Below, piece after piece: positions 1-59,352 of a stretch of 59,352 nt of DNA. Position numbers and translations under genes: made by a program. The DNA lies in contig JAAEZB010000011.1 of NCBI GenBank assembly GCA_018223085.1, forward strand, positions 1 through 59,352, in the 5' to 3' direction. This DNA comes from Paracoccaceae bacterium (GTDB lineage: Bacteria > Pseudomonadota > Alphaproteobacteria > Rhodobacterales > Rhodobacteraceae). Under the pieces are notes generated by a model. That model worked only from the letters and a program-made list of their open reading frames with translations, searched no databases and was not told the DNA's origin. Position 1 is the stretch's first letter. Each line of letters begins with the position of its first letter.

Positions 1-447
1 CGCGGTGTAGACCCAGAACATGACGAGGCCGAAACCGATCATGCCGATGAGCGAGTCAAAGAGTTTGCCGTAGAGGCCGAGCTTGCGTTTGTAGACCATC
101 GACAGTGTGAAGGTCACGAAAAGCGCGAGCCAGACCGGGGCAAGACGCGCCGAGACGGCACCGATGATCCCGGCCTTGCCAAAGGGCATCACGACGCCCG
201 CCAGCAGGTAGATCAGGGCAAGGCCGATCAGGCCGAAGAGGCTATATTTCGAGACTTTGGTTATCAGCTCAATCGGGCCGTTGCCGGAGGTCAGCGTGCC
301 GTCGGCATTGGTTGTCACCGGGGCGGCGCGGAAGATGAAAGAGGCGATGATCTGCAGGGCGACGGCGGCGATAAAGATCAGCGCGACGCCCTGAAAGATC
401 GGGTTGAGCAGGGCTCCGAGGGAGCCGGTCCAGGTTAATGGGTCCAT
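1..447 (-). CDS. Peptide-type ABC transporter permease, OppC/DppC-like (3' end outside window)
   Basis: This is the first 149 codons of an inner-membrane permease; the gene runs off the left edge. I see hydrophobic segments at about residues 17-40, 70-92 and 103-117, and another starting near 130. The segment LYGKLFDSLIGMIGFGLVMF resembles the start of the first canonical OppC/DppC membrane span, so roughly 120 residues with extra spans precede the usual core. The ATG follows the upstream permease stop by 12 bases, and an AAGGAG ribosome site overlaps that stop, so the two are co-transcribed and probably form one heterodimeric channel for oligopeptides or a related solute. The core EAA loop lies outside the window, so the family call rests on the neighbour and this short similarity. 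Confidence 0.72.
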   Translation of the reverse strand, partial: MDPLTWTGSLGALLNPIFQGVALIFIAAVALQIIASFIFRAAPVTTNADGTLTSGNGPIELITKVSKYSLFGLIGLALIYLLAGVVMPFGKAGIIGAVSARLAPVWLALFVTFTLSMVYKRKLGLYGKLFDSLIGMIGFGLVMFWVYTA

Positions 448-459
448 GGTCGACTCTCC

Positions 460-1545
460 TTAGGAAATGCGGATGCGCGGGTTGAGGTAGACATAGCCGA
501 TATCCGAGATCAGCTGCGTCACGAGCACCACGGCCACCGAGACAACGGAGACAGCGAGAAGCATCTCGATGTCGTTGTTGCCGGCGGCGTTGACGAGTTG
601 CCAGCCGAAGCCGGAATAGGAGAACAGCGTCTCGACGATCACCACCCCGTTCAAGAGCCACGGGAATTGCAGCATAATGACGGTAAAGGGCGCGATCAGC
701 GCATTGCGCAGGGCGTGTTTGAGGACGATGTTACGGAAGCTCACCCCTTTGAGGCGCGCGGTGCGGATATATTGCGCGGTCATGACTTCGGCCATTGAGG
801 CGCGGGTCATGCGGGCGATATAGCCCATGCCGTAAAGGGCAACGGTCAGCACCGGCAGGGTAAAGTTGCGCAGGTTGGCGTCATCCATGGCGGATTTGGC
901 CGTGCCTTTGAACAACGCCTTGGCCTCGATGATGCCTGCGTCATGCAGGATCGGCCCGAGCCCATAGCGGGTCGAGGCGAGAAGCGCGATGAAGATCACG
1001 CCGGAGACATATTCCGGGGTCGCGGTCGACAGGATCGACACGGTTGAGAGCGTCCGGTCGGTGCCGCTGCCTTCGCGCATACCCGCAAGCACGCCGATGA
1101 TGAGCGCCGAGGGCACCATGACCATCATCACCCAGAACATCAGCTTGCCAGTATTGGCGAGGCGTTTGCCAAGCACGTCGGCGACAGGTTCCTTGGAGAC
1201 GGTCGAAAAACCCCAGTCGCCTTGAAGTACGCCGCAGAAACGGGGGGTGTCTTCGGGGGCGACGCCGGGGCGGACGCATTTGCCGACGGTGGAGCCGTCA
1301 TCGCGCACCGTCTTGTGGCCGGGCAGAAGGCCAAGCCATTGTGCGTATTTGATCGGTGTCGGTTCGAGATACCCGCGATCTTCGAGGTAGCTTGCCACGG
1401 CCTCGTCGGACATGCGGAAGTTGCCCTGCGATTTGGCGAGCTTCTCAAGGTTGGGATAGAGGTTGGTCATGAAGAAGACGATGTATGTCAGGCAAAGCGC
1501 CGTAACGATCATCATCGCGACCCGTCTCAGAATGAATAGTCCCAT
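460..1545 (-). CDS. Peptide-type ABC transporter permease, OppB/DppB-like
   Basis: Inner-membrane permease of 361 residues from the binding-protein-dependent transport family. An N-terminal span lies at residues 8-30. A long periplasmic loop (about 35-130) holds two cysteines, followed by the conserved permease domain. The cytoplasmic EAA loop that docks on the ATPase is visible in the stretch MTAQYIRTARLKGVSFRNIV, followed by KHALRNALIAP, both typical of DppB/OppB. It pairs with the OppC-like gene 12 bases downstream. No solute-binding protein or ATPase lies in the window; the ATPases may follow beyond the left edge, and the binding protein is not in its common upstream place. The substrate cannot be read from sequence; dipeptides, oligopeptides, nickel and opines all use this family. 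Confidence 0.88.
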   Translation of the reverse strand: MGLFILRRVAMMIVTALCLTYIVFFMTNLYPNLEKLAKSQGNFRMSDEAVASYLEDRGYLEPTPIKYAQWLGLLPGHKTVRDDGSTVGKCVRPGVAPEDTPRFCGVLQGDWGFSTVSKEPVADVLGKRLANTGKLMFWVMMVMVPSALIIGVLAGMREGSGTDRTLSTVSILSTATPEYVSGVIFIALLASTRYGLGPILHDAGIIEAKALFKGTAKSAMDDANLRNFTLPVLTVALYGMGYIARMTRASMAEVMTAQYIRTARLKGVSFRNIVLKHALRNALIAPFTVIMLQFPWLLNGVVIVETLFSYSGFGWQLVNAAGNNDIEMLLAVSVVSVAVVLVTQLISDIGYVYLNPRIRIS

Positions 1546-1982
1546 CTGACCCCCGTTGGTCTTGTGTCTGTTTCAGCCCGAGCGATGCAGGCCATTTGGG
1601 CACGTGACAGCGCCGCCCCGAACAAGGCGCGGCGGTGCAGATTGTTATTTTTCGGGGGGCGTGACGGTCGCTTTGACAGCCGGGCACGCAGGTGGCGTGC
1701 TGGCGGCAGATCGCGCAAAAGGAGCGCTGGCAAAGGCTGGCGTCATTGAATTCCCCGTCGGCAGTTCCAGCCCCTTGATGGGCCAGTTTTTTATCTCGGT
1801 CAGCGCTGCTTTCCCGTCTGAAACTGGGAGGTGCACTGCCGTTGGATACCATTGCGCATGAGATTCCCCCTCGCGTCAACGGTCAGTCTCGTCATTTCAT
1901 GGTAAAAAAACGACATGCGTGGCGTCGGAAATGAACAAAATTGACGCTTGGTGCACGCTGCACTGCAGCAATTTGACGGAAA
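1546..1982. other. Intergenic region upstream of the permease pair; no convincing gene
   Basis: These 437 bases separate the araC-family gene from the permeases, both on the minus strand. I see a GC-rich hairpin with one mismatch (arms 1611-1619 and 1626-1634) that could act as a leader or attenuator structure, and an AT-richer stretch at 1895-1945 that could hold the permease promoter. A minus-strand frame ending at 1645 could start at a GTG (1836) and give 63 residues, but it has no recognisable domain or ribosome site. No solute-binding protein gene is present. Confidence 0.4.
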
Positions 1983-2885
1983 TCAGCGCCCGGAAGATTT
2001 ACGCAACTGGGTCGGGGAGGCGCCAAAATGTTGTTGGCTGAAGCGGGAGAAATAGGCCGCCGAGCCAAAGCCCAGATGATCGGCAATGTCCTGCACCGGC
2101 AAATCGCTTCTGGTCAGGAGAATACGGGCCTCGTGTTGAACCATCTGGTTGAGCATGTCGGCGGCGGTCAGCCCGGCGCACTGGCGGCAGACGCGGGTCA
2201 GGTGCGTCGGGGTAATGTCGAGCGCTTCGGCGTAGCTTGCCATGGAGTTGCCAGAGCGGAAATCTTCGGCGAGCAGATCGCTAAAGCGGCGCACGAGTCG
2301 TTCTGCGGCGCTGGTGCGGGGTTGGGCCCCGGCGTGGAGCATCTGTCGCCGCAGCCAGATCGACACCATGGAAGCGAGCGCGGTCATGGCCTCGGGCAGG
2401 AGAGGGCGGGCCTCGCCGAGTTCGCGGCGCATATCGTCGAAAAGCCCGGTCAGCTCGGCCTGAGCCAGGCCGTCCTGAATGCGGAGTTGATGGGTGCGGT
2501 CTGGCAGGATCACCCGCCCGTCATCGGGGATCAGCAACACCTGCCCCTGCACTTGCCGAGCATATTCCATGGCAAAGAGTTTACCCGCAGGCACGAAGAT
2601 CGCGTTATGGGCGCCAAAGCCGCGGCGCAGGCCGTGCAGAAGGATGCGCCCCTGTCCGCGGGTGATCCAGAGAAACAGGTGATGGTCGCGCTGGTGAAGT
2701 TGTTCCAACTGCCAACTTCCGCCGACGGTCATCTGCGACAGGGTATGCACCTGAATGGCGTTGACCTGTGGCGGCATCGGCGTTTCGGGCGGGGCCGGAT
2801 ACGCCTCAGTCGATTGGGAAAAGGGCCGGGCCGCTTCCGGGGTCCGTTTGAGGAATGATGGAATATGAACAGTATCGTCAGCCAT
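1983..2885 (-). CDS. AraC-family transcriptional regulator
   Basis: Protein of 300 residues with an N-terminal cupin-like sensor part (about 40-160; note FLWITRGQGRILLHG and AIFVPAGKLFAMEY) and a C-terminal pair of helix-turn-helix motifs (about 195-297). The second motif is clear: DLPVQDIADHLGFGSAAYFS followed by RFSQQHFGASPTQLR, the classical AraC/XylS signature. It should act in the cytoplasm as a one-component activator or repressor responding to a small molecule. It lies upstream of the peptide-permease pair on the same strand, separated by a 437-base gap, so it may control that transporter; this is inference from position only. The ligand is unknown. Confidence 0.9.
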   Translation of the reverse strand: MADDTVHIPSFLKRTPEAARPFSQSTEAYPAPPETPMPPQVNAIQVHTLSQMTVGGSWQLEQLHQRDHHLFLWITRGQGRILLHGLRRGFGAHNAIFVPAGKLFAMEYARQVQGQVLLIPDDGRVILPDRTHQLRIQDGLAQAELTGLFDDMRRELGEARPLLPEAMTALASMVSIWLRRQMLHAGAQPRTSAAERLVRRFSDLLAEDFRSGNSMASYAEALDITPTHLTRVCRQCAGLTAADMLNQMVQHEARILLTRSDLPVQDIADHLGFGSAAYFSRFSQQHFGASPTQLRKSSGR

Positions 2886-2948
2886 GCTGGGCTAAGCCAT
2901 GACAGAAAGGTTCGATATGGGCAATGGTGAGTGGGTCGCACCTTCGGG

Positions 2949-3821
2949 TTACGGGCGAAATTTCGCCCATGATTTCATTTTGGAGCGGAACCACGTGCGT
3001 TGGCGCTTGGCAAATTGGCGGGTGGCGATGGTGGCGCGGGACGCCGCCTCTTCAAGGGTGATTTCACCGCGCAAATGAGCGATTAGCTCGGGGGCGCCTA
3101 TGGCCTTGGAGGACAGGCGTTTGGGGTCCCAATCGGTAAGATTGTCACGCGCCTCGTCCAGCGCGCCGAGGTCGAGCATCTGTTGAAACCGGCGGGCGAT
3201 CCGGGCGTTGAGCCAGTCACGCTCTACGTCGAACAGGATAGCTGTGCAGTCCGATTCCGGCAGCAAGGGCGGCGGCGTGTCATCCTGCCACACGGCGAGC
3301 GGGCGGCCCGTGGCGCGAAGCACTTCCCAAGCGCGCTGTACGCGCATCGGGTTCAGGCGGTCGATTCGCGATGCGGTTTCGGGGTCCAGTTCGGCGAGGA
3401 GGGTTTCAAACCCGTCCTCGGCCACGCGGGCATCGGCCTCGGCGCGAATCTCGGGCGGTGTGGCGGGAATCTCGGCGAGACCCTGGGTCAGGGCGGTGAA
3501 ATAGAGACCTGTACCGCCGGTGATGATCGGGCGCGTGCCGCCCGCAAGAAACGGGGCCACCTCACGCAGCCAATGACCGACGGAATACTCTGCGTCCCGC
3601 GGCACATGGCCATAAAGCGCATGCGGCGCGCGTGACTCGTCCTCTTCCGAGGGGCGCGCGGTCAGGATACGCCAGTTGTCATAGACCTGAATCGCATCGG
3701 CATTGACGATCACGCCGCCCTGAGTCTCGGCAATCTCCAGCGCCAGCGCGCTTTTGCCGCTCGCCGTGGGGCCGGCGATGAGAACAGGGCGATCATGGGG
3801 GATATCGAAGGGCAGGGTCAT
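2949..3821 (-). CDS. miaA: tRNA dimethylallyltransferase
   Basis: Transfers a dimethylallyl group to N6 of adenosine 37 in tRNAs that read codons starting with U. The P-loop is in [20 protein letters not shown] near the start. [19 protein letters not shown] and the [14 protein letters not shown] substrate-binding segment follow, all diagnostic of MiaA. I chose the ATG at 3821 (290 residues) because the match to the family begins within ten residues of it; upstream in-frame ATGs at 3890 and 3965 would run into the divergent pyrH promoter. The gene is divergent from pyrH with about 110 bases between them, and its 3' end faces the start of the araC-family gene on the same strand. Confidence 0.95.
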
Positions 3822-3931
3822 ACGGGGAAAATTCGCCTCATTGTCTCTATCTTGATATCGCGCATTGAACCTGTCCGTGTTTTCCGACATTTTGCGCCCG
3901 ATAATAATTCCTCGCGCAGACGGAGTGCAAC

Positions 3932-4663
3932 ATGACCGAAGACGCCCCCGCCCCGAAGACCGCATTCAAACGTGTAATGCTCAAGATTTCGGGGGAGGCG
4001 CTGATGGGAGATCAGGGATTCGGCCTGCATCCGCCCACTGTTCAGCGGATCGCGCAGGAGGTCAAATCGGTGCATGATCTGGGCGTTGAGATTTGCATGG
4101 TGATCGGGGGCGGCAATATCTTTCGCGGGCTTTCGGGATCTGCGCAGGGGATGGAACGCACCACGGCCGATTACATGGGAATGCTGGCCACGGTGATGAA
4201 CGCGCTGGCGATGCAGTCGGCGCTTGAAGAGATCGGGGTTTTCACCCGGGTTATCTCGGCGATTCCCATGGATCAGGTTTGTGAGCCTTACATCCGCCGC
4301 CGCGCTGTGCGCCATCTTGAGAAGGGTCGCGTTTGCATTTTTGCTGCCGGGACCGGCAACCCCTATTTCACCACCGATACCGCTGCGACCCTGCGCGCCA
4401 ACGAGATGGCCTGTGAGGCGATCTTTAAGGGCACCAAGGTCGACGGGGTTTACGACAAGGACCCGGTTAAATTCGACGATGCGGTGCGCTATGACACGGT
4501 TTCGTATGACGATGTTCTGGCCAAGCGCCTTGGGGTGATGGATGCGAGCGCGATTGCGCTGGCGCGCGACAACAACCTGCCGATCATCGTCTTTAGCCTT
4601 GATGAACCGGGCGGGTTCAAGGGAATCCTTGCCGGAGAGGGCACCTATACAAAGGTCGGGTGA
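3932..4663 (+). CDS. pyrH: Uridylate kinase (UMP kinase)
   Basis: Phosphorylates UMP to UDP in pyrimidine nucleotide synthesis; a cytoplasmic hexamer of the amino-acid-kinase fold. The 243-residue protein has the phosphate-binding segment [17 protein letters not shown], the [10 protein letters not shown] loop, and the C-terminal [10 protein letters not shown] motif that contacts the nucleotide. Length and motif order are as in other bacterial PyrH proteins. It starts the rightward block pyrH-frr-uppS-cdsA-dxr-rseP, a common alphaproteobacterial order, although tsf and rpsB are not directly upstream here (miaA is, on the other strand). Confidence 0.97.
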
Positions 4664-4723
4664 GACCGTTAGAATAGGAACGAAACCGGCCCCGTGCGGG
4701 CCGCAGCAAGAAGAAGATATGCC

Positions 4724-5287
4724 ATGTCCGATGATTTCGAACTTGATACCGACGATCTGACCCGCCGTATGGACGGCGCCATGGGGGCGCTGAAGACGGA
4801 ATTTGCCTCGTTGCGCACGGGCCGTGGCTCGGCGACGATGCTTGAGCCGGTCACCGTCGATGCCTATGGCCAGCAGACCCCGATCAACCAGGTGGGCACC
4901 GTGAACGTGCCCGAGCCGCGCATGGTTACGATCAATGTCTGGGATAAATCGCTCGTTGGTGCGGTCGAAAAAGCTATCATGAACAGTGGCTTGGGGATTA
5001 ATCCACAGACCAATGGCACGATCGTGATGTTGCCGATTCCGGAACTCAACGAAGAACGCCGTACCGAGCTTGCCCGCGTTGCGGCGCAATATGCCGAGCA
5101 TGCGCGTGTCGCGATCCGTAACGTACGGCGCGACGGTATGGACCGGGTCAAAAAGGCCAAGGCCGACGGGATTTCCGAGGACGATCAGAAGTTCTGGGAA
5201 AGCGAAGTGCAGGATTTGACGGACACCTACATCAAGAAGGTGGACGAGGCGCTTGAGCATAAACAAGCCGAGATCATGCAGGTCTAG
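4724..5287 (+). CDS. frr: Ribosome recycling factor
   Basis: Splits the post-termination ribosome together with EF-G. The 187-residue protein carries [20 protein letters not shown] near the start, [16 protein letters not shown] in the middle and the C-terminal long helix with [18 protein letters not shown], the usual RRF landmarks. I use the ATG at 4724. A GTG at 4694 in frame would add ten residues ([10 protein letters not shown]) that do not belong to the family. It follows pyrH by 60 bases and precedes uppS by 21, consistent with one transcript. Confidence 0.97.
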
Positions 5288-5308
5288 GCGAGAAAAGAGG
5301 CCGCACAG

Positions 5309-6034
5309 GTGGGTTCCGAAACGGATATGAGCGGCGGTCCTCGCCACGTGGCGATCATCATGGATGGCAATGGCCGCTGGGCGCAGGCGCGTGGGCGGCC
5401 ACGTCTTTTTGGCCACCATGCGGGCGCACGTCGGGTGCGCGAGATCGTCGAGGCTTGTCCCGAAAACGGGGTGGATTACCTGACGATTTTCGCTTTTTCG
5501 ACAGAAAACTGGAAGCGGACCCAGATTGAGGTTGCCGGGCTTATGAGCCTGTTCCGGCGCTATATCATGAAGGAAATGCAGGATTTCGTGCGCCAGAACG
5601 TGCGGGTGCGGTTTATCGGCGATCGGGTGCGGCTTGATGATAAGCTCAGCACTTTGATGGATGAAGCCGAAGAACTGACCGCGCATTGCACCGGTACCAA
5701 CCTCACCATCGCGTTGAATTATGGCGGGCGCGACGAGGTGGCCCGCGCGACGAAGCGGTTGGCCGAAGATGTGGCAGCAGGCAAACTCGATCCCCAAAGC
5801 GTGGATGAGGAAACCCTGCCTAAGTATTTGGATACATGCGTTTTACCAGACCCGGACCTTGTGATCCGCACCAGTGGTGAAGCGCGAATTTCCAACTTTC
5901 TGCTCTGGCAATCAGCCTATGCGGAATATGAGTTTATCGATACGCTCTGGCCGGATTTCTCTAAGGAAGAATTCCATCGTCTGGTGTCCTCCTATGGTGG
6001 GCGCGAACGTCGTTTTGGCGGGGTTGACGGATGA
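5309..6034 (+). CDS. uppS: Undecaprenyl (polyprenyl) diphosphate synthase
   Basis: Condenses isopentenyl units onto farnesyl diphosphate in cis, giving the C55 carrier used for peptidoglycan and surface polysaccharide synthesis. The catalytic segment IIMDGNGRWAQARG is followed by GHHAGARRVREIVE, the FAFSTENWKR motif and the C-terminal DLVIRTSGEARISNFLLWQS, all canonical. The length (241) is normal. The start is given as GTG 5309 because AAGAGG sits eight bases before it. An ATG at 5327 is possible but has no ribosome site. The stop overlaps the cdsA start in ATGA, so translation is coupled. Confidence 0.96.
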   Translation: MGSETDMSGGPRHVAIIMDGNGRWAQARGRPRLFGHHAGARRVREIVEACPENGVDYLTIFAFSTENWKRTQIEVAGLMSLFRRYIMKEMQDFVRQNVRVRFIGDRVRLDDKLSTLMDEAEELTAHCTGTNLTIALNYGGRDEVARATKRLAEDVAAGKLDPQSVDEETLPKYLDTCVLPDPDLVIRTSGEARISNFLLWQSAYAEYEFIDTLWPDFSKEEFHRLVSSYGGRERRFGGVDG

Positions 6035-6795
6035 GCGGCAGCGGAAAATGGGGCGATTTACCGACTCGCATTGCTTCTGCGGCAGTGATGATTGTTGTCG
6101 GGGTTGCGGCGGTCTGGATTGGTGGGCTGTGGTTCACGCTTTTGGTGGCGTTGATCGGCGGCGGCATGATCTGGGAATTGTGCCGGATGCTCGGCCCGGA
6201 TCGCGAGCAGCTCGCTGTGCCGATGGGGCTTTTGACCACGGCGGCGCTTTGGGGGGCAACGCTTATTCCAAGCGAGGCCGTGTTGCCGGTGCTTATTGCG
6301 CCAGCCCTTGTTGGCGCGACGCAACTTCATAAAGATCGTTTGATTTATGGGGCTTATGCGGCGGGTTTGATGTTGGCCTGTTACGGGTTGATAGGGCTGC
6401 GGGCTGAGCATGGGCTGATGTGGGTCGTGTGGATGGTCGCCGTCGTGATCGCGAGCGACGTGGCGGGCTATTTCGTTGGTCGGATCGTTGGTGGGCCGAA
6501 ATTCTGGCCCAAGGTATCGCCGAAGAAGACATGGTCGGGCACGGTTGGCGGCTGGGTTGCGGCCGGGGCCGTGGGCGCGGCCTTTGGCGGGTTGCCGCTT
6601 GTGCTCATGAGTATTGCCACGGCCTTTGCCGGGCAGATGGGCGATGCGGCTGAAAGCGCCATCAAGCGTCATGCGGGTATCAAGGACAGCTCCAATCTTA
6701 TTCCCGGTCATGGCGGTCTTTTGGATCGGTTTGATGCGATGATGGGCGCGGCGCTTTTCGTGATGATCGTTGGATCGGCGGTGGGGCTGCCCTGA
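6031..6795 (+). CDS. cdsA: Phosphatidate cytidylyltransferase (CDP-diglyceride synthase)
   Basis: Makes CDP-diacylglycerol from phosphatidic acid and CTP in the inner membrane, the branch point of phospholipid synthesis. The 254-residue protein is strongly hydrophobic throughout and ends with the family signature: SAIKRHAGIKDSSNLIPGHG followed by GLLDRFDAMMG, including the conserved K-D, H-G-G and D-R residues. It is shorter than the E. coli enzyme, as is common in this order. It overlaps uppS by four bases and dxr by one (TGATG), so the three are translated together. Confidence 0.96.
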   Translation: MSGSGKWGDLPTRIASAAVMIVVGVAAVWIGGLWFTLLVALIGGGMIWELCRMLGPDREQLAVPMGLLTTAALWGATLIPSEAVLPVLIAPALVGATQLHKDRLIYGAYAAGLMLACYGLIGLRAEHGLMWVVWMVAVVIASDVAGYFVGRIVGGPKFWPKVSPKKTWSGTVGGWVAAGAVGAAFGGLPLVLMSIATAFAGQMGDAAESAIKRHAGIKDSSNLIPGHGGLLDRFDAMMGAALFVMIVGSAVGLP

Positions 6796-7964
6796 TGCGG
6801 AAACTGTCCATTTTTGGCGCGACAGGGTCCATCGGGCAGAACACGATCGACCTTATTGCGCGTGACCCTGAATCCTATGACGTGGTCGCATTGACCGGTG
6901 GGCGCAATATCGCGCAGCTGGCCGAGGATGCGCGGCGTTTGAATGCCGATATTGCGGTGACGGCGCATGAGGCGCTTTTGGATGACCTGCGCGCGGCGCT
7001 GGCGGGATCGGGGATCGCGGCGGCGGCCGGGGCGGCAGCGATTGAGGAGGCGGCCACACGGCCGGCCGATTGGGTCATGTCGGCGATTGTCGGGGCAGCG
7101 GGGCTTGTGCCGGGGCTACGGGCGCTTGAACAGGGGGCGACGTTGGCGCTTGCCAACAAAGAGTCCCTTGTCACGGCAGGGCCGCTCATCATGGGTACGG
7201 CCAAGGCGCACGGGGGCCGGGTTCTGCCGGTCGATAGCGAGCATTCAGCGGTGTTTCAGGGGCTTGTCGGGGAAGATTTCGATGCGGTGGAGCGCATCAT
7301 CATCACCGCCAGTGGCGGTGCGTTTCGCGACTGGAGTCTTGAGGAGATGGCCAAAGCCACTCCGGCGCAGGCGTCTTCGCATCCGAACTGGGATATGGGC
7401 CAGCGGATCACCATCGACAGTGCGTCGATGTTCAACAAGGCGCTGGAAGTCATCGAGACCAAAGAATTTTTCGGCTGTCCGCATGAGATGATCGAGGTTC
7501 TGGTGCACCCGGAATCCATGGTGCATGCGCTGGTTGGGTTCAACGATGGGGCGCTTATGGCGCATGTGGGGCCGCCGGATATGCGCCATGCGATTGGTTA
7601 TGCGCTGCACTGGCCCAAGCGCAAGGCGCTGCCGGTGGAGCGGCTTGATCTGGCCAAGTTGGGCCAGTTGACGTTCCGGGCGCCGGACATGGCGCGCTAT
7701 CCGGCGCTTCGGTTGGCGCATGAAGTGCTTGAGGCGGGCGGTTTGAGCGGTGCGGTGTTCAACGCCGCCAAAGAGCGCGCGCTTGATGGATTTCTTGAGG
7801 AACGGATCGGATTTTTGCAGATGGCAGAGGTCGTGGAGGCGGTTCTTGACAGGCTGTCGACCGATGCACGCCTCATTAATGCCGAAATGACCCTTGATAG
7901 AGTGCGCGAGGCAGACCATTTGGCACGCAAGGCGGCCGATCAAGTCATGGCCGAGTGGCAATAA
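6795..7964 (+). CDS. dxr: 1-deoxy-D-xylulose-5-phosphate reductoisomerase
   Basis: Second enzyme of the MEP isoprenoid pathway, converting DXP to MEP with NADPH. The NADPH-binding loop FGATGSIGQNTIDLI is at the very start; LANKESLVTAG, LPVDSEHSAVFQ, ITASGGAFRDW and the metal/substrate region MGQRITIDSASMFNKALEVI follow in the normal order. Length 389 is typical. Its product feeds uppS a few genes upstream, and ispDF, which acts next in the pathway, is also in the window at 52376-53503. Confidence 0.97.
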   Translation: MRKLSIFGATGSIGQNTIDLIARDPESYDVVALTGGRNIAQLAEDARRLNADIAVTAHEALLDDLRAALAGSGIAAAAGAAAIEEAATRPADWVMSAIVGAAGLVPGLRALEQGATLALANKESLVTAGPLIMGTAKAHGGRVLPVDSEHSAVFQGLVGEDFDAVERIIITASGGAFRDWSLEEMAKATPAQASSHPNWDMGQRITIDSASMFNKALEVIETKEFFGCPHEMIEVLVHPESMVHALVGFNDGALMAHVGPPDMRHAIGYALHWPKRKALPVERLDLAKLGQLTFRAPDMARYPALRLAHEVLEAGGLSGAVFNAAKERALDGFLEERIGFLQMAEVVEAVLDRLSTDARLINAEMTLDRVREADHLARKAADQVMAEWQ

Positions 7965-7985
7965 CAAAAACGAACGGGTTTACAC

Positions 7986-9332
7986 GTGGATATTCTTGGA
8001 CTGCTCAACGGATTTGGCAGCACTTTCTGGATCATCATCGCCTTTGTGGTCGCGCTTTCGATCATCGTGGCGATCCATGAATACGGCCATTACATCGTCG
8101 GGCGCTGGTCCGGGATCGGAGCGGATGTGTTTTCGCTCGGCTTTGGGCCGGTTCTGTTTTCGCGGTTTGATAAACGCGGCACCAAGTGGCAGATCGCGGC
8201 GATCCCGCTTGGCGGTTACGTGAAATTCAAGGGTGATGCCAACGCGGCCTCTGGCAAGGATGCGGAGGCGATGGAAGGTCTGAGCGACGACGAGCTGCGC
8301 CATACGATGCATGGTGCGCCGCTTTGGGCGCGGGCTGCGACGGTCGCGGCGGGGCCGATCTTTAACTTTATCCTGTCGACATTGGTTTTTGCGGCAATTT
8401 TCATGAGCCGCGGGCAGGTTGGCGATAGCTTTGCCGTGGGGGAGCTGCGTGACCTGCCGCCGCCCGCCTATGAGCTGAGCGAAGGCGACGAGATTCTCAA
8501 GATTGGCGGGCTGACGGTGCCGTCTTTTGAGGATTCTGAGGCATTTGATACGTTTGCGACCTCTATCCCGGTTGAAACGCCGTTGGAATATGTAGTGAAG
8601 CGTGATGGCGTGCAAACGGCCGTGAGCGGCCCGTATCCTTATCCGCCTATTGTTCTGCATCTGGCGCCCAAATCGGCAGCTTATGGGGCCGGGCTTGAGG
8701 TTGGCGATGTCATCACCGGCATTGACGGGCGCGCGATCACCGGGTTTTCGGAACTGAAGCAGGCGGTCGAGACGGGGGAGGGGAAACCTCTCGCACTGGA
8801 TGTGTGGCGCGAAGGCGAGGCCCTTGCCTTTACCATGACGCCGCGCCGTGTCGATGAACCGCTTCCCGAGGGTGGGTTCCAGACGCAATGGCGGATTGGC
8901 ATCGCTGGCGGTCTGGCTTTTGATCCGGCAACGGAAAGGCTTGGTCCGGCCAAGGCCGTTTGGGGCGGTGTTCTTCAGACGGGGCGCATCATCGAAGGGT
9001 CGGTGTCCGGCCTCTATCACATGGTGACCGGCGCGATCAGCACCTGTAATCTCACCGGTCCGGTTGGCATTGCCCAAACCTCGGGCGCGATGGCGAGCCA
9101 GGGGGCGCAGAGCTTTATCTGGTTCATTGCTGTCCTGTCAGCGGCGATTGGGATGCTCAACCTGTTCCCAATTCCGATGCTCGATGGTGGGCATCTGGTC
9201 TTTTACGCCTACGAGGCCGTGGCGGGCCGTCCGCCGAGCGACAAGGTGGTCAATGTCCTAATGATGATGGGGTTGGCGATCGTGCTTGGGATGATGATGT
9301 TCGGGCTGACAAACGACCTGTTCTGCCCATGA
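7986..9332 (+). CDS. rseP: Site-2 intramembrane zinc metalloprotease
   Basis: Inner-membrane protease that cleaves anti-sigma factors and remnant signal peptides within the membrane. The zinc motif HEYGH is at residues 31-35 in the first span; a PDZ domain is visible around residues 220-290 (GLEVGDVITGIDGRAI), and the C-terminal LFPIPMLDGGHL completes the metal site. Length 448 matches RseP/YaeL. The start is a GTG at 7986 with only a weak ribosome site. It lies between dxr and bamA as in many proteobacteria. A hairpin at 9350-9384 probably ends its transcript. Confidence 0.96.
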   Translation: MDILGLLNGFGSTFWIIIAFVVALSIIVAIHEYGHYIVGRWSGIGADVFSLGFGPVLFSRFDKRGTKWQIAAIPLGGYVKFKGDANAASGKDAEAMEGLSDDELRHTMHGAPLWARAATVAAGPIFNFILSTLVFAAIFMSRGQVGDSFAVGELRDLPPPAYELSEGDEILKIGGLTVPSFEDSEAFDTFATSIPVETPLEYVVKRDGVQTAVSGPYPYPPIVLHLAPKSAAYGAGLEVGDVITGIDGRAITGFSELKQAVETGEGKPLALDVWREGEALAFTMTPRRVDEPLPEGGFQTQWRIGIAGGLAFDPATERLGPAKAVWGGVLQTGRIIEGSVSGLYHMVTGAISTCNLTGPVGIAQTSGAMASQGAQSFIWFIAVLSAAIGMLNLFPIPMLDGGHLVFYAYEAVAGRPPSDKVVNVLMMMGLAIVLGMMMFGLTNDLFCP

Positions 9333-9349
9333 TGTGCCTTTGATGCGGC

Positions 9350-9384
9350 GGGGCAGCGACACCGAGCTTTCATGATGCTGCCCC
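9350..9384 (+). terminator. Hairpin after rseP, probable terminator
   Basis: GGGGCAGC (9350-9357) pairs perfectly with GCTGCCCC (9377-9384) over a 19-base loop and is followed by ATTCTT. It starts 17 bases after the rseP stop. The loop is long and the T tract poor, so termination may be partial. Confidence 0.45.
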
Positions 9385-9447
9385 ATTCTTGCCCGAATCT
9401 CTGCGTAGCGTTGATGTCAGACCATCACGATAGCAGGGATAAGAGCC

Positions 9448-9582
9448 ATGCATACAATCGAACAAGGTTATCGGGCTTTGAGCCTTCTGATCGACATCAA
9501 CTGGGACCGCCTCCTTTTCCCAACGGCGATCCTTATGGCTCTCATGGCGGGGGCTTATGTGTTCTCGCTGGGCTTGCTGTGA
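9448..9582 (+). CDS. Small single-span membrane protein (44 residues), unknown function
   Basis: A 44-codon frame starting at ATG 9448. The first 23 residues are polar and amphipathic (MHTIEQGYRALSLLIDINWD). The rest (about 22-44) is a hydrophobic segment containing FPTAILMALMAGAYVFSLGLL, ending right at the C terminus, so the protein should sit in the inner membrane as one span. AGGGATAAG lies upstream of the ATG as a plausible ribosome site. It is bracketed by one hairpin before (9350-9384) and a strong one after (9617-9647), so it looks like its own short transcription unit between rseP and bamA. I do not recognise a family. Conservation of this small protein in related genomes would confirm it. 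Confidence 0.6.
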   Translation: MHTIEQGYRALSLLIDINWDRLLFPTAILMALMAGAYVFSLGLL

Positions 9583-9616
9583 TCTGTCACTAACATCCCT
9601 CCGTTCCCCCAGGTGA

Positions 9617-9647
9617 GACCCGTGGTTCCCCGTCTGAACTGCGGGTC
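9617..9647 (+). terminator. Strong hairpin after the small membrane protein
   Basis: GACCCGTGGTTC (9617-9628) pairs with GAACTGCGGGTC (9636-9647) in a 12-bp stem with two wobble pairs and a 7-base loop, followed by TTCCATATTTT. It lies 34 bases after the stop of the 44-residue protein and before the bamA promoter region, so it is probably a terminator. Confidence 0.6.
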
Positions 9648-9716
9648 TTCCATATTTTGGGTGCCTGAAAACCGGGCCCGCGATATGCAGTAACGTGCCT
9701 GTTTCACAATGGCGTT

Positions 9717-9745
9717 TTGACATGGCAGCCCTTTCCCGATAGTCA
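9717..9745 (+). promoter_or_regulatory. Possible sigma-70 type promoter of bamA
   Basis: A perfect TTGACA (9717-9722) is followed after 17 bases by TAGTCA (9740-9745), 33 bases before the bamA ATG. The -10 element is weak, but alphaproteobacterial -10 boxes are often degenerate, and the element lies just past the hairpin that closes the preceding unit. Confidence 0.4.
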
Positions 9746-9777
9746 CATCTCAACTGGGATGTCAGCAGGATTTGGGA

Positions 9778-12144
9778 ATGACCAATTACCTCCAAACCGT
9801 GACCGGGGCCGCCGCATTTATGAAATCGGCCGTTCGAGCGCTTCACGTCGTTATTTTTCTTATTCTTTCGAGTGTTTTACTTGGCCTGCCATCTACGGCA
9901 GAGGCACAGGATTATCGGGCAGAGGCACAAGATTATCGCTTTTCCTCGTTCGATGTGACGGGAAACCAGCGGATCGAATCCACCGCCATTCTCAATTACG
10001 CGGGAATCGAACGGGGCAAGACGATCAGCGCGGGCGGTCTCAACGACGCCTATCAGCGGATTCTGGCAAGTGGATTGTTCGAGTCGGTCGAGATGACGCC
10101 GCGCGGCAATCGCCTCAGCATCAAGGTGGTCGAATATCCCACGATCAACCGCATCAGTTTCGAAGGCAATGCCCGGCTCAAGGATGAGGCGCTTGAAGCG
10201 CTCGTAGAATCGAAATCGCGCCATGTGCTTAACCCGAACGTGGCCGAGCGTGACGCGGCCCGTATCGCCGAAGCTTATTCTCAGGAAGGTCGCCTTGGCG
10301 CACGTGTTACCCCGCGTATCATCCGCCAGAGTGACAACCGCGCCGACCTTGTGTTTGAGGTTTTCGAAGGTGGTATCACTGAGATTGAGCGCATCGGGTT
10401 TGTCGGCAATCGCCAATATTCGGACCGTCGCCTGCGCCGTGTGCTTGAATCAAAGCAGGCGGGCATCCTGCGTGCCCTCATCAAGCGCGATACGCTTGTC
10501 GAAGACCGGATTGAGTTCGACAAACAGGTTCTGCGCGATTTCTACCTGTCGCGCGGCTATGTCGATTTCCGCACCACCGGTGTCAACGCCGAGTTGGCTC
10601 GGGATCGGGACGGATATTTCCTGACCTTCAACGTGCAGGAAGGCCAGCAGTTTAAATTTGGCGAAATCACCACGGTGAGCGAGATCGCCGCGATTGATGC
10701 CGAAGAGTATCTTGCGGCGCTCAAAGTGAAGCCCGGCGTGGTCTATTCGCCGCTGATTATCGAGAATTCGATTGCCCGTCTTGAGCGTCTTGCTCTCAAG
10801 CAGGGGCATGATTTCGTTCGCGTCGAGCCACGTATTCATCGCAATGACAGAGATCTCACGCTTGATGTCGAGTTCGCTATGGTGCGCGGTCCGCGTGTGT
10901 TTGTGGAACGGATCGACATCGAAGGTAACACGACGACGATTGACCGCGTGATCCGCCATCAATTCCGTATCGCCGAAGGCGACCCGTTCAATGCCCGCGA
11001 AATCCGCGAAAGCGCCGAGCGCATTCGCGCGCTGGACTATTTTGAAAGCGCGGATGTCAACGCACGTGAAGGTTCTTCGCCGGATCAGGTTGTTGTGGAT
11101 GTGGAAGTTGTGGAGAAACCCACCGGATCGCTCAAATTTGGCGGCACCTATTCGACGGATGGCGGCTTTGGTCTCGTAATCACGTTCTCGGAACGGAACT
11201 TCCTTGGGCGCGGACAGACGCTTGGTCTGTCTTTCTCGACCGCTTCGGACGTCAACGATTACAGCTTCAACTTTGTCGAGCCGGCGTTCCTTGGGCGTGA
11301 TCTCGCCTTCGGTCTTCGTGCGATCTACAAGGAAAATGATCCGGGTGAAGAGCGCTGGTCCAACACGATTGGATTGATCGAGCCGAGCCTGACCTTCCCG
11401 GTCAGCGAGCATGGCAATCTGGCGGTCAGCTATCGACTGCGCAATATTGCGATGGCCATTGATACGCCGCTTGCCGGGTCGCTCATTGATGCCGAAGCGG
11501 CATTGGGCGACACGTGGGAAAGCTCTCTCGGCTACAACTATACCTATGATACGCGCGGCGGTGGCCTCGACCCCAATCGCGGTGTGATGCTGCAGTTCGG
11601 TCAGGACTTTGGCGTTCTGGGTGGCGATTACCAGTATATCCGAACTTCGGCCAAGGCTGCGGCAGAGACCAAGGTGCTTCAGGAAGAAGTCACCCTGCGA
11701 GCAAGTATCAACGTCGGGGGGCTGCACTCGACATCGGGCACGAGCCGCATTGGCAACCGCTTCCAGCTGAATAGTGAGCTGATGCGTGGTTTTGAGCCTC
11801 TTGGTATCGGACCGCGGGAAAGAGGCCTGACGGCGACGCAGGACGATAGCCTTGGCGGGCATTACTTTGCCGTGGCCCGTCTTGAGGCGGAATTCCCGCT
11901 TGGCCTGCCGGAAGAATACAAGGTCAGCGGTGGTCTGTTCTATGATGTCGGCACGCTTTGGGGGCTCGATAACAGCTCGGCCAATGTGCTCTATGAAGAC
12001 CTTTCCTGGCGTCATGTGATCGGTTTCTCGGTGTTCTGGGATACCGCTATGGGTCCGCTGCGCTTTGACTTCTCCAAGGCACTTAAGAAAGAGGCCTTTG
12101 ACCGGGAGCAGAATTTCAACTTCTCGATCAGTGCCGAGTTCTGA
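9778..12144 (+). CDS. bamA: Outer-membrane protein assembly factor BamA
   Basis: Central outer-membrane subunit of the BAM complex that folds beta-barrel proteins. An N-terminal signal peptide (basic region and hydrophobic core at about residues 15-40) ends near AEAQ. About five POTRA domains follow (roughly 50-395; typical phrases are FDVTGNQRIESTAILNYAGI and RIDIEGNTTTIDRVIRHQFR), then a 16-strand barrel to residue 788 ending in FSISAEF with the expected terminal phenylalanine. The ATG at 9778 has AGGA seven bases upstream; an internal ATG at 9820 is the alternative and would give a more compact signal peptide. A 21-base tandem duplication at 9898-9939 repeats AEAQDYR right at the probable signal-peptidase site. 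It is followed three bases later by skp. Confidence 0.96.
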   Translation: MTNYLQTVTGAAAFMKSAVRALHVVIFLILSSVLLGLPSTAEAQDYRAEAQDYRFSSFDVTGNQRIESTAILNYAGIERGKTISAGGLNDAYQRILASGLFESVEMTPRGNRLSIKVVEYPTINRISFEGNARLKDEALEALVESKSRHVLNPNVAERDAARIAEAYSQEGRLGARVTPRIIRQSDNRADLVFEVFEGGITEIERIGFVGNRQYSDRRLRRVLESKQAGILRALIKRDTLVEDRIEFDKQVLRDFYLSRGYVDFRTTGVNAELARDRDGYFLTFNVQEGQQFKFGEITTVSEIAAIDAEEYLAALKVKPGVVYSPLIIENSIARLERLALKQGHDFVRVEPRIHRNDRDLTLDVEFAMVRGPRVFVERIDIEGNTTTIDRVIRHQFRIAEGDPFNAREIRESAERIRALDYFESADVNAREGSSPDQVVVDVEVVEKPTGSLKFGGTYSTDGGFGLVITFSERNFLGRGQTLGLSFSTASDVNDYSFNFVEPAFLGRDLAFGLRAIYKENDPGEERWSNTIGLIEPSLTFPVSEHGNLAVSYRLRNIAMAIDTPLAGSLIDAEAALGDTWESSLGYNYTYDTRGGGLDPNRGVMLQFGQDFGVLGGDYQYIRTSAKAAAETKVLQEEVTLRASINVGGLHSTSGTSRIGNRFQLNSELMRGFEPLGIGPRERGLTATQDDSLGGHYFAVARLEAEFPLGLPEEYKVSGGLFYDVGTLWGLDNSSANVLYEDLSWRHVIGFSVFWDTAMGPLRFDFSKALKKEAFDREQNFNFSISAEF

Positions 12145-12147
12145 TCC

Positions 12148-12714
12148 ATGGGGTTGAGGCTGCTCCGGCACCTGTTTATAGCAGCCGCGCTCTTTTGGGG
12201 CGCGGCTGTTGCCTCTTTTGCCCAGGAGGGGCAGCCGGTGCCGCAGGCGCCGATCCTGACCATTGAATCCGATCGGCTTTTTGCGGAATCGGCTTTTGGC
12301 AAACGGGTTGCGGCGCAGATTGAGGCCGAGCAATCGGTGCTGCTTGAGGAAAACCGTAAGATCGAGGCCGAGCTTGTGGCCGAAGAGCAGCGCCTGACAG
12401 AGCTGCGGCCCCAGATGCAGCCGGACGAGTTTCGTAATCTGGCGGATTCCTTTGATGTGCGGGTGCAGGAAATTCGTCAGCTACAGGATGGCAAGGCGCG
12501 CGAGATCGTCGAAAGCGGCGACAAGGAGCGCGGCACTTTTGTCCGTGTGGCCCAGCCGGTGCTGATCGCGCTCATGCGGGAAGCGGGTGCGGGAGTGATC
12601 CTTGAGCGGCGTTCGGTCCTGATTTCGGTCAACGCCATCGACATCACGGATCTGGCTATTGCCCGTCTGAACGAGGCGATTGGTGACGGCAAGGACCTTG
12701 CGACCAATCGCTGA
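12148..12714 (+). CDS. skp: Skp/OmpH-type periplasmic chaperone
   Basis: Secreted protein of 188 residues that carries unfolded outer-membrane proteins across the periplasm to BamA. A signal peptide (residues 1-25, FIAAALFWGAAVASFAQ) is followed by TIESDRLFAESAFGKRVAAQ, the usual OmpH start of the mature body. A long charged helical arm (about 65-130, rich in E, R, Q and L) and a C-terminal beta part with VLISVNAIDITDLAIARLNE complete it. Sequence conservation in this family is low, but position directly after bamA and overall build make the call secure. No lpxD lies between it and fabZ. Confidence 0.88.
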   Translation: MGLRLLRHLFIAAALFWGAAVASFAQEGQPVPQAPILTIESDRLFAESAFGKRVAAQIEAEQSVLLEENRKIEAELVAEEQRLTELRPQMQPDEFRNLADSFDVRVQEIRQLQDGKAREIVESGDKERGTFVRVAQPVLIALMREAGAGVILERRSVLISVNAIDITDLAIARLNEAIGDGKDLATNR

Positions 12715-12782
12715 GCCGCTTGCCCTGAAGGGCGGGGATTGCTAGGGCTAATCCAATTATCACGACTTCCGAGGAGAGCCCC

Positions 12783-13247
12783 ATGTCCGAAGGCTTGCAG
12801 ACCGCAGATATCGACCTGATCCAGCGGATCATTCCGCATCGCTACCCGTTTCTTCTCGTGGATAAGGTCGTGGATATTGACGGCTATAACACAGCAACGG
12901 GCATCAAGAACGTGACCATGAACGAGCCGCATTTTCAGGGTCATTTCCCCGGCAAGCCGATCATGCCTGGCGTGACCATTGCCGAAGCCATGGCGCAGAC
13001 GGCGGCCGTGATGGTGGGTGTGGCGCTCGACATGGCGGATAAGGAGATGCTCGTCTATTTCATGTCGATCGACAAATGTAAGTTCCGCCGCATGGTGGTG
13101 CCGGGAGATCGGCTTGAGATGCGTCTCACCACGGTGCGCGGCAAGCCGGGCGGCAAGGTGTGGAAGTTCAGCGGCGTGGCGACGGTCGAAGGCGAGATGG
13201 CCTGTGAGACCGAATTCACCGCGATGATGGATCTGCCCAAGGAGTAA
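12783..13247 (+). CDS. fabZ: 3-hydroxyacyl-[acyl-carrier-protein] dehydratase FabZ
   Basis: Dehydrates 3-hydroxyacyl-ACP in fatty acid elongation; it shares its substrate with the LpxA step. The 154-residue hotdog protein has [18 protein letters not shown] and the active-site region [19 protein letters not shown] with the catalytic histidine and the glutamate of the central helix. A GAGGAG ribosome site precedes the ATG. It starts the closely packed fabZ-lpxA-lpxI-lpxB series. Confidence 0.97.
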
Positions 13248-13252
13248 GCCGC

Positions 13253-14050
13253 ATGGCGATTTCAGACCAGGCGAAGGTGCATCCTTCGGCCGTCATCGAG
13301 GACGGCGCCGAGATCGCGGCGGGCTGTGTCGTCGGGCCGTTTTGCGTCGTGGGCGCGGATGTGGTGCTGCGTGCGGGTGTTGAGCTCAAGTCGCACGTGG
13401 TGGTCACAGGCCGGACCGAGATTGGCGAAGAGACGGTCGTCTTTTCCTTCGCGGTCATTGGCGAAATTCCGCAAGACCTCAAGTTCAAGGGCGAGCATTC
13501 GCGTCTTGTCATCGGCAAACGCAACCGCATTCGCGAGCATGTCACGATGAATACCGGTACCGAAGGCGGCGGCGGGGTGACTGTGATCGGCGATGACGGG
13601 TTGTTCATGGCCGGGTGCCATGTGGCTCATGATGCGCGGATCGGCGACCGGGTGATCGTGGTCAATAATTCCGCCGTGGCCGGGCATTGCGTGATCGAGG
13701 ATGATGTCATTATCGGCGGTCTGTCGGGCATTCATCAATGGGTCCGTATCGGCCGGGGTGCGATCATCGGCGCGGTCAGCATGGTGACAAATGACGTGAT
13801 CCCCTATGGCCTTGTGCAGGGACCGCGTGGGGCGCTGGACGGGTTGAACCTTGTCGGGCTCAAGCGGCGCGGTGTTGACCGAAGTGATATCACGGCCCTT
13901 CGGGCGGCATTTCAGATGCTGGCGCAGGGCGAAGGCGCATTTCAGGAGCGCGCGCGCCGTATGGGCGAAGAATTCGATAGCGATTATGTGCAGGAAATCG
14001 TGGATTTCGTCCTTGGCGAGACGGACCGCTCTTTCCTGACCCCGCGCTAA
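13253..14050 (+). CDS. lpxA: UDP-N-acetylglucosamine acyltransferase LpxA
   Basis: First step of lipid A synthesis: moves a 3-hydroxyacyl chain from ACP to the 3-OH of UDP-GlcNAc. The 265-residue protein is built of left-handed beta-helix hexapeptides (residues about 8-190). The catalytic region is FMAGCHVAHDARIGDRVIV with its histidine, followed by the C-terminal helical part with LKRRGVDRSDITALRAAF. The ribosome site AAGGAG overlaps the fabZ stop, five bases away. Acyl-length specificity cannot be read reliably. Confidence 0.97.
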   Translation: MAISDQAKVHPSAVIEDGAEIAAGCVVGPFCVVGADVVLRAGVELKSHVVVTGRTEIGEETVVFSFAVIGEIPQDLKFKGEHSRLVIGKRNRIREHVTMNTGTEGGGGVTVIGDDGLFMAGCHVAHDARIGDRVIVVNNSAVAGHCVIEDDVIIGGLSGIHQWVRIGRGAIIGAVSMVTNDVIPYGLVQGPRGALDGLNLVGLKRRGVDRSDITALRAAFQMLAQGEGAFQERARRMGEEFDSDYVQEIVDFVLGETDRSFLTPR

Positions 14051-14052
14051 AC

Positions 14053-14856
14053 ATGGGACGTTTGGCGATCCTGTCAGGTGGGGGCGGTTTGCCCGTAATG
14101 ATCGCGGCGGCGCACCCAGAGGCCGTGCGCGTTGTGTTTCATGGTGTGGACCATGCGATGCAGGCGCCTTTGGCTGAACATCGTTTCGAAAAAATGGGAG
14201 ACCTGTTTCAAGACCTGAAGGATGAGGGCGTCGAGGAGGTCGTGCTGGCCGGGGCCATGGCGCGCCCACCACTCGACCCGAGCCAGTTTGATGTCACGAT
14301 GATGCAGCTTGCGCCGCGCCTTATGGCGGCGCTTCAGGGGGGCGATGATGCCATCCTGCGCCTGATTATCGCGATTTTCGAAGAACAGGGGTTCAAGGTT
14401 CTTGGGGCGCATGAGGTCTTGCCGGGGCTGACCGTTGAGGAGGGGCTTTTTGCAGGCCCCGCGCCGGACGACGCACAGCTTCAGGATGCCTCCAAGGCAA
14501 TGGATATCCTTCTTGCCCTGTCGCCGCTCGATGTCGGGCAGGGGGCTGTGGTCGCGGGGGGGCTTTGCCTCGGGATTGAAACCTTGCAGGGCACGGATGC
14601 GCTTTTGCGTTTTGTGGGCGAGACGCCTGAGCATTTGCGCCGGGGTAAGGGCGGAGTTCTGGTCAAGGCACCGAAGCGGGGACAGGACCTGCGGGTTGAT
14701 ATGCCCGCCGTGGGTCCGGAAACAGTGCGCAACGCTGCGAAAGCAGGGCTCGACGGGATTGTGGTCTCGGCGGGCAAGGTTGTCCTCATTGATCGCGACG
14801 CGACGCGCGCGGCGCTTGAGGAGACCGGGCTTTTCCTTTTCGCGCGGGTGCTTTGA
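14053..14856 (+). CDS. lpxI: UDP-2,3-diacylglucosamine pyrophosphatase LpxI
   Basis: Cleaves UDP-2,3-diacylglucosamine to lipid X and UMP; LpxI replaces LpxH in most alphaproteobacteria. The 267-residue protein matches the LpxI (DUF1009) family: LAILSGGGGLPVMIAAAH at the N terminus, VVLAGAMARPPLDPSQFD, AHEVLPGLTVEEG and a C-terminal VKAPKRGQDLRVDMPAVGPE segment. It starts two bases after the lpxA stop and its TGA shares one base with the lpxB ATG, so the genes are coupled. Confidence 0.95.
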   Translation: MGRLAILSGGGGLPVMIAAAHPEAVRVVFHGVDHAMQAPLAEHRFEKMGDLFQDLKDEGVEEVVLAGAMARPPLDPSQFDVTMMQLAPRLMAALQGGDDAILRLIIAIFEEQGFKVLGAHEVLPGLTVEEGLFAGPAPDDAQLQDASKAMDILLALSPLDVGQGAVVAGGLCLGIETLQGTDALLRFVGETPEHLRRGKGGVLVKAPKRGQDLRVDMPAVGPETVRNAAKAGLDGIVVSAGKVVLIDRDATRAALEETGLFLFARVL

Positions 14857-16010
14857 TGCGGGTGTTCCTGATCGCCGGAGAGCCGTCCGGGGATCGCCTC
14901 GGCTGGGCGCTCATGGCGGGGTTGAAAGAGCTTTGTCCCGAAGTGCGTTTTGAGGGTGTGGGCGGACCGCTCATGTGCGCCCAAGGGATGGAAAGTCTCT
15001 TTCCCATGGACGAGTTGAGCGTCATGGGGATTGCCGAGGTCCTACCGAAATACCGTCATTTGAAACGCCGGATGCACCAGACGGCAGAAGCCGTTCTGAT
15101 GGCGCGCCCAGATGTGCTCATCACCATCGATAGCCCGGATTTTTGCCTCCGCGTGGCCAAGGAAGTGAAGGCCAAAAGCGATATCCGCGTGGTGCATTAC
15201 GTGGCGCCATCGGTTTGGGCATGGCGCCCCAAGCGCGCCGAGAAAATGGCGCGCGTGGTCGATCAGGTACTGGCGCTTTTGCCATTTGAGCCGCCCTATA
15301 TGGAGGCGGCGGGGCTGCGCTGTGATTTCGTGGGGCATCCCGTGGTGGCCGAAGCTGTTGCGAGCGATGAAGAGGTTGCGGCGTTTCGTGCGGCGCAGGG
15401 GATTGGCGATGCGCCGGTTCTTTTAGCGCTTCCGGGATCGCGGCGCAGCGAGGTTTCTCGCCTGATGCCGGGCTTTGGCGCTGTTGCGGCGCGTGTGGCA
15501 GCGGTTCGGCCCGATGTGCGTGTGGTTTTGCCAGCGGCGGGGCCGGTGGTTGGATTGGTGCGAGAGCTTGCGAAGGGCTGGGCCGTGGCTCCGGTGATCC
15601 TTGATCCCGGTGCGGCAGGCGGCACAGAGGCCAAGCGCGCGGCGTTTCGGGCGGCGGATGTGGCGCTTGCGGCGTCGGGGACGGTGTCGCTTGAACTGGC
15701 GGCCAATGCCACTCCAATGGTGATTGCCTATGATATGAGCTGGCTCAGCTGGCAGATCATGAGCCGCGCGGCGCTGATTGATACGGTGACGCTGGTCAAT
15801 CTGGTGTCCGAGACGCGGGTGGTGCCGGAATTTCTTGGCCCCGCGTTCAAGCCGGAGGATATTGCGCCCGCGGTTTTGAAGGTCCTTGAGACTCCGCAGG
15901 CCCAGAATGCGGCCATGGCCTTGACCATGGACCGTCTTGGGCGTGGGGATGAGGCACCGGGGCTGCGTGCGGCGCGGGCTGTGCTCGAAGGATGCGGCAA
16001 AATCTTCTAG
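14856..16010 (+). CDS. lpxB: Lipid-A-disaccharide synthase
   Basis: Glycosyltransferase joining lipid X to UDP-diacylglucosamine to give the lipid A disaccharide. The 384-residue protein begins MRVFLIAGEPSGDRLGWAL, then MGIAEVLPKYRHLKRRMHQT, VHYVAPSVWAWRPKRAEKMA, LLALPGSRRSEVSRLMP and AASGTVSLELAANATPMVIA, the standard LpxB motifs in order. The ATG at 14856 is preferred over a TTG one codon earlier. The TAG stop (16008-16010) falls in the centre of a perfect 24-bp palindrome that probably ends the transcript. Confidence 0.97.
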   Translation: MRVFLIAGEPSGDRLGWALMAGLKELCPEVRFEGVGGPLMCAQGMESLFPMDELSVMGIAEVLPKYRHLKRRMHQTAEAVLMARPDVLITIDSPDFCLRVAKEVKAKSDIRVVHYVAPSVWAWRPKRAEKMARVVDQVLALLPFEPPYMEAAGLRCDFVGHPVVAEAVASDEEVAAFRAAQGIGDAPVLLALPGSRRSEVSRLMPGFGAVAARVAAVRPDVRVVLPAAGPVVGLVRELAKGWAVAPVILDPGAAGGTEAKRAAFRAADVALAASGTVSLELAANATPMVIAYDMSWLSWQIMSRAALIDTVTLVNLVSETRVVPEFLGPAFKPEDIAPAVLKVLETPQAQNAAMALTMDRLGRGDEAPGLRAARAVLEGCGKIF

Positions 16011-16047
16011 AAGATTTTGCTTTGGAAAGAATTTTCTAGAAAATTCT
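15997..16047. terminator. Twin perfect palindromes between convergent lpxB and mnmA
   Basis: Two perfect inverted repeats with no spacer base inside the arms: 15997-16020 (24 bp, arm GCAAAATCTTCT) and 16028-16047 (20 bp, arm AGAATTTTCT). Both share the core TTCTAGAA. The first contains the lpxB stop and the second ends on the last base of the mnmA stop. Transcribed from either side each would fold into a hairpin flanked by A/T-rich arms, so the pair is a likely bidirectional terminator. Binding of a dimeric protein to the shared core is an alternative. Confidence 0.6.
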
Positions 16048-17201
16048 CAGCCGCGCCAGATCCAGCCACCGCCATAAATCCGGCTGCTCTCCGTGTCATA
16101 GAACACGCAGGCCTGACCGGGCGAGACGCCTTCCTCGGGGGTGAGGAGTTCGACCTCGGCGGTGGTTGGCCCGGTGGGGCGGACGATTGCCTCGCGCGGG
16201 GGGCGGGTCGAGCGGACCCTGACCGCAAGATGCCATTCGGCGCGGCTCTCGAACGGTTCATCGCCGAGCCAGTTGATCTCGCGCACAGGGATATTGCGGG
16301 TGGCAAGCATGGATTTCGGCCCGACGACGACCTGTTTGTTGTCGACATCGAGTTTCACCACGTAGAGCGGCTCAGACAGGCCCCCGATTCCGAGACCGCG
16401 GCGCTGGCCAATGGTGTAGTGGATCACGCCATTATGGGTGCCACGCACATTGCCTTCGTGGTCGACAATCTCGCCCGGTTCCGCCGCGCCGGGGCGCAGT
16501 TTCTCGATCACCGAGGCGTAGTCGCCGTTCGGCACAAAGCAGATGTCTTGGCTGTCGGGCTTGTCGGCGACCGCGAGGCCATATTCCGCTGCAAGGGCGC
16601 GGGTGGCGTCCTTGTTGGGGAGATGACCGAGCGGAAAACGCAGGTATTCAAGCTGTTCCGGGGTGGTGGAGAACAGGAAGTAGCTCTGATCCCGGCGTGC
16701 ATCGGCGGCAGAGTGCAGTTCGGGGCCATTCGGGCCCATCATGCGTTGGATGTAATGGCCGGTCGCCATGCAATCGGCGTCAAGGTCCTTCGCGGTTTCC
16801 AACAGGTCCTTGAATTTCACCCGCTCGTTACAGCGGATGCAGGGCACCGGTGTCGCCCCGCCGAGATAGCTATCAGCAAACTCATCAATGACGGCATCCT
16901 GAAAGATGTTCTCGTAATCGAGCACGTAATGGGGAAAGCCTTTTTCCTCGGCCACGCGGCGGGCATCGTGAATGTCGATCCCGGCACAGCAGGCGCCTTT
17001 CTTGGCCAGAGCGGCACCATGGTCATAAAGCTGGAGCGTGACGCCCACGACGTCATAGCCTTCGTCGGCGAGTTTCGCCGCGACGACGGACGAGTCCACG
17101 CCGCCCGACATGGCGACGACCACGCGGGTTTCGCTGGGTGGCTTGGCAAAGCCGAGCGAGTTCAGGTTTGTTTCGCGATCCAGTGCCATGAGGCTCTCCA
17201 T
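16047..17201 (-). CDS. mnmA: tRNA-specific 2-thiouridylase MnmA
   Basis: Puts sulfur on U34 of the Lys, Glu and Gln tRNAs. The PP-loop [20 protein letters not shown], the [19 protein letters not shown] segment with the catalytic cysteine, [17 protein letters not shown] and [16 protein letters not shown] (second catalytic cysteine) are all present. The length, 384, is normal for alphaproteobacteria. The start is ATG 17201; an in-frame ATG four codons later is also possible. It is divergent from sciP with about 110 bases between them and convergent with lpxB. Confidence 0.96.
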
Positions 17202-17309
17202 ACAGAAGTCGTCGAGAATATAGGAAAATCCTAACTACTCTCAAGGGGCAGTTTCACCCCTCGTTAAACCCCTTTGGTCAGCATAGCCCAAAGTGATGAG
17301 GGTATGGGT

Positions 17310-17588
17310 ATGTATCTGAAGAAAGTTGAGGGGCCGCGCACCGTCACATTGCGCGATGGAGCGATTATGACACGGGCCGATTTGCCGCCCAGAGAAACCA
17401 AACGCTGGGTTGCTTCGCGCAAGGCGGCGGTGGTGCGCGGGGTGGCTTATGGGCTTATCACGCGCAAGGAGGCGATTGAACGCTACCGGTTGAGCGACGA
17501 GGAGTTCGAGGAATGGGTCACGGCCGCCGGGCGGTACGGGGTCGACGCGCTTAAAGCGACGAATGCGCAAAAATATAGACAATCATAG
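17310..17588 (+). CDS. sciP: SciP-like CtrA inhibitor (DUF1153)
   Basis: A 92-residue helix-turn-helix protein of the DUF1153 family. In Caulobacter, SciP binds CtrA and blocks its activation of target promoters. Here the conserved pattern is clear: MYLKKVEGPRTVTLRDG, ADLPPRETKRWVASRKAAVV, GLITRKEAIERYRLSDEEFE and a final ALKATNAQKYRQ. I chose ATG 17310 because it matches the family start and has GAGGG eight bases upstream; ATG 17304 is too close to that site. It lies directly before ctrA in the same direction, which fits joint control of the cell-cycle or motility regulon. Confidence 0.9.
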   Translation: MYLKKVEGPRTVTLRDGAIMTRADLPPRETKRWVASRKAAVVRGVAYGLITRKEAIERYRLSDEEFEEWVTAAGRYGVDALKATNAQKYRQS

Positions 17589-17614
17589 GTTGTAATGTTA
17601 GTTTTCTTCTCATG

Positions 17615-17629
17615 GTAACCGGGGGTTAA
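17615..17629. promoter_or_regulatory. Possible CtrA binding site upstream of ctrA
   Basis: GTAA-N7-TTAA (17615-17618 and 17626-17629) differs by one base from the CtrA consensus TTAA-N7-TTAA. It lies 55 bases before the ctrA ATG, where autoregulatory sites occur in other alphaproteobacteria. It is a short motif, so position is the main support. Confidence 0.4.
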
Positions 17630-17683
17630 CCATTTTTCGCCACGGTATGGGCGACCACGGAACGTAGATGTGAGGATTTTTTT

Positions 17684-18406
17684 ATGCGTGTGCTTCTTGT
17701 TGAGGACGACCCGGCTACCTCGAAAAGCATTGAGATGATGCTGACGCATGCCAATCTGAACGTCTATGCTACGGACCTTGGTGAGGAAGGAATCGACCTT
17801 GCCAAGCTCTATGATTACGACCTGATTCTGCTTGATCTCGGCTTGCCGGATATGAATGGGCATGAGGTTTTGCGGCAGTTGCGCCTTGCAAGGGTCGAGA
17901 CGCCGATCCTGATCCTGTCAGGGGATGACGATACCGATAGCAAACTCAAGGGATTTGGGTTTGGGGCGGACGATTATCTGACGAAACCGTTCCATCGCGA
18001 AGAACTCGTGGCGCGAATCCATGCGATCGTGCGGCGCTCCAAAGGGCATTCTCAGTCGATCATCCGGACGGGCAAGATTTCGGTCAATCTTGACGCCAAG
18101 ACCGTGGAGGTCGAGGAGACGCCGGTGCATCTTACGGGTAAAGAATACCAGATGCTTGAGCTTCTGAGCTTGCGCAAGGGCACGACCCTGACCAAGGAGA
18201 TGTTCCTGAACCATCTTTATGGCGGTATGGATGAGCCGGAGCTCAAGATTATCGACGTGTTCATCTGCAAGCTGCGCAAAAAACTTAGCGAAGCGACAGG
18301 CGGTGATAACTATATCGAGACCGTTTGGGGGCGTGGCTATGTGCTGCGCGATCCGCAGCCGGTTGGCGAAAGCGTTTCGCCAGAACAGGTGGCCCTACGC
18401 GCCTGA
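17684..18406 (+). CDS. ctrA: Cell-cycle response regulator CtrA
   Basis: OmpR-family response regulator. The receiver domain (1-118) has the acidic pocket in LVEDDP, the phosphoacceptor aspartate at residue 51 in [13 protein letters not shown] and the lysine in [11 protein letters not shown]. The winged-helix DNA-binding domain (about 130-230) contains [20 protein letters not shown] followed by FICKLRKKL, a stretch highly specific to CtrA. In Rhodobacterales CtrA is usually non-essential and controls flagellar, quorum-linked and gene-transfer-agent genes. Its phosphorelay partners CckA and ChpT are not in the window. A near-consensus CtrA site lies in its own leader. Confidence 0.97.
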
Positions 18407-18444
18407 GGCTCTGGACCTCGCGGGATGGCGGCCCTATCACTTGA

Positions 18445-22808
<4,364 letters not shown>

Positions 22809-22816
22809 CCGCATTC

Positions 22817-22851
22817 GTTCTTTTTTGTTCGCTAATGTTCTCAAAAAGTTC
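22817..22851 (+). promoter_or_regulatory. LexA-type SOS box with phased GTTC repeats
   Basis: GTTC-N7-GTTC (22837-22840 and 22848-22851) is an exact match to the alphaproteobacterial LexA operator. Two further GTTC copies precede it at 22817 and 22827, so four copies are spaced 10, 10 and 11 bp apart on the same face of the helix. The box starts 29 bases after the recG stop and ends about 67 bases before the start of the small membrane protein at 22919. Confidence 0.68.
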
Positions 22852-22918
22852 TTTACAGGTCGTTAAGGATATGAGAACAAATAAGCAACAAAACAAGATA
22901 TTGAGCAGGAGCCGCCCC

Positions 22919-23041
22919 ATGATGACCCAGATCCGCGCCGTGATCCGCAATTCCCGCGCAACGCTTCTTCAGGATGCGCTTGGGGGGGTGGCCCTTGTCG
23001 TGATGATGCTCGTGGCACTGCATGTGCCCGGTGTGTCCTGA
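22919..23041 (+). CDS. Small single-span membrane protein (40 residues), possibly SOS-controlled
   Basis: A 40-codon frame from ATG 22919 with AGGAG seven bases upstream. The first 19 residues are basic and amphipathic (MMTQIRAVIRNSRATLLQD); residues about 20-38 form one hydrophobic span (ALGGVALVVMMLVALHVPG). The basic N terminus should face the cytoplasm. The LexA-type box upstream and the strong terminator downstream (23203-23238) make this a separate unit after recG. In Caulobacter, SidA is a 29-residue SOS-induced inner-membrane inhibitor of division; this protein has similar size and build, but I see no sequence similarity and the role is only a hypothesis. An internal second ATG (22922) could also be used. 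Confidence 0.65.
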   Translation: MMTQIRAVIRNSRATLLQDALGGVALVVMMLVALHVPGVS

Positions 23042-23202
23042 CCCCAGTTTTCTGCCCGCGAAATCACGCCGGGTGTCGTCGGCTTGTATCCCTGTCCCCA
23101 TTGGATATCGCAAGACGGACACTGCCTGTCTCTCGTCTCGTGAAGGGTGCCTCACTCCCCTTCGGACGATCCCCGGGTCCCACGTGTGATCGCGACTTAC
23201 CT

Positions 23203-23238
23203 CCGCCGCCTTCCTATTGGAAGTGCGGCGGTTTTTTT
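23203..23238 (+). terminator. Intrinsic terminator
   Basis: CCGCCGC plus CTTCC (23203-23214) pairs with GGAAG, one bulged T, and GCGGCGG (23219-23231) over the loop TATT, followed by seven T residues. This is the best terminator in the window. It lies 160 bases after the small SOS-box protein, so that transcript has a long 3' untranslated part, which could include a separate small RNA. Confidence 0.8.
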
Positions 23239-23262
23239 ATCCGCAAGGGGTTAACGATTGGG

Positions 23263-23709
23263 TTAAGCGGCGCTCTCTGCTTGCGCCATGGCTTCGGCGG
23301 TGGCCTCAAGCGCGAGCAGGATCGAGGCGTGCCGGTTGGCGTAATCGCGCGCCGGGCGCAACACTTCGAGACCGTCGAACGGCGCGGGCGGCGTGGGCCC
23401 GTCTTCTTTCAGCATGGTGCGCAGGGCATCGCGGGCGGCTTCGATCTCGGCGCGGGAGCGGCCGATGACATTGCCCCCGACGACAGAGGCGGCCGCCTGG
23501 CCAAGCGCGCAAGCCTTTACGTCCTGACCGAAATCGCGGATGCGACCGTCCTCAAGCGCCACGTCTACGGTCACTGTCGAGCCACAGAGCGGGGCGCGTT
23601 TTTTGACCGTGGCCTGCGGCGCGGAAAGCCGGTCAGTATGCGGAATCTCGGCTGCGAGTGCCAGAATGCGCCCGGAGTAGAGCTTGATAAGGTCGGTTTC
23701 GCCGGACAT
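23263..23709 (-). CDS. IscU/NifU-like iron-sulfur scaffold protein
   Basis: A 148-residue protein resembling the NifU N-terminal (IscU/SufU) fold: LIKLYSGRILALAAEIPH, KRAPLCGSTVTVDVALEDGR and VKACALGQAAASVVG align with the first two cysteine loops. Only these two cysteines (residues 42 and 67) exist. The place of the third ligand reads NRHASILLALEA, with alanine where IscU and SufU have cysteine. The protein may therefore deliver or modulate clusters rather than act as a classical scaffold. It is divergent from hisI with 66 bases between starts, and no other iron-sulfur assembly gene is near. Confidence 0.8.
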   Translation of the reverse strand: MSGETDLIKLYSGRILALAAEIPHTDRLSAPQATVKKRAPLCGSTVTVDVALEDGRIRDFGQDVKACALGQAAASVVGGNVIGRSRAEIEAARDALRTMLKEDGPTPPAPFDGLEVLRPARDYANRHASILLALEATAEAMAQAESAA

Positions 23710-23775
23710 GCCTGTTCCCTTTATCGCGTTTTTTCTAGATAGAGTGGCGGCAGGCAGATGCAAAGGAAATCGACC

Positions 23776-24135
23776 ATGGCTTTTGATCCCGCGACGCTCA
23801 AATACAACGACGCTGGTCTCATCCCCGCGATTGCGCAGGATGCTGAGAGCGGTGAAGTCCTGATGATGGCGTGGATGAACGCCGAGAGCGTGGCGCGCAC
23901 GCTTGAGAGCGGCAAAGTCACCTATTGGAGCCGCTCTCGACAGAGTTTCTGGGTCAAGGGCGAGAGCTCGGGTCATGTGCAGGAAATGGTGGATTTCCGG
24001 TATGACTGTGATGAGGATTGTATCCTCGTGCTGGTCAATCAGACGGGGCCGGCCTGTCACACCAATCGCCGATCCTGTTTCTATCGCGCGGTGCGCGACG
24101 GCGAGATCGTCGAGTTGATGTCGCCGATGGCGTAA
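23776..24135 (+). CDS. hisI: Phosphoribosyl-AMP cyclohydrolase
   Basis: Opens the adenine ring of phosphoribosyl-AMP in histidine synthesis, a zinc and magnesium enzyme. The 119-residue protein is the single-domain form (no HisE part). It shows [37 protein letters not shown], the metal-binding [14 protein letters not shown] and the zinc cysteines in [14 protein letters not shown] 23776 has AAGGA eight bases upstream; an ATG six codons earlier is not needed. No other his gene is adjacent. Confidence 0.96.
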
Positions 24136-24185
24136 CGGCCCGTATGGGCCGTGCCTGCGGCGTGAGTATTTTTCCAGAGAAGAAG
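24135..24185. repeat. Hairpin plus conserved downstream motif (copy 1)
   Basis: ACGGCCC-GTAT-GGGCCGT (24135-24152) is a perfect 7-bp hairpin that starts on the last base of the hisI stop. Eleven bases later comes GAGTATTTTTCCAGAGAAGAAG (24164-24185 described by its ends; read on the minus strand it starts CTTCTTCTC). It ends nine bases beyond the gluQ stop. The same arrangement recurs at 47368-47417, and a motif-only form at 31595-31617. Confidence 0.5.
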
Positions 24186-24194
24186 CGCGGGGGC

Positions 24195-25049
24195 TTATAG
24201 ACCCACGAGGCGGCGGATGTCTTCGCGGGTTGCGCCCTCGGCGCGGTATTTGGCGATGGCGCGGGCGTCGTCGCGTTTGGCGAGGCGTTTGCCGTTCTCG
24301 TCGCGGATCAGGTGGTGGTGGTTGTAGATCGGGGTCGGCAGACCGAGGAGGCGTTGCAGGATCACATGGATTTGCGTCGCTTCGAACAGGTCTTCGCCAC
24401 GGATCACATGGGTGATGCCTTGGGCCGCGTCGTCGAGCACCACGGAGAGGTGGTAGGAGCCGGGAAAATCGCGGCGGGACAGGACGATATCGCCGATTTG
24501 GGTCTGTAGTTCTTTGGCGGTAAAGAGGATGTCTTCGTCGCGATCTTGGCCGGTTTCGTGGAAAGAAAAGCCGCTGGAGGCGAGAGACGTCAATGCGGCG
24601 CCCATGTTGAGGCGCAGGGCGACGTCTTCGGGGAAGGGGGCAGTCGGGGGCGTGTCTGGGCGGCAGGTGCCGGGGTAGACGAGGCCATCGGGGCCATAGA
24701 CCGGCTCGGCCCCTTCTTGCGGGGCGCTGGCGGCGGCGGTGATGTCGCGGCGGGTGCAGGTGCAGGGGTAGAGGAGGCCACGTGCCCAGAGCGTTTGCAG
24801 GGCGTCGCGGTAGGCTGGTAGGCGGTCGGATTGACGCATCGGGGGCGCGTCCCAAGTGATGCCAAGCCATGCGAGGTCATCATAGATTTGCGCTTCCCAT
24901 TCCGGGCGCGACCGGGTGCTGTCGATGTCTTCGATCCGCAAAAGGAAGGTGCCGCCCGCCGCCCTTGCCATGTCATACGCGAGAAGCGCTGAGTAGGCAT
25001 GGCCCAGATGCAAGGGGCCGGTGGGCGAGGGGGCGAAGCGGGTTATCAT
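24195..25049 (-). CDS. gluQ: Glutamyl-Q tRNA(Asp) synthetase
   Basis: A truncated glutamyl-tRNA synthetase paralogue that attaches glutamate to the queuosine base in the anticodon of tRNA(Asp). The 284-residue protein has [20 protein letters not shown] (HIGH-type motif), [17 protein letters not shown], the zinc-site cysteines in [11 protein letters not shown] and YPGTCRPD, and a KMSKS-type [13 protein letters not shown]. It stops after the catalytic core without an anticodon-binding domain, as expected for GluQ. ATG 25049 overlaps the trmFO stop in ATGA, so the two tRNA-modification genes are coupled; an earlier in-frame start at 25064 is less likely. Confidence 0.94.
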
Positions 25050-26386
25050 GGCGTGGCGAGCCACTCCGTCCAGTCCGCTTTGGCGCGGTCGGTATAGGCC
25101 TTGTAGCGGTCCTTGCGTCCGCGCCGACCGCCCTTGAGTCCATCGACGGGCTGGAACAGGCCGAAATTGACGTTCATCGGCTGGAAGGTCTTGGCCTCGG
25201 CGCCGCCGGTGATGTGATGCACAAGCGCACCCATGGCTGTGTTGAGAGGGGCCCTGGCGCGGGTCTGGCCAAGGAGTTCGGCGGCAGCAAGGCGACCGGC
25301 CAGAAGGCCCATGGCAGCGCTTTCGACATAGCCTTCGACTCCCGTTACCTGACCAGCAAAGCGAATATTGGGTTTGGAGCGCAGGCGCATCTGATCGTCC
25401 AGAAGCGTGGGTGAGTTGATGAAGGTATTGCGGTGGATGCCGCCGAGCCGCGCAAAGGAAGCGTTCTCCAAACCGGGGATCATCTTGAAGACCTCGGTCT
25501 GTGCACCGTATTTCATCTTGGTCTGAAAGCCGACGATATTATAGAGCGTTCCCAGAGCGTTATCGCGGCGCAGCTGCACCACGGCATAGGCTTTTTCGTC
25601 GGGTTTGTGGGCGTTGGTAAGGCCCACAGGTTTCATCGGCCCGTGGCGCAGGGTCTCGCGGCCGCGTTCGGCCATGACTTCGATGGGCAGGCAACCATCG
25701 AAATAACCAGCGGTTTCGCCCTCGTGAAACTCGGTCTTGTCGGCGGCGAGAAGTGCGTCGATGAAAGCTTCGTATTGGTCCTTGGTCATCGGGCAGTTGA
25801 GATAGGCCTTTTGTTCGGCCTCGGTCTCGCCCTTGTCATAGCGCGATTGCATCCAGGCCACGTCCATGTCGATGCTTTCGGCATAGACGATGGGGGCGAT
25901 GGCGTCGAAAAAGGCGAGGCGTTCGGCGCCGGTTTCGGCCTGAATCGCGGCACCAAGGCCCGCAGAGGTCAACGGGCCGGTGGCGATGATCCAGTGGCCC
26001 TCTTCGGGCAGGGCGGTGATCTCGCCCTCTTCCACGCGCACGTTGGGCAGGGCGAGGAGGGCGTCTGTTACGCTTTGGGCAAAGGGATCTCGGTCTACGG
26101 CGAGCGCACCGCCTGCGGGGAGGCGATGCTTGTCGGCGGTGGCCATGATGAGGCTACCGGCAGCGCGCATTTCCCAATGCAAGAGGCCCACGGCGTTCTG
26201 TTCGTCGTCATCCGAGCGGAAAGAGTTGGAACAGACCATCTCGGCGAGGTTGCCGGTCCGGTGGGCAAAGGTTTCGACTTTGGGGCGCATCTCGTGGATC
26301 ACCACGTTGATGCCCATTTGAGCGGCCTGCCAGGCGGCTTCGGAGCCCGCCATGCCGCCGCCAACGATATGCAATTCCTGTGTCAT
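25046..26386 (-). CDS. trmFO: Methylenetetrahydrofolate-tRNA-(uracil-5-)-methyltransferase TrmFO
   Basis: Folate- and FAD-dependent enzyme making 5-methyluridine 54 in tRNA. The FAD-binding start is [40 protein letters not shown] and [16 protein letters not shown] hold the two functional cysteines. [36 protein letters not shown] and a C-terminal [18 protein letters not shown] also match. I chose ATG 26386; an ATG four codons upstream (26398) is equally open and neither has a clear ribosome site. It is transcribed into gluQ. Confidence 0.95.
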
Positions 26387-26790
26387 GAGGCGGGACATAG
26401 GGCAGGTGGGGGCGTTTGGGAAGGGGGGATGACCGCGGGCCGTCTTCCGGGGCACAATCGCCGCGCGATGGGCGCGCGGTTGGAGGGACAGTGCCAGAGA
26501 GAAGACGACCCGTTCAGCGTCTCAGGCGCTTGTGCCATGTGTCGGCGGCACGTCATAGCCCCGAATCCGGCGAATTTGCGAAACAATCTACCGGGCATTT
26601 GTAAACAAAGCGCGGAAGGTGCGCGCGATGCTGCCGGAGCGAACGAGGTAAGCCGTAAAAAAACCGGAAGCATCGCGCAGGATCGACGCGGGCCAAGGCG
26701 CGCGTGTCGCCGTGTGGGACCGTGCCGAATACCGCGCCGCCGGGGTAGAGCGCATTTGGAAAAACATCGTTCCCGGCGGCGAAACGGAGG
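26387..26790. other. Intergenic region without a convincing gene
   Basis: About 400 bases between the trmFO start and the end of the enoyl-CoA hydratase gene, both on the minus strand. Open frames exist on both strands but none has a recognised domain or a good ribosome site. I see a perfect 7-bp hairpin CCGCGCG-ATGGG-CGCGCGG at 26461-26479 and a run of seven A at 26659-26665. The trmFO promoter and the end of the hydratase transcript must lie here. Confidence 0.4.
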
Positions 26791-27576
26791 TTATTGTTCC
26801 CAGTTGGGCGGGCGCTTTTCGAGGAAGGCGGCAATGCCTTCGGCCGTGTCACGATAGAGCATGTTTTCGACCATCACGTCGCCCGTATAAGCATAGGCCT
26901 CGGCGGTGGTCATTGTGGCCTGTTCGTAAAAGGCGCTCTTGCCGATGCGCACCGCCGCACCGAGCTTGGTAGCCAGCGTCTCGGCCAGTTCGGTGGTGGC
27001 CGCTTCGAGAGCGTCATGGGGGACGACCTTGTTGATGAGGCCAAGGGATTCGGCCTCATCTGCGGGAATGAACTTGCCCGTGGTGAGCATTTCAAAGGCC
27101 TTTTTACGCGGGATGTTGCGACTTAGGGCGACCATGGGGGTCGAGCAAAATAGGCCAATGTTGACGCCGTTGACGCCGAACTTTGTCCCCTCTGCCGCGA
27201 CGGCCATATCGCAGGTCGCGACAAGCTGACAGCCGGCGGCGGTTGCGATGCCGTGGACCTGGGCGATGACGGGCTGCGGGATGGATTGCACGGTCATCAT
27301 CATCTTGGCACAACGGTCAAAAAGGTCTTTAAAATAAGCCTTTCCGCCATCTTCGGCTTGCCGTCCGGCGGTCATCTGTTTGAGATCGTGACCGGCGCAG
27401 AAGACCTTGCCTTCGCCCGAGAGAACCACGGCGCGCACTGAGGTGTCGTCTTTGATCTCGTCAAAGGTGTCCTGCATCGCGGCGAGCATTTCATCGGAGA
27501 GCGCGTTCAGGCGCTCGGGGGCGTTCATCTTGAGATACGCGATCGCGTTAACGTCGCGACGTTCGAAAATTGTCAT
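26791..27576 (-). CDS. Enoyl-CoA hydratase/isomerase family protein
   Basis: Crotonase-fold protein of 261 residues. The CoA-binding segment LSGEGKVFCAGHDLKQMTAG and the second oxyanion-hole segment IAQVHGIATAAGCQLVATCD are clear, as is FGVNGVNIGLFCSTPMVALS. The usual glutamate of hydratases just after the second hole is replaced in this NIGLFCS region, so hydration is uncertain. The protein resembles the enoyl-CoA hydratases annotated as ECHDC3-like. ATG 27576 has a very strong GGAGGAG site. It is divergent from the thioesterase gene with 57 bases between starts, suggesting shared control in acyl-CoA turnover. Confidence 0.88.
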   Translation of the reverse strand: MTIFERRDVNAIAYLKMNAPERLNALSDEMLAAMQDTFDEIKDDTSVRAVVLSGEGKVFCAGHDLKQMTAGRQAEDGGKAYFKDLFDRCAKMMMTVQSIPQPVIAQVHGIATAAGCQLVATCDMAVAAEGTKFGVNGVNIGLFCSTPMVALSRNIPRKKAFEMLTTGKFIPADEAESLGLINKVVPHDALEAATTELAETLATKLGAAVRIGKSAFYEQATMTTAEAYAYTGDVMVENMLYRDTAEGIAAFLEKRPPNWEQ

Positions 27577-27633
27577 CTTGTTCTCCTCCGGCTTTGAGGC
27601 AAACCTAAACCGCAGGGCGACAGGAGGAAAGAC

Positions 27634-28056
27634 ATGTCCACGAAAATGACCGCAGAAGAGATGGAAGCTTATCTCGAAGAGATTTTTCCGCAGGTGAGCG
27701 ATGATTTCGCGGTCGAGGCGCTTGATGAGACGGGTTGTGTCATGCGCTTGAAAACCCAGGACAAACACCTCCGGCCCGGCGGCACGGTTTCGGGGCCGAG
27801 CATGTTCGCGCTGGCCGATGTGGCAGCTTACGTCGCGACCATGGGTCAGATCGGGAAGGTGGCGTTGGCGGTGACGACGGGGTGTTCGCTTGATTTTATG
27901 CGCAAGCCGGAGGCGGGCAAGGACATTATCGCCAAGGCGACGTTGCTGAAGCTTGGGCGGACATTGTCGGTTACGGATATTCTGTTGTATTCTGAAGGGT
28001 TAGACAAACCCGTTGCGCGGTCGACCATGACCTATTCGATCCCGCCCAAGCGATAG
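27634..28056 (+). CDS. PaaI-type hotdog thioesterase
   Basis: A 140-residue single-hotdog protein. LRPGGTVSGPSMFALADVAA carries the glycine turn and the catalytic aspartate of the PaaI/4-hydroxybenzoyl-CoA thioesterase group. TTGCSLDFMRKPEAGKDIIA and a final ARSTMTYSIPP follow. It should hydrolyse an acyl- or aryl-CoA in the cytoplasm; the substrate is not predictable. GGAGGAAAG lies before the ATG. It shares a short divergent promoter region with the enoyl-CoA hydratase gene. Its stop touches the left end of an intergenic repeat. Confidence 0.88.
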   Translation: MSTKMTAEEMEAYLEEIFPQVSDDFAVEALDETGCVMRLKTQDKHLRPGGTVSGPSMFALADVAAYVATMGQIGKVALAVTTGCSLDFMRKPEAGKDIIAKATLLKLGRTLSVTDILLYSEGLDKPVARSTMTYSIPPKR

Positions 28057-28158
28057 GTTAACGCCGTCAGAGAGGCGAAAACGCACGTCTGTATCGCGTC
28101 GGTATTGCGTCTGTATTGCGGTGGTGCGTCATGGCGCGTGTCTCTGGTTAACGGGGCG
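28056..28158. repeat. Intergenic repeat with three 11-bp units (copy 1)
   Basis: From GGTTAACG (28056-28063) to GGTTAACGGGGCG (28146-28158). The core is three tandem 11-mers of consensus CGTCKGTATYG (28086-28096, 28097-28107, 28108-28118), then CGGTGGTG and TGGCGCG. A second copy with the same order lies at 36777-36868. Both copies lie between genes and touch a stop codon. Confidence 0.7.
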
Positions 28159-28286
28159 TGCGGTTTTGCAAGGTTGATTTGCGACATTTTGGATGTATCT
28201 TTTCATTCCGAAATTGATATGTGTCAACGAAAGCGCCGCTGATCTGTGAAAGATGGAGCGGCTCAGGTGACAAGGAAACGACCCTC

Positions 28287-29270
28287 GTGAACGATACTAA
28301 ACCGGCAGATGCCCCCGAAAACGAACCGCGACTGAAGCACTTTCCGGTGCCTTTCTTTGCCGTGGTCATGGGCCTGATGGGCCTCACGCTTGCGCTGCAT
28401 AGCGCCTCATATTTCTACCCCGCGATTGGGCCGCTCTCGACGGCCGTGATGTGGGCGGGGACCGGGGCGTTTTGTGTGATTGCGCTCTTCTATATCGCCA
28501 AGGCGATCAAATACCCGCAAGCCGTCTATAATGAATGGCACCATCCGGTGCGCCTTGCCTTTTTCCCGGCAGTGTCGATTTCGATCCTGCTTATCGCGAC
28601 GGCGATGCTCTCGCATTATCCCGGCGCGGCGCGGGGGCTTTGGATCATTGGCACGGCGCTTCAGGGTGTTCTGACCGTGGCCGTGGTCTCGGGCTGGATC
28701 AGTCACCGTGCCTTTGAAGTTGGCCAGCTGACCCCGGCATGGTTCATCCCGGCGGTGGGCAACGTTGTGGTGCCGGTTGCGGGCGCCAAGCTTGGCTATG
28801 TGGAGCTTTCGTGGCTGTTCTTCTCGGCCGGTATGGTCTTCTGGGGGATCCTGCTGACGCTGGTCTTTAACCGTCTGATCTTTCACAACCCGATCCCCGG
28901 CAAGCTTTTCCCGACGCTGGTTATTCTCATTGCGCCGCCGGCGGTGGCCTTTCTGGCTTATGTGAACCTTGTGGGGGAGATCGATTCCTTCGCGCGCGTT
29001 CTTATTAATATCGGCTATCTGTTTACGATCCTGATCGTGGTGCAGGTGCCGAAGATTGCCAAGCTGCCCTTTGCCCTGCCGTGGTGGGCGCTAAGCTTTC
29101 CGATTGCGGCGATGACGATTGCGTCCTTCCTGTTTGCTCGTAAGACCGGCTCGGATGCGCATCAGATTATCGGGCTGATCCTGCTTGTGGTGTTGGTCGC
29201 CTTGGTCATCAAATTGGTGATCCGCACTGCACTCGCCATAGGGCGCAAGGAAATCTGTGTGCCGGAATAA
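28287..29270 (+). CDS. TDT/SLAC1 (TehA-like) family membrane transporter
   Basis: About ten hydrophobic spans in 327 residues. The N-terminal LKHFPVPFFAVVMGLMGLTL and the spacing of helices, with TPAWFIPAVGNVVVPVAGA in the middle, are typical of the tellurite-resistance/dicarboxylate transporter (TDT) family that also includes plant SLAC1 anion channels. The physiological substrate is probably an anion or small organic acid; a role in tellurite resistance should not be assumed from the name. I chose GTG 28287, with AAGGA ten bases upstream; GTG 28221 would add 22 residues. A strong terminator follows. Confidence 0.85.
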   Translation: MNDTKPADAPENEPRLKHFPVPFFAVVMGLMGLTLALHSASYFYPAIGPLSTAVMWAGTGAFCVIALFYIAKAIKYPQAVYNEWHHPVRLAFFPAVSISILLIATAMLSHYPGAARGLWIIGTALQGVLTVAVVSGWISHRAFEVGQLTPAWFIPAVGNVVVPVAGAKLGYVELSWLFFSAGMVFWGILLTLVFNRLIFHNPIPGKLFPTLVILIAPPAVAFLAYVNLVGEIDSFARVLINIGYLFTILIVVQVPKIAKLPFALPWWALSFPIAAMTIASFLFARKTGSDAHQIIGLILLVVLVALVIKLVIRTALAIGRKEICVPE

Positions 29271-29288
29271 GCCCGATCCCCGGTTTTG

Positions 29289-29321
29289 CCCCCGCGAAAT
29301 GCTGTTTCGCGGGGGTATTTT
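29289..29321 (+). terminator. Intrinsic terminator after the TDT transporter
   Basis: CCCCCGCGAAA (29289-29299) pairs perfectly with TTTCGCGGGGG (29305-29315) over a five-base loop, followed by TATTTT. It lies 18 bases after the stop. Confidence 0.82.
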
Positions 29322-29387
29322 GTGGGGTAAAATAATACCTAATTTATAAGCCATTGTTTTTAATTGAGTTATTCGAGTTTTGTGCGC

Positions 29388-29415
29388 TTGACTGTGCGCG
29401 TGGCCCCTTTATAAC
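29388..29415 (+). promoter_or_regulatory. Sigma-70 type promoter of rplM-rpsI
   Basis: TTGACT (29388-29393), 16 bases, TATAAC (29410-29415), in an AT-rich stretch about 65 bases before rplM. Both boxes are close to consensus, as expected for a strongly expressed ribosomal operon. Confidence 0.65.
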
Positions 29416-29481
29416 CCGCCCATCGAATTCAGGTGCGCAGCTTTGTGCGCCCGTCAACCAAACCACCAGGTAGACCAAATC

Positions 29482-29943
29482 ATGAAAACCTTTTCTGCTA
29501 CTCCGGCAGACATCGACAAGAAATGGATCCTGATCGACGCCGAGGGCGTTGTTCTGGGCCGTCTTGCATCGATCGTTGCCATGCGCCTGCGCGGCAAGCA
29601 CAAGGCGTCCTTCACTCCGAACATGGATATGGGCGACAACGTCATCGTTATCAACGCTGACAAGATCCAGCTCACCGGCAAGAAACGTTCGGACAAGAAC
29701 TATTACTGGCACACTGGCCACCCGGGCGGCATCAAGTCGCGCACCGCGGGCCAGATCCTTGAGGGTGAATACCCCGAGCGCGTGGTCATGAAAGCGGTTC
29801 AGCGGATGCTTCCGGGCAACCGTCTGGCACGCAAGCAGATGACCAACCTGCGCGTCTATGCTGGCGCCGAGCACCCCCATGAGGCCCAGTCGCCGGACGT
29901 GCTCGATGTCAAATCCATGAACTCGAAGAACACCCGGAGCTAA
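29482..29943 (+). CDS. rplM: 50S ribosomal protein L13
   Basis: Early-assembling large-subunit protein, 153 residues. It begins [20 protein letters not shown], with [40 protein letters not shown] and [20 protein letters not shown], the usual L13 signature. ATG 29482 is chosen over an upstream ATG (29443) that adds a non-family N terminus. Three bases separate it from rpsI, the standard L13-S9 operon. A long A/T-rich leader with a good promoter precedes it. Confidence 0.98.
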
Positions 29944-29946
29944 TCA

Positions 29947-30432
29947 ATGGCTGATCAAATCAACTCGCTTGAAGAGCTGAACGCCGTTGCCGGTGAAGAA
30001 GCTATCCTCGAAGTCGAAGCGCCCCGCGAACCCGTTCGCGACGAGCTTGGCCGTTCCTATGCCACCGGCAAGCGTAAAGACGCTGTGGCCCGTGTCTGGA
30101 TCAAGCCCGGTTCGGGCAAAGTTATCGTCAACGGCAAGGACCAGGACAAGTATTTCGCCCGTCCCGTTCTGCAGCTGATCCTGCGTCAGCCGATGCAGGT
30201 TGCCGGCGTGGAAGGCGAATTCGACGTCTATGCCACCGTCAAAGGCGGCGGCCTCACCGGTCAGGCCGGTGCGGTCAAGCACGGCATCTCGAAAGCGCTT
30301 CAGCTTTATGAACCGTCCCTGCGTGGCGCTCTGAAAGCCGCTGGCTTCCTGACCCGCGACAGCCGCGTTGTGGAACGTAAGAAATACGGTAAGCGCAAAG
30401 CGCGTCGTTCGTTCCAGTTCTCGAAGCGTTAA
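29947..30432 (+). CDS. rpsI: 30S ribosomal protein S9
   Basis: Small-subunit protein whose C-terminal tail reaches the P-site tRNA. The 161-residue protein has an acidic N-terminal extension of about 30 residues common in alphaproteobacteria. The core follows with [40 protein letters not shown] and the basic tail [17 protein letters not shown]. It is co-transcribed with rplM and followed by a clear terminator. Confidence 0.98.
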
Positions 30433-30454
30433 TCGCCTTCTGGTTCAAGACTTC

Positions 30455-30486
30455 AAAGGGTCGCCTTCGGGCGGCCCTTTTTCTTT
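30455..30486 (+). terminator. Intrinsic terminator of rplM-rpsI
   Basis: AAAGGG-T-CGCC, loop TTCG, then GGCG-G-CCCTTT, followed by TTCTTT. The stable UUCG tetraloop and T-rich tail 22 bases after rpsI make this a convincing terminator. Confidence 0.82.
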
Positions 30487-30528
30487 GTGCGCGAGACTGG
30501 GGGGCGGAAGGGGGCGGAGAGCCGCTAC

Positions 30529-31467
30529 TCAGCCGTCCGCGATCATAAGGAGATCGGTCAGCGCGAAGGTGTCCAGCTGGGCGGTCACCGCATCAAGCGC
30601 CTCGCCGGTGAGTGGACGGCGGGTGAGTTCGGGGTCCTGCAGGTCGATGAAATGACTATAGCAGCTCTTGGTGAGGACCTCTTTTAGCAAGGTGTCTCCC
30701 TTCACGCGTTTCATCTCGTAGGGCGAGAACTCCATGATGAGCGGGTGGCCCTGTGAGAGCGTCCGGGGGGCACCCTGAAGGACATAGGATTCAAACCCCT
30801 GGACATCCATCCACAGGACTAGATTACCGGTCTGGTCCTGCAGAATATCGTCAAGCCGTCTCACGGGAACAGAGATGGTTTTTCGTTGATCCTCGTCCAT
30901 CAGGGGCTTGCCCGCGTCCACATCGAGCCGGATGCGATGATCGCCAAAGTTGACGGGGCTGAGTTCGAAAGTAAGAGTGCCGTCTTCGCTGCCGAGGGCG
31001 TAGCCATGGATATCGATCTGGTCATGCAGATCATTCAGAGCAACATTGGCGCGCAGGAGTTTGAGGTTGAAGGGTTCAGGCTCAATCGCAATCGCGGCCT
31101 GCGCGATGCCGCGCTTGACGGCGGGAATGCAGATCGTGCCGATATTGGCGCCGATATCAACCAGCGTGAAGGGTTGGGTGCTCTTGCCGAGCGTGTCCAT
31201 TGCTTCGAGAAACTTGTCGAAATCGAAACTGTGATCGAGATAGACGATCTGGCCGATTATGTGGTCGGCGGCGGACACGACATAGGTTTCCGGGCCGTCC
31301 GTGCTAAGCAGGAGGCCGGTTTCCTTGCTGTTCCATATCCGTGAGCGAAACTCTCGCGAGGCCCGATGCAAATCAAAGCCGGGCTTGATCAGCGGGGCAA
31401 GGAGAGCGGCGAGTTTCTCCCAAATGAAAAGCTTGAAACCTTGTGTCTTCTCTGGGGCGTCGGGCAT
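30529..31467 (-). CDS. FkbM-family methyltransferase
   Basis: A 312-residue protein with an FkbM-type Rossmann methyltransferase domain (about 95-280). The SAM-binding segment is TLVDIGANIGTICIPAVKRG, then AIEPEPFNLKLLRANVALND and VLWMDVQGFESYVLQGAP, the usual FkbM acidic and glycine landmarks. The N-terminal ~90 residues are not assigned. FkbM enzymes O-methylate sugars, polyketides or small molecules; the substrate here is unknown and no glycan cluster is adjacent. I use ATG 31467 rather than the TTG one codon earlier. It converges on rpsI. Confidence 0.88.
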   Translation of the reverse strand: MPDAPEKTQGFKLFIWEKLAALLAPLIKPGFDLHRASREFRSRIWNSKETGLLLSTDGPETYVVSAADHIIGQIVYLDHSFDFDKFLEAMDTLGKSTQPFTLVDIGANIGTICIPAVKRGIAQAAIAIEPEPFNLKLLRANVALNDLHDQIDIHGYALGSEDGTLTFELSPVNFGDHRIRLDVDAGKPLMDEDQRKTISVPVRRLDDILQDQTGNLVLWMDVQGFESYVLQGAPRTLSQGHPLIMEFSPYEMKRVKGDTLLKEVLTKSCYSHFIDLQDPELTRRPLTGEALDAVTAQLDTFALTDLLMIADG

Positions 31468-31594
31468 CAAATTGGCCTTCCAAGGCTTGCCGAGGCGCAG
31501 GTAATTCCATGCCGTAGCGAAAGATTAGGTTGGTCTGTTCCCAGGGTCAATTGCGGTCCAGAAGGTCTTCGGGAGAGACGGGGGGATTGGGGCC

Positions 31595-31617
31595 GGGATA
31601 GTTGCGGCAAGAGGAAG
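31595..31617. repeat. Conserved downstream motif (copy 3, without hairpin)
   Basis: GGGATAGTTGCGGCAAGAGGAAG by its ends 31595-31617, differing at two bases from the copy at 47396-47417. It lies three bases beyond the stop of the hypothetical gene at 31621-32391. No clear hairpin follows, so this copy looks degenerate. Confidence 0.4.
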
Positions 31618-31620
31618 ATC

Positions 31621-32391
31621 TTAGGTCTTGCGGCTTTTGTGTTTGCGTTTCCAGGCGCGGCGCATCAGGCGCAGGCGGCGAAACAGGCTTGAGCGGTCGC
31701 GGTTGAGATCGGTGAGCAGGCGGCAGGCCAGTGGGCGCAGGACCGGGTCTTCTTCGGCATCTTGCCAGAGCATACCGAGGAGGTTGCGGTCGAGATCCCC
31801 GGCGCGCAGGGAATAGCCGACAAGTTCCATCGGCAGGCCGCCGCGGGCGCGGTCCTCAATTGAGAAGGGCTTGCGCGCTTTGGTGCCGCTAAAGAGGCGT
31901 TCTGTCTCATAAAGCTTGGTCAGGGCGAAGAACACCGTCAGATCAGAGGCCGAGCGGCGCTGAATCTCGGTCTCGCCAAAATCACGGAAGGTTTGCAGGG
32001 CGGAGAGCTGCCAGCGGCGATCCAGGTGATCGAGGAGAAAGCGGCCATGGTCGCGCCAGATTTCCAGAAATAGGGTACGGGCGATCTCGGGGGGATCGGC
32101 GCGGCGCGAGGCGGCGATGGTCAGGGCATGCAAGGCAAGGATTTCGGGCTGGCCATCAAATTCGCGGCAAAGTTCGAGATATTTGGCCGAGGCGGGTTTG
32201 TGCGGGATGTCGGTCTCGTCCGGGGCGGGGGCGCGGATCAGGGTTTCGCACAGCGCGGCAAGGCCAGGCGCCGAGACGAGGCGCAGCACGTCTTCCATCT
32301 CCGGGTAGGGCGCGCGGCGGCTGGCGACTTCATTGGCCAGATCGGCAAAGCCGTTAGGGTAGGTGAATTCGCTTTGAAATGGGGGTTCCAT
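31621..32391 (-). CDS. Conserved-looking hypothetical protein (256 residues)
   Basis: No family recognised. The protein is soluble and mostly helical by composition, without signal peptide or membrane span, with many W, L, R and D/E residues (for example EIWRDHGRFLLDHLDRRWQL). It ends in a strongly basic tail, RRLRLMRRAWKRKHKSRKT, that could bind nucleic acid or phosphate polymers. ATG 32391 has GGAG seven bases upstream. It starts 11 bases after the tetR stop and so belongs to the unit ppk2-tetR-this gene. The codon use matches its neighbours. Confidence 0.7.
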   Translation of the reverse strand: MEPPFQSEFTYPNGFADLANEVASRRAPYPEMEDVLRLVSAPGLAALCETLIRAPAPDETDIPHKPASAKYLELCREFDGQPEILALHALTIAASRRADPPEIARTLFLEIWRDHGRFLLDHLDRRWQLSALQTFRDFGETEIQRRSASDLTVFFALTKLYETERLFSGTKARKPFSIEDRARGGLPMELVGYSLRAGDLDRNLLGMLWQDAEEDPVLRPLACRLLTDLNRDRSSLFRRLRLMRRAWKRKHKSRKT

Positions 32392-32402
32392 GGTTGGCTC
32401 CT

Positions 32403-33023
32403 CTAGCGGTCTGGCGCGATCAGGCCGAGGCCGCGCAGGTAAACACCGATCCCCGTTTCAAGCAGATCTTCGGGGGGGAAAGGGGATTGTGTGCCGGGCG
32501 AATTGCGGGCGAAAAGTTCGACCACGCCGTGGCTCAGGGCCCAGATATGGGCCGAGAACATCGCGGCGGGGGGGCGCTTTTCGGGCGGGATATGTTCGGA
32601 GAGATCAGCCGCAGCCTTTTCCAGAACGCCACGCGCACGGGCCGAGACAGCGGCAAGTTCAGGCGTGCGGTTGACCGAGATGCCGCTTTCGAACATGGCG
32701 ATGTAATGGCCGGGGTATTTGCGGGCGAAGGCAAGATAGGCGCGGCCCGTGGCCTCAAACGCGGCAAGGGCCGAGGGTTGGCCTTTGTCATAGGCGAATT
32801 GCATGACGTCGGCGAAGATTTCATAGCCCTGGCGCGCGGCCTCGGCGATGAGGTCTTCGCGACCCTCAAAGTGACGGTAGACGGCGGCGGGGGTGACACC
32901 GGCCTGTTTGGCCGCCTCGGAGAGGGTAAAGCCTGTCGGGCCCTTTGTCTCAATGAGCATGAGGGCGGCCTCGACGAGGGCCTGGCGCAGGTTGCCGTGG
33001 TGATAGCCGCGTTTCTTAACCAT
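32403..33023 (-). CDS. TetR-family transcriptional regulator
   Basis: A 206-residue regulator. The N-terminal helix-turn-helix domain is clear: [20 protein letters not shown], then [20 protein letters not shown] and [19 protein letters not shown]. The C-terminal part matches the TetR C-terminal domain of the WHG type ([20 protein letters not shown]). I chose ATG 33023, which overlaps the last eight bases of ppk2; the upstream frame lies wholly inside ppk2. The overlap indicates translational coupling. Its ligand is unknown; it may control its own operon. Confidence 0.9.
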
Positions 33024-33885
33024 TCCAGATCTCGGGGCCGCCGCAGATTGTCTTGTCGATCTCGCCAAGGGCGGAGGTATCTTTGCGGTCATAATCGAGC
33101 GCGTGGAGCACGGTGCGGATCGCCATCAGGCGCGCGCGTTTCTTGTCATCCGAGCGGACCACGGTCCAGGGGGCCACGTCGCTATGGCTTTTCTCAAGAG
33201 TTTCGGCGATGGCGTCGCTATAGGCGTCCCAACGCTTGAGGCCTTCGACGTCAATCCAGCTTAGCTTCCATTGCTTGAGGGGGTCGTTTTCGCGCGAGAG
33301 GAAACGGCGGAGTTGTTCGGCGCGGCCGACGTTGAGCCAGAATTTGAAGAGATGGATGCCCTCATCGGCGAGCATCTTTTCGAAATCCGGCACCTGATTG
33401 AAGAAATGGGTGCGCTGATCGTCGGTGCAAAAGCCAAAGACCTTTTCGACTACGCCACGATTATACCAAGAGCGGTCATAGAAAACCATTTCGCCGCCCG
33501 AGGGCAGATGGTCGATATAGCGTTGGAAATACCATTGGGTTTGTTCCGCTTCGGTCGGTTTTGAAAGCGCCACAACACGCGCGCCGCGAGGATTAAGATT
33601 TTCCCGGAAGCGTTTGATTGTGCCGCCTTTTCCGGCGGCATCACGACCTTCAAATACTATGGCGACGCGCTGTCCTGTGTCTTTGACCCAGCGTTGCAGC
33701 TTAACCAGTTCGACCTGAAGTGCGGCGATTTCGGCATCGTAGGTTTTGCCCTTCATCCGCGCGTCATGGGGATAGCTGGCATCAAGAATGTCATTCTTGT
33801 CCGCATCGCGAATAGCATTGCGCACGCCCTCGGGGGCGTCGTTTTTGTAAAAGGTGCTAATCGCACCGTCGAAGGGCAGCTCCAT
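33016..33885 (-). CDS. ppk2: Polyphosphate kinase 2
   Basis: Class I PPK2 of 289 residues, which transfers phosphate between polyphosphate and nucleoside diphosphates. Walker A is in [19 protein letters not shown] (about residues 76-93), followed by [20 protein letters not shown], the Walker B/lid region [19 protein letters not shown], and [22 protein letters not shown] 33885 has GGAGAGG upstream; an ATG eight codons earlier is not needed. It begins the coupled unit ppk2-tetR-hypothetical. Whether it favours GDP or ADP cannot be told safely. Confidence 0.95.
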
Positions 33886-33927
33886 GAAACCTCTCCAGTT
33901 TTTCCCCAATATGACCCTGTGGGCGCG

Positions 33928-34881
33928 TCAAAGCAATCCAGCGCGGGCAGCGGCGCGGTCGATGGCCGCGGCAACATCGGGGGCGGCGACGTGTTGGGGC
34001 ATGTGGCCGATGCCGGGCAGAAGGGTCAGGCGCGCGCCGGGGATGCGGGCCACGAGGCGCTCGGCGTGGTTCCAGGCGGGCACCGTGGTGTCGGAATCGC
34101 CATGGACGATCTCTGTCGGCACCGTGATTTCGCCGTAACGAGGATAAAGCGCGGTGATTTCGCCAAGGAGGTTCGCCCGTTGCAGGGCATTGGCGCGCAG
34201 GGTTTTGCGGCGCAGGGTCAGGCCGGGGCCGAAATAGGCGCCATAGCCTGCGGGTTCGGCTTGGGGGGTAAAGACGCTCGCCATGACCTGATCGACGTAA
34301 TCATCGCTCACATAGGCGGTCAGGAGGGGGATCACGATGGGGCCAAGCCATCGGTGCGATGTCAGGGTGTAGTAGGTATCGAGCGGGGTCTCCCAGGTGC
34401 TTGAGGCGGCTGCGAGAGGCACGAGCGCCGAGAGACGGTCAGGGAAATGCACGGCCCATGCAAGGGCGACCGCGCCGCCATAGCTCTGGCCCATGACGAT
34501 GGGTTTGGTTGCGCCGAGTTGAGCGGCGGCTTTGGAAAGGAGATCGGCCTGCTCGGTGATTGTCGCGCCGGTGCGGTTGATGCGGTCGGTATAGCCAAGG
34601 CCGGGGCGGTCGAAGATCAGCACGCGGTAGCGGGTTTCGAGATGTTTGACCAACTCAAAGGTCATGTCCCGTGTGCTGCCGGAGGCGCCATGGATCAGGA
34701 CGAGATCGGGCCCTTCTCCACGCACCACCACATGCACGCGATGACCCTCCACAGTCAGGAATTGACCCTCTGGCGGGTGGCTCGCCTCGGCGCGTCGTTC
34801 GTGGCGTGCGGCACGCCAAAGCGTCACTGCAGCCAGAAGGATGCAGGATATTGCAAGCAGTATCAGGACTTTACTGGCCAA
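33928..34881 (-). CDS. Membrane-anchored alpha/beta hydrolase
   Basis: A 317-residue alpha/beta-hydrolase with an N-terminal anchor (residues 4-22, [20 protein letters not shown]). The core shows the oxyanion segment [14 protein letters not shown], the nucleophile elbow GQSYGGAVA (serine at about residue 138), the acid in [12 protein letters not shown] and the histidine in [10 protein letters not shown]. The start appears to be TTG 34881, inside the last 11 bases of metA; no ATG or GTG exists before the anchor. The substrate is unknown. The gene follows metA on the same strand, but a link to methionine synthesis is not implied by its family. Confidence 0.85.
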
Positions 34882-35794
34882 TCTTAATCATGTCGTAGGG
34901 TGTGGTTTCGTAGATCTCGGTGATCCAGTTGCCATAGAGAAGATGCGCGTGGCTGCGCCAGCGGTTGAGCGGCGGCAGGCTCGGATCATTGTCGGGGTAG
35001 TAATTGACCGGCACGTTAATCGCGGTGCCCTCGGCGACATCGCGGTCATATTCTTGCTTGAGCGTGTCGCTGTCATACTCGAAATGGTTGAAGATATAGA
35101 GCGCGCGTTGGCTCAGATCTTCGACAAGGCAGGGGCCGACATCTTCGGAGGACAAGAGCGTTTTGAGGTTGGGATTGGCGTTGATTTCGGCCTGTTTCAT
35201 CTCGGTCCAGCGGCTTACCGGGATAACACAGTCATCCGAGAAGCCACGCAGGTAATGCGAGGCCGGGTCCATGTTGCGATGGCGAAAACAGCCGAAGGCC
35301 TTGGCGTCGAGGATGTGTTTTTTCACGCCATGGAAGTAGTTTATCATCGCCATACCGCCCCAGCAGACGCCGAATGTTGAATGAACATGGGTGCGGGTCC
35401 ACTCAAAGACCTCGCAGAGTTCCTCCCAATAGGTCACGTCGGTAAAGGGGAGGTGTTCGATCGGGGCGCCGGTGATGATGAAGCCGTCAAACTTCTCGCC
35501 CGAGGCTTTGACCTCGGAAAAGGGGCGGTAGAATTCGGCCATATGATCGGCCCCGGTATTGCGGGGTTTGTGTTCGCTCATGCGGATCAGAGAGAGTTCG
35601 ATCTGGATTGCCGTGGCGCCGATCAGGCGGGCGAATTGGTTCTCGGTCTGGATCTTCTTGGGCATGAGGTTGAGAAGACCAATCCGCAGGGGGCGGATGT
35701 CCTGACGGGCGGCCTGATCCTCGGACATGACCATGACACCCTCACGCGAAAGCACGTCGAAGGCAGGCAGGTCGGAGGGGAGTTTAATAGGCAT
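34871..35794 (-). CDS. metAA: Homoserine O-acyltransferase, MetA type (predicted acetyl-CoA user)
   Basis: Activates homoserine for methionine synthesis. The 307-residue protein matches MetA along its length: [20 protein letters not shown], the catalytic cysteine in [19 protein letters not shown] (about residue 144) and the histidine/glutamate in [13 protein letters not shown]. The acyl-specificity position reads ITGAPIE, with glutamate where E. coli MetA has Gly111. In characterised MetA enzymes that glutamate goes with acetyl-CoA rather than succinyl-CoA, so I predict O-acetylation. Only 47 bases separate it from the upstream gene, leaving little room for a SAM-II riboswitch, and I see none. 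Confidence 0.92.
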
Positions 35795-35841
35795 GGTGTC
35801 AGAACTTTTCTTTGACTTACAGGAGGTTATCTAGGGGTGTT

Positions 35842-36708
35842 TCAGTGTTTCTCAAGGGCGGCTGCGATCAGGTCTTCGAAGTCGGCGGCGGTGCGGACGG
35901 CGTAGACCTCTTCGGCGCAGACCGTGACGCCCCAGTTTGCCATGGCGGCATAGCGCGGCTGACGATGGGCAAGCGCCTGAGCATAGGTCCAGCGGATGAA
36001 GTGATTTGGATCAACGTCATCCTCTTTGACATTGTATTCATTGAGATATTCAGACCAAACACGCGACAGGAACTCGGGCTGATAGGCCATGGGTTTGGGG
36101 GCCGCATCAAAGCGGCGGATGAGTTCCTCGGTATGGGCGTCGGAGCCTTTGATCCAGACCATGAGGGTCTGAGCGGAAAGGTCCGTCATCACCGGGTCGG
36201 CGGGGTCCGAAGGGTCCACCCATTCGCAGATCGAGCCGCCGGTATCGCAGATGAAATGGGTATATCCATAGACATCCTGCGCCCGGTGGATGAATTGTTC
36301 CGTGTCTCTAAGGGCTTGAATTTCCGCGCTTTTAAACTGGTCCTGACGGCGTCGATACTCGTCAATCGGCAGGCCGCCGAGGGCGGGGTTGCCGGGTTTG
36401 CTGAGGTAGGTGGAGACGGCGGTGAGGTCGTGGGTGTGCACGTTGGGGGCGATATAGATCGCGTCCTTGAGGAGCATTTCACGCAGGTAGGGATGTTCCA
36501 TCGCGGCCTTGATGCAGGAATCCGTGATGTGTTCGCCCATGTAGCGGGTGCCGATACGGTAGTCGATGGAATAGTGAAACCAGTCGCCCTGCGCGCGCAA
36601 GACGTTGGAAACATGGGTTTTTCCAAGGCCAGACATGCCAAAGAGAAGGGCTTTCTTCTGGGGCGCGTCACGCCAGTCCTGTGCGCTTTGATAGATCATC
36701 GGGGTCAT
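35842..36708 (-). CDS. P-loop nucleotide-binding protein of unknown function
   Basis: A 288-residue protein with a Walker A loop near the start (KKALLFGMSGLGKTHVSNVL), then FHYSIDYRIGTRYMGEHI and a possible Walker B at FICDTGGSICEWVDP. The layout (P-loop at residue ~24, a short lid, CYS-containing centre) is closer to small kinases and adenylate-kinase-like NTPases than to AAA+ machines. I do not recognise a named family. No signal peptide or span is present. It is upstream of metA on the same strand with 47 bases between, so they may be co-transcribed. ATG 36708 is used; ATG 36699 is possible. Confidence 0.72.
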   Translation of the reverse strand: MTPMIYQSAQDWRDAPQKKALLFGMSGLGKTHVSNVLRAQGDWFHYSIDYRIGTRYMGEHITDSCIKAAMEHPYLREMLLKDAIYIAPNVHTHDLTAVSTYLSKPGNPALGGLPIDEYRRRQDQFKSAEIQALRDTEQFIHRAQDVYGYTHFICDTGGSICEWVDPSDPADPVMTDLSAQTLMVWIKGSDAHTEELIRRFDAAPKPMAYQPEFLSRVWSEYLNEYNVKEDDVDPNHFIRWTYAQALAHRQPRYAAMANWGVTVCAEEVYAVRTAADFEDLIAAALEKH

Positions 36709-36776
36709 CCGTATTGGGTGTCCCTGTTGTGGTAGCGGGCAGCGGCGGAGGGGTCAAACGGGATTTGCGCGGGAAA

Positions 36777-36868
36777 GGTTAACGGCAAAACCCACGTCGG
36801 TATTACGTCGGTATCGCGTATGTATCGCGGTGGTGGGCCGTGGCGCGGGGCGCAAACCTTAACGGCGC
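36777..36868. repeat. Intergenic repeat with three 11-bp units (copy 2)
   Basis: From GGTTAACG (36777-36784) to CCTTAACGGCGCG (36857-36868). Three tandem 11-mers (36795-36805, 36806-36816, 36817-36827) with the consensus of copy 1 are followed by CGGTGGTG and TGGCGCG. The right end supplies the TAA stop of the EamA gene (36859-36861, minus strand). Confidence 0.7.
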
Positions 36869-37755
36869 GTCCTTAATCGACCATTCAGGATCAGCAGACC
36901 CAGCCCGAGCAAGACAAAGCCCAGATAGGCGCGCGGCGGCAGGGCCTCATCAAGAACAAGCGCGCCGAGGGCGATGGCGAAGGGCGGGATCAGGAGGGTC
37001 ACAAGAGCGAGGTTGCCACTCCCGGCCATAGCGAGGACGCGGTAGTAGAGGAGATAGGCGAGCGCCGTGGCAATCACGGAGTAATAGGCCAGCGCGCCCC
37101 ATGTGACCGGCGAGAGGGCAAGGGTGATCGGGCCATCGACGATCCATGCCAGCGGCAGGGCGATCAGAGCCGAACAGGTGACCATTCCGGCGGCGGCAAC
37201 CTGTGGTGCGAGACCGGCCAATGCCTTGCGGGCCCAGACCGCGGCCAGCGCATAGGAGAGCGTTGCCCCAAGCGCCGCCCATTGGGCCAGAGCGCGGGGA
37301 TCAAAGCGGGCGAGGTTTTCAAGCCCGATGGCGAGAGCCACACCAGAAAAGCCAAGCGAAACACCGATCAGTTTGCGTGCGGTGAGGCGTTCATCGGCAA
37401 AAAACATGGCCGCCACAAGCACGCCGAAAATTGCGGTCGTGGCGTTGAAGATCGAGGCGAGGCCACTTTCGATATGAAGCTGGGACCAGTTGAGGAGGGA
37501 AAAGGGGATCAGGTTATTCAAAGCCCCCATAACGAGGAATGCGCCCCAGAGGCGGGGCGAGGTCGGGATGGGCAGGCGCAGCCACAGAACCGCAGCCCAG
37601 AGCACCAGAGCGGCCCAGAAGGTGCGATGCGCCACGGCGGTGAGCACGCCGACCTCATTGAGGGCGAGGCGGGCGGCGAGAAAGACGCCGCCCCAGATCA
37701 CGCCGAGGAGGAAAAGCTCGGCCCATGCGCGGGGAGAAAGGGTTTTCTGGGTCAT
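36859..37755 (-). CDS. EamA-family (DMT) transporter
   Basis: Inner-membrane protein of 298 residues with ten hydrophobic spans arranged as two EamA halves. Typical landmarks are LGVIWGGVFLAARLALNEVG near the start, the glutamate after RLTARKLIGVSLGFSGVAL, and PPFAIALGALVLDEALPPRA in the second half. DMT proteins export or import amino acids, nucleosides or other small metabolites; the substrate is unknown. It is followed by the intergenic repeat, and a second, only distantly similar EamA gene lies 55 bases upstream in the same direction. Confidence 0.88.
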   Translation of the reverse strand: MTQKTLSPRAWAELFLLGVIWGGVFLAARLALNEVGVLTAVAHRTFWAALVLWAAVLWLRLPIPTSPRLWGAFLVMGALNNLIPFSLLNWSQLHIESGLASIFNATTAIFGVLVAAMFFADERLTARKLIGVSLGFSGVALAIGLENLARFDPRALAQWAALGATLSYALAAVWARKALAGLAPQVAAAGMVTCSALIALPLAWIVDGPITLALSPVTWGALAYYSVIATALAYLLYYRVLAMAGSGNLALVTLLIPPFAIALGALVLDEALPPRAYLGFVLLGLGLLILNGRLRTRR

Positions 37756-37810
37756 GGGGTCGGTTTAGGCCGGACGCCAAGAAGAGGCGACCCGTTTCCT
37801 GCGCATTGGG

Positions 37811-38668
37811 TCAGCGGCGGGTTTCGCGCCAGATGTTGAGGTAGTTGCCGCCAAAAATCAGGGCCGCGCCGAGGAAAACGTAGATGTCGAGCGGTTCGCC
37901 ATAGAGCAGCATGGCGACCACGGCGATGGTCGGAAGGCGAACGAAATCAATTGGCACGACCACGGTTGCGGGCGCGATGGAGAGCGCGGTGGTCAGGCAG
38001 TAATGCGCCAGAAGCCCGGCGCAGCCAATGAGGATCAGCCAAGGCAGGCTTTGGGCCGAGGGGAGCGCGATGTCGAGGTCATAGCCAGCACAGAGGATGC
38101 CAAAGACGGCCTGCATCGTGGTCAGGTAAAAGAGGATGCAGGTGATGGTTGCCGTGCGGGTCAGGCGTTTTGTGAGCATGATCGAGAAGGCAAAGCCGAT
38201 GGCGGACATGGCGGCGGCAACAAGACCGAAATTAACTGTGCCGACGCCGGGGCGGGCGACGATCAGGATACCGATAAAACCAAGCAGCGCGGCAAGGGCG
38301 CGCATCGGGGTTAGGCGTTCGCCAAGGATCAGGGGCGAGAGCACCAGCACCCAGATCGGCGAGGTGAATTCCAGCGCGAAGACCTGCGCCAGGGGAATCA
38401 CGGTGATGGCGTAGAACCAGAGGTTTTGCCCGGCGAAATGGGCCATGTTGCGAAAGAGGTGCAGGCCGAGGCGGTCGCGGGTGATCTGGGGCAGGGTGCC
38501 GGCGAGGGTTGCGACGGTGATGACGATAATCACGCCAACAAAGGAGCGATACATCATGATTTCAAAGGTATCGAGCTCGAACGACACGGCGCGCCCGGCA
38601 ATGGCCATGGCCGAGAAGGACAGGATCGCGCCAATCATCCAGAGCGCGGCTTTGAGTGTGTCGGTCAT
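37811..38668 (-). CDS. EamA-family (DMT) transporter
   Basis: A 285-residue membrane protein with ten spans in two halves. MIGAILSFSAMAIAGRAVSF, FALEFTSPIWVLVLSPLILG with the conserved ERLTPMRALAALLGFIGIL, and a final PIDFVRLPTIAVVAMLLYGE are typical of the EamA fold; the FARPGVGT-like loop region VARPGVGTVNFG is shared by many DMT exporters. I chose ATG 38668; the frame upstream has no family similarity. With the adjacent EamA gene it may form a tandem transport unit. Confidence 0.88.
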   Translation of the reverse strand: MTDTLKAALWMIGAILSFSAMAIAGRAVSFELDTFEIMMYRSFVGVIIVITVATLAGTLPQITRDRLGLHLFRNMAHFAGQNLWFYAITVIPLAQVFALEFTSPIWVLVLSPLILGERLTPMRALAALLGFIGILIVARPGVGTVNFGLVAAAMSAIGFAFSIMLTKRLTRTATITCILFYLTTMQAVFGILCAGYDLDIALPSAQSLPWLILIGCAGLLAHYCLTTALSIAPATVVVPIDFVRLPTIAVVAMLLYGEPLDIYVFLGAALIFGGNYLNIWRETRR

Positions 38669-38808
38669 GGGGGGGCTGTGTCCTCGCGTGTCTGGCGCGC
38701 AGTCTGTGTCGGAACGCGTGGAAACGGAAGGGGGAAAACAGGCAGGCGTTGATTTGGGGGGCCGCGCGTGGAACACCAAGGGGATTGCGTGGCAGGAGGA
38801 GAGGTCGG

Positions 38809-39645
38809 ATGCAGGATTTTGGGTGGGCGCGGCGCTTGCGGCATGCGCTTGAGAGGCGGCGACAGGGTAGAGAGAGCAGCCGGGTTGCTCGGCAGAGGCT
38901 TGGGTCGATCCGCGCGGCGGATGTGGCGGGGGCGCGGGAAGTGTTCGCGCATTTCAAGCCGCGCAAGGCGCCGATGCCGCTTGTCCGGGTCGGGCCGGAT
39001 GGGGATGGGGGGTATCTTCTTCCTGATGACCTTGAAGGGATCAAGGCGTCGTTTTCTCCCGGGGTCAGCCATCAGATCGGGTTTGATAAAGAGATCGCGG
39101 CGCGGGGTATCCCGTGTTTTCTGGCCGATGCGTCGGTTGAGGGGCCGCAAAATCCGCCGCCGGGGATCACGTTCGAGCCGCTTTTCCTTGGGGAGGAAAG
39201 CGCGGGCGAGGTCATCACGCTTGAGGATTGGGTTGCGCGCCATGCGCCGCAGGCGGGCGACCTGTTGTTGCAGATGGATATTGAAGGGGCGGAATATGCG
39301 GTTCTGGAAGCGGCGAGTGAGGCGCTCTTGTGTCGGTTCCGGGTTATCGTGATCGAGTATCACGGCCTTTGGCGCGCCTTTGGGGATGAGGGGCGGGCCG
39401 AGATGCAGGCGGTCTTGGACAAGATTGCGCGGCATTTCGAGGTTGTGCATCTGCATGGCAACAACCATGCGCCGAATATGAAGCTTGCCGGGGTGCGGTT
39501 TCCGCCGGTGATCGAGGTGACCTATCTCAGGCGGGATCGGGTTGGGGGGAGTGCAGAAGAGCCTCTCTTGCCGCATCCGCTTGACCAGCCCTGTAATCCG
39601 TATCGCTCGGAAATGCCGTTGCCGCGGTTTTGGGACGGGACATGA
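38809..39645 (+). CDS. FkbM-family methyltransferase-like protein
   Basis: A 278-residue protein. The second half resembles the FkbM domain (LLLQMDIEGAEYAVLEAASE, then LLCRFRVIVIEYHGLW). The SAM loop is atypical: GPDGDGGYLLPDDLEGIKAS occurs where many FkbM proteins have a DxGAnxG motif, so catalysis needs proof. HLHGNNHAPNMKLAGVRFPP and a C terminus rich in P and R are seen in a subgroup of such proteins. ATG 38809 has the very strong AGGAGGAGAGG site. The gene stands alone between divergent EamA genes and convergent guaA. Confidence 0.8.
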   Translation: MQDFGWARRLRHALERRRQGRESSRVARQRLGSIRAADVAGAREVFAHFKPRKAPMPLVRVGPDGDGGYLLPDDLEGIKASFSPGVSHQIGFDKEIAARGIPCFLADASVEGPQNPPPGITFEPLFLGEESAGEVITLEDWVARHAPQAGDLLLQMDIEGAEYAVLEAASEALLCRFRVIVIEYHGLWRAFGDEGRAEMQAVLDKIARHFEVVHLHGNNHAPNMKLAGVRFPPVIEVTYLRRDRVGGSAEEPLLPHPLDQPCNPYRSEMPLPRFWDGT

Positions 39646-39647
39646 AA

Positions 39648-39673
39648 AAGGCCCGCCGGTTAGGGCGGGCCTT
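39648..39673. terminator. Bidirectional terminator between FkbM-like gene and guaA
   Basis: AAGGCCCGCC (39648-39657) pairs perfectly with GGCGGGCCTT (39664-39673), with A residues before and a T-poor tail after. It starts three bases past the FkbM-like stop and ends nine bases past the guaA stop. Confidence 0.75.
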
Positions 39674-39681
39674 GGTATGGG

Positions 39682-41241
39682 TTATTCCCACTCGATGGTG
39701 CCCGGAGGCTTTGAGGTGACGTCATAGGTCACGCGGTTGATGCCTTTGACCTCGTTGATGATGCGGGTCGCGGTTTCGCCGAGGAATTCATGGGTGAACG
39801 GGTAGTAATCGGCGGTCATGCCGTCGACCGAGGTCACGGCGCGCAGGGCGCAGGCGTAGTCGTAGGTGCGCCCGTCGCCCATGACGCCGACGGTGCGGAC
39901 CGGCAGGATGGCCACGAAGGCCTGCCAGATGTCGTCATAGAGGCCGTGTTTGCGGATCTGGTCGATATAGACCGCGTCGGCCTCGCGCAGGATGTCGAGC
40001 TTTTCGCGGGTGATCTCGCCGGGGCAGCGGATGGCGAGGCCCGGTCCCGGGAAGGGGTGGCGGCCGATGAACGATTGCGGCAGGCCGAGTTCGCGGCCAA
40101 GGGCGCGGACCTCGTCCTTGAAGAGTTCACGCAGCGGTTCCACGAGCTTGAGGCCCATCTTTTCAGGCAGGCCGCCCACGTTGTGGTGCGATTTGATGGT
40201 GACCGAGGGGCCGCCGGAGAAGCTCACCGATTCAATGACATCGGGGTAGAGCGTGCCTTGGGCGAGGAATTCGGCATCGGCGATCGTGTCGGCGTGTTTC
40301 TGGAACACGTCGATGAAGAGCTTGCCGATGATCTTGCGCTTGGTCTCGGGGTCGGACTGGCCTTCCAGCTCGCCCAGGAACAGGTCTTGTTCATCCGCGT
40401 GGATCAGCTTGATGTTGTAGTTGTCGCGGAACATGGTGACGACCTCTTCGGCCTCACCTTTGCGCAGGAGGCCGTGGTCGACAAAGACGCAGGTCAGTTG
40501 ATCGCCGATGGCTTCGTGCAGGAGGATCGCGGTCACCGAGCTGTCGACGCCGCCGGAGAGGCCGCAGATCACATGTGCATCGCCCACCTGTTCGCGGATC
40601 GTCTTGATGGCTTCTTCGCGGTAGGCGCCCATGGTCCAGTCGCCGGTAAAGCCCGCCAGTTTGACAAACTGTTCGTAGAGCTTGGCGCCGTTGGGGGTGT
40701 GGTGCACTTCGGGGTGGAACTGCACGGCGTAGAAATGGCGTTTGGTGTCGGCGGTGATGGCGAAAGGCGCGTTGGGGGAGGTCCCGTAGACTTCGAACCC
40801 CGGAGCGATTTCGCTGACGTGATCGCCGTGGGACATCCAGACTTGTTCGTCGCCGTCCGCATACCAACCTTCGAGAAGGTCGAGTTTCTTAGTCTCGGTG
40901 ACATAGGCGCGGCCGAACTCGGCGGTGCCGTGGCCGCTTTCGACCTTGCCGCCCAGTTGCTGCATCATGACTTGCTGGCCGTAGCAGATGCCGAGGATAG
41001 GCACGCCGTAATCAAAGATTTCCTGCGGGGCGCGTGGAGAGCCTTCGCGGGTCACGCTATCGGGGCCGCCGGAGAAGATGATCGCCCGTGGGCTCATCTC
41101 GCGGATCATGTCCATCGTGACGTTCTGATAGGGGTGGATTTCGCAATAGACATTCAGTTCGCGCAGGCGGCGCGCGATAAGCTGCGTCACCTGGCTGCCG
41201 AAGTCGATGATGAGAAGGCGGGCGTGGGATGTGTCACTCAT
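39682..41241 (-). CDS. guaA: GMP synthase (glutamine-hydrolysing)
   Basis: Converts XMP to GMP with ATP and glutamine. The N-terminal class I glutaminase domain has the nucleophile in [19 protein letters not shown] and the histidine/glutamate in [13 protein letters not shown]. The ATP-pyrophosphatase domain shows [20 protein letters not shown], and the C-terminal dimer domain ends [17 protein letters not shown]. Length 519 is standard. It converges on the FkbM-like gene; a terminator separates them. Confidence 0.98.
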
Positions 41242-41394
41242 GTCCGCCGATTAAGGAATTAAGGCCGAGTCGGCAAGAGAGATTGCGTCGCGGGGGGGAT
41301 GGAGAGGAGGGAGGGGGCAGGGGGGTAAACTTGCCAGAAGGCGGTTGGGTGGCGCATGATTGTGCGATTGGTGGCGCAAATGGGAGGGTTTGAG

Positions 41395-42849
41395 ATGAAA
41401 CGCTTGGTGTTGGCGGGGCTTTTTCTCCTCATGTGGACGGTCAGTAGCTGGGCGGAGACGCTTATCGTCAATGATCCCAAGGATGGCTGGCTCAATCTGC
41501 GCAGTGGACCGGGGTCGTCCTATCGCGTGTTGCAGCGCATGGATAACGGGCTGCGCGTTGAAGAAGTTGAGCGGCGGGGGAATTGGTCAAATATTGTCTT
41601 GCCGAATGGTGTGGTGGGCTGGGCCTATCGCAATTACATGCGCAGCGCCGCGTCGGTCGCGCCGGTCGCGCCGGGGGGCAAGGGGGGCTGGAGCACCGAA
41701 AGGGGCGAGGCGGGCCGGAACCTGATGCGCAATGGGGCGCTTGTGGCTCGGGTGTTCCTTGGCCGCGATCAGGAGACGGGGCGTTATTACTATGGGCTCT
41801 ATCGGGTATCGAATGATCCGATGATCCATTTCATGGGGGTCAGTGTGGCCCATGCGAACGGGACCGAAAATGAGATCATGGCGGATGGGTGTTATGGTCG
41901 GGCCTGTATGACCGAGTATGACAGCGATGGCGGGGCCGCCAGTGCGCAGGTGCGTATTCCTATTGCACCGGGCAACGAGGCATGGGTTTTGGAGGAGTTT
42001 CAGTCGGGCAAAGATATCGAGTTTCGCTATCAGACCGAACAGAGCTATGCCCAGAATAGCTACAAGACCATGCGCATGAGCCTTAAGGGGTCGCGTAAGG
42101 CGATTGATGCCTTGCGCCGTCAGCCAGTTGGGAGGCAGGCAACGCCGAGGCCGGTTGCGCAGGTCGCGTCGCCAGCGGTCAGTGCCCCGGCTGCGTCTAA
42201 CCCTGCCATGCCGACGGGGGGCGGTAAGACCTATATCGTGACGGAAACGAAACACGGGGACAGGTTTTGCGATGCGCCGGAGCTTGAAGGCTATCCGCCG
42301 CAACTCAATGCACCGCAGATGGATTGGGCGCGGAACCGTCTTTTGAATGATCCGTATAGCGTCAAATATGTGAACCCCGTGTCGATGGATTTTATCGGGC
42401 GTGGCACGACGGTTTGGCGGCAGTTTCCACGCAATAACACCGATATCATCCTTTATGGGAACGGTGCGGCGATTGCGCGGGGGTCGGTTATCAACGGGTC
42501 GACCCCGTCGTATGGGCCACGATGGAAGGGGAGCTGGCAGCGCGAGGATGGGGCGGGCCTTAAGATACGGCTCAAATCCATTAAGACTAAGTCTTGGGGG
42601 CACGAGTATTACGAATGCTCGCATGGCATCCTGACGGACAGTCTTAGCTCGGGGAACCGGCCCACGACGGACAAGAACGGGGCGCGGGTTATGAAGAAGG
42701 CGGTTTGGCGCGGGTGTTCGATATGGATTCACTGTGAGCGTTGGACCGACGAGCATCCCCAGAAGACGACCGAGCGTTCCAGTGGCTATCTCGTGGAGTG
42801 GTCAGACAGTCAGGTCGCCGTAGAGCAGTTGCGTTGGGAGGGGGACTAG
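41395..42849 (+). CDS. Secreted SH3-domain protein
   Basis: A 484-residue protein with a signal peptide (KRLVLAGLFLLMWTVSSWAE, about residues 2-21) and a bacterial SH3 domain right after it (GWLNLRSGPGSSYRVLQRMD, then VGWAYRNYM, residues about 33-80). The rest is unassigned: a region of about 100 residues with YYYGLYRVSNDPMIHFMGVS, a P/A-rich linker near residue 250-280, and a C-terminal part with six cysteines. It should act in the periplasm; SH3 domains often bind peptidoglycan. GGGAGG precedes ATG 41395; an upstream ATG (41356) would spoil the signal peptide. Confidence 0.78.
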   Translation: MKRLVLAGLFLLMWTVSSWAETLIVNDPKDGWLNLRSGPGSSYRVLQRMDNGLRVEEVERRGNWSNIVLPNGVVGWAYRNYMRSAASVAPVAPGGKGGWSTERGEAGRNLMRNGALVARVFLGRDQETGRYYYGLYRVSNDPMIHFMGVSVAHANGTENEIMADGCYGRACMTEYDSDGGAASAQVRIPIAPGNEAWVLEEFQSGKDIEFRYQTEQSYAQNSYKTMRMSLKGSRKAIDALRRQPVGRQATPRPVAQVASPAVSAPAASNPAMPTGGGKTYIVTETKHGDRFCDAPELEGYPPQLNAPQMDWARNRLLNDPYSVKYVNPVSMDFIGRGTTVWRQFPRNNTDIILYGNGAAIARGSVINGSTPSYGPRWKGSWQREDGAGLKIRLKSIKTKSWGHEYYECSHGILTDSLSSGNRPTTDKNGARVMKKAVWRGCSIWIHCERWTDEHPQKTTERSSGYLVEWSDSQVAVEQLRWEGD

Positions 42850-42985
42850 CCCGAGCATCGAGAATTGGCAGGAAACCACGTTTGCATGTCGTTTTCCTCT
42901 CCTGTTCGCCGTTATCCTGCGGCGGGGCTGGTGGGCGCACGCGCTATAGGGTAGCCAAGATTCTGATCCACGGGGAGATTGCGAC

Positions 42986-44527
42986 ATGGCAGAAGCAGGG
43001 CGCAGGCGGGCACGCGGCGGTGGCGGTGCGGCACGACGGGCAGAGCGGGGCACGCTCAAGATCGAGACTGCGAAGTTTATCGAGCGCAATATTCCGCTTT
43101 TCGAGGTTCTGACCGAGGAAGCGATTGAGATCATCGAATACAATGCCGAGACCATCCTTGAGGAGGTCGGGGTCAATTTCGTTGATAACCCGGCGGCGCT
43201 TGAGCGCTGGCGCGCGGCAGGGGCCGAGATTGACGGGGAGCGGGTGCGTATTCCGCGTGGGCTTGCGCGGGAGCTTTGCAAGACGGCGCCGTCCTCGTTT
43301 GTGCAACATGCGCGCAATCCTGAACGGAATGTTGAGATCGGGGGGGATACCCTTGTTTGTGCGCCGGTCTATGGGCCGCCCTTCGTGCGCGATCTTGATG
43401 GCGGGCGTCGCTATGCGACGATGGATGATTTCGAGAAGTTCGTGAAGCTCGGCTATATGTCGAAATGGCTTCATCATTCGGGGGGCACGGTATGCGAGCC
43501 GACCGATGTGCCGGTGAACAAGCGTCACCTTGATATGTTGCTGGCACATATGACGCTTTCGGATAAGCCGTTCATGGGATCGGTGACCGAACCCAGCCGG
43601 GCGCAGGACAGCGTGGAGATGTGCGAGATCCTCTTTGGTAAGGAGTTCGTGCAGGAAAACACGGTGATGACCTCGCTCATCAACATCAACTCGCCGTTGA
43701 CCTTTGACGATGTGATGATGGGGGCGCTTGAGGTTTATGCGCAGAACAATCAGGCCTGTATCATCTCGCCGTTTATCGTCGGCGGGGCGATGGCGCCGGT
43801 CTCTGTTGCGGGGACGCTGACGCAGGTGTTGGCGGAGGTTCTGGCGGGGGTGGCCTATAGCCAGCTTATCCGTCCGGGCGCGCCGGTGATTTTCGGGGCG
43901 TTTGTGACCTCGATCGACATGAACTCGGGGGCGCCGACCTTTGGCACGCCGGAAGCGAGCCAGATCCTTTACGGCGCTGGGCAGTTGGCGCGGCGGATGA
44001 ACCTGCCGTATCGTTCGGGCGGGGGTCTTTGTGGCTCCAAGCTACCGGATGCGCAGGCGGCCTATGAGACGGCCCATACCCATAATGCGGTTCTTCTGGG
44101 CGGCGTGAACTTCATGCTGCACAGCTGTGGCTGGCTTGAAGGGGGGCTTGTGTCGAGCTTTGAGAAATTCGTCATGGACGCAGATCAGCTTGGCACGTTG
44201 CACAAGATGGCGCGCGGCGTGAGCTTTGACGAGGATGCGCAGGCGATGGAGGCGATCCGCGAGGTGGGTCCGGGGGGGCATTACCTTGGCTGTGCCCATA
44301 CGCAGGCCCATTTCAAGGATGCGTTCTGGCGTTCGGAAGTGCTCGATTACAAGCCGTTCGAAACCTGGGAAGAGGAAGGCGCCCGCGATACGCAGGCGCT
44401 TGCGGGCGAGCGGGTGAAGAAATTGCTCGACGCTTACCAGAAACCGGCGCTTGATCCGGCTGTGGAAGCGGCGCTCATTTCTTATGTCGCCGAGAAGAAG
44501 GCCTCGATGCCTGACGCCTTCATGTAA
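42986..44527 (+). CDS. MttB-family (non-pyrrolysine) methyltransferase
   Basis: A 513-residue member of the trimethylamine methyltransferase (MttB) superfamily. The family segments GGTVCEPTDVPVNKRHLDML, NINSPLTFDDVMMGALEVYA, IISPFIVGGAMAPVSVAGTL and FGTPEASQILYGAGQLARRM are clear. The frame is continuous with no internal amber codon, so it is the non-pyrrolysine type, for which glycine betaine and other quaternary amines are known substrates with a corrinoid protein as acceptor. No corrinoid protein or reductive activator is adjacent. A GGGGAG site precedes the ATG. It converges on the DUF6477 gene with eight bases between stops. Confidence 0.9.
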   Translation: MAEAGRRRARGGGGAARRAERGTLKIETAKFIERNIPLFEVLTEEAIEIIEYNAETILEEVGVNFVDNPAALERWRAAGAEIDGERVRIPRGLARELCKTAPSSFVQHARNPERNVEIGGDTLVCAPVYGPPFVRDLDGGRRYATMDDFEKFVKLGYMSKWLHHSGGTVCEPTDVPVNKRHLDMLLAHMTLSDKPFMGSVTEPSRAQDSVEMCEILFGKEFVQENTVMTSLININSPLTFDDVMMGALEVYAQNNQACIISPFIVGGAMAPVSVAGTLTQVLAEVLAGVAYSQLIRPGAPVIFGAFVTSIDMNSGAPTFGTPEASQILYGAGQLARRMNLPYRSGGGLCGSKLPDAQAAYETAHTHNAVLLGGVNFMLHSCGWLEGGLVSSFEKFVMDADQLGTLHKMARGVSFDEDAQAMEAIREVGPGGHYLGCAHTQAHFKDAFWRSEVLDYKPFETWEEEGARDTQALAGERVKKLLDAYQKPALDPAVEAALISYVAEKKASMPDAFM

Positions 44528-44535
44528 GGCAGGCG

Positions 44536-44838
44536 TTAGCCGACTATATCCGGCCGCGTGGCCCGCAAAAGGCGGGCCTCGGCCAGCATTGCGATCAGAA
44601 GATCGACATGACGCACCAGCGAATAGGCGGCATCGCCGCTGACGCGCTGGGCGTTGACCTCCGATTCCAGTTCCATCAGGCGCATTAGCGCCGGGCCGCT
44701 GCGCGGGGCTTTGAGGCCATAGCCGAGAAGCCGCGCCAGATGCGGCGTGCGGTTATACTCATCCGCCCCGGCGCGCGCGGCGCGGATCAGCAGGCGGGGG
44801 CGGTGCAGGGCGTTCAGCCGGCTCAGGATATCTTGCAT
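44536..44838 (-). CDS. DUF6477-type small protein
   Basis: A 100-residue basic, helical protein: MQDILSRLNALHRPRLLIRA, ARAGADEYNRTPHLARLLG and a C-terminal LVRHVDLLIAMLAEARLLRA. I recognise this as the DUF6477 group, which in Rhodobacterales usually lies head to head with a DUF6456 gene, as here. Function is unknown. ATG 44838 has AAGGAG eight bases upstream. The 239-base divergent gap to the DUF6456 gene is AT-rich and contains a near-consensus CtrA site. Confidence 0.72.
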   Translation of the reverse strand: MQDILSRLNALHRPRLLIRAARAGADEYNRTPHLARLLGYGLKAPRSGPALMRLMELESEVNAQRVSGDAAYSLVRHVDLLIAMLAEARLLRATRPDIVG

Positions 44839-44974
44839 GACAATGCTCCTTCGGTCGCGTGATGTCTGTGCATGACACAACCAAAGGGGGTGTTGCGTTG
44901 GCGGAAATGCAGCGTTCGCGCGATTCCTGCGTTGTTCATAATTTAGAAACAATCATTCCAATATCGAACGAATG

Positions 44975-44989
44975 TTAACTACCGGGTAA
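44975..44989. promoter_or_regulatory. Possible CtrA-type site between divergent DUF6477 and DUF6456 genes
   Basis: TTAA-N7-GTAA (44975-44978 and 44986-44989) is one base from the CtrA consensus. Its spacer is CTACCGG; read on the other strand it resembles the site in front of ctrA at 17615-17629 (CCGG next to the half site). It lies in the AT-rich divergent promoter region. Confidence 0.35.
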
Positions 44990-45077
44990 TAATTCACGCC
45001 TAGGTTGTGAACAATTTTAAGGAAAATGCTCGCGGGGAACTGCGGGTGCCTGACTGACCTGCATGGGATGCGGACGG

Positions 45078-46181
45078 ATGTATATGGAGACAACAGTGGC
45101 AAGGGTGCCCGGATGGGTGCCGGATGAGGCGAGGCGCTATCTGGCGCATACGGCTCTGGGCTTGTCGCTGCGGGCTCTGGGGCGCCGAGAGGCGATGCAT
45201 CCTTCCACGGTCCTGCGTCAGGTCAGGAAAATCGAGACACGCCGGGACGATCCGATGGTGGATCGTGTGCTGGACCGTCTCGCGGAATTGTTTCTGCCCG
45301 AGGCGCGGCTTCCCACAGATGAGGAGATTGCGCGCATGCAAGCCCATTTCGATCCCGCCCCCATGCCGGATACGGCGAAATTCGAACGCGAGGCCCTGCG
45401 GGTTCTGCGCCGACTTTGTGAGCCGGGTGCGGTTCTGGCGGTGGCACAGGACATGGAAAAGGCGGTGGTGGTGCGCGAACAGGCGGGCCAGACCGAGCGC
45501 ACGGCCACGGTTGATCCCGGTATTGTCGAGGCGATGGCGCTCAAGGAGTGGCTTAGCTGTGACGCACCGGGGCGGATTTCGCGCTATCATGTGACGGCGG
45601 CGGGGCGCGGGGCGCTCAACCGGCTTTTGGCGGCAGAGGAAAACCGGGCTACGGGTTTTGCCGAGGCGCAGGCAGGGTTTGCCAATCCGCATCTTGGCGA
45701 AGGTCTGGAGGCCGTGGGTGGCGCCATGGGGGCGGCATCGCGGTTCTCGGTGGCGGATTCGCCGCTTGTGGCATTGGCGCGGCGGCGAGACCGGGATGGG
45801 TCGCTATTTCTCAATGCTGATCAGGTCTGGGCCGGAGAGCGGCTTCGCGAGGATTATGAATTGGCGCAGATGGGCGGGGTCGAACCACAGGATTGGCTGG
45901 CGTTTCTGGAAGGCTCGGCCAAGGGCCGCATGGGCAAGGCGGATGAAACGGACCTTCCGGGGGCGGCGCGTGGCCGGGTTGAGGATGCGCTGACGGAACT
46001 TGGCGAGGGGCTGGCGGATGTGGCGCTACGCTGTTGCTGTTTCCTTGAAGGATTGGAGCGCACGGAGAAGCGTTTGGGTTGGTCGGCGCGGTCGGGGAAA
46101 ATCGTCCTCAGAATCGCCTTGACTCGGTTGAATGAATATTATCGTTCACAAGCAGGGGGTGTGGGGCCTATGATAGGTTAG
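45078..46181 (+). CDS. DUF6456 helix-turn-helix protein
   Basis: A protein of about 367 residues. The N-terminal part has a helix-turn-helix (LSLRALGRREAMHPSTVLRQ, followed by VRKIETRRDDPMVD). The C-terminal ~150 residues match the DUF6456 domain (ALRCCCFLEGLERTEKRLGW and then a second recognition-like helix, VLRIALTRLNEYYRS). It is probably a DNA-binding regulator, possibly cell-cycle or CtrA-linked in this order, but no target is known. The start is uncertain among ATG 45063, 45078 and 45084. It is divergent from the DUF6477 gene and ends before a terminator. Confidence 0.75.
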   Translation: MYMETTVARVPGWVPDEARRYLAHTALGLSLRALGRREAMHPSTVLRQVRKIETRRDDPMVDRVLDRLAELFLPEARLPTDEEIARMQAHFDPAPMPDTAKFEREALRVLRRLCEPGAVLAVAQDMEKAVVVREQAGQTERTATVDPGIVEAMALKEWLSCDAPGRISRYHVTAAGRGALNRLLAAEENRATGFAEAQAGFANPHLGEGLEAVGGAMGAASRFSVADSPLVALARRRDRDGSLFLNADQVWAGERLREDYELAQMGGVEPQDWLAFLEGSAKGRMGKADETDLPGAARGRVEDALTELGEGLADVALRCCCFLEGLERTEKRLGWSARSGKIVLRIALTRLNEYYRSQAGGVGPMIG

Positions 46182-46227
46182 CCCTCTGGGTATTTCGCTT
46201 GAAGTTTTGAGCCAACAGCGAGCGAGC

Positions 46228-46266
46228 GGCGGCGCATCTCCTTGGGGGTGCGTCGCCATTTTATTT
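46228..46266 (+). terminator. Intrinsic terminator after the DUF6456 gene
   Basis: GGCGGCGCATC (46228-46238) pairs with GGTGCGTCGCC (46247-46257) with two wobble pairs, over an eight-base loop, followed by ATTTTATTT. Confidence 0.72.
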
Positions 46267-46409
46267 GGGGCGAGGACCCCACGCGGGGCATCTTTCGCTT
46301 CTCTGCGCTTTACGCTATGTCAGGAGGGAAGACCGGGGTTCCGGGAATTGCAGGGCGCGTTTGATGCGTCCGTGATAGACGGGCCAAAATAAGCGAAGAA
46401 AGACCTCGC

Positions 46410-47360
46410 ATGCGTGATCTCAAAATCCCTCAGGAGCGCCACCCCGAAAAGGCGCACCGTCCTGATAATGCCCAGCCCAAGAAGCCAAGCTGGATCCGCG
46501 TCAAGGCGCCGACCGGCGAGGGCTATCGTGCCACGCATAAGATCATGCGCGAGCATAAGCTCGTGACGGTCTGCGAAGAGGCGGGATGTCCGAATGCCGG
46601 CGAATGCTGGAGCCAGGGGCACGCGACCATGATGATTATGGGCGAGATTTGCACCCGTGGCTGCACCTTCTGCAACATTGCCACCGGGCGGCCCGATGCG
46701 CTTGACGTGTTCGAGCCGGGGCGCGTGGCGGATGCGGTGCAGAAGCTTGGCCTCAAGCATGTGGTTATTACCTCGGTGGACCGCGATGATTTGGCAGATG
46801 GCGGGGCAGAGCATTTTGCCCAGACCATCCGCGCCGTGCGCCATCGTGCGCCGGGGACGACGATCGAAATCCTGACGCCCGATTTCCTTAAATGTGCGCC
46901 GGAGGTGCTTGAGGTGGTGGTCGCGGCGAAACCGGATGTGTTCAACCACAATCTTGAGACCGTGCCGGGGCTCTACCCGGAGGTGCGGCCCGGCGCGCGG
47001 TATTTCCATAGCTTGCGCCTGTTGCAGCGGGTGAAGGAGATTGATCCGACGGTTTTCACCAAGTCGGGGATCATGGTCGGGCTTGGCGAGGATAAGCAGG
47101 CGGTGCATCAGGTCATGGACGATATGCGCGCCGCCGATATCGATTTCCTGACTATTGGCCAATACCTTCAGCCGACGCCCAAGCACCATGCGGTGGATCG
47201 GTTCGTGACGCCGGAAGAGTTCACCAGCTACGAAAAAGCCGCCTATGGCAAAGGGTTCCTGATGGTGTCGGCAACGCCACTCACGCGGTCTTCCTACCAT
47301 GCGGGCGATGATTTCGCGAAGCTGCGCGATGCGCGGATGGCCAAGCTCTCGGGCGCATGA
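46410..47360 (+). CDS. lipA: Lipoyl synthase
   Basis: Radical-SAM enzyme that inserts two sulfur atoms into octanoyl groups of lipoyl domains. It has both iron-sulfur sites: the auxiliary cluster cysteines in [12 protein letters not shown] and the radical-SAM [28 protein letters not shown] and [20 protein letters not shown] follow in the normal order. The length, 316, is typical of alphaproteobacteria. The AGAAAG-type ribosome site is weak. It converges on the small membrane protein/hpt pair. Confidence 0.97.
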
Positions 47361-47367
47361 GAGCAGA

Positions 47368-47417
47368 GCGGGGGGCCAGCCCCCCGCACCCCCCGGGATA
47401 TTTTCGGCAAGAGGAAG
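47368..47417. repeat. Hairpin plus conserved downstream motif (copy 2)
   Basis: GCGGGGGG (47368-47375), loop CCAG, CCCCCCGC (47380-47387) is a perfect hairpin seven bases after the lipA stop. Eight bases on comes GGATATTTTCGGCAAGAGGAAG by its ends 47396-47417, which finishes 11 bases beyond the stop of the minus-strand small gene. The hairpin probably terminates both transcripts. Confidence 0.55.
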
Positions 47418-47428
47418 CGATCCTGGGG

Positions 47429-47617
47429 TTAATTCAGGATACGGCCCTTGGGGGTCATGTTCGGGGTGAGCCAGTCGGGCCAGCCAATGAGGCGCTCGAT
47501 GGCGAAGAGCGCGAGGCAGGCGGCGAGCACGGCAAAGAACAGGATGACGCGGTTTTTCGAGGGCGGGTTGCGCGCCCACCGTGTCATGCGCAGGAGATGC
47601 CGGAAGGGGAAGGTCAT
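47429..47617 (-). CDS. Small membrane protein (62 residues) coupled to hpt
   Basis: A 62-codon frame whose ATG overlaps the hpt stop in ATGA. Residues 1-22 are basic ([20 protein letters not shown]), residues 24-42 form one span ([20 protein letters not shown]) and the tail [20 protein letters not shown] is polar. The overlap and the shape argue for a real inner-membrane protein. I do not recognise a named family; an internal ATG (codon 11) could also start it. It ends before the hairpin element shared with lipA. Confidence 0.68.
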
Positions 47618-48153
47618 TCCGTGAAGCGGACCTTGCCGATGAAGGGCAGATTGCGGTTGTGCTGGGCGTAGTCGATGCCGTAGCCGACGACGAATTCATC
47701 CGGAATTTCAAACCCGATCCAATCGGCCCGGACCTCGGTTTCGCGGCGGGTCGGTTTGTCGAGAAGGGCGATGGTCTTGAGTTTGCGCGGCTTGCGAGCG
47801 CTCAGGATGTGCAGCACATGCGAGAGCGTAAAGCCGGTATCGACGATATCCTCGACAACGAGCACGTCGCGGTTTTCGATCTCGCCGCGCAGGTCCTTGA
47901 GGATACGCACCTCGCGGCTTGATTCCATGGCGTTGCCGTAGGACGACGCCTCAAGAAAGTCGACCTCGACATCGAGGTCCAGCTCACGCACCAGATCGGC
48001 GATGAAGACGAAGGAACCGCGCAGCAGGCCGACAACGACGAGTTTGTCGGTATCGGCGAACTCCGCCTCGATCTCGGTAGAAAGGTCTTCGATTCGGGCC
48101 GCGATGGACTTGGCCGAGATCATTTGGTCGATGACATATGGACGCTTTGGCAT
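47614..48153 (-). CDS. hpt: Hypoxanthine phosphoribosyltransferase
   Basis: Salvages hypoxanthine (and often guanine) with PRPP. The 179-residue protein has the PRPP-binding motif [40 protein letters not shown] upstream and a C-terminal [20 protein letters not shown], typical of bacterial Hpt/HprT. ATG 48153 has AGAGGG upstream. It is divergent from the Coq10/RatA-type gene with 70 bases between starts. Confidence 0.95.
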
Positions 48154-48223
48154 GACACCCTCTTGATTTTCCGCGATGAGCATACGAAATGGACGCCCAC
48201 TGTCTATGCATAAACGGGGCGAT

Positions 48224-48673
48224 ATGCCGAGCCATTCTGAAACCCGGACCCTGCCGTATACGGCTGAGCAGATGTATGCGCTGGTGGCTGATGTCGCCGC
48301 GTATCCAAAATTCCTGCCGTGGTGTGCGGCGGCGCGGGTGCGGTCGGTGACGCCGGAAGGCGAGGCGCGGCTCATGCTGGCGGATCTTGTGATTTCTTTC
48401 AAAGTGTTCCGTGAGCGGTTCGGCAGCCGGGTTTTGCTCTGGGACGGCGAGAGGCGTATTGAGACGGAATATCTTGACGGGCCGTTCAAGTTTTTGAAAT
48501 CCACGTGGGATTTCAAGGATGTGGAGGGCGGGTGTGATGTATCCTTCTTTGTCGATTTCGAATTCCGCAATGCCATCCTTCAGGGGGTGATCGGGGTTGT
48601 GTTCAACGAGGCGATGCACCGGATCGTGCGCGCCTTTGAGAAGCGTGCGGCAGAGCTTTACGGCGCGGCCTGA
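48224..48673 (+). CDS. Coq10/RatA-type START-domain protein
   Basis: A 149-residue protein of the polyketide-cyclase/START superfamily: [20 protein letters not shown] followed by [26 protein letters not shown] and [18 protein letters not shown]. In alphaproteobacteria this group is compared with mitochondrial Coq10, which binds ubiquinone and supports respiration; some databases name it after the RatA toxin, a role I would not assume. ATG 48224 is chosen because the family match starts there. It is followed by the MmgE/PrpD gene after 39 bases. Confidence 0.88.
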
Positions 48674-48712
48674 GTAGGTATTGTGGCCTCCTGCGTAAAG
48701 GAGGGACACGGG

Positions 48713-50005
48713 ATGCTGACCGAGACGCTTGCTCATTTCATTGCGGATGGACCGGAGGCACCGGAGGAGACGCGGCAGATGCTGCGCCTGTCGCTGTTGG
48801 ATTGGGCGGCCTGTGGGATTGCCGGGGCTGAGGAGCCGGTGGCGCGGATTTGTCGCGACATGGTGGTTGAGGAAAAGGGGCTTGGCGAGGCGGCGCTTTT
48901 TGGCGCGGGCGTCAAAGTGCCTGCGCGGGGCGCGGCGCTGGTTAATGGGGCGACGTCCCATGCGCTTGATTATGATGATACGCATTTTGCCCATATCGGG
49001 CATCCATCTGTGGCGGTGATGCCTGCGGCTTTGGCATTGGCGGAAGGGGCCGGTGCTTCGGGAGCGGCGTTACAGGCGGCGGCGCTGACGGGGATCGAGG
49101 TTTCGATCCGGGTCGGGGTCTGGCTTGGGCGTAGCCATTACCAGACAGGATTTCATCAGACGGGCACGGCGGGAGCCTTTGGGGCCGCAGCTGCGGGCGC
49201 ACGTTTGCTTGGGTTTGATGCGGCGCAGAGCGCGGCGGCGCTTGGGCTTGTGGCGACGCGGGCCTCGGGGCTGAAATCGCAGTTCGGGACCATGGGCAAG
49301 CCTTACAATGCCGGGATTGCGGCGGCCAACGGGGTTGAGGCGGTGCTTTTGGTGGCCAAAGGGTTCGTGCCGAATCCCGAGGGCCTTGAATGTGCGCAGG
49401 GCTTTGGGCCGACCCATGCAGGCGAGGCCGTCGAGGGCGCGCTTGAGGGATTGGGGGAGACGTGGCTTTTCGATGGGATCAGCCATAAGTTCCATGCGTG
49501 CTGCCATGGGCTTCATGCGACGCTTGAGGCGATTGGCGGGATGAACCGCCCCGCGCCCGAGGATGTGGCCTCGGTGGCGATTACGACGCATCCGCGTTGG
49601 ATGACGGTATGCAACCAGCCTTCGCCGGAAACGGGGCTTGGAGCGAAGTTTTCCTATCGCATGGTGACGGCGATGGCGCTTGGGGGCGTATCTACAGCGG
49701 CGCTTGAGAGTTATTCGGCGGCGACCTGCGCCGATCCGGTGCTGCGGGATTTGCGCGAGCGGGTCACGGTGACGGCGGATGAGGCTCTTACCGAGACAGA
49801 GGCACGGGTGGCGATTACCCTGAAGGATGGCACGGTGCTTGAAGCGGCGCATGACCTTCATGCGCCGATGAGCCTTGAGGATCGCACGGCGCGCCTGAAG
49901 GCCAAGGCGGGGGCGTTGATCGGAGAGGGGCGCGCGGCACAGATTTGGGCGCTGATCGAGGAGGAGGCCGGTCCGGGCGTTATTGGCGGGGTCATCGCGT
50001 CCTGA
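48713..50005 (+). CDS. MmgE/PrpD-family protein
   Basis: A 430-residue member of the family that includes 2-methylcitrate dehydratase and cis-aconitate decarboxylase. Landmarks are LSLLDWAACGIAGAEEPVAR, GATSHALDYDDTHFAHIGHP, YQTGFHQTGTAGAFGAAAAG, SQFGTMGKPYNAGIAAANGV and KFHACCHGLHATLEAI. The lysine and histidines that line the active site are in these segments. No other propionate genes are near, so the substrate is open. AGGAGGG precedes ATG 48713. Confidence 0.9.
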   Translation: MLTETLAHFIADGPEAPEETRQMLRLSLLDWAACGIAGAEEPVARICRDMVVEEKGLGEAALFGAGVKVPARGAALVNGATSHALDYDDTHFAHIGHPSVAVMPAALALAEGAGASGAALQAAALTGIEVSIRVGVWLGRSHYQTGFHQTGTAGAFGAAAAGARLLGFDAAQSAAALGLVATRASGLKSQFGTMGKPYNAGIAAANGVEAVLLVAKGFVPNPEGLECAQGFGPTHAGEAVEGALEGLGETWLFDGISHKFHACCHGLHATLEAIGGMNRPAPEDVASVAITTHPRWMTVCNQPSPETGLGAKFSYRMVTAMALGGVSTAALESYSAATCADPVLRDLRERVTVTADEALTETEARVAITLKDGTVLEAAHDLHAPMSLEDRTARLKAKAGALIGEGRAAQIWALIEEEAGPGVIGGVIAS

Positions 50006-50032
50006 TCTTCATTTATTGCACAGCACATAGAA

Positions 50033-50066
50033 AAGGGCGGACCCGGTGAGGTCCGCCCTTATTTGT
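50033..50066. terminator. Bidirectional terminator between PrpD-family gene and amtB
   Basis: AAGGGCGGACC (50033-50043) pairs perfectly with GGTCCGCCCTT (50050-50060) over a six-base loop, with AAAA before it and ATTTGTTTT after it. It serves convergent genes on both sides. Confidence 0.82.
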
Positions 50067-50082
50067 TTTCGGAATGCGCTTG

Positions 50083-51264
50083 TTAGGACGCGATGTCGTA
50101 GGCGCGTTCGCCGTGGACCGAGAGGTCGAGGCCATTGACCTCGGTTTCGGTATCGACGCGCAGCGGCGTGATGAGGCCACAGAGTTTGACCAGAACCACC
50201 GACACGACCAGCGTGAAGATGCCGACCACAGCGAGACCGCCGAGTTGGGCCGCCCATGTACCAGCACCGAAGACGGCGATCATGATGGTGCCGAAGATAC
50301 CACCGACACCATGCACGGCGAAGACGTCGAGCGTGTCGTCGATCTTGAGCGTGTTGCGCACGAGGTTCACCGCCTCCTGACAGAGGATACCAGCGACGGC
50401 ACCGATGATGAGAGCTTCAATCGGGCCGACAAAGCCGGAGGCCGGGGTGATCGAGGCAAGGCCTGCGATGGTGCCGGTCACGATACCCACGAGGGAGGCT
50501 TTGCCGTATTTGATCTTTTCCCAGAGAGCCCAGGTCAGCGAGGCCGTGGCAGCAGAGATATGGGTCACGGTGAGGGCCATGGCAGCGCCGCCGTCGGCCG
50601 CAAGCTGCGAGCCGCCGTTGAAGCCGAACCAACCGACCCAGAGCATGGCCGCGCCGATGAAGACGAAACCGGGGCTATGCGGCGGGGTGGTGCGGTGTTT
50701 GCGCGGGCCGAGGGCGACAGCGATCACGAGGGCCGCGATACCGGCGGTTTCGTGAACGACGATACCGCCTGCGAAGTCGCGCACGCCGGTTTCGCCGAAG
50801 ATGCCGCCATCGGCAAGAAAGCCGCCGCCCCAGATCCAGTGGACCACGGGGGCATAGCAAAGCAGCATCCAGAGGCCGGAGAACAGAAGCACAAAGCCAA
50901 AGCCGATGCGTTCCACGTAGGCCCCGACGATCAGGGCCGGGGTGATGATGGCAAAGGTCATCTGGAAGGCGAAGAAGAGCACTTCGGGGAGGGTGCCGGA
51001 GAGGCTGTCGGCCGTGACTCCCATGAGGAACATCTTGCCAAGTCCGCCCCAGAGACCTGTCTCGCCGGAGCCGAAGGCGATTGTATAGCCAAAGGCGAGC
51101 CAGAGCACGCTCATCAGGCAGGCGATGGCATAGACCTGCATGAAGACGCTGAGCACGTTACGGGCGCGCACGAGGCCGCCGTAAAACAGCGCGAGGCCGG
51201 GGAGTGACATAAACAGGACCAAGGCTGTTGCCACGATGATCCAGGCGGTATCCGCTCCGTTCAT
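50083..51264 (-). CDS. amtB: Ammonium transporter
   Basis: Trimeric inner-membrane ammonium channel of 393 residues with eleven spans. MSLPGLALFYGGLVRARNVL, YAPVVHWIWGGGFLADGGIF with the first pore histidine, and DVFAVHGVGGIFGTIM with the second are all present. ATG 51264 is preceded by AAGGAAGGG. Unlike the usual glnK-amtB pair, no PII gene adjoins it: upstream is pncC and downstream a convergent MmgE/PrpD gene. Two direct repeats in its leader may be regulatory. Confidence 0.97.
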   Translation of the reverse strand: MNGADTAWIIVATALVLFMSLPGLALFYGGLVRARNVLSVFMQVYAIACLMSVLWLAFGYTIAFGSGETGLWGGLGKMFLMGVTADSLSGTLPEVLFFAFQMTFAIITPALIVGAYVERIGFGFVLLFSGLWMLLCYAPVVHWIWGGGFLADGGIFGETGVRDFAGGIVVHETAGIAALVIAVALGPRKHRTTPPHSPGFVFIGAAMLWVGWFGFNGGSQLAADGGAAMALTVTHISAATASLTWALWEKIKYGKASLVGIVTGTIAGLASITPASGFVGPIEALIIGAVAGILCQEAVNLVRNTLKIDDTLDVFAVHGVGGIFGTIMIAVFGAGTWAAQLGGLAVVGIFTLVVSVVLVKLCGLITPLRVDTETEVNGLDLSVHGERAYDIAS

Positions 51265-51317
51265 TGTCCCTTCCTTTCCGTTTTTCTGTTGGTTTTCGCG
51301 CCAGAAAGCGGAAAGAA

Positions 51318-51362
51318 CGTGCAAAACATAGATGCAAATGCGTGCAGGGGCGCGCAAAACAT
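51318..51362 (-). promoter_or_regulatory. Direct repeats in the amtB leader
   Basis: CGTGCAAAACAT (51318-51329) and CGCGCAAAACAT (51351-51362) are 12-base direct repeats differing at one position and spaced 33 bases start to start, about three helical turns. GATGCAAATGCGTGCA lies between them. They are 54-98 bases upstream of the amtB start, so they may bind a regulator such as NtrC; I cannot match a known NtrC site exactly. Confidence 0.4.
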
Positions 51363-51386
51363 GGGCAATTTGCGATAAGATTAAAT

Positions 51387-51417
51387 ATTGGGCATTAAAT
51401 TATGCGCAATGCCCAAT
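51387..51417. terminator. Perfect inverted repeat between pncC and amtB
   Basis: ATTGGGCATT (51387-51396) and AATGCCCAAT (51408-51417) form a perfect 10-bp stem with an 11-base loop, six bases beyond the pncC stop. On the minus strand it is followed by ATTTAATCTTATC. It is probably the pncC terminator, but could also be an operator for amtB. Confidence 0.55.
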
Positions 51418-51423
51418 AATGCC

Positions 51424-51897
51424 TCAGTTTGCGGATGCGGCCTTGAGGAGCAGGTCAAGCGCGTGATTCCGTGCCGCATTGCGCACTTCGGTGCGGCCCA
51501 AGGCGCCGAACTCAATCGTTTCGGTGCTGCAGCCCGAGGCGGTGGCGATGCCAAAGCAGACGCGGCCTTCGGGTTTGAACTCCGAGCCGCCGGGGCCGGC
51601 GATGCCGGTGATGGACACGGCGAGATCTGCGTCGGAATTGACCAGCGCACCGAGGGCCATTTCGCGGGCGACCTCTTCGGAGACGGCGCCATGGGTGGCG
51701 AGGGTGGCTTCTCGCACGCCGAGCATCTCGGTCTTGGCGGTGTTGGTATAGGTGACAAAGCCGCGTTCAAAGACATCCGAAGAGCCGGGCACGTCGGTCA
51801 GGGCCGCGGACACCATGCCGCCGGTGCAACTCTCGGCGGTGGCAATTTGCCAGCCGCGGGCGCGCGCGGCAGCGAGGGTATCGGCGGCGAGGGACAT
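51424..51897 (-). CDS. pncC: CinA C-terminal/PncC nicotinamide-nucleotide amidohydrolase
   Basis: A 157-residue CinA C-terminal domain protein that deamidates nicotinamide mononucleotide in NAD recycling. QIATAESCTGGMVSAALTDV near the start, FVTYTNTAKTEMLGV, HGAVSEEVAREMALGAL and AVSITGIAGPGGSEFKPEG are the family hallmarks. The N-terminal COG1058 domain of full CinA is absent, so this is the stand-alone form. Its ATG shares one base with the pgpA stop, placing it last in ispDF-pgpA-pncC. Confidence 0.93.
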   Translation of the reverse strand: MSLAADTLAAARARGWQIATAESCTGGMVSAALTDVPGSSDVFERGFVTYTNTAKTEMLGVREATLATHGAVSEEVAREMALGALVNSDADLAVSITGIAGPGGSEFKPEGRVCFGIATASGCSTETIEFGALGRTEVRNAARNHALDLLLKAASAN

Positions 51898-52379
51898 CAG
51901 AACAGGAAGATGTGATAGAGCGCGGCGGCGATGATCGTGGCGATCCCGGCGAAGACACCGGCCCAGAGATCATCAAGCATTACGCCGATGGAATCGTGGC
52001 GACGGTCAGCACGGCCCACGAGCCAGGGTTTCTTGATGTCAAAGAGGCGGAAGAACAGGAATGCGGCGATGGGTCCGGGCCAGACCATGGACATGTCCTT
52101 GCTCCAGAAAGCCGCTGCGGGGAAGAGCATGGCGAGCCACATGCCTGCAACCTCGTCGATGACGATCTCGGAAGGGTCGTCGCCGGGGCGGTCGGCCAGC
52201 TCGGCCTTGCAGGCCCAGAAGCCCACGACGGTGGCGATCAACGTGGCAATGACCAGCGGCCAGAAGCCAAGATAGCGTTCGATACCCCAGCCGAGGATGA
52301 GTGCGGCGAGAGAGCCCCATGTGCCGGGGGCCCAGGGCAGGAGGCCGATGCCGAAGAATGTCGAGATTTGTCGTGTCAT
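51897..52379 (-). CDS. pgpA: Phosphatidylglycerophosphatase A
   Basis: Removes the phosphate of phosphatidylglycerophosphate to give phosphatidylglycerol. The 160-residue protein has [20 protein letters not shown] near the start, [16 protein letters not shown] with the metal-binding acidic residues, [10 protein letters not shown] and [15 protein letters not shown], the standard PgpA motifs. Four hydrophobic spans place it in the inner membrane. It overlaps ispDF by four bases (ATGA) and pncC by one. Confidence 0.95.
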
Positions 52380-53503
52380 GCTTTTACCAATGTTGCGGTG
52401 GCGAGCGCCGCAATCCCTTCTTCGCGGCCTGTGAAGCCGAGTTTTTCGCTTGTGGTGGCTTTGATCGAGATGCGGTCGGCGGCAAGGCCCATGATCTCGG
52501 CCATACGGGTGGTCATGGCGGCGGCATGGGGGCCGATCTTGGGGCGTTCGCAGATCAGGGTGCAGTCGATATTGGAGATGGTGAAGCCGCGCGAGGCGGC
52601 GAGTTTCACCGCGTGATCGAGGAAGATCGCGCTATCGGCGCCTTTCCATTGCATGTCGGAGGGCGGGAAATGGCGGCCAATATCCCCTTCGGCGAGGGCG
52701 CCGTAGATGGCGTCGGTCACCGCGTGCATGCCGACATCGGCGTCGGAATGGCCCTTGAGGGCGCGGGTATGGGGGATTTGCACCCCGCAGAGTGTTACGT
52801 GATCGCCGTCCTCAAACGCGTGCACGTCGAAACCATTGCCAAGCCGGATATCCATAGCGCCTCGTAAGCTCTTTTCCATGCGCGCGAAATCTTCGGGCGC
52901 GGTAATTTTCAGGTTGGTTTCATTGCCCGGCACGATGGCCACGTCAAGACCTGCGGCGCGGGCGACTTCGACGTCATCCGCCGCATCGCCCGGATGGGCG
53001 CGGTGGGCGGAGAGGATGGCGTCGAAATGAAAGCCTTGCGGGGTTTGGGCGCGAAAGAGGCCGGTGCGGTCTTCTGTGCCGGTGACTTTGCCAGTTTCAC
53101 CGCGCCAGAGCGCGTCGGTGACGGGGATCGCAGGGGCCGCGCCGGGGGTTGTGTCGAGTGCGGTGATGACAGCGGAGATAATGTCGGGGGTGATCCCGGC
53201 GCGGGCAACGTCGTGGATCAGGACACGGGTAACGCCGCGCCCCTCCAGTGCTTCGAGGCCGGCCCGGACCGAGGCGGCGCGAGTTGCCCCACCATGCACA
53301 GTTTCGATGCCGAGCGTCGCGGCCTCGGCCTCGTCGTCGGGGTGGGTCACGGCGAGGATGAGGTCGATTTCGGGATGGGCCGCAAAGGCGGCAACGGTCC
53401 AGTCGGCGACACGGCGGCCAGCAAGGGGGCGCCATTGCTTGGGCGCGCCGGGGCCTGCGCGGGTGCCGCGACCGGCGGCAACGATGAGAGCAGCGGTTGT
53501 CAT
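52376..53503 (-). CDS. ispDF: Bifunctional IspD/IspF
   Basis: Fusion carrying two nonconsecutive MEP-pathway steps. Residues 1-215 are the cytidylyltransferase (IspD): [20 protein letters not shown] and [20 protein letters not shown]. Residues about 216-375 are MECDP synthase (IspF): [20 protein letters not shown] with the metal ligands, [20 protein letters not shown], and [19 protein letters not shown]. Such fusions are common in alphaproteobacteria. The final product supplies uppS in the left half of the window. It starts the unit ispDF-pgpA-pncC and is divergent from dusB. Confidence 0.96.
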
Positions 53504-53734
53504 GGCGAGTCTTTAGCGTGTTTCGGCGCGAAACTGAATTGCCCATTTGCCGCGCGGGAATGGGGCGGGCCAGAGCGCGGATTTGCTCTATCTGCGCGCG
53601 AGACTGGCAATCGAGGCTGGAAATGTGCTTAATATTTAATCATATGCGTAATTCCACCTCAAAAGCCGCGAGGGGAAGATTGAGCATCGGGTGTGAGTCG
53701 GCTAGCACCAAGATATTGCACAAGGAATGGGCAA

Positions 53735-54736
53735 TTGACCGTAGAAGTCGCACAACTCAGGCTAACTCCTCCCGTTTTCCTCGCCCCGTTGGCCGGGATT
53801 ACGGACCGTCCGTTTCGGGATCTGGTCTCGCGCTTTGGCGCAGGTCTGGTCGTGTCGGAGATGGTCGCAAGCCAGGAAATGGTTCAGCAAAAGCCCGGCG
53901 TGCGCGAGAAAGCCGAGCTTGGGTTTGGGCGCGCCAATACGTCGGTGCAGATTGCCGGGCGCGATGCCTATTGGATGGCCGAAGCGGCGCGGCAGGTTGA
54001 GGCCAATGGTGCCGCTCTCATTGATATCAACATGGGATGCCCGGCCAAGAAGGTCACCAGCGCCAGCGGCGCAGGGGCGTCGGGGTCGGCGTTGATGAAG
54101 GATTTGGATCACGCGCTGTCGCTTATTGAGGCGGTTGTCGATGCGGTGTCGATCCCGGTGACGCTCAAGACGCGGCTTGGGTGGGACGATGATATGCGCA
54201 ATGCCCCCGAGCTTGCGCGGCGCGCGGAAGGCGCGGGCGTGCGGATGGTGACGATTCATGGGCGCACGCGGTGTCAGTTCTATAAGGGCGCGGCGGATTG
54301 GGCGGCGATTGCCGAGGTGAAAGAGGCGGTGTCGGTGCCGGTTATTGCCAATGGCGATATCGTGGACACAGAGACAGCACAGGAGGCCCTCGCGGCATCG
54401 GGCGCGGACGGGGTTATGGTCGGGCGCGGGGCGCAGGGGCGTCCCTGGGCTTTGGCGAAGATTGCAGCGGATCTCTATGGCGCAGAGGCCCCGGAGATTC
54501 CGCAAGGCGCGGCGCTGGCCGAGATGGTCGCCGAACACTACGAGGCGATGCTCGGGTTTTACGGTACAGAGCTTGGCGTGCGCGTCGCGCGCAAGCATCT
54601 GGGATGGTATATGGACGATGCGGGCACGCCCGGCGACCTGCGCCGTCTTATTCAGACATGTCGCGATCCAAAGGAGGTTCTGGCGCGCTTGCCAGAGGCC
54701 TTTTGCGGCGCGTGGGACAGGAAAGACGTTGCATGA
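53735..54736 (+). CDS. dusB: tRNA-dihydrouridine synthase (NifR3)
   Basis: FMN enzyme that reduces uridines in the tRNA D loop; known as NifR3 in Rhodobacter capsulatus, where it is the first gene before ntrBC, as here. It shows [20 protein letters not shown], the [20 protein letters not shown] segment with the catalytic cysteine, [20 protein letters not shown] and [14 protein letters not shown]. The start is TTG 53735, with AAGGA eight bases before it; a GTG at 53693 would add 14 residues. The stop overlaps ntrB in ATGA. Confidence 0.94.
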
Positions 54737-55818
54737 GTGAGTTCGACGAAGCGATCTGGAATTCGCTGCCGGTGCCGGCGCTGCTGGTCGATCCGGACGA
54801 GAAGATCGAGGATATTAACCCGGCGGCGGAGAGCTTTCTCAACGCCTCGGCCAAGTCGATGCGGGGGGTGCCGGTCTGGGACAAGGTCATGGTCGATGCG
54901 CCGCTTGAAAACGCGCTGCGCCGGTCGCGCGAGCAGGGCACGCCGCTTTTCGTCAATGATGCGGACATCGGCACGGGCGATGGGCCGCCAATTCAGGGCA
55001 ATCTCAAGATCGCGCCGGTGAGCAACAAGCCGGGCTATCTTCTGTTCCTTATTACATCACGGGAATTGGCGGGGCGGATGACGCGTTCGCAGGGCGTCAA
55101 ATCTTCGGCCAAATCGGCCATCGGCATGGCAGAGATGCTGGCCCATGAAATCAAGAACCCGCTTGCCGGGATCACCGGGGCGGCGCAGCTTTTGTCGATG
55201 AATCTTGAGGCGGATGATCTTGAATTCACGGAACTTATCGTGGCCGAGAGCCGCCGGATTGTGAAGCTGCTTGAGCAGGTGGAGCAGTTTGGCAACCTGT
55301 CGCCGCCGCAACAGAATGCGGTCAATATTCATGACGTTCTGGATCGGGCGCGGCGCTCGGCGCTTGTCGGGTTCGGGGCGCATATGAAGATCGTCGAGGA
55401 TTACGACCCGTCCTTGCCGCTCGCGCTTGGCGATGCGGATCAGTTGTTGCAGGTGGTTCTTAACCTTCTCAAGAACGCGTCGGAGGCGGCACAGGGCAGC
55501 GGCACCATTCGCCTACATACCTATTACGAGCATTCCTTCCGCCTGCGCCGGTCCGATGGTTCGGGTAAACCCTTGCCGTTGCAGATCGAGGTGATCGATG
55601 ACGGGCCGGGATTGCCGCAGGATATCAAGGGCGACGTGTTCGACCCGTTTATCTCGGGGCGCGAAAATGGCACCGGGCTTGGCCTTGCATTGGTGAGCAA
55701 GATCATCTCGGACCATGACGGGCTCATCACTGTCGATAGCGTCCCCGGACGCACTGTTTTTCGTATTTCCCTTCCGCGTGTTCCGCGCGAAAGCACGACT
55801 TCATCCAAGGAGAGTTAA
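54733..55818 (+). CDS. ntrB: Nitrogen regulation sensor histidine kinase NtrB
   Basis: Cytoplasmic kinase/phosphatase that sets NtrC phosphorylation according to nitrogen supply through PII. The 361-residue protein has an N-terminal PAS domain (about 8-110; [20 protein letters not shown]). The dimerisation/phosphoacceptor segment [20 protein letters not shown] has its histidine near residue 138. The ATPase part carries [38 protein letters not shown] and [12 protein letters not shown]. The ATG is inside the dusB stop overlap, so the two are coupled, and ntrC follows after three bases. Confidence 0.95.
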
Positions 55819-55821
55819 CCC

Positions 55822-57186
55822 ATGGACGGCACCGTTCTTGTTGCAGATGACGACCGCACAATCCGCACGGTTTTGACCCAGGCGCTGACACGGGCCGGGT
55901 GCAAGGTCCATGCGACCTCGTCGCTGACCACGCTGATGCGTTGGGTTGGCGAGGGCAAAGGCGACGTGGTGATTACCGACGTGATGATGCCAGACGGCAA
56001 TGGGCTTGAGATGCTGCCCAAGATTGCCGAGGACCGGCCCGGTTTGCCGGTAATCGTGATTTCGGCGCAAAATACCATCATGACGGCGATTCAGGCGGCA
56101 GAGGCCGAAGCCTATGATTACCTGCCCAAGCCGTTTGACCTTCCGGACCTGATGAAGCGCACCTCTAAGGCGCTTGAATTGAAACGGCGCGCCCCGACGG
56201 CGCAGCCGGTTGACGATGAGCGCCCTGATGAGTTGCCGTTGGTGGGGCGCACTGCGGCGATGCAGGCGCTTTATCGGCTTGTGGCGCGGGTGATGAACAC
56301 CGATCTTCCGGTGCTGATTTCCGGCGAAAGCGGCACAGGAAAGTCTCTTATCGCACGGGAAATTCACGATTTTTCGGATCGGCGCACATTGCCTTTCGTA
56401 GTGGTGAACGCAGCAGATCTTAGCGATCTTGAAGGGCCGAGCCGGGCGATTGCCAAGGCCAAGGGCGGCACGATCCTGTTTGATGAGATTGGCGATTTCG
56501 ATGATGAAATCCAAGCGCGGATCGTGCGGATGATCGACAATCCCGGCGAACAGAACCCGCGGTTTATGGCGACGTCGCAGCGCGACATGGGCGACCTGAT
56601 GGACAAGGGTAGTGTGCGCCAGGACCTCTATTATCGTCTCAATGGGGCGACGATCCATGTGCCGTCCCTGCGCGAGCGGGTCGATGACATTCCGCTTTTG
56701 GTCGAGCACTTCCTGACCCGTGCCGAGCGGGACGGGGCGCAGATGCGGGTGTTTTCGGAAGATGCGATGGAATTGTTCCGGGCCTATAGCTGGCCGGGGA
56801 ACGTGCGTCAGCTTGAGAATGCGGTCAAACGGCTTGTGCTGACGGCGCGTTCGGAAGAGATCAGCCGGGTGGAAGCGGAATCCGTGCTTGGCGCACAGCC
56901 TCAGGTTGGTCCGCTTCTTGGCGGAGAAGATACCGAGAAACTTTCGGCATCGGTCGCGCGGCATCTGCGGCGCTATTTCGATCTGCATGGCAAGATGCTG
57001 CCGCCAGCGGGGCTTTACGCGCGGATTTTGAAGGAAATCGAATTGCCGCTGATTGAGATCGCGCTCGACGCGACCGGGGGAAATCAGGCGAAATGCGCCG
57101 ATCTCCTTGGGATCAACCGAAATACCCTGCGTAAAAAGATCACGGACCTCGATATTCAGGTGACAAGACGGCGAAAATTGATGTAA
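55822..57186 (+). CDS. ntrC: Nitrogen regulation response regulator NtrC (GAFTGA-less)
   Basis: A 454-residue activator. The receiver domain has the phosphoacceptor aspartate at residue 53 ([13 protein letters not shown]). The AAA+ domain has Walker [21 protein letters not shown] and Walker [13 protein letters not shown], and the C terminus holds a Fis-type helix-turn-helix ([20 protein letters not shown]). The segment between Walker A and B is about 25 residues short: it runs [20 protein letters not shown] without the GAFTGA loop that contacts sigma-54. R. capsulatus NtrC also lacks this loop and activates sigma-70 RNA polymerase, so the same is likely here. Confidence 0.96.
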
Positions 57187-57293
57187 AACTGCCACAATAG
57201 CGTGGCCGATCTGCCTCAGTTTTGCGGGGCACGGTCCATAAAACGGCGGTTATGCCCCGATTTCGGCGGCAATCAAGCAATTGAGGGTGTCGG

Positions 57294-59352
57294 GTGAGCT
57301 CCCGGACAAGAACAAGCCATTGGGCACGCCTGACGCGGTTGCGTCGCCAGAGGCGGGTGCAGAATGTCGCCACTTTGGGCCTTGTGCTTCTGGGGCCGTG
57401 CCTCGCGTTTGCGACCTTCCTTGTTCTTGGGCCGATGAATCAGGGCGCCTCGTCGAACGCGCTCAGGCTCGTGTTGATGCTCGACCTCGTTTATGTGCTG
57501 GTGATTGCCGCTCTGGTGGCACAGCGGGTGGCGCGGATGATCGCGTCACGGCGGGCGCAATCGGTTGGCTCACGGCTGCACCTGCGGCTTACGGGGGCGT
57601 TCGCGATTTTGGCGCTGGTGCCGACGGTGAGCGTCGCGATTTTTGCTGGGCTGACGGTTAATATCGGCCTTGAGGGGTGGTTCTCGGAACGGGTCAGCCG
57701 GGTGGTGGGCAATTCGGTTTCGGCCGCTCAGGCCTATGAGCAGGAGCATGTGCGTGACCTGCGGACCGATGCGGAGGCGTTGGCGAATTTCCTTAACCGA
57801 TCGCGCGAATCCTCGTTTTTCCTTACGGCTGGGGATATTCGGGTGCTTCTGTCGAGCGGGCAGGGACAGATTCAGCGGGGCCTGAAAGAGGCCTATGTGA
57901 TTGATGGCACCGGGGAAATTCGGGCGCGTGGCGCGAATTCCTATCTTTTCGACTTTGAGCAGCCCACCGAAGAAGAGGTCGCAGCGGCCAATGCCGGAGA
58001 GACGGTGGTGATCCGGGATTGGGACACCAACGAGTTGCGGGCGCTGGTGCGGCTTGAGGCATTTGTGGATCGGCTTCTCTATGTGAGCCGCGAGGTTGAT
58101 GGCAGCATCTTTTCGCTTTTGGATGAGACGCGGGAGACGGCCAAGCTCTACAATCAGCTTGAGGCCGAGCGCGGGCGGGTGCTGTTTGAGTTCGGGCTTG
58201 TTTACCTTGGCTTTGCGGTGATCCTGATCCTTGCGGCGATCTGGATGGGGATGTGGTTTGCCGAGCGTCTTGCGCGGCCCGTGGGGCGGCTTACCGGCGC
58301 GGCACAGCGTGTTGGGGCAGGAGACCTTGATGTGCGCGTGGTCGAGGAAGAGGGCGATGATGAGATCGCCATGCTGGGGCGTTACTTCAACCAGATGACC
58401 CGGCAGTTGAAGGGGCAGCGCGAGCGGCTTTTGCTCAATACGCATCAGATTGAGCGGCGGCGCAGGTTGTTTGACTCGGTGCTGTCTTCGGTGACCTCGG
58501 GGGTGGTTGGGCTTGACCCGGATGGGCGGGTGTCCTTTGTCAACCGGTCGGCGGAGCGGCTTCTCGATTGGTCGGACGATCATCAGGCGATGGCGCTTGC
58601 GGTGGCGGTGCCGGAATTCGGGCCGATGTTTGACCGCCTTGTGCGCGAGGGCAGTGAAGCGGTGCAGGGCGAGGTGCGGGTGAGCCGCTCGGGGCGGCTT
58701 GAGAACCTTCTTGTACGCATGGCGACGCGGCGCGGCGAAGATGGCAATCTTGAGGGCTACGTGCTTGCGTTTGATGATGTGACCGACCTTGTCACGGCGC
58801 AGCGCATGGCGGCTTGGGGGGATGTGGCGCGGCGCATTGCGCATGAAATTAAGAACCCGCTTACCCCGATTCAGCTCTCGGCGGAGCGTATCAAACGTAA
58901 GTTTGCGTCTCGGGTTGGTGAAGAGAGTGACACGCTTGAGCAGATGACAGACGTGATCGTGCGTCAGACCAATGATCTGCGCCGGATTGTCGATGAGTTC
59001 TCGAAATTCGCCCGGATGCCCGAACCGGACCGGCGGCAGGGGGATGTGGTTGCGACGCTCAAGGGCTGTGTCCTGTTGCAGGAAGCGGGCCAGCCCGAGG
59101 TGCATTTCGAGCGCGATATTGTGAGCGGGCCGCTTGAGGCGGAGTTTGATGAGACCATGATCTCGCAGGCTTTGACGAACCTCATCAAGAACGCAGGTGA
59201 AGCCATTGAAAGCCTTCAGGAAAAAGGCGCGCCGGACGGGCATCGGCCGGAGATACATATTTCCTGTGAGCAGCAGGACAACATGGCGGTGATCCGCATT
59301 GCCGATAATGGCATCGGCCTGCCGGAAGATCGTGCGCGGCTATTTGAGCCCT
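57294..59352 (+). CDS. ntrY: Nitrogen regulation sensor histidine kinase NtrY (3' end outside window)
   Basis: Membrane sensor kinase; 686 codons are visible and the frame is open to the right edge. An N-terminal multi-span part covers residues about 28-115 (LGLVLLGPCLAFATFLVLGP and later LRLTGAFAILALVPTVSVAI). A periplasmic region runs to about 305, then another span (LVYLGFAVILILAAIWMGM) and a HAMP domain follow. PAS comes next (VTSGVVGLDPDGRVSFVNRS), the phosphoacceptor histidine is in [20 protein letters not shown], and the ATPase start is in TNLIKNAGEAIES. The window ends inside the ATPase domain. The start is taken as GTG 57294, 107 bases after ntrC; ntrX probably follows outside. Confidence 0.95.
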   Translation, partial: MSSRTRTSHWARLTRLRRQRRVQNVATLGLVLLGPCLAFATFLVLGPMNQGASSNALRLVLMLDLVYVLVIAALVAQRVARMIASRRAQSVGSRLHLRLTGAFAILALVPTVSVAIFAGLTVNIGLEGWFSERVSRVVGNSVSAAQAYEQEHVRDLRTDAEALANFLNRSRESSFFLTAGDIRVLLSSGQGQIQRGLKEAYVIDGTGEIRARGANSYLFDFEQPTEEEVAAANAGETVVIRDWDTNELRALVRLEAFVDRLLYVSREVDGSIFSLLDETRETAKLYNQLEAERGRVLFEFGLVYLGFAVILILAAIWMGMWFAERLARPVGRLTGAAQRVGAGDLDVRVVEEEGDDEIAMLGRYFNQMTRQLKGQRERLLLNTHQIERRRRLFDSVLSSVTSGVVGLDPDGRVSFVNRSAERLLDWSDDHQAMALAVAVPEFGPMFDRLVREGSEAVQGEVRVSRSGRLENLLVRMATRRGEDGNLEGYVLAFDDVTDLVTAQRMAAWGDVARRIAHEIKNPLTPIQLSAERIKRKFASRVGEESDTLEQMTDVIVRQTNDLRRIVDEFSKFARMPEPDRRQGDVVATLKGCVLLQEAGQPEVHFERDIVSGPLEAEFDETMISQALTNLIKNAGEAIESLQEKGAPDGHRPEIHISCEQQDNMAVIRIADNGIGLPEDRARLFEP

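Follow-up and report, generated by a model that had tools for sequence, protein, structure and literature searches.

Does the short interval behind recG in a member of the Rhodobacteraceae, a family of abundant marine bacteria, hold a gene that answers to DNA damage? The question arises from an earlier note on a stretch of 59,352 nucleotides (the window, meaning the whole stretch that was analysed), which forms contig 56 in a 3.0-Mb draft genome. The note described a box of the form GTTC-N7-GTTC between recG and the frame of a small membrane protein, and proposed LexA control of this protein and a role analogous to that of SidA from Caulobacter. In established SOS biology, activated RecA and the self-cleavage of LexA derepress the genes that LexA controls. 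According to the consulted parts of PMC12700426, GTTC-N7-GTTC is the LexA motif of the alphaproteobacteria; SidA, in the portion of PMC4211646 covered here, is an SOS-induced division inhibitor of 29 residues that interacts with FtsW. For the Rhodobacteraceae, the parts of the literature covered here, which concern SOS, LexA, and inhibitors of division, name no division or dormancy effector linked to SOS. The analysis presented below argues that the locus is probably a LexA-controlled chromosomal unit, distributed across the Rhodobacteraceae, which comprises an inner-membrane checkpoint peptide and a structured RNA.

A conserved promoter downstream of recG

The upstream neighbour of the locus, recG (20718..22808, plus strand), is recognised by its Pfam RecG wedge, RecG domain 3 C-terminal, and helicase domains. 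Between its stop codon (22808) and the start codon ATG (22919) lie four GTTC half-sites on the plus strand, at 22817, 22827, 22837, and 22848 (22817..22851), in steps of 10, 10, and 11. The last two form the exact GTTC-N7-GTTC of the earlier note, GTTCTCAAAAAGTTC (22837..22851), and the two further copies that it had reported 10 bp apart are indeed present at 22817 and 22827. Immediately after the box comes TTTACA (22852..22857, plus strand), which is probably a -35 element, although a strict promoter scan found no sigma-70 promoter. The ribosome site that had been read before the frame is AGGAG (22907..22911, plus strand).

By pattern frequency alone the box is at chance level: the window contains one exact GTTC-N7-GTTC against 1.45 expected, and the whole genome contains 65, against 94 for a reversed control pattern. 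It is significant beyond chance because it is conserved. Of 54 loci collected by protein similarity (25 from the genus together with the best-scoring 29 of 123 matching genomes from other genera), 53 have the exact box, L020 being the exception, and none of 863 control stretches contains it; these controls were 170 nt long, came from the same loci, and were searched on the same strand only. Conservation extends beyond the box itself. The triple GTTC-N6-GTTC-N7-GTTC, whose additional half-site stands 10 bp before the 11-bp box (22827-22851 in the window), is kept in 52 of the 54 loci, TTTAC follows the box in 49, and a second operator of the form GAAC-N7-(C/G)AAC is found in 53. An RNA hairpin pairing TGTTCTC with GAGAACA was considered and rejected, since distant relatives alter one arm (to GTTCTT) and leave the other unchanged.

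The 10-bp (N6) half-site spacing does not fit a LexA dimer. Together with the retention of the 10/11-bp GTTC steps in 52 of 54 loci, it would suit a repressor or activator other than LexA that reads the phased GTTC array, the likeness to LexA sites then being partial. How probable such a regulator is can be judged from a comparison with known operators.

Two LexA-type operators

A LexA matrix was built from the lexA (24/24) and recA (24/24) operators of the genus and from the operators of a dinB-like gene (IMS family) and mmcB in the window's own genome. When all positions of the window were scored on both strands, the first rank went to a site that the earlier note had missed, GAACAAATAAGCAAC (GAAC-N7-CAAC, minus strand, 22875..22889; TTTGTTGCTTATTTGTTCTCA with flanks), which scores 21.5 bits versus 13.4 for the runner-up. 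The box at 22837-22851 ranks sixth, with 12.6 bits, and lacks the T that known operators have before the second GTTC. What stands of the original claim is that LexA-type operators lie in this promoter; the box on which it was founded is not the stronger of them. On the same matrix, the genome's own lexA operator scores 23.5 and its own recA operator 28.2. With one gene left out at a time, the known operators of the omitted gene score 12.4-17.8 bits on average (range 4.7-26.2), and the second operator of the unit scores 18.2-22.2, above the average of each held-out gene, although some single recA operators are higher (up to 26.2). Its distal half reads CAAC where GAAC is expected.

This pattern is general. 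The best of about 6,200 positions falls in the promoter of the unit in 29 of 30 loci and the second-best in L020; in other genera the best LexA-matrix position does so in 29 of 29 loci (the best 29 of 123). The two sets share five genomes, and any site within about 140-150 nt before the start was counted: the top promoter site is the upstream, plus-strand one in 4/30 and 4/29, and in L265 its register is shifted.

The lexA and recA promoters of the genus are built alike, with an upstream GTTC and a downstream GAAC direct repeat at a near-equal distance. From the last GTTC to GAAC there are 27 nt in 51 of 54 unit loci, and GTTC precedes the known operator by 26-28 nt in lexA (24/24) and by 28-29 nt in recA (24/24). 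The unit differs from them in its extra GTTC 10 bp upstream and in the CAAC of the downstream box. All 24 lexA promoters have TTGACA, and the TTTACA of the unit lies about 1 nt further downstream; one of the 24 reads TGTTCTCAAAAAGTTTTGACA, which is close to the TGTTCTCAAAAAGTTCTTTACA of the unit.

That a non-LexA regulator acts here is quite improbable on this comparison. It would account for a first box that scores below true operators, but not for a second operator near the score of lexA's own (21.5 versus 23.5), for GTTC at the same distance before the operators of lexA and recA, or for the position of the best matrix hit in every one of the 29 loci from other genera (best 29 of 123). Taken together, the sequence comparisons lead us to conclude that the promoter of the unit has two LexA-type operators, the second of which would lie at about the -10 or start region. 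LexA control of the unit is well supported in silico, because box and frame are conserved and the second operator is ranked first by the LexA matrix.

Other LexA-related features were also noted. The GTTC that precedes the lexA and recA operators (L039-L062, L067-L090) may belong to a second LexA site. In the window's own genome, a LexA-like box, GTTCCACCTATGTTC, lies close before an autoinducer synthase (Pfam Autoind_synth; L113, C66, about 20119), a hint that SOS and quorum sensing may be connected; further such boxes precede a radical-SAM protein (GTTCACTATATGTTC; L108, C60) and a rhodanese-domain protein (GTTCATGATTTGTTC; L123, C83). A second, weak match to the LexA DNA-binding domain (21.6-23.4 bits) is seen in 4 of 24 genus genomes (L063-L066).

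The 40-residue protein

The frame (22919..23041, plus strand) codes for MMTQIRAVIRNSRATLLQDALGGVALVVMMLVALHVPGVS, a protein of 40 residues with one predicted membrane span. The earlier note had named noncoding-like substitution as one way in which its reading could fail; pN/pS is 0.27 over 300 pairs of 25 genus sequences, and the frame evolves as a protein. Among the same 25 sequences, differences by codon position number 2808/990/5647, a third-position bias, and the length is exactly 40 residues in every one. Residues S12, T15, L16, D19, G22, L34, and P37 are invariant in 18 sequences. The peptide has a short, mildly basic N terminus, a single predicted span, and a conserved L-x-x-P at its end; over 115 sequences the best 17-residue hydropathy mean is 2.36, and the mean net charge of the N-terminal part is only +0.37. 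By eye, the four Paracoccus examined have a shorter version, of 31-36 residues. For the window's peptide, Pfam and NCBIfam returned 0 families at E<=5. Plasmid and phage collections held no match to it at E<=0.01, so there is no sign of a mobile origin.

Distribution and genomic context

Every one of the 25 genus genomes, the window's own included, has the frame, and so do 8 of the 11 other genera; a single additional match, from a different family (E 0.04), was taken as chance. Within the family, at E<=0.05, it is present in 123 of 149 genera. Of 196 genomes sampled from the order, each with a completeness of at least 85%, 174 have it at E<=0.001 (the ones listed all belong to one family); this bears out the description of a conserved small gene beside recG for a protein with a predicted span. 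Among 289 genomes of the class, 6 match at E<=0.01, namely 4 Rhodobacteraceae and 2 weak, partial matches. The check proposed in the earlier note, a comparison of frame and box across the Rhodobacterales, thus found both conserved.

A degenerate two-box pattern searched over 84,980 species genomes gave at least 117 promoter loci, whose record titles name Rhodobacteraceae genera or MAGs assigned to the family, order, or class. Among the matches listed, the two-box promoter is seen only with this unit. In every one of the 114 listed promoter loci that have 200 nt or more of downstream sequence, the frame profile matches, also where the RNA described below has no match; the E-values relate to a small candidate set. 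A RecG C-terminus lies upstream in 114 of the 117 listed loci (median 31 nt, at most 545 nt) and in 28 of the 29 protein-found loci from other genera, where it was not found in L289. L186 and L214, in which no RecG was found, have less than 75 nt of upstream sequence each; in L216 (Loktanella), a HolC-like frame, named by eye, stands upstream in place of recG. Because the L216 unit sits away from recG, promoter, frame, and RNA travel together. The order of operators, frame, RNA, and terminator, nearly always after recG, is conserved.

A structured RNA behind the frame

The earlier note had also missed a conserved structured RNA on the 3' side of the frame (23042..23238, plus strand, terminator included), whose copy in the window has a fold z of -3.7. 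A closing stem (23058-23080 with 23167-23193) surrounds three hairpins on the plus strand: hairpin A (23086..23108), with CUGUCCC (23092) in its loop, hairpin B (23114..23130), with CUGCCU (23122), and hairpin C (23145..23158), with UGCCUC. The RNA ends in an intrinsic terminator, CCGCCGCCTTCC..GTGCGGCGG-T7 (23203..23238, plus strand), which is helix 8, with 99.3% of cells paired in the genus; a simple terminator scan did not list it.

RNAalifold, applied to a MAFFT alignment of 25 genus sequences that was not fitted to structure (5 of 30 loci, from other genera, were left out), gave 40 pairs, of which 18 show compensatory change. These values are reached in none of 500 shuffles, and the paired cells fall from 95.8% to 38-47% when the partner is shifted by 1 to 3 columns. 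Within the genus, hairpin C is the weakest helix (83.3% of cells paired), and in hairpin B two of the three pairs are invariant and two-sided changes are absent from all three. In 82 wider sequences, chosen by E<=1e-10 and aligned with a fit to the structure, which leans the result towards it, compensatory changes are found in 35 of the 40 pairs, the covariation score is 0.48 versus 0.14 in shuffles, and 0/500 shuffles reach any of five measures.

All 29 protein-found loci (the best 29 of 123) have a covariance-model match where the frame ends, the weakest with 24 bits; one match is short and one overlaps the end of the frame. Where at least 450 nt lie downstream, 102 of 109 listed promoter loci have a match, with scores from 19.6 bits. 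Of 104 matches in the promoter loci listed, 103 stand 90-330 nt behind the promoter motif and on its strand, the exception being L150, at 425 nt. A further match, in L259, lies at 102 nt; terminator-only matches (L192) and matches on the other strand were left out of these counts. The 7 of 109 listed loci without a full match are four Paracoccus, L192, L211, and L213, which keep shorter 3' stretches with CTGCC repeats, as seen by eye. The unit can do without the RNA, since the match is missing in these 7, all four Paracoccus among them. Whole-genome searches of seven genomes gave one strong copy in each, and two of the seven also have additional weak matches at 22-24 bits. When the 289 class genomes were searched with stricter filters, 4 scored at least 76 bits, all from the window's family; hits outside the family, in 14/289, score 22-32 bits and were taken as chance. 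No Rfam 15 covariance model matches at E<=5 over 22700-23350.

One short motif recurs in the unpaired stretches. CTGYC stands at the 5' end in 75 of the 82 sequences (as CTGCCT in 65). Loop A has GTCCC in 56, loop B CTGYC in 59, and loop C TGYC in 55. The count of CTGYCY per 3' region is 3.1, versus 0.37 in mononucleotide shuffles (96 usable of 117 listed loci).

These data bear on what the RNA is for. It could be no more than an extended 3' untranslated region with a protective effect on the mRNA, leaving the peptide as the sole product, and Paracoccus, which keeps promoter and peptide where the RNA model fails to match, would fit such a tail. We consider this a real possibility that falls well short of probable, since a stability element needs no conserved loop sequences, such as those found here (CTGCCT 65/82, GTCCC in loop A 56/82), and the unmatched loci retain their CTGCC repeats. 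At the other extreme, the RNA might be the main product and the frame incidental or a translated leader. The covariation, stronger than a simple tail requires, points that way; purifying selection on the protein, its length of 40 in 25/25 genus sequences, and the match of the frame profile to 114/114 listed promoter loci, RNA-less ones too, make it very improbable.

Candidate partners of the RNA were examined and rejected. As a cis antitoxin it fails, its pairing with the ribosome-site region of the frame being equal to that of shuffles (mean z 0.06, 25 genomes). The recA mRNA, as a target of the CUGCCUG loop, shows an excess in the genus that fades to near-shuffle level elsewhere: complementarity of the recA leader averages 8.8 nt versus 7.2 in shuffles in 24 genus genomes, and 7.6 versus 7.1 in other genera, where AGGCA is found in 3 of 27 leaders (27 of 29 genomes, two with split rows being dropped). 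The lexA leader shows no excess of complementarity to the RNA loops in 24 genomes (7.0 versus 7.0). As a separate observation, the recA leader after the operator (L067-L090, L294-L320) contains a recurring stretch, ATTGCCGCC, in most rows across genera, which is perhaps a 5' mRNA element.

Relation to known systems

In general build, the level at which the two were compared, the unit resembles SidA, a tiny alphaproteobacterial inner-membrane protein under GTTC-N7-GTTC LexA control. The peptide of the unit likewise appears to combine a tiny single-span protein with LexA control, the latter predicted in silico. It is longer than SidA, has a structured RNA behind it, lies beside recG, and, among the 289 class genomes, is seen only in Rhodobacteraceae apart from the 2 weak, partial matches. 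Of the known proteins, SidA is the closest to it in class of function, and membership of that class is not claimed.

In the consulted portion of PMC8309996, TisB and DinQ, with 29 and 27 residues, are inner-membrane peptides that LexA controls and whose RNA partners are antitoxins, and the TisB/IstR-1 and DinQ/AgrB pairs of E. coli resemble the unit in joining a LexA-controlled membrane peptide to an RNA component. In the unit, by contrast, frame and RNA share a strand, the RNA lying downstream, and pairing with the ribosome-site region of the frame is not detectable. The likeness in size class, single span, and predicted control raises the possibility of an SOS toxin of this kind, one that depolarises the membrane and leads to dormancy and is no regulator of the divisome. 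We hold this to be unlikely. The same-strand downstream RNA, the only candidate antitoxin examined, pairs no better than shuffles; there is one strong copy of the RNA per genome in the seven genomes searched whole; the peptide has no plasmid or phage match at E<=0.01; and its N-terminal charge averages only +0.37 (115 sequences).

The CcsR, or cuckoo, RNAs of Rhodobacter also follow a small-protein gene, and form hairpins with conserved pyrimidine-rich loops and the motif CCUCC. The loops of the unit read CUGYCY instead, the small protein has no Pfam match, and the RNA has no Rfam match.

No paper in the literature covered is recognisable as a description of the unit. Among the LexA sites predicted for Dinoroseobacter shibae, the covered part of PMC6473078 mentions no recG-linked small gene. 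In the parts consulted of the others, PMC4344238 mentions LexA solely in a table on E. coli, PMC5107571, on Paracoccus sRNAs, contains no recG, PMC8632094, on structured RNAs of Rhodobacterales, has none in its main text, and the unit was not recognised in PMC2864571.

A proposed damage-response unit

The preferred reading is that of a LexA-controlled unit of peptide and RNA, in which promoter boxes, frame, and RNA fold are conserved; its LexA binding, induction, co-transcription, and two functions are what we infer. As the similarity of the operators suggests, LexA dimers on two operators that flank and overlap the promoter would hold the unit off, and, in keeping with established SOS biology, activated RecA would lead to LexA self-cleavage and turn it on. 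A single transcript would then carry the 40-residue peptide, the structured RNA of roughly 190 nt, and the intrinsic terminator; co-transcription of frame and RNA is suggested by the fact that no terminator is evident between them.

The peptide would insert in the inner membrane, where it is most likely a damage-checkpoint effector that acts on a membrane partner. That it acts on septal wall synthesis or septation, as SidA does, is a first guess by analogy and is somewhat unlikely to be right; an action on membrane potential is a guess that we consider less likely still. For the RNA, there is a substantial chance, a little short of even, that it persists as a stable 3' fragment and presents its CUGYCY loops in trans to a partner RNA or protein. 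A tentative extension, which we think could be true without calling it probable, is that the transcript is a dual-function LexA-controlled RNA, encoding a checkpoint peptide and carrying CUGYCY loops that titrate a protein or silence mRNAs.

With its LexA-like control, a 40-residue membrane peptide, and a conserved folded RNA, the unit may therefore act as a damage-response switch that has gone unrecognised. The locus also illustrates that a very small gene, and an RNA with it, can be overlooked beside a well-known repair gene. If the dual-function reading is true, the unit would be a new SOS arm common to most Rhodobacteraceae. With its wide distribution in the order, its LexA-type operators, a peptide under purifying selection, and a fold that Rfam lacks, it opens a missing piece of the damage response in this family to direct testing.
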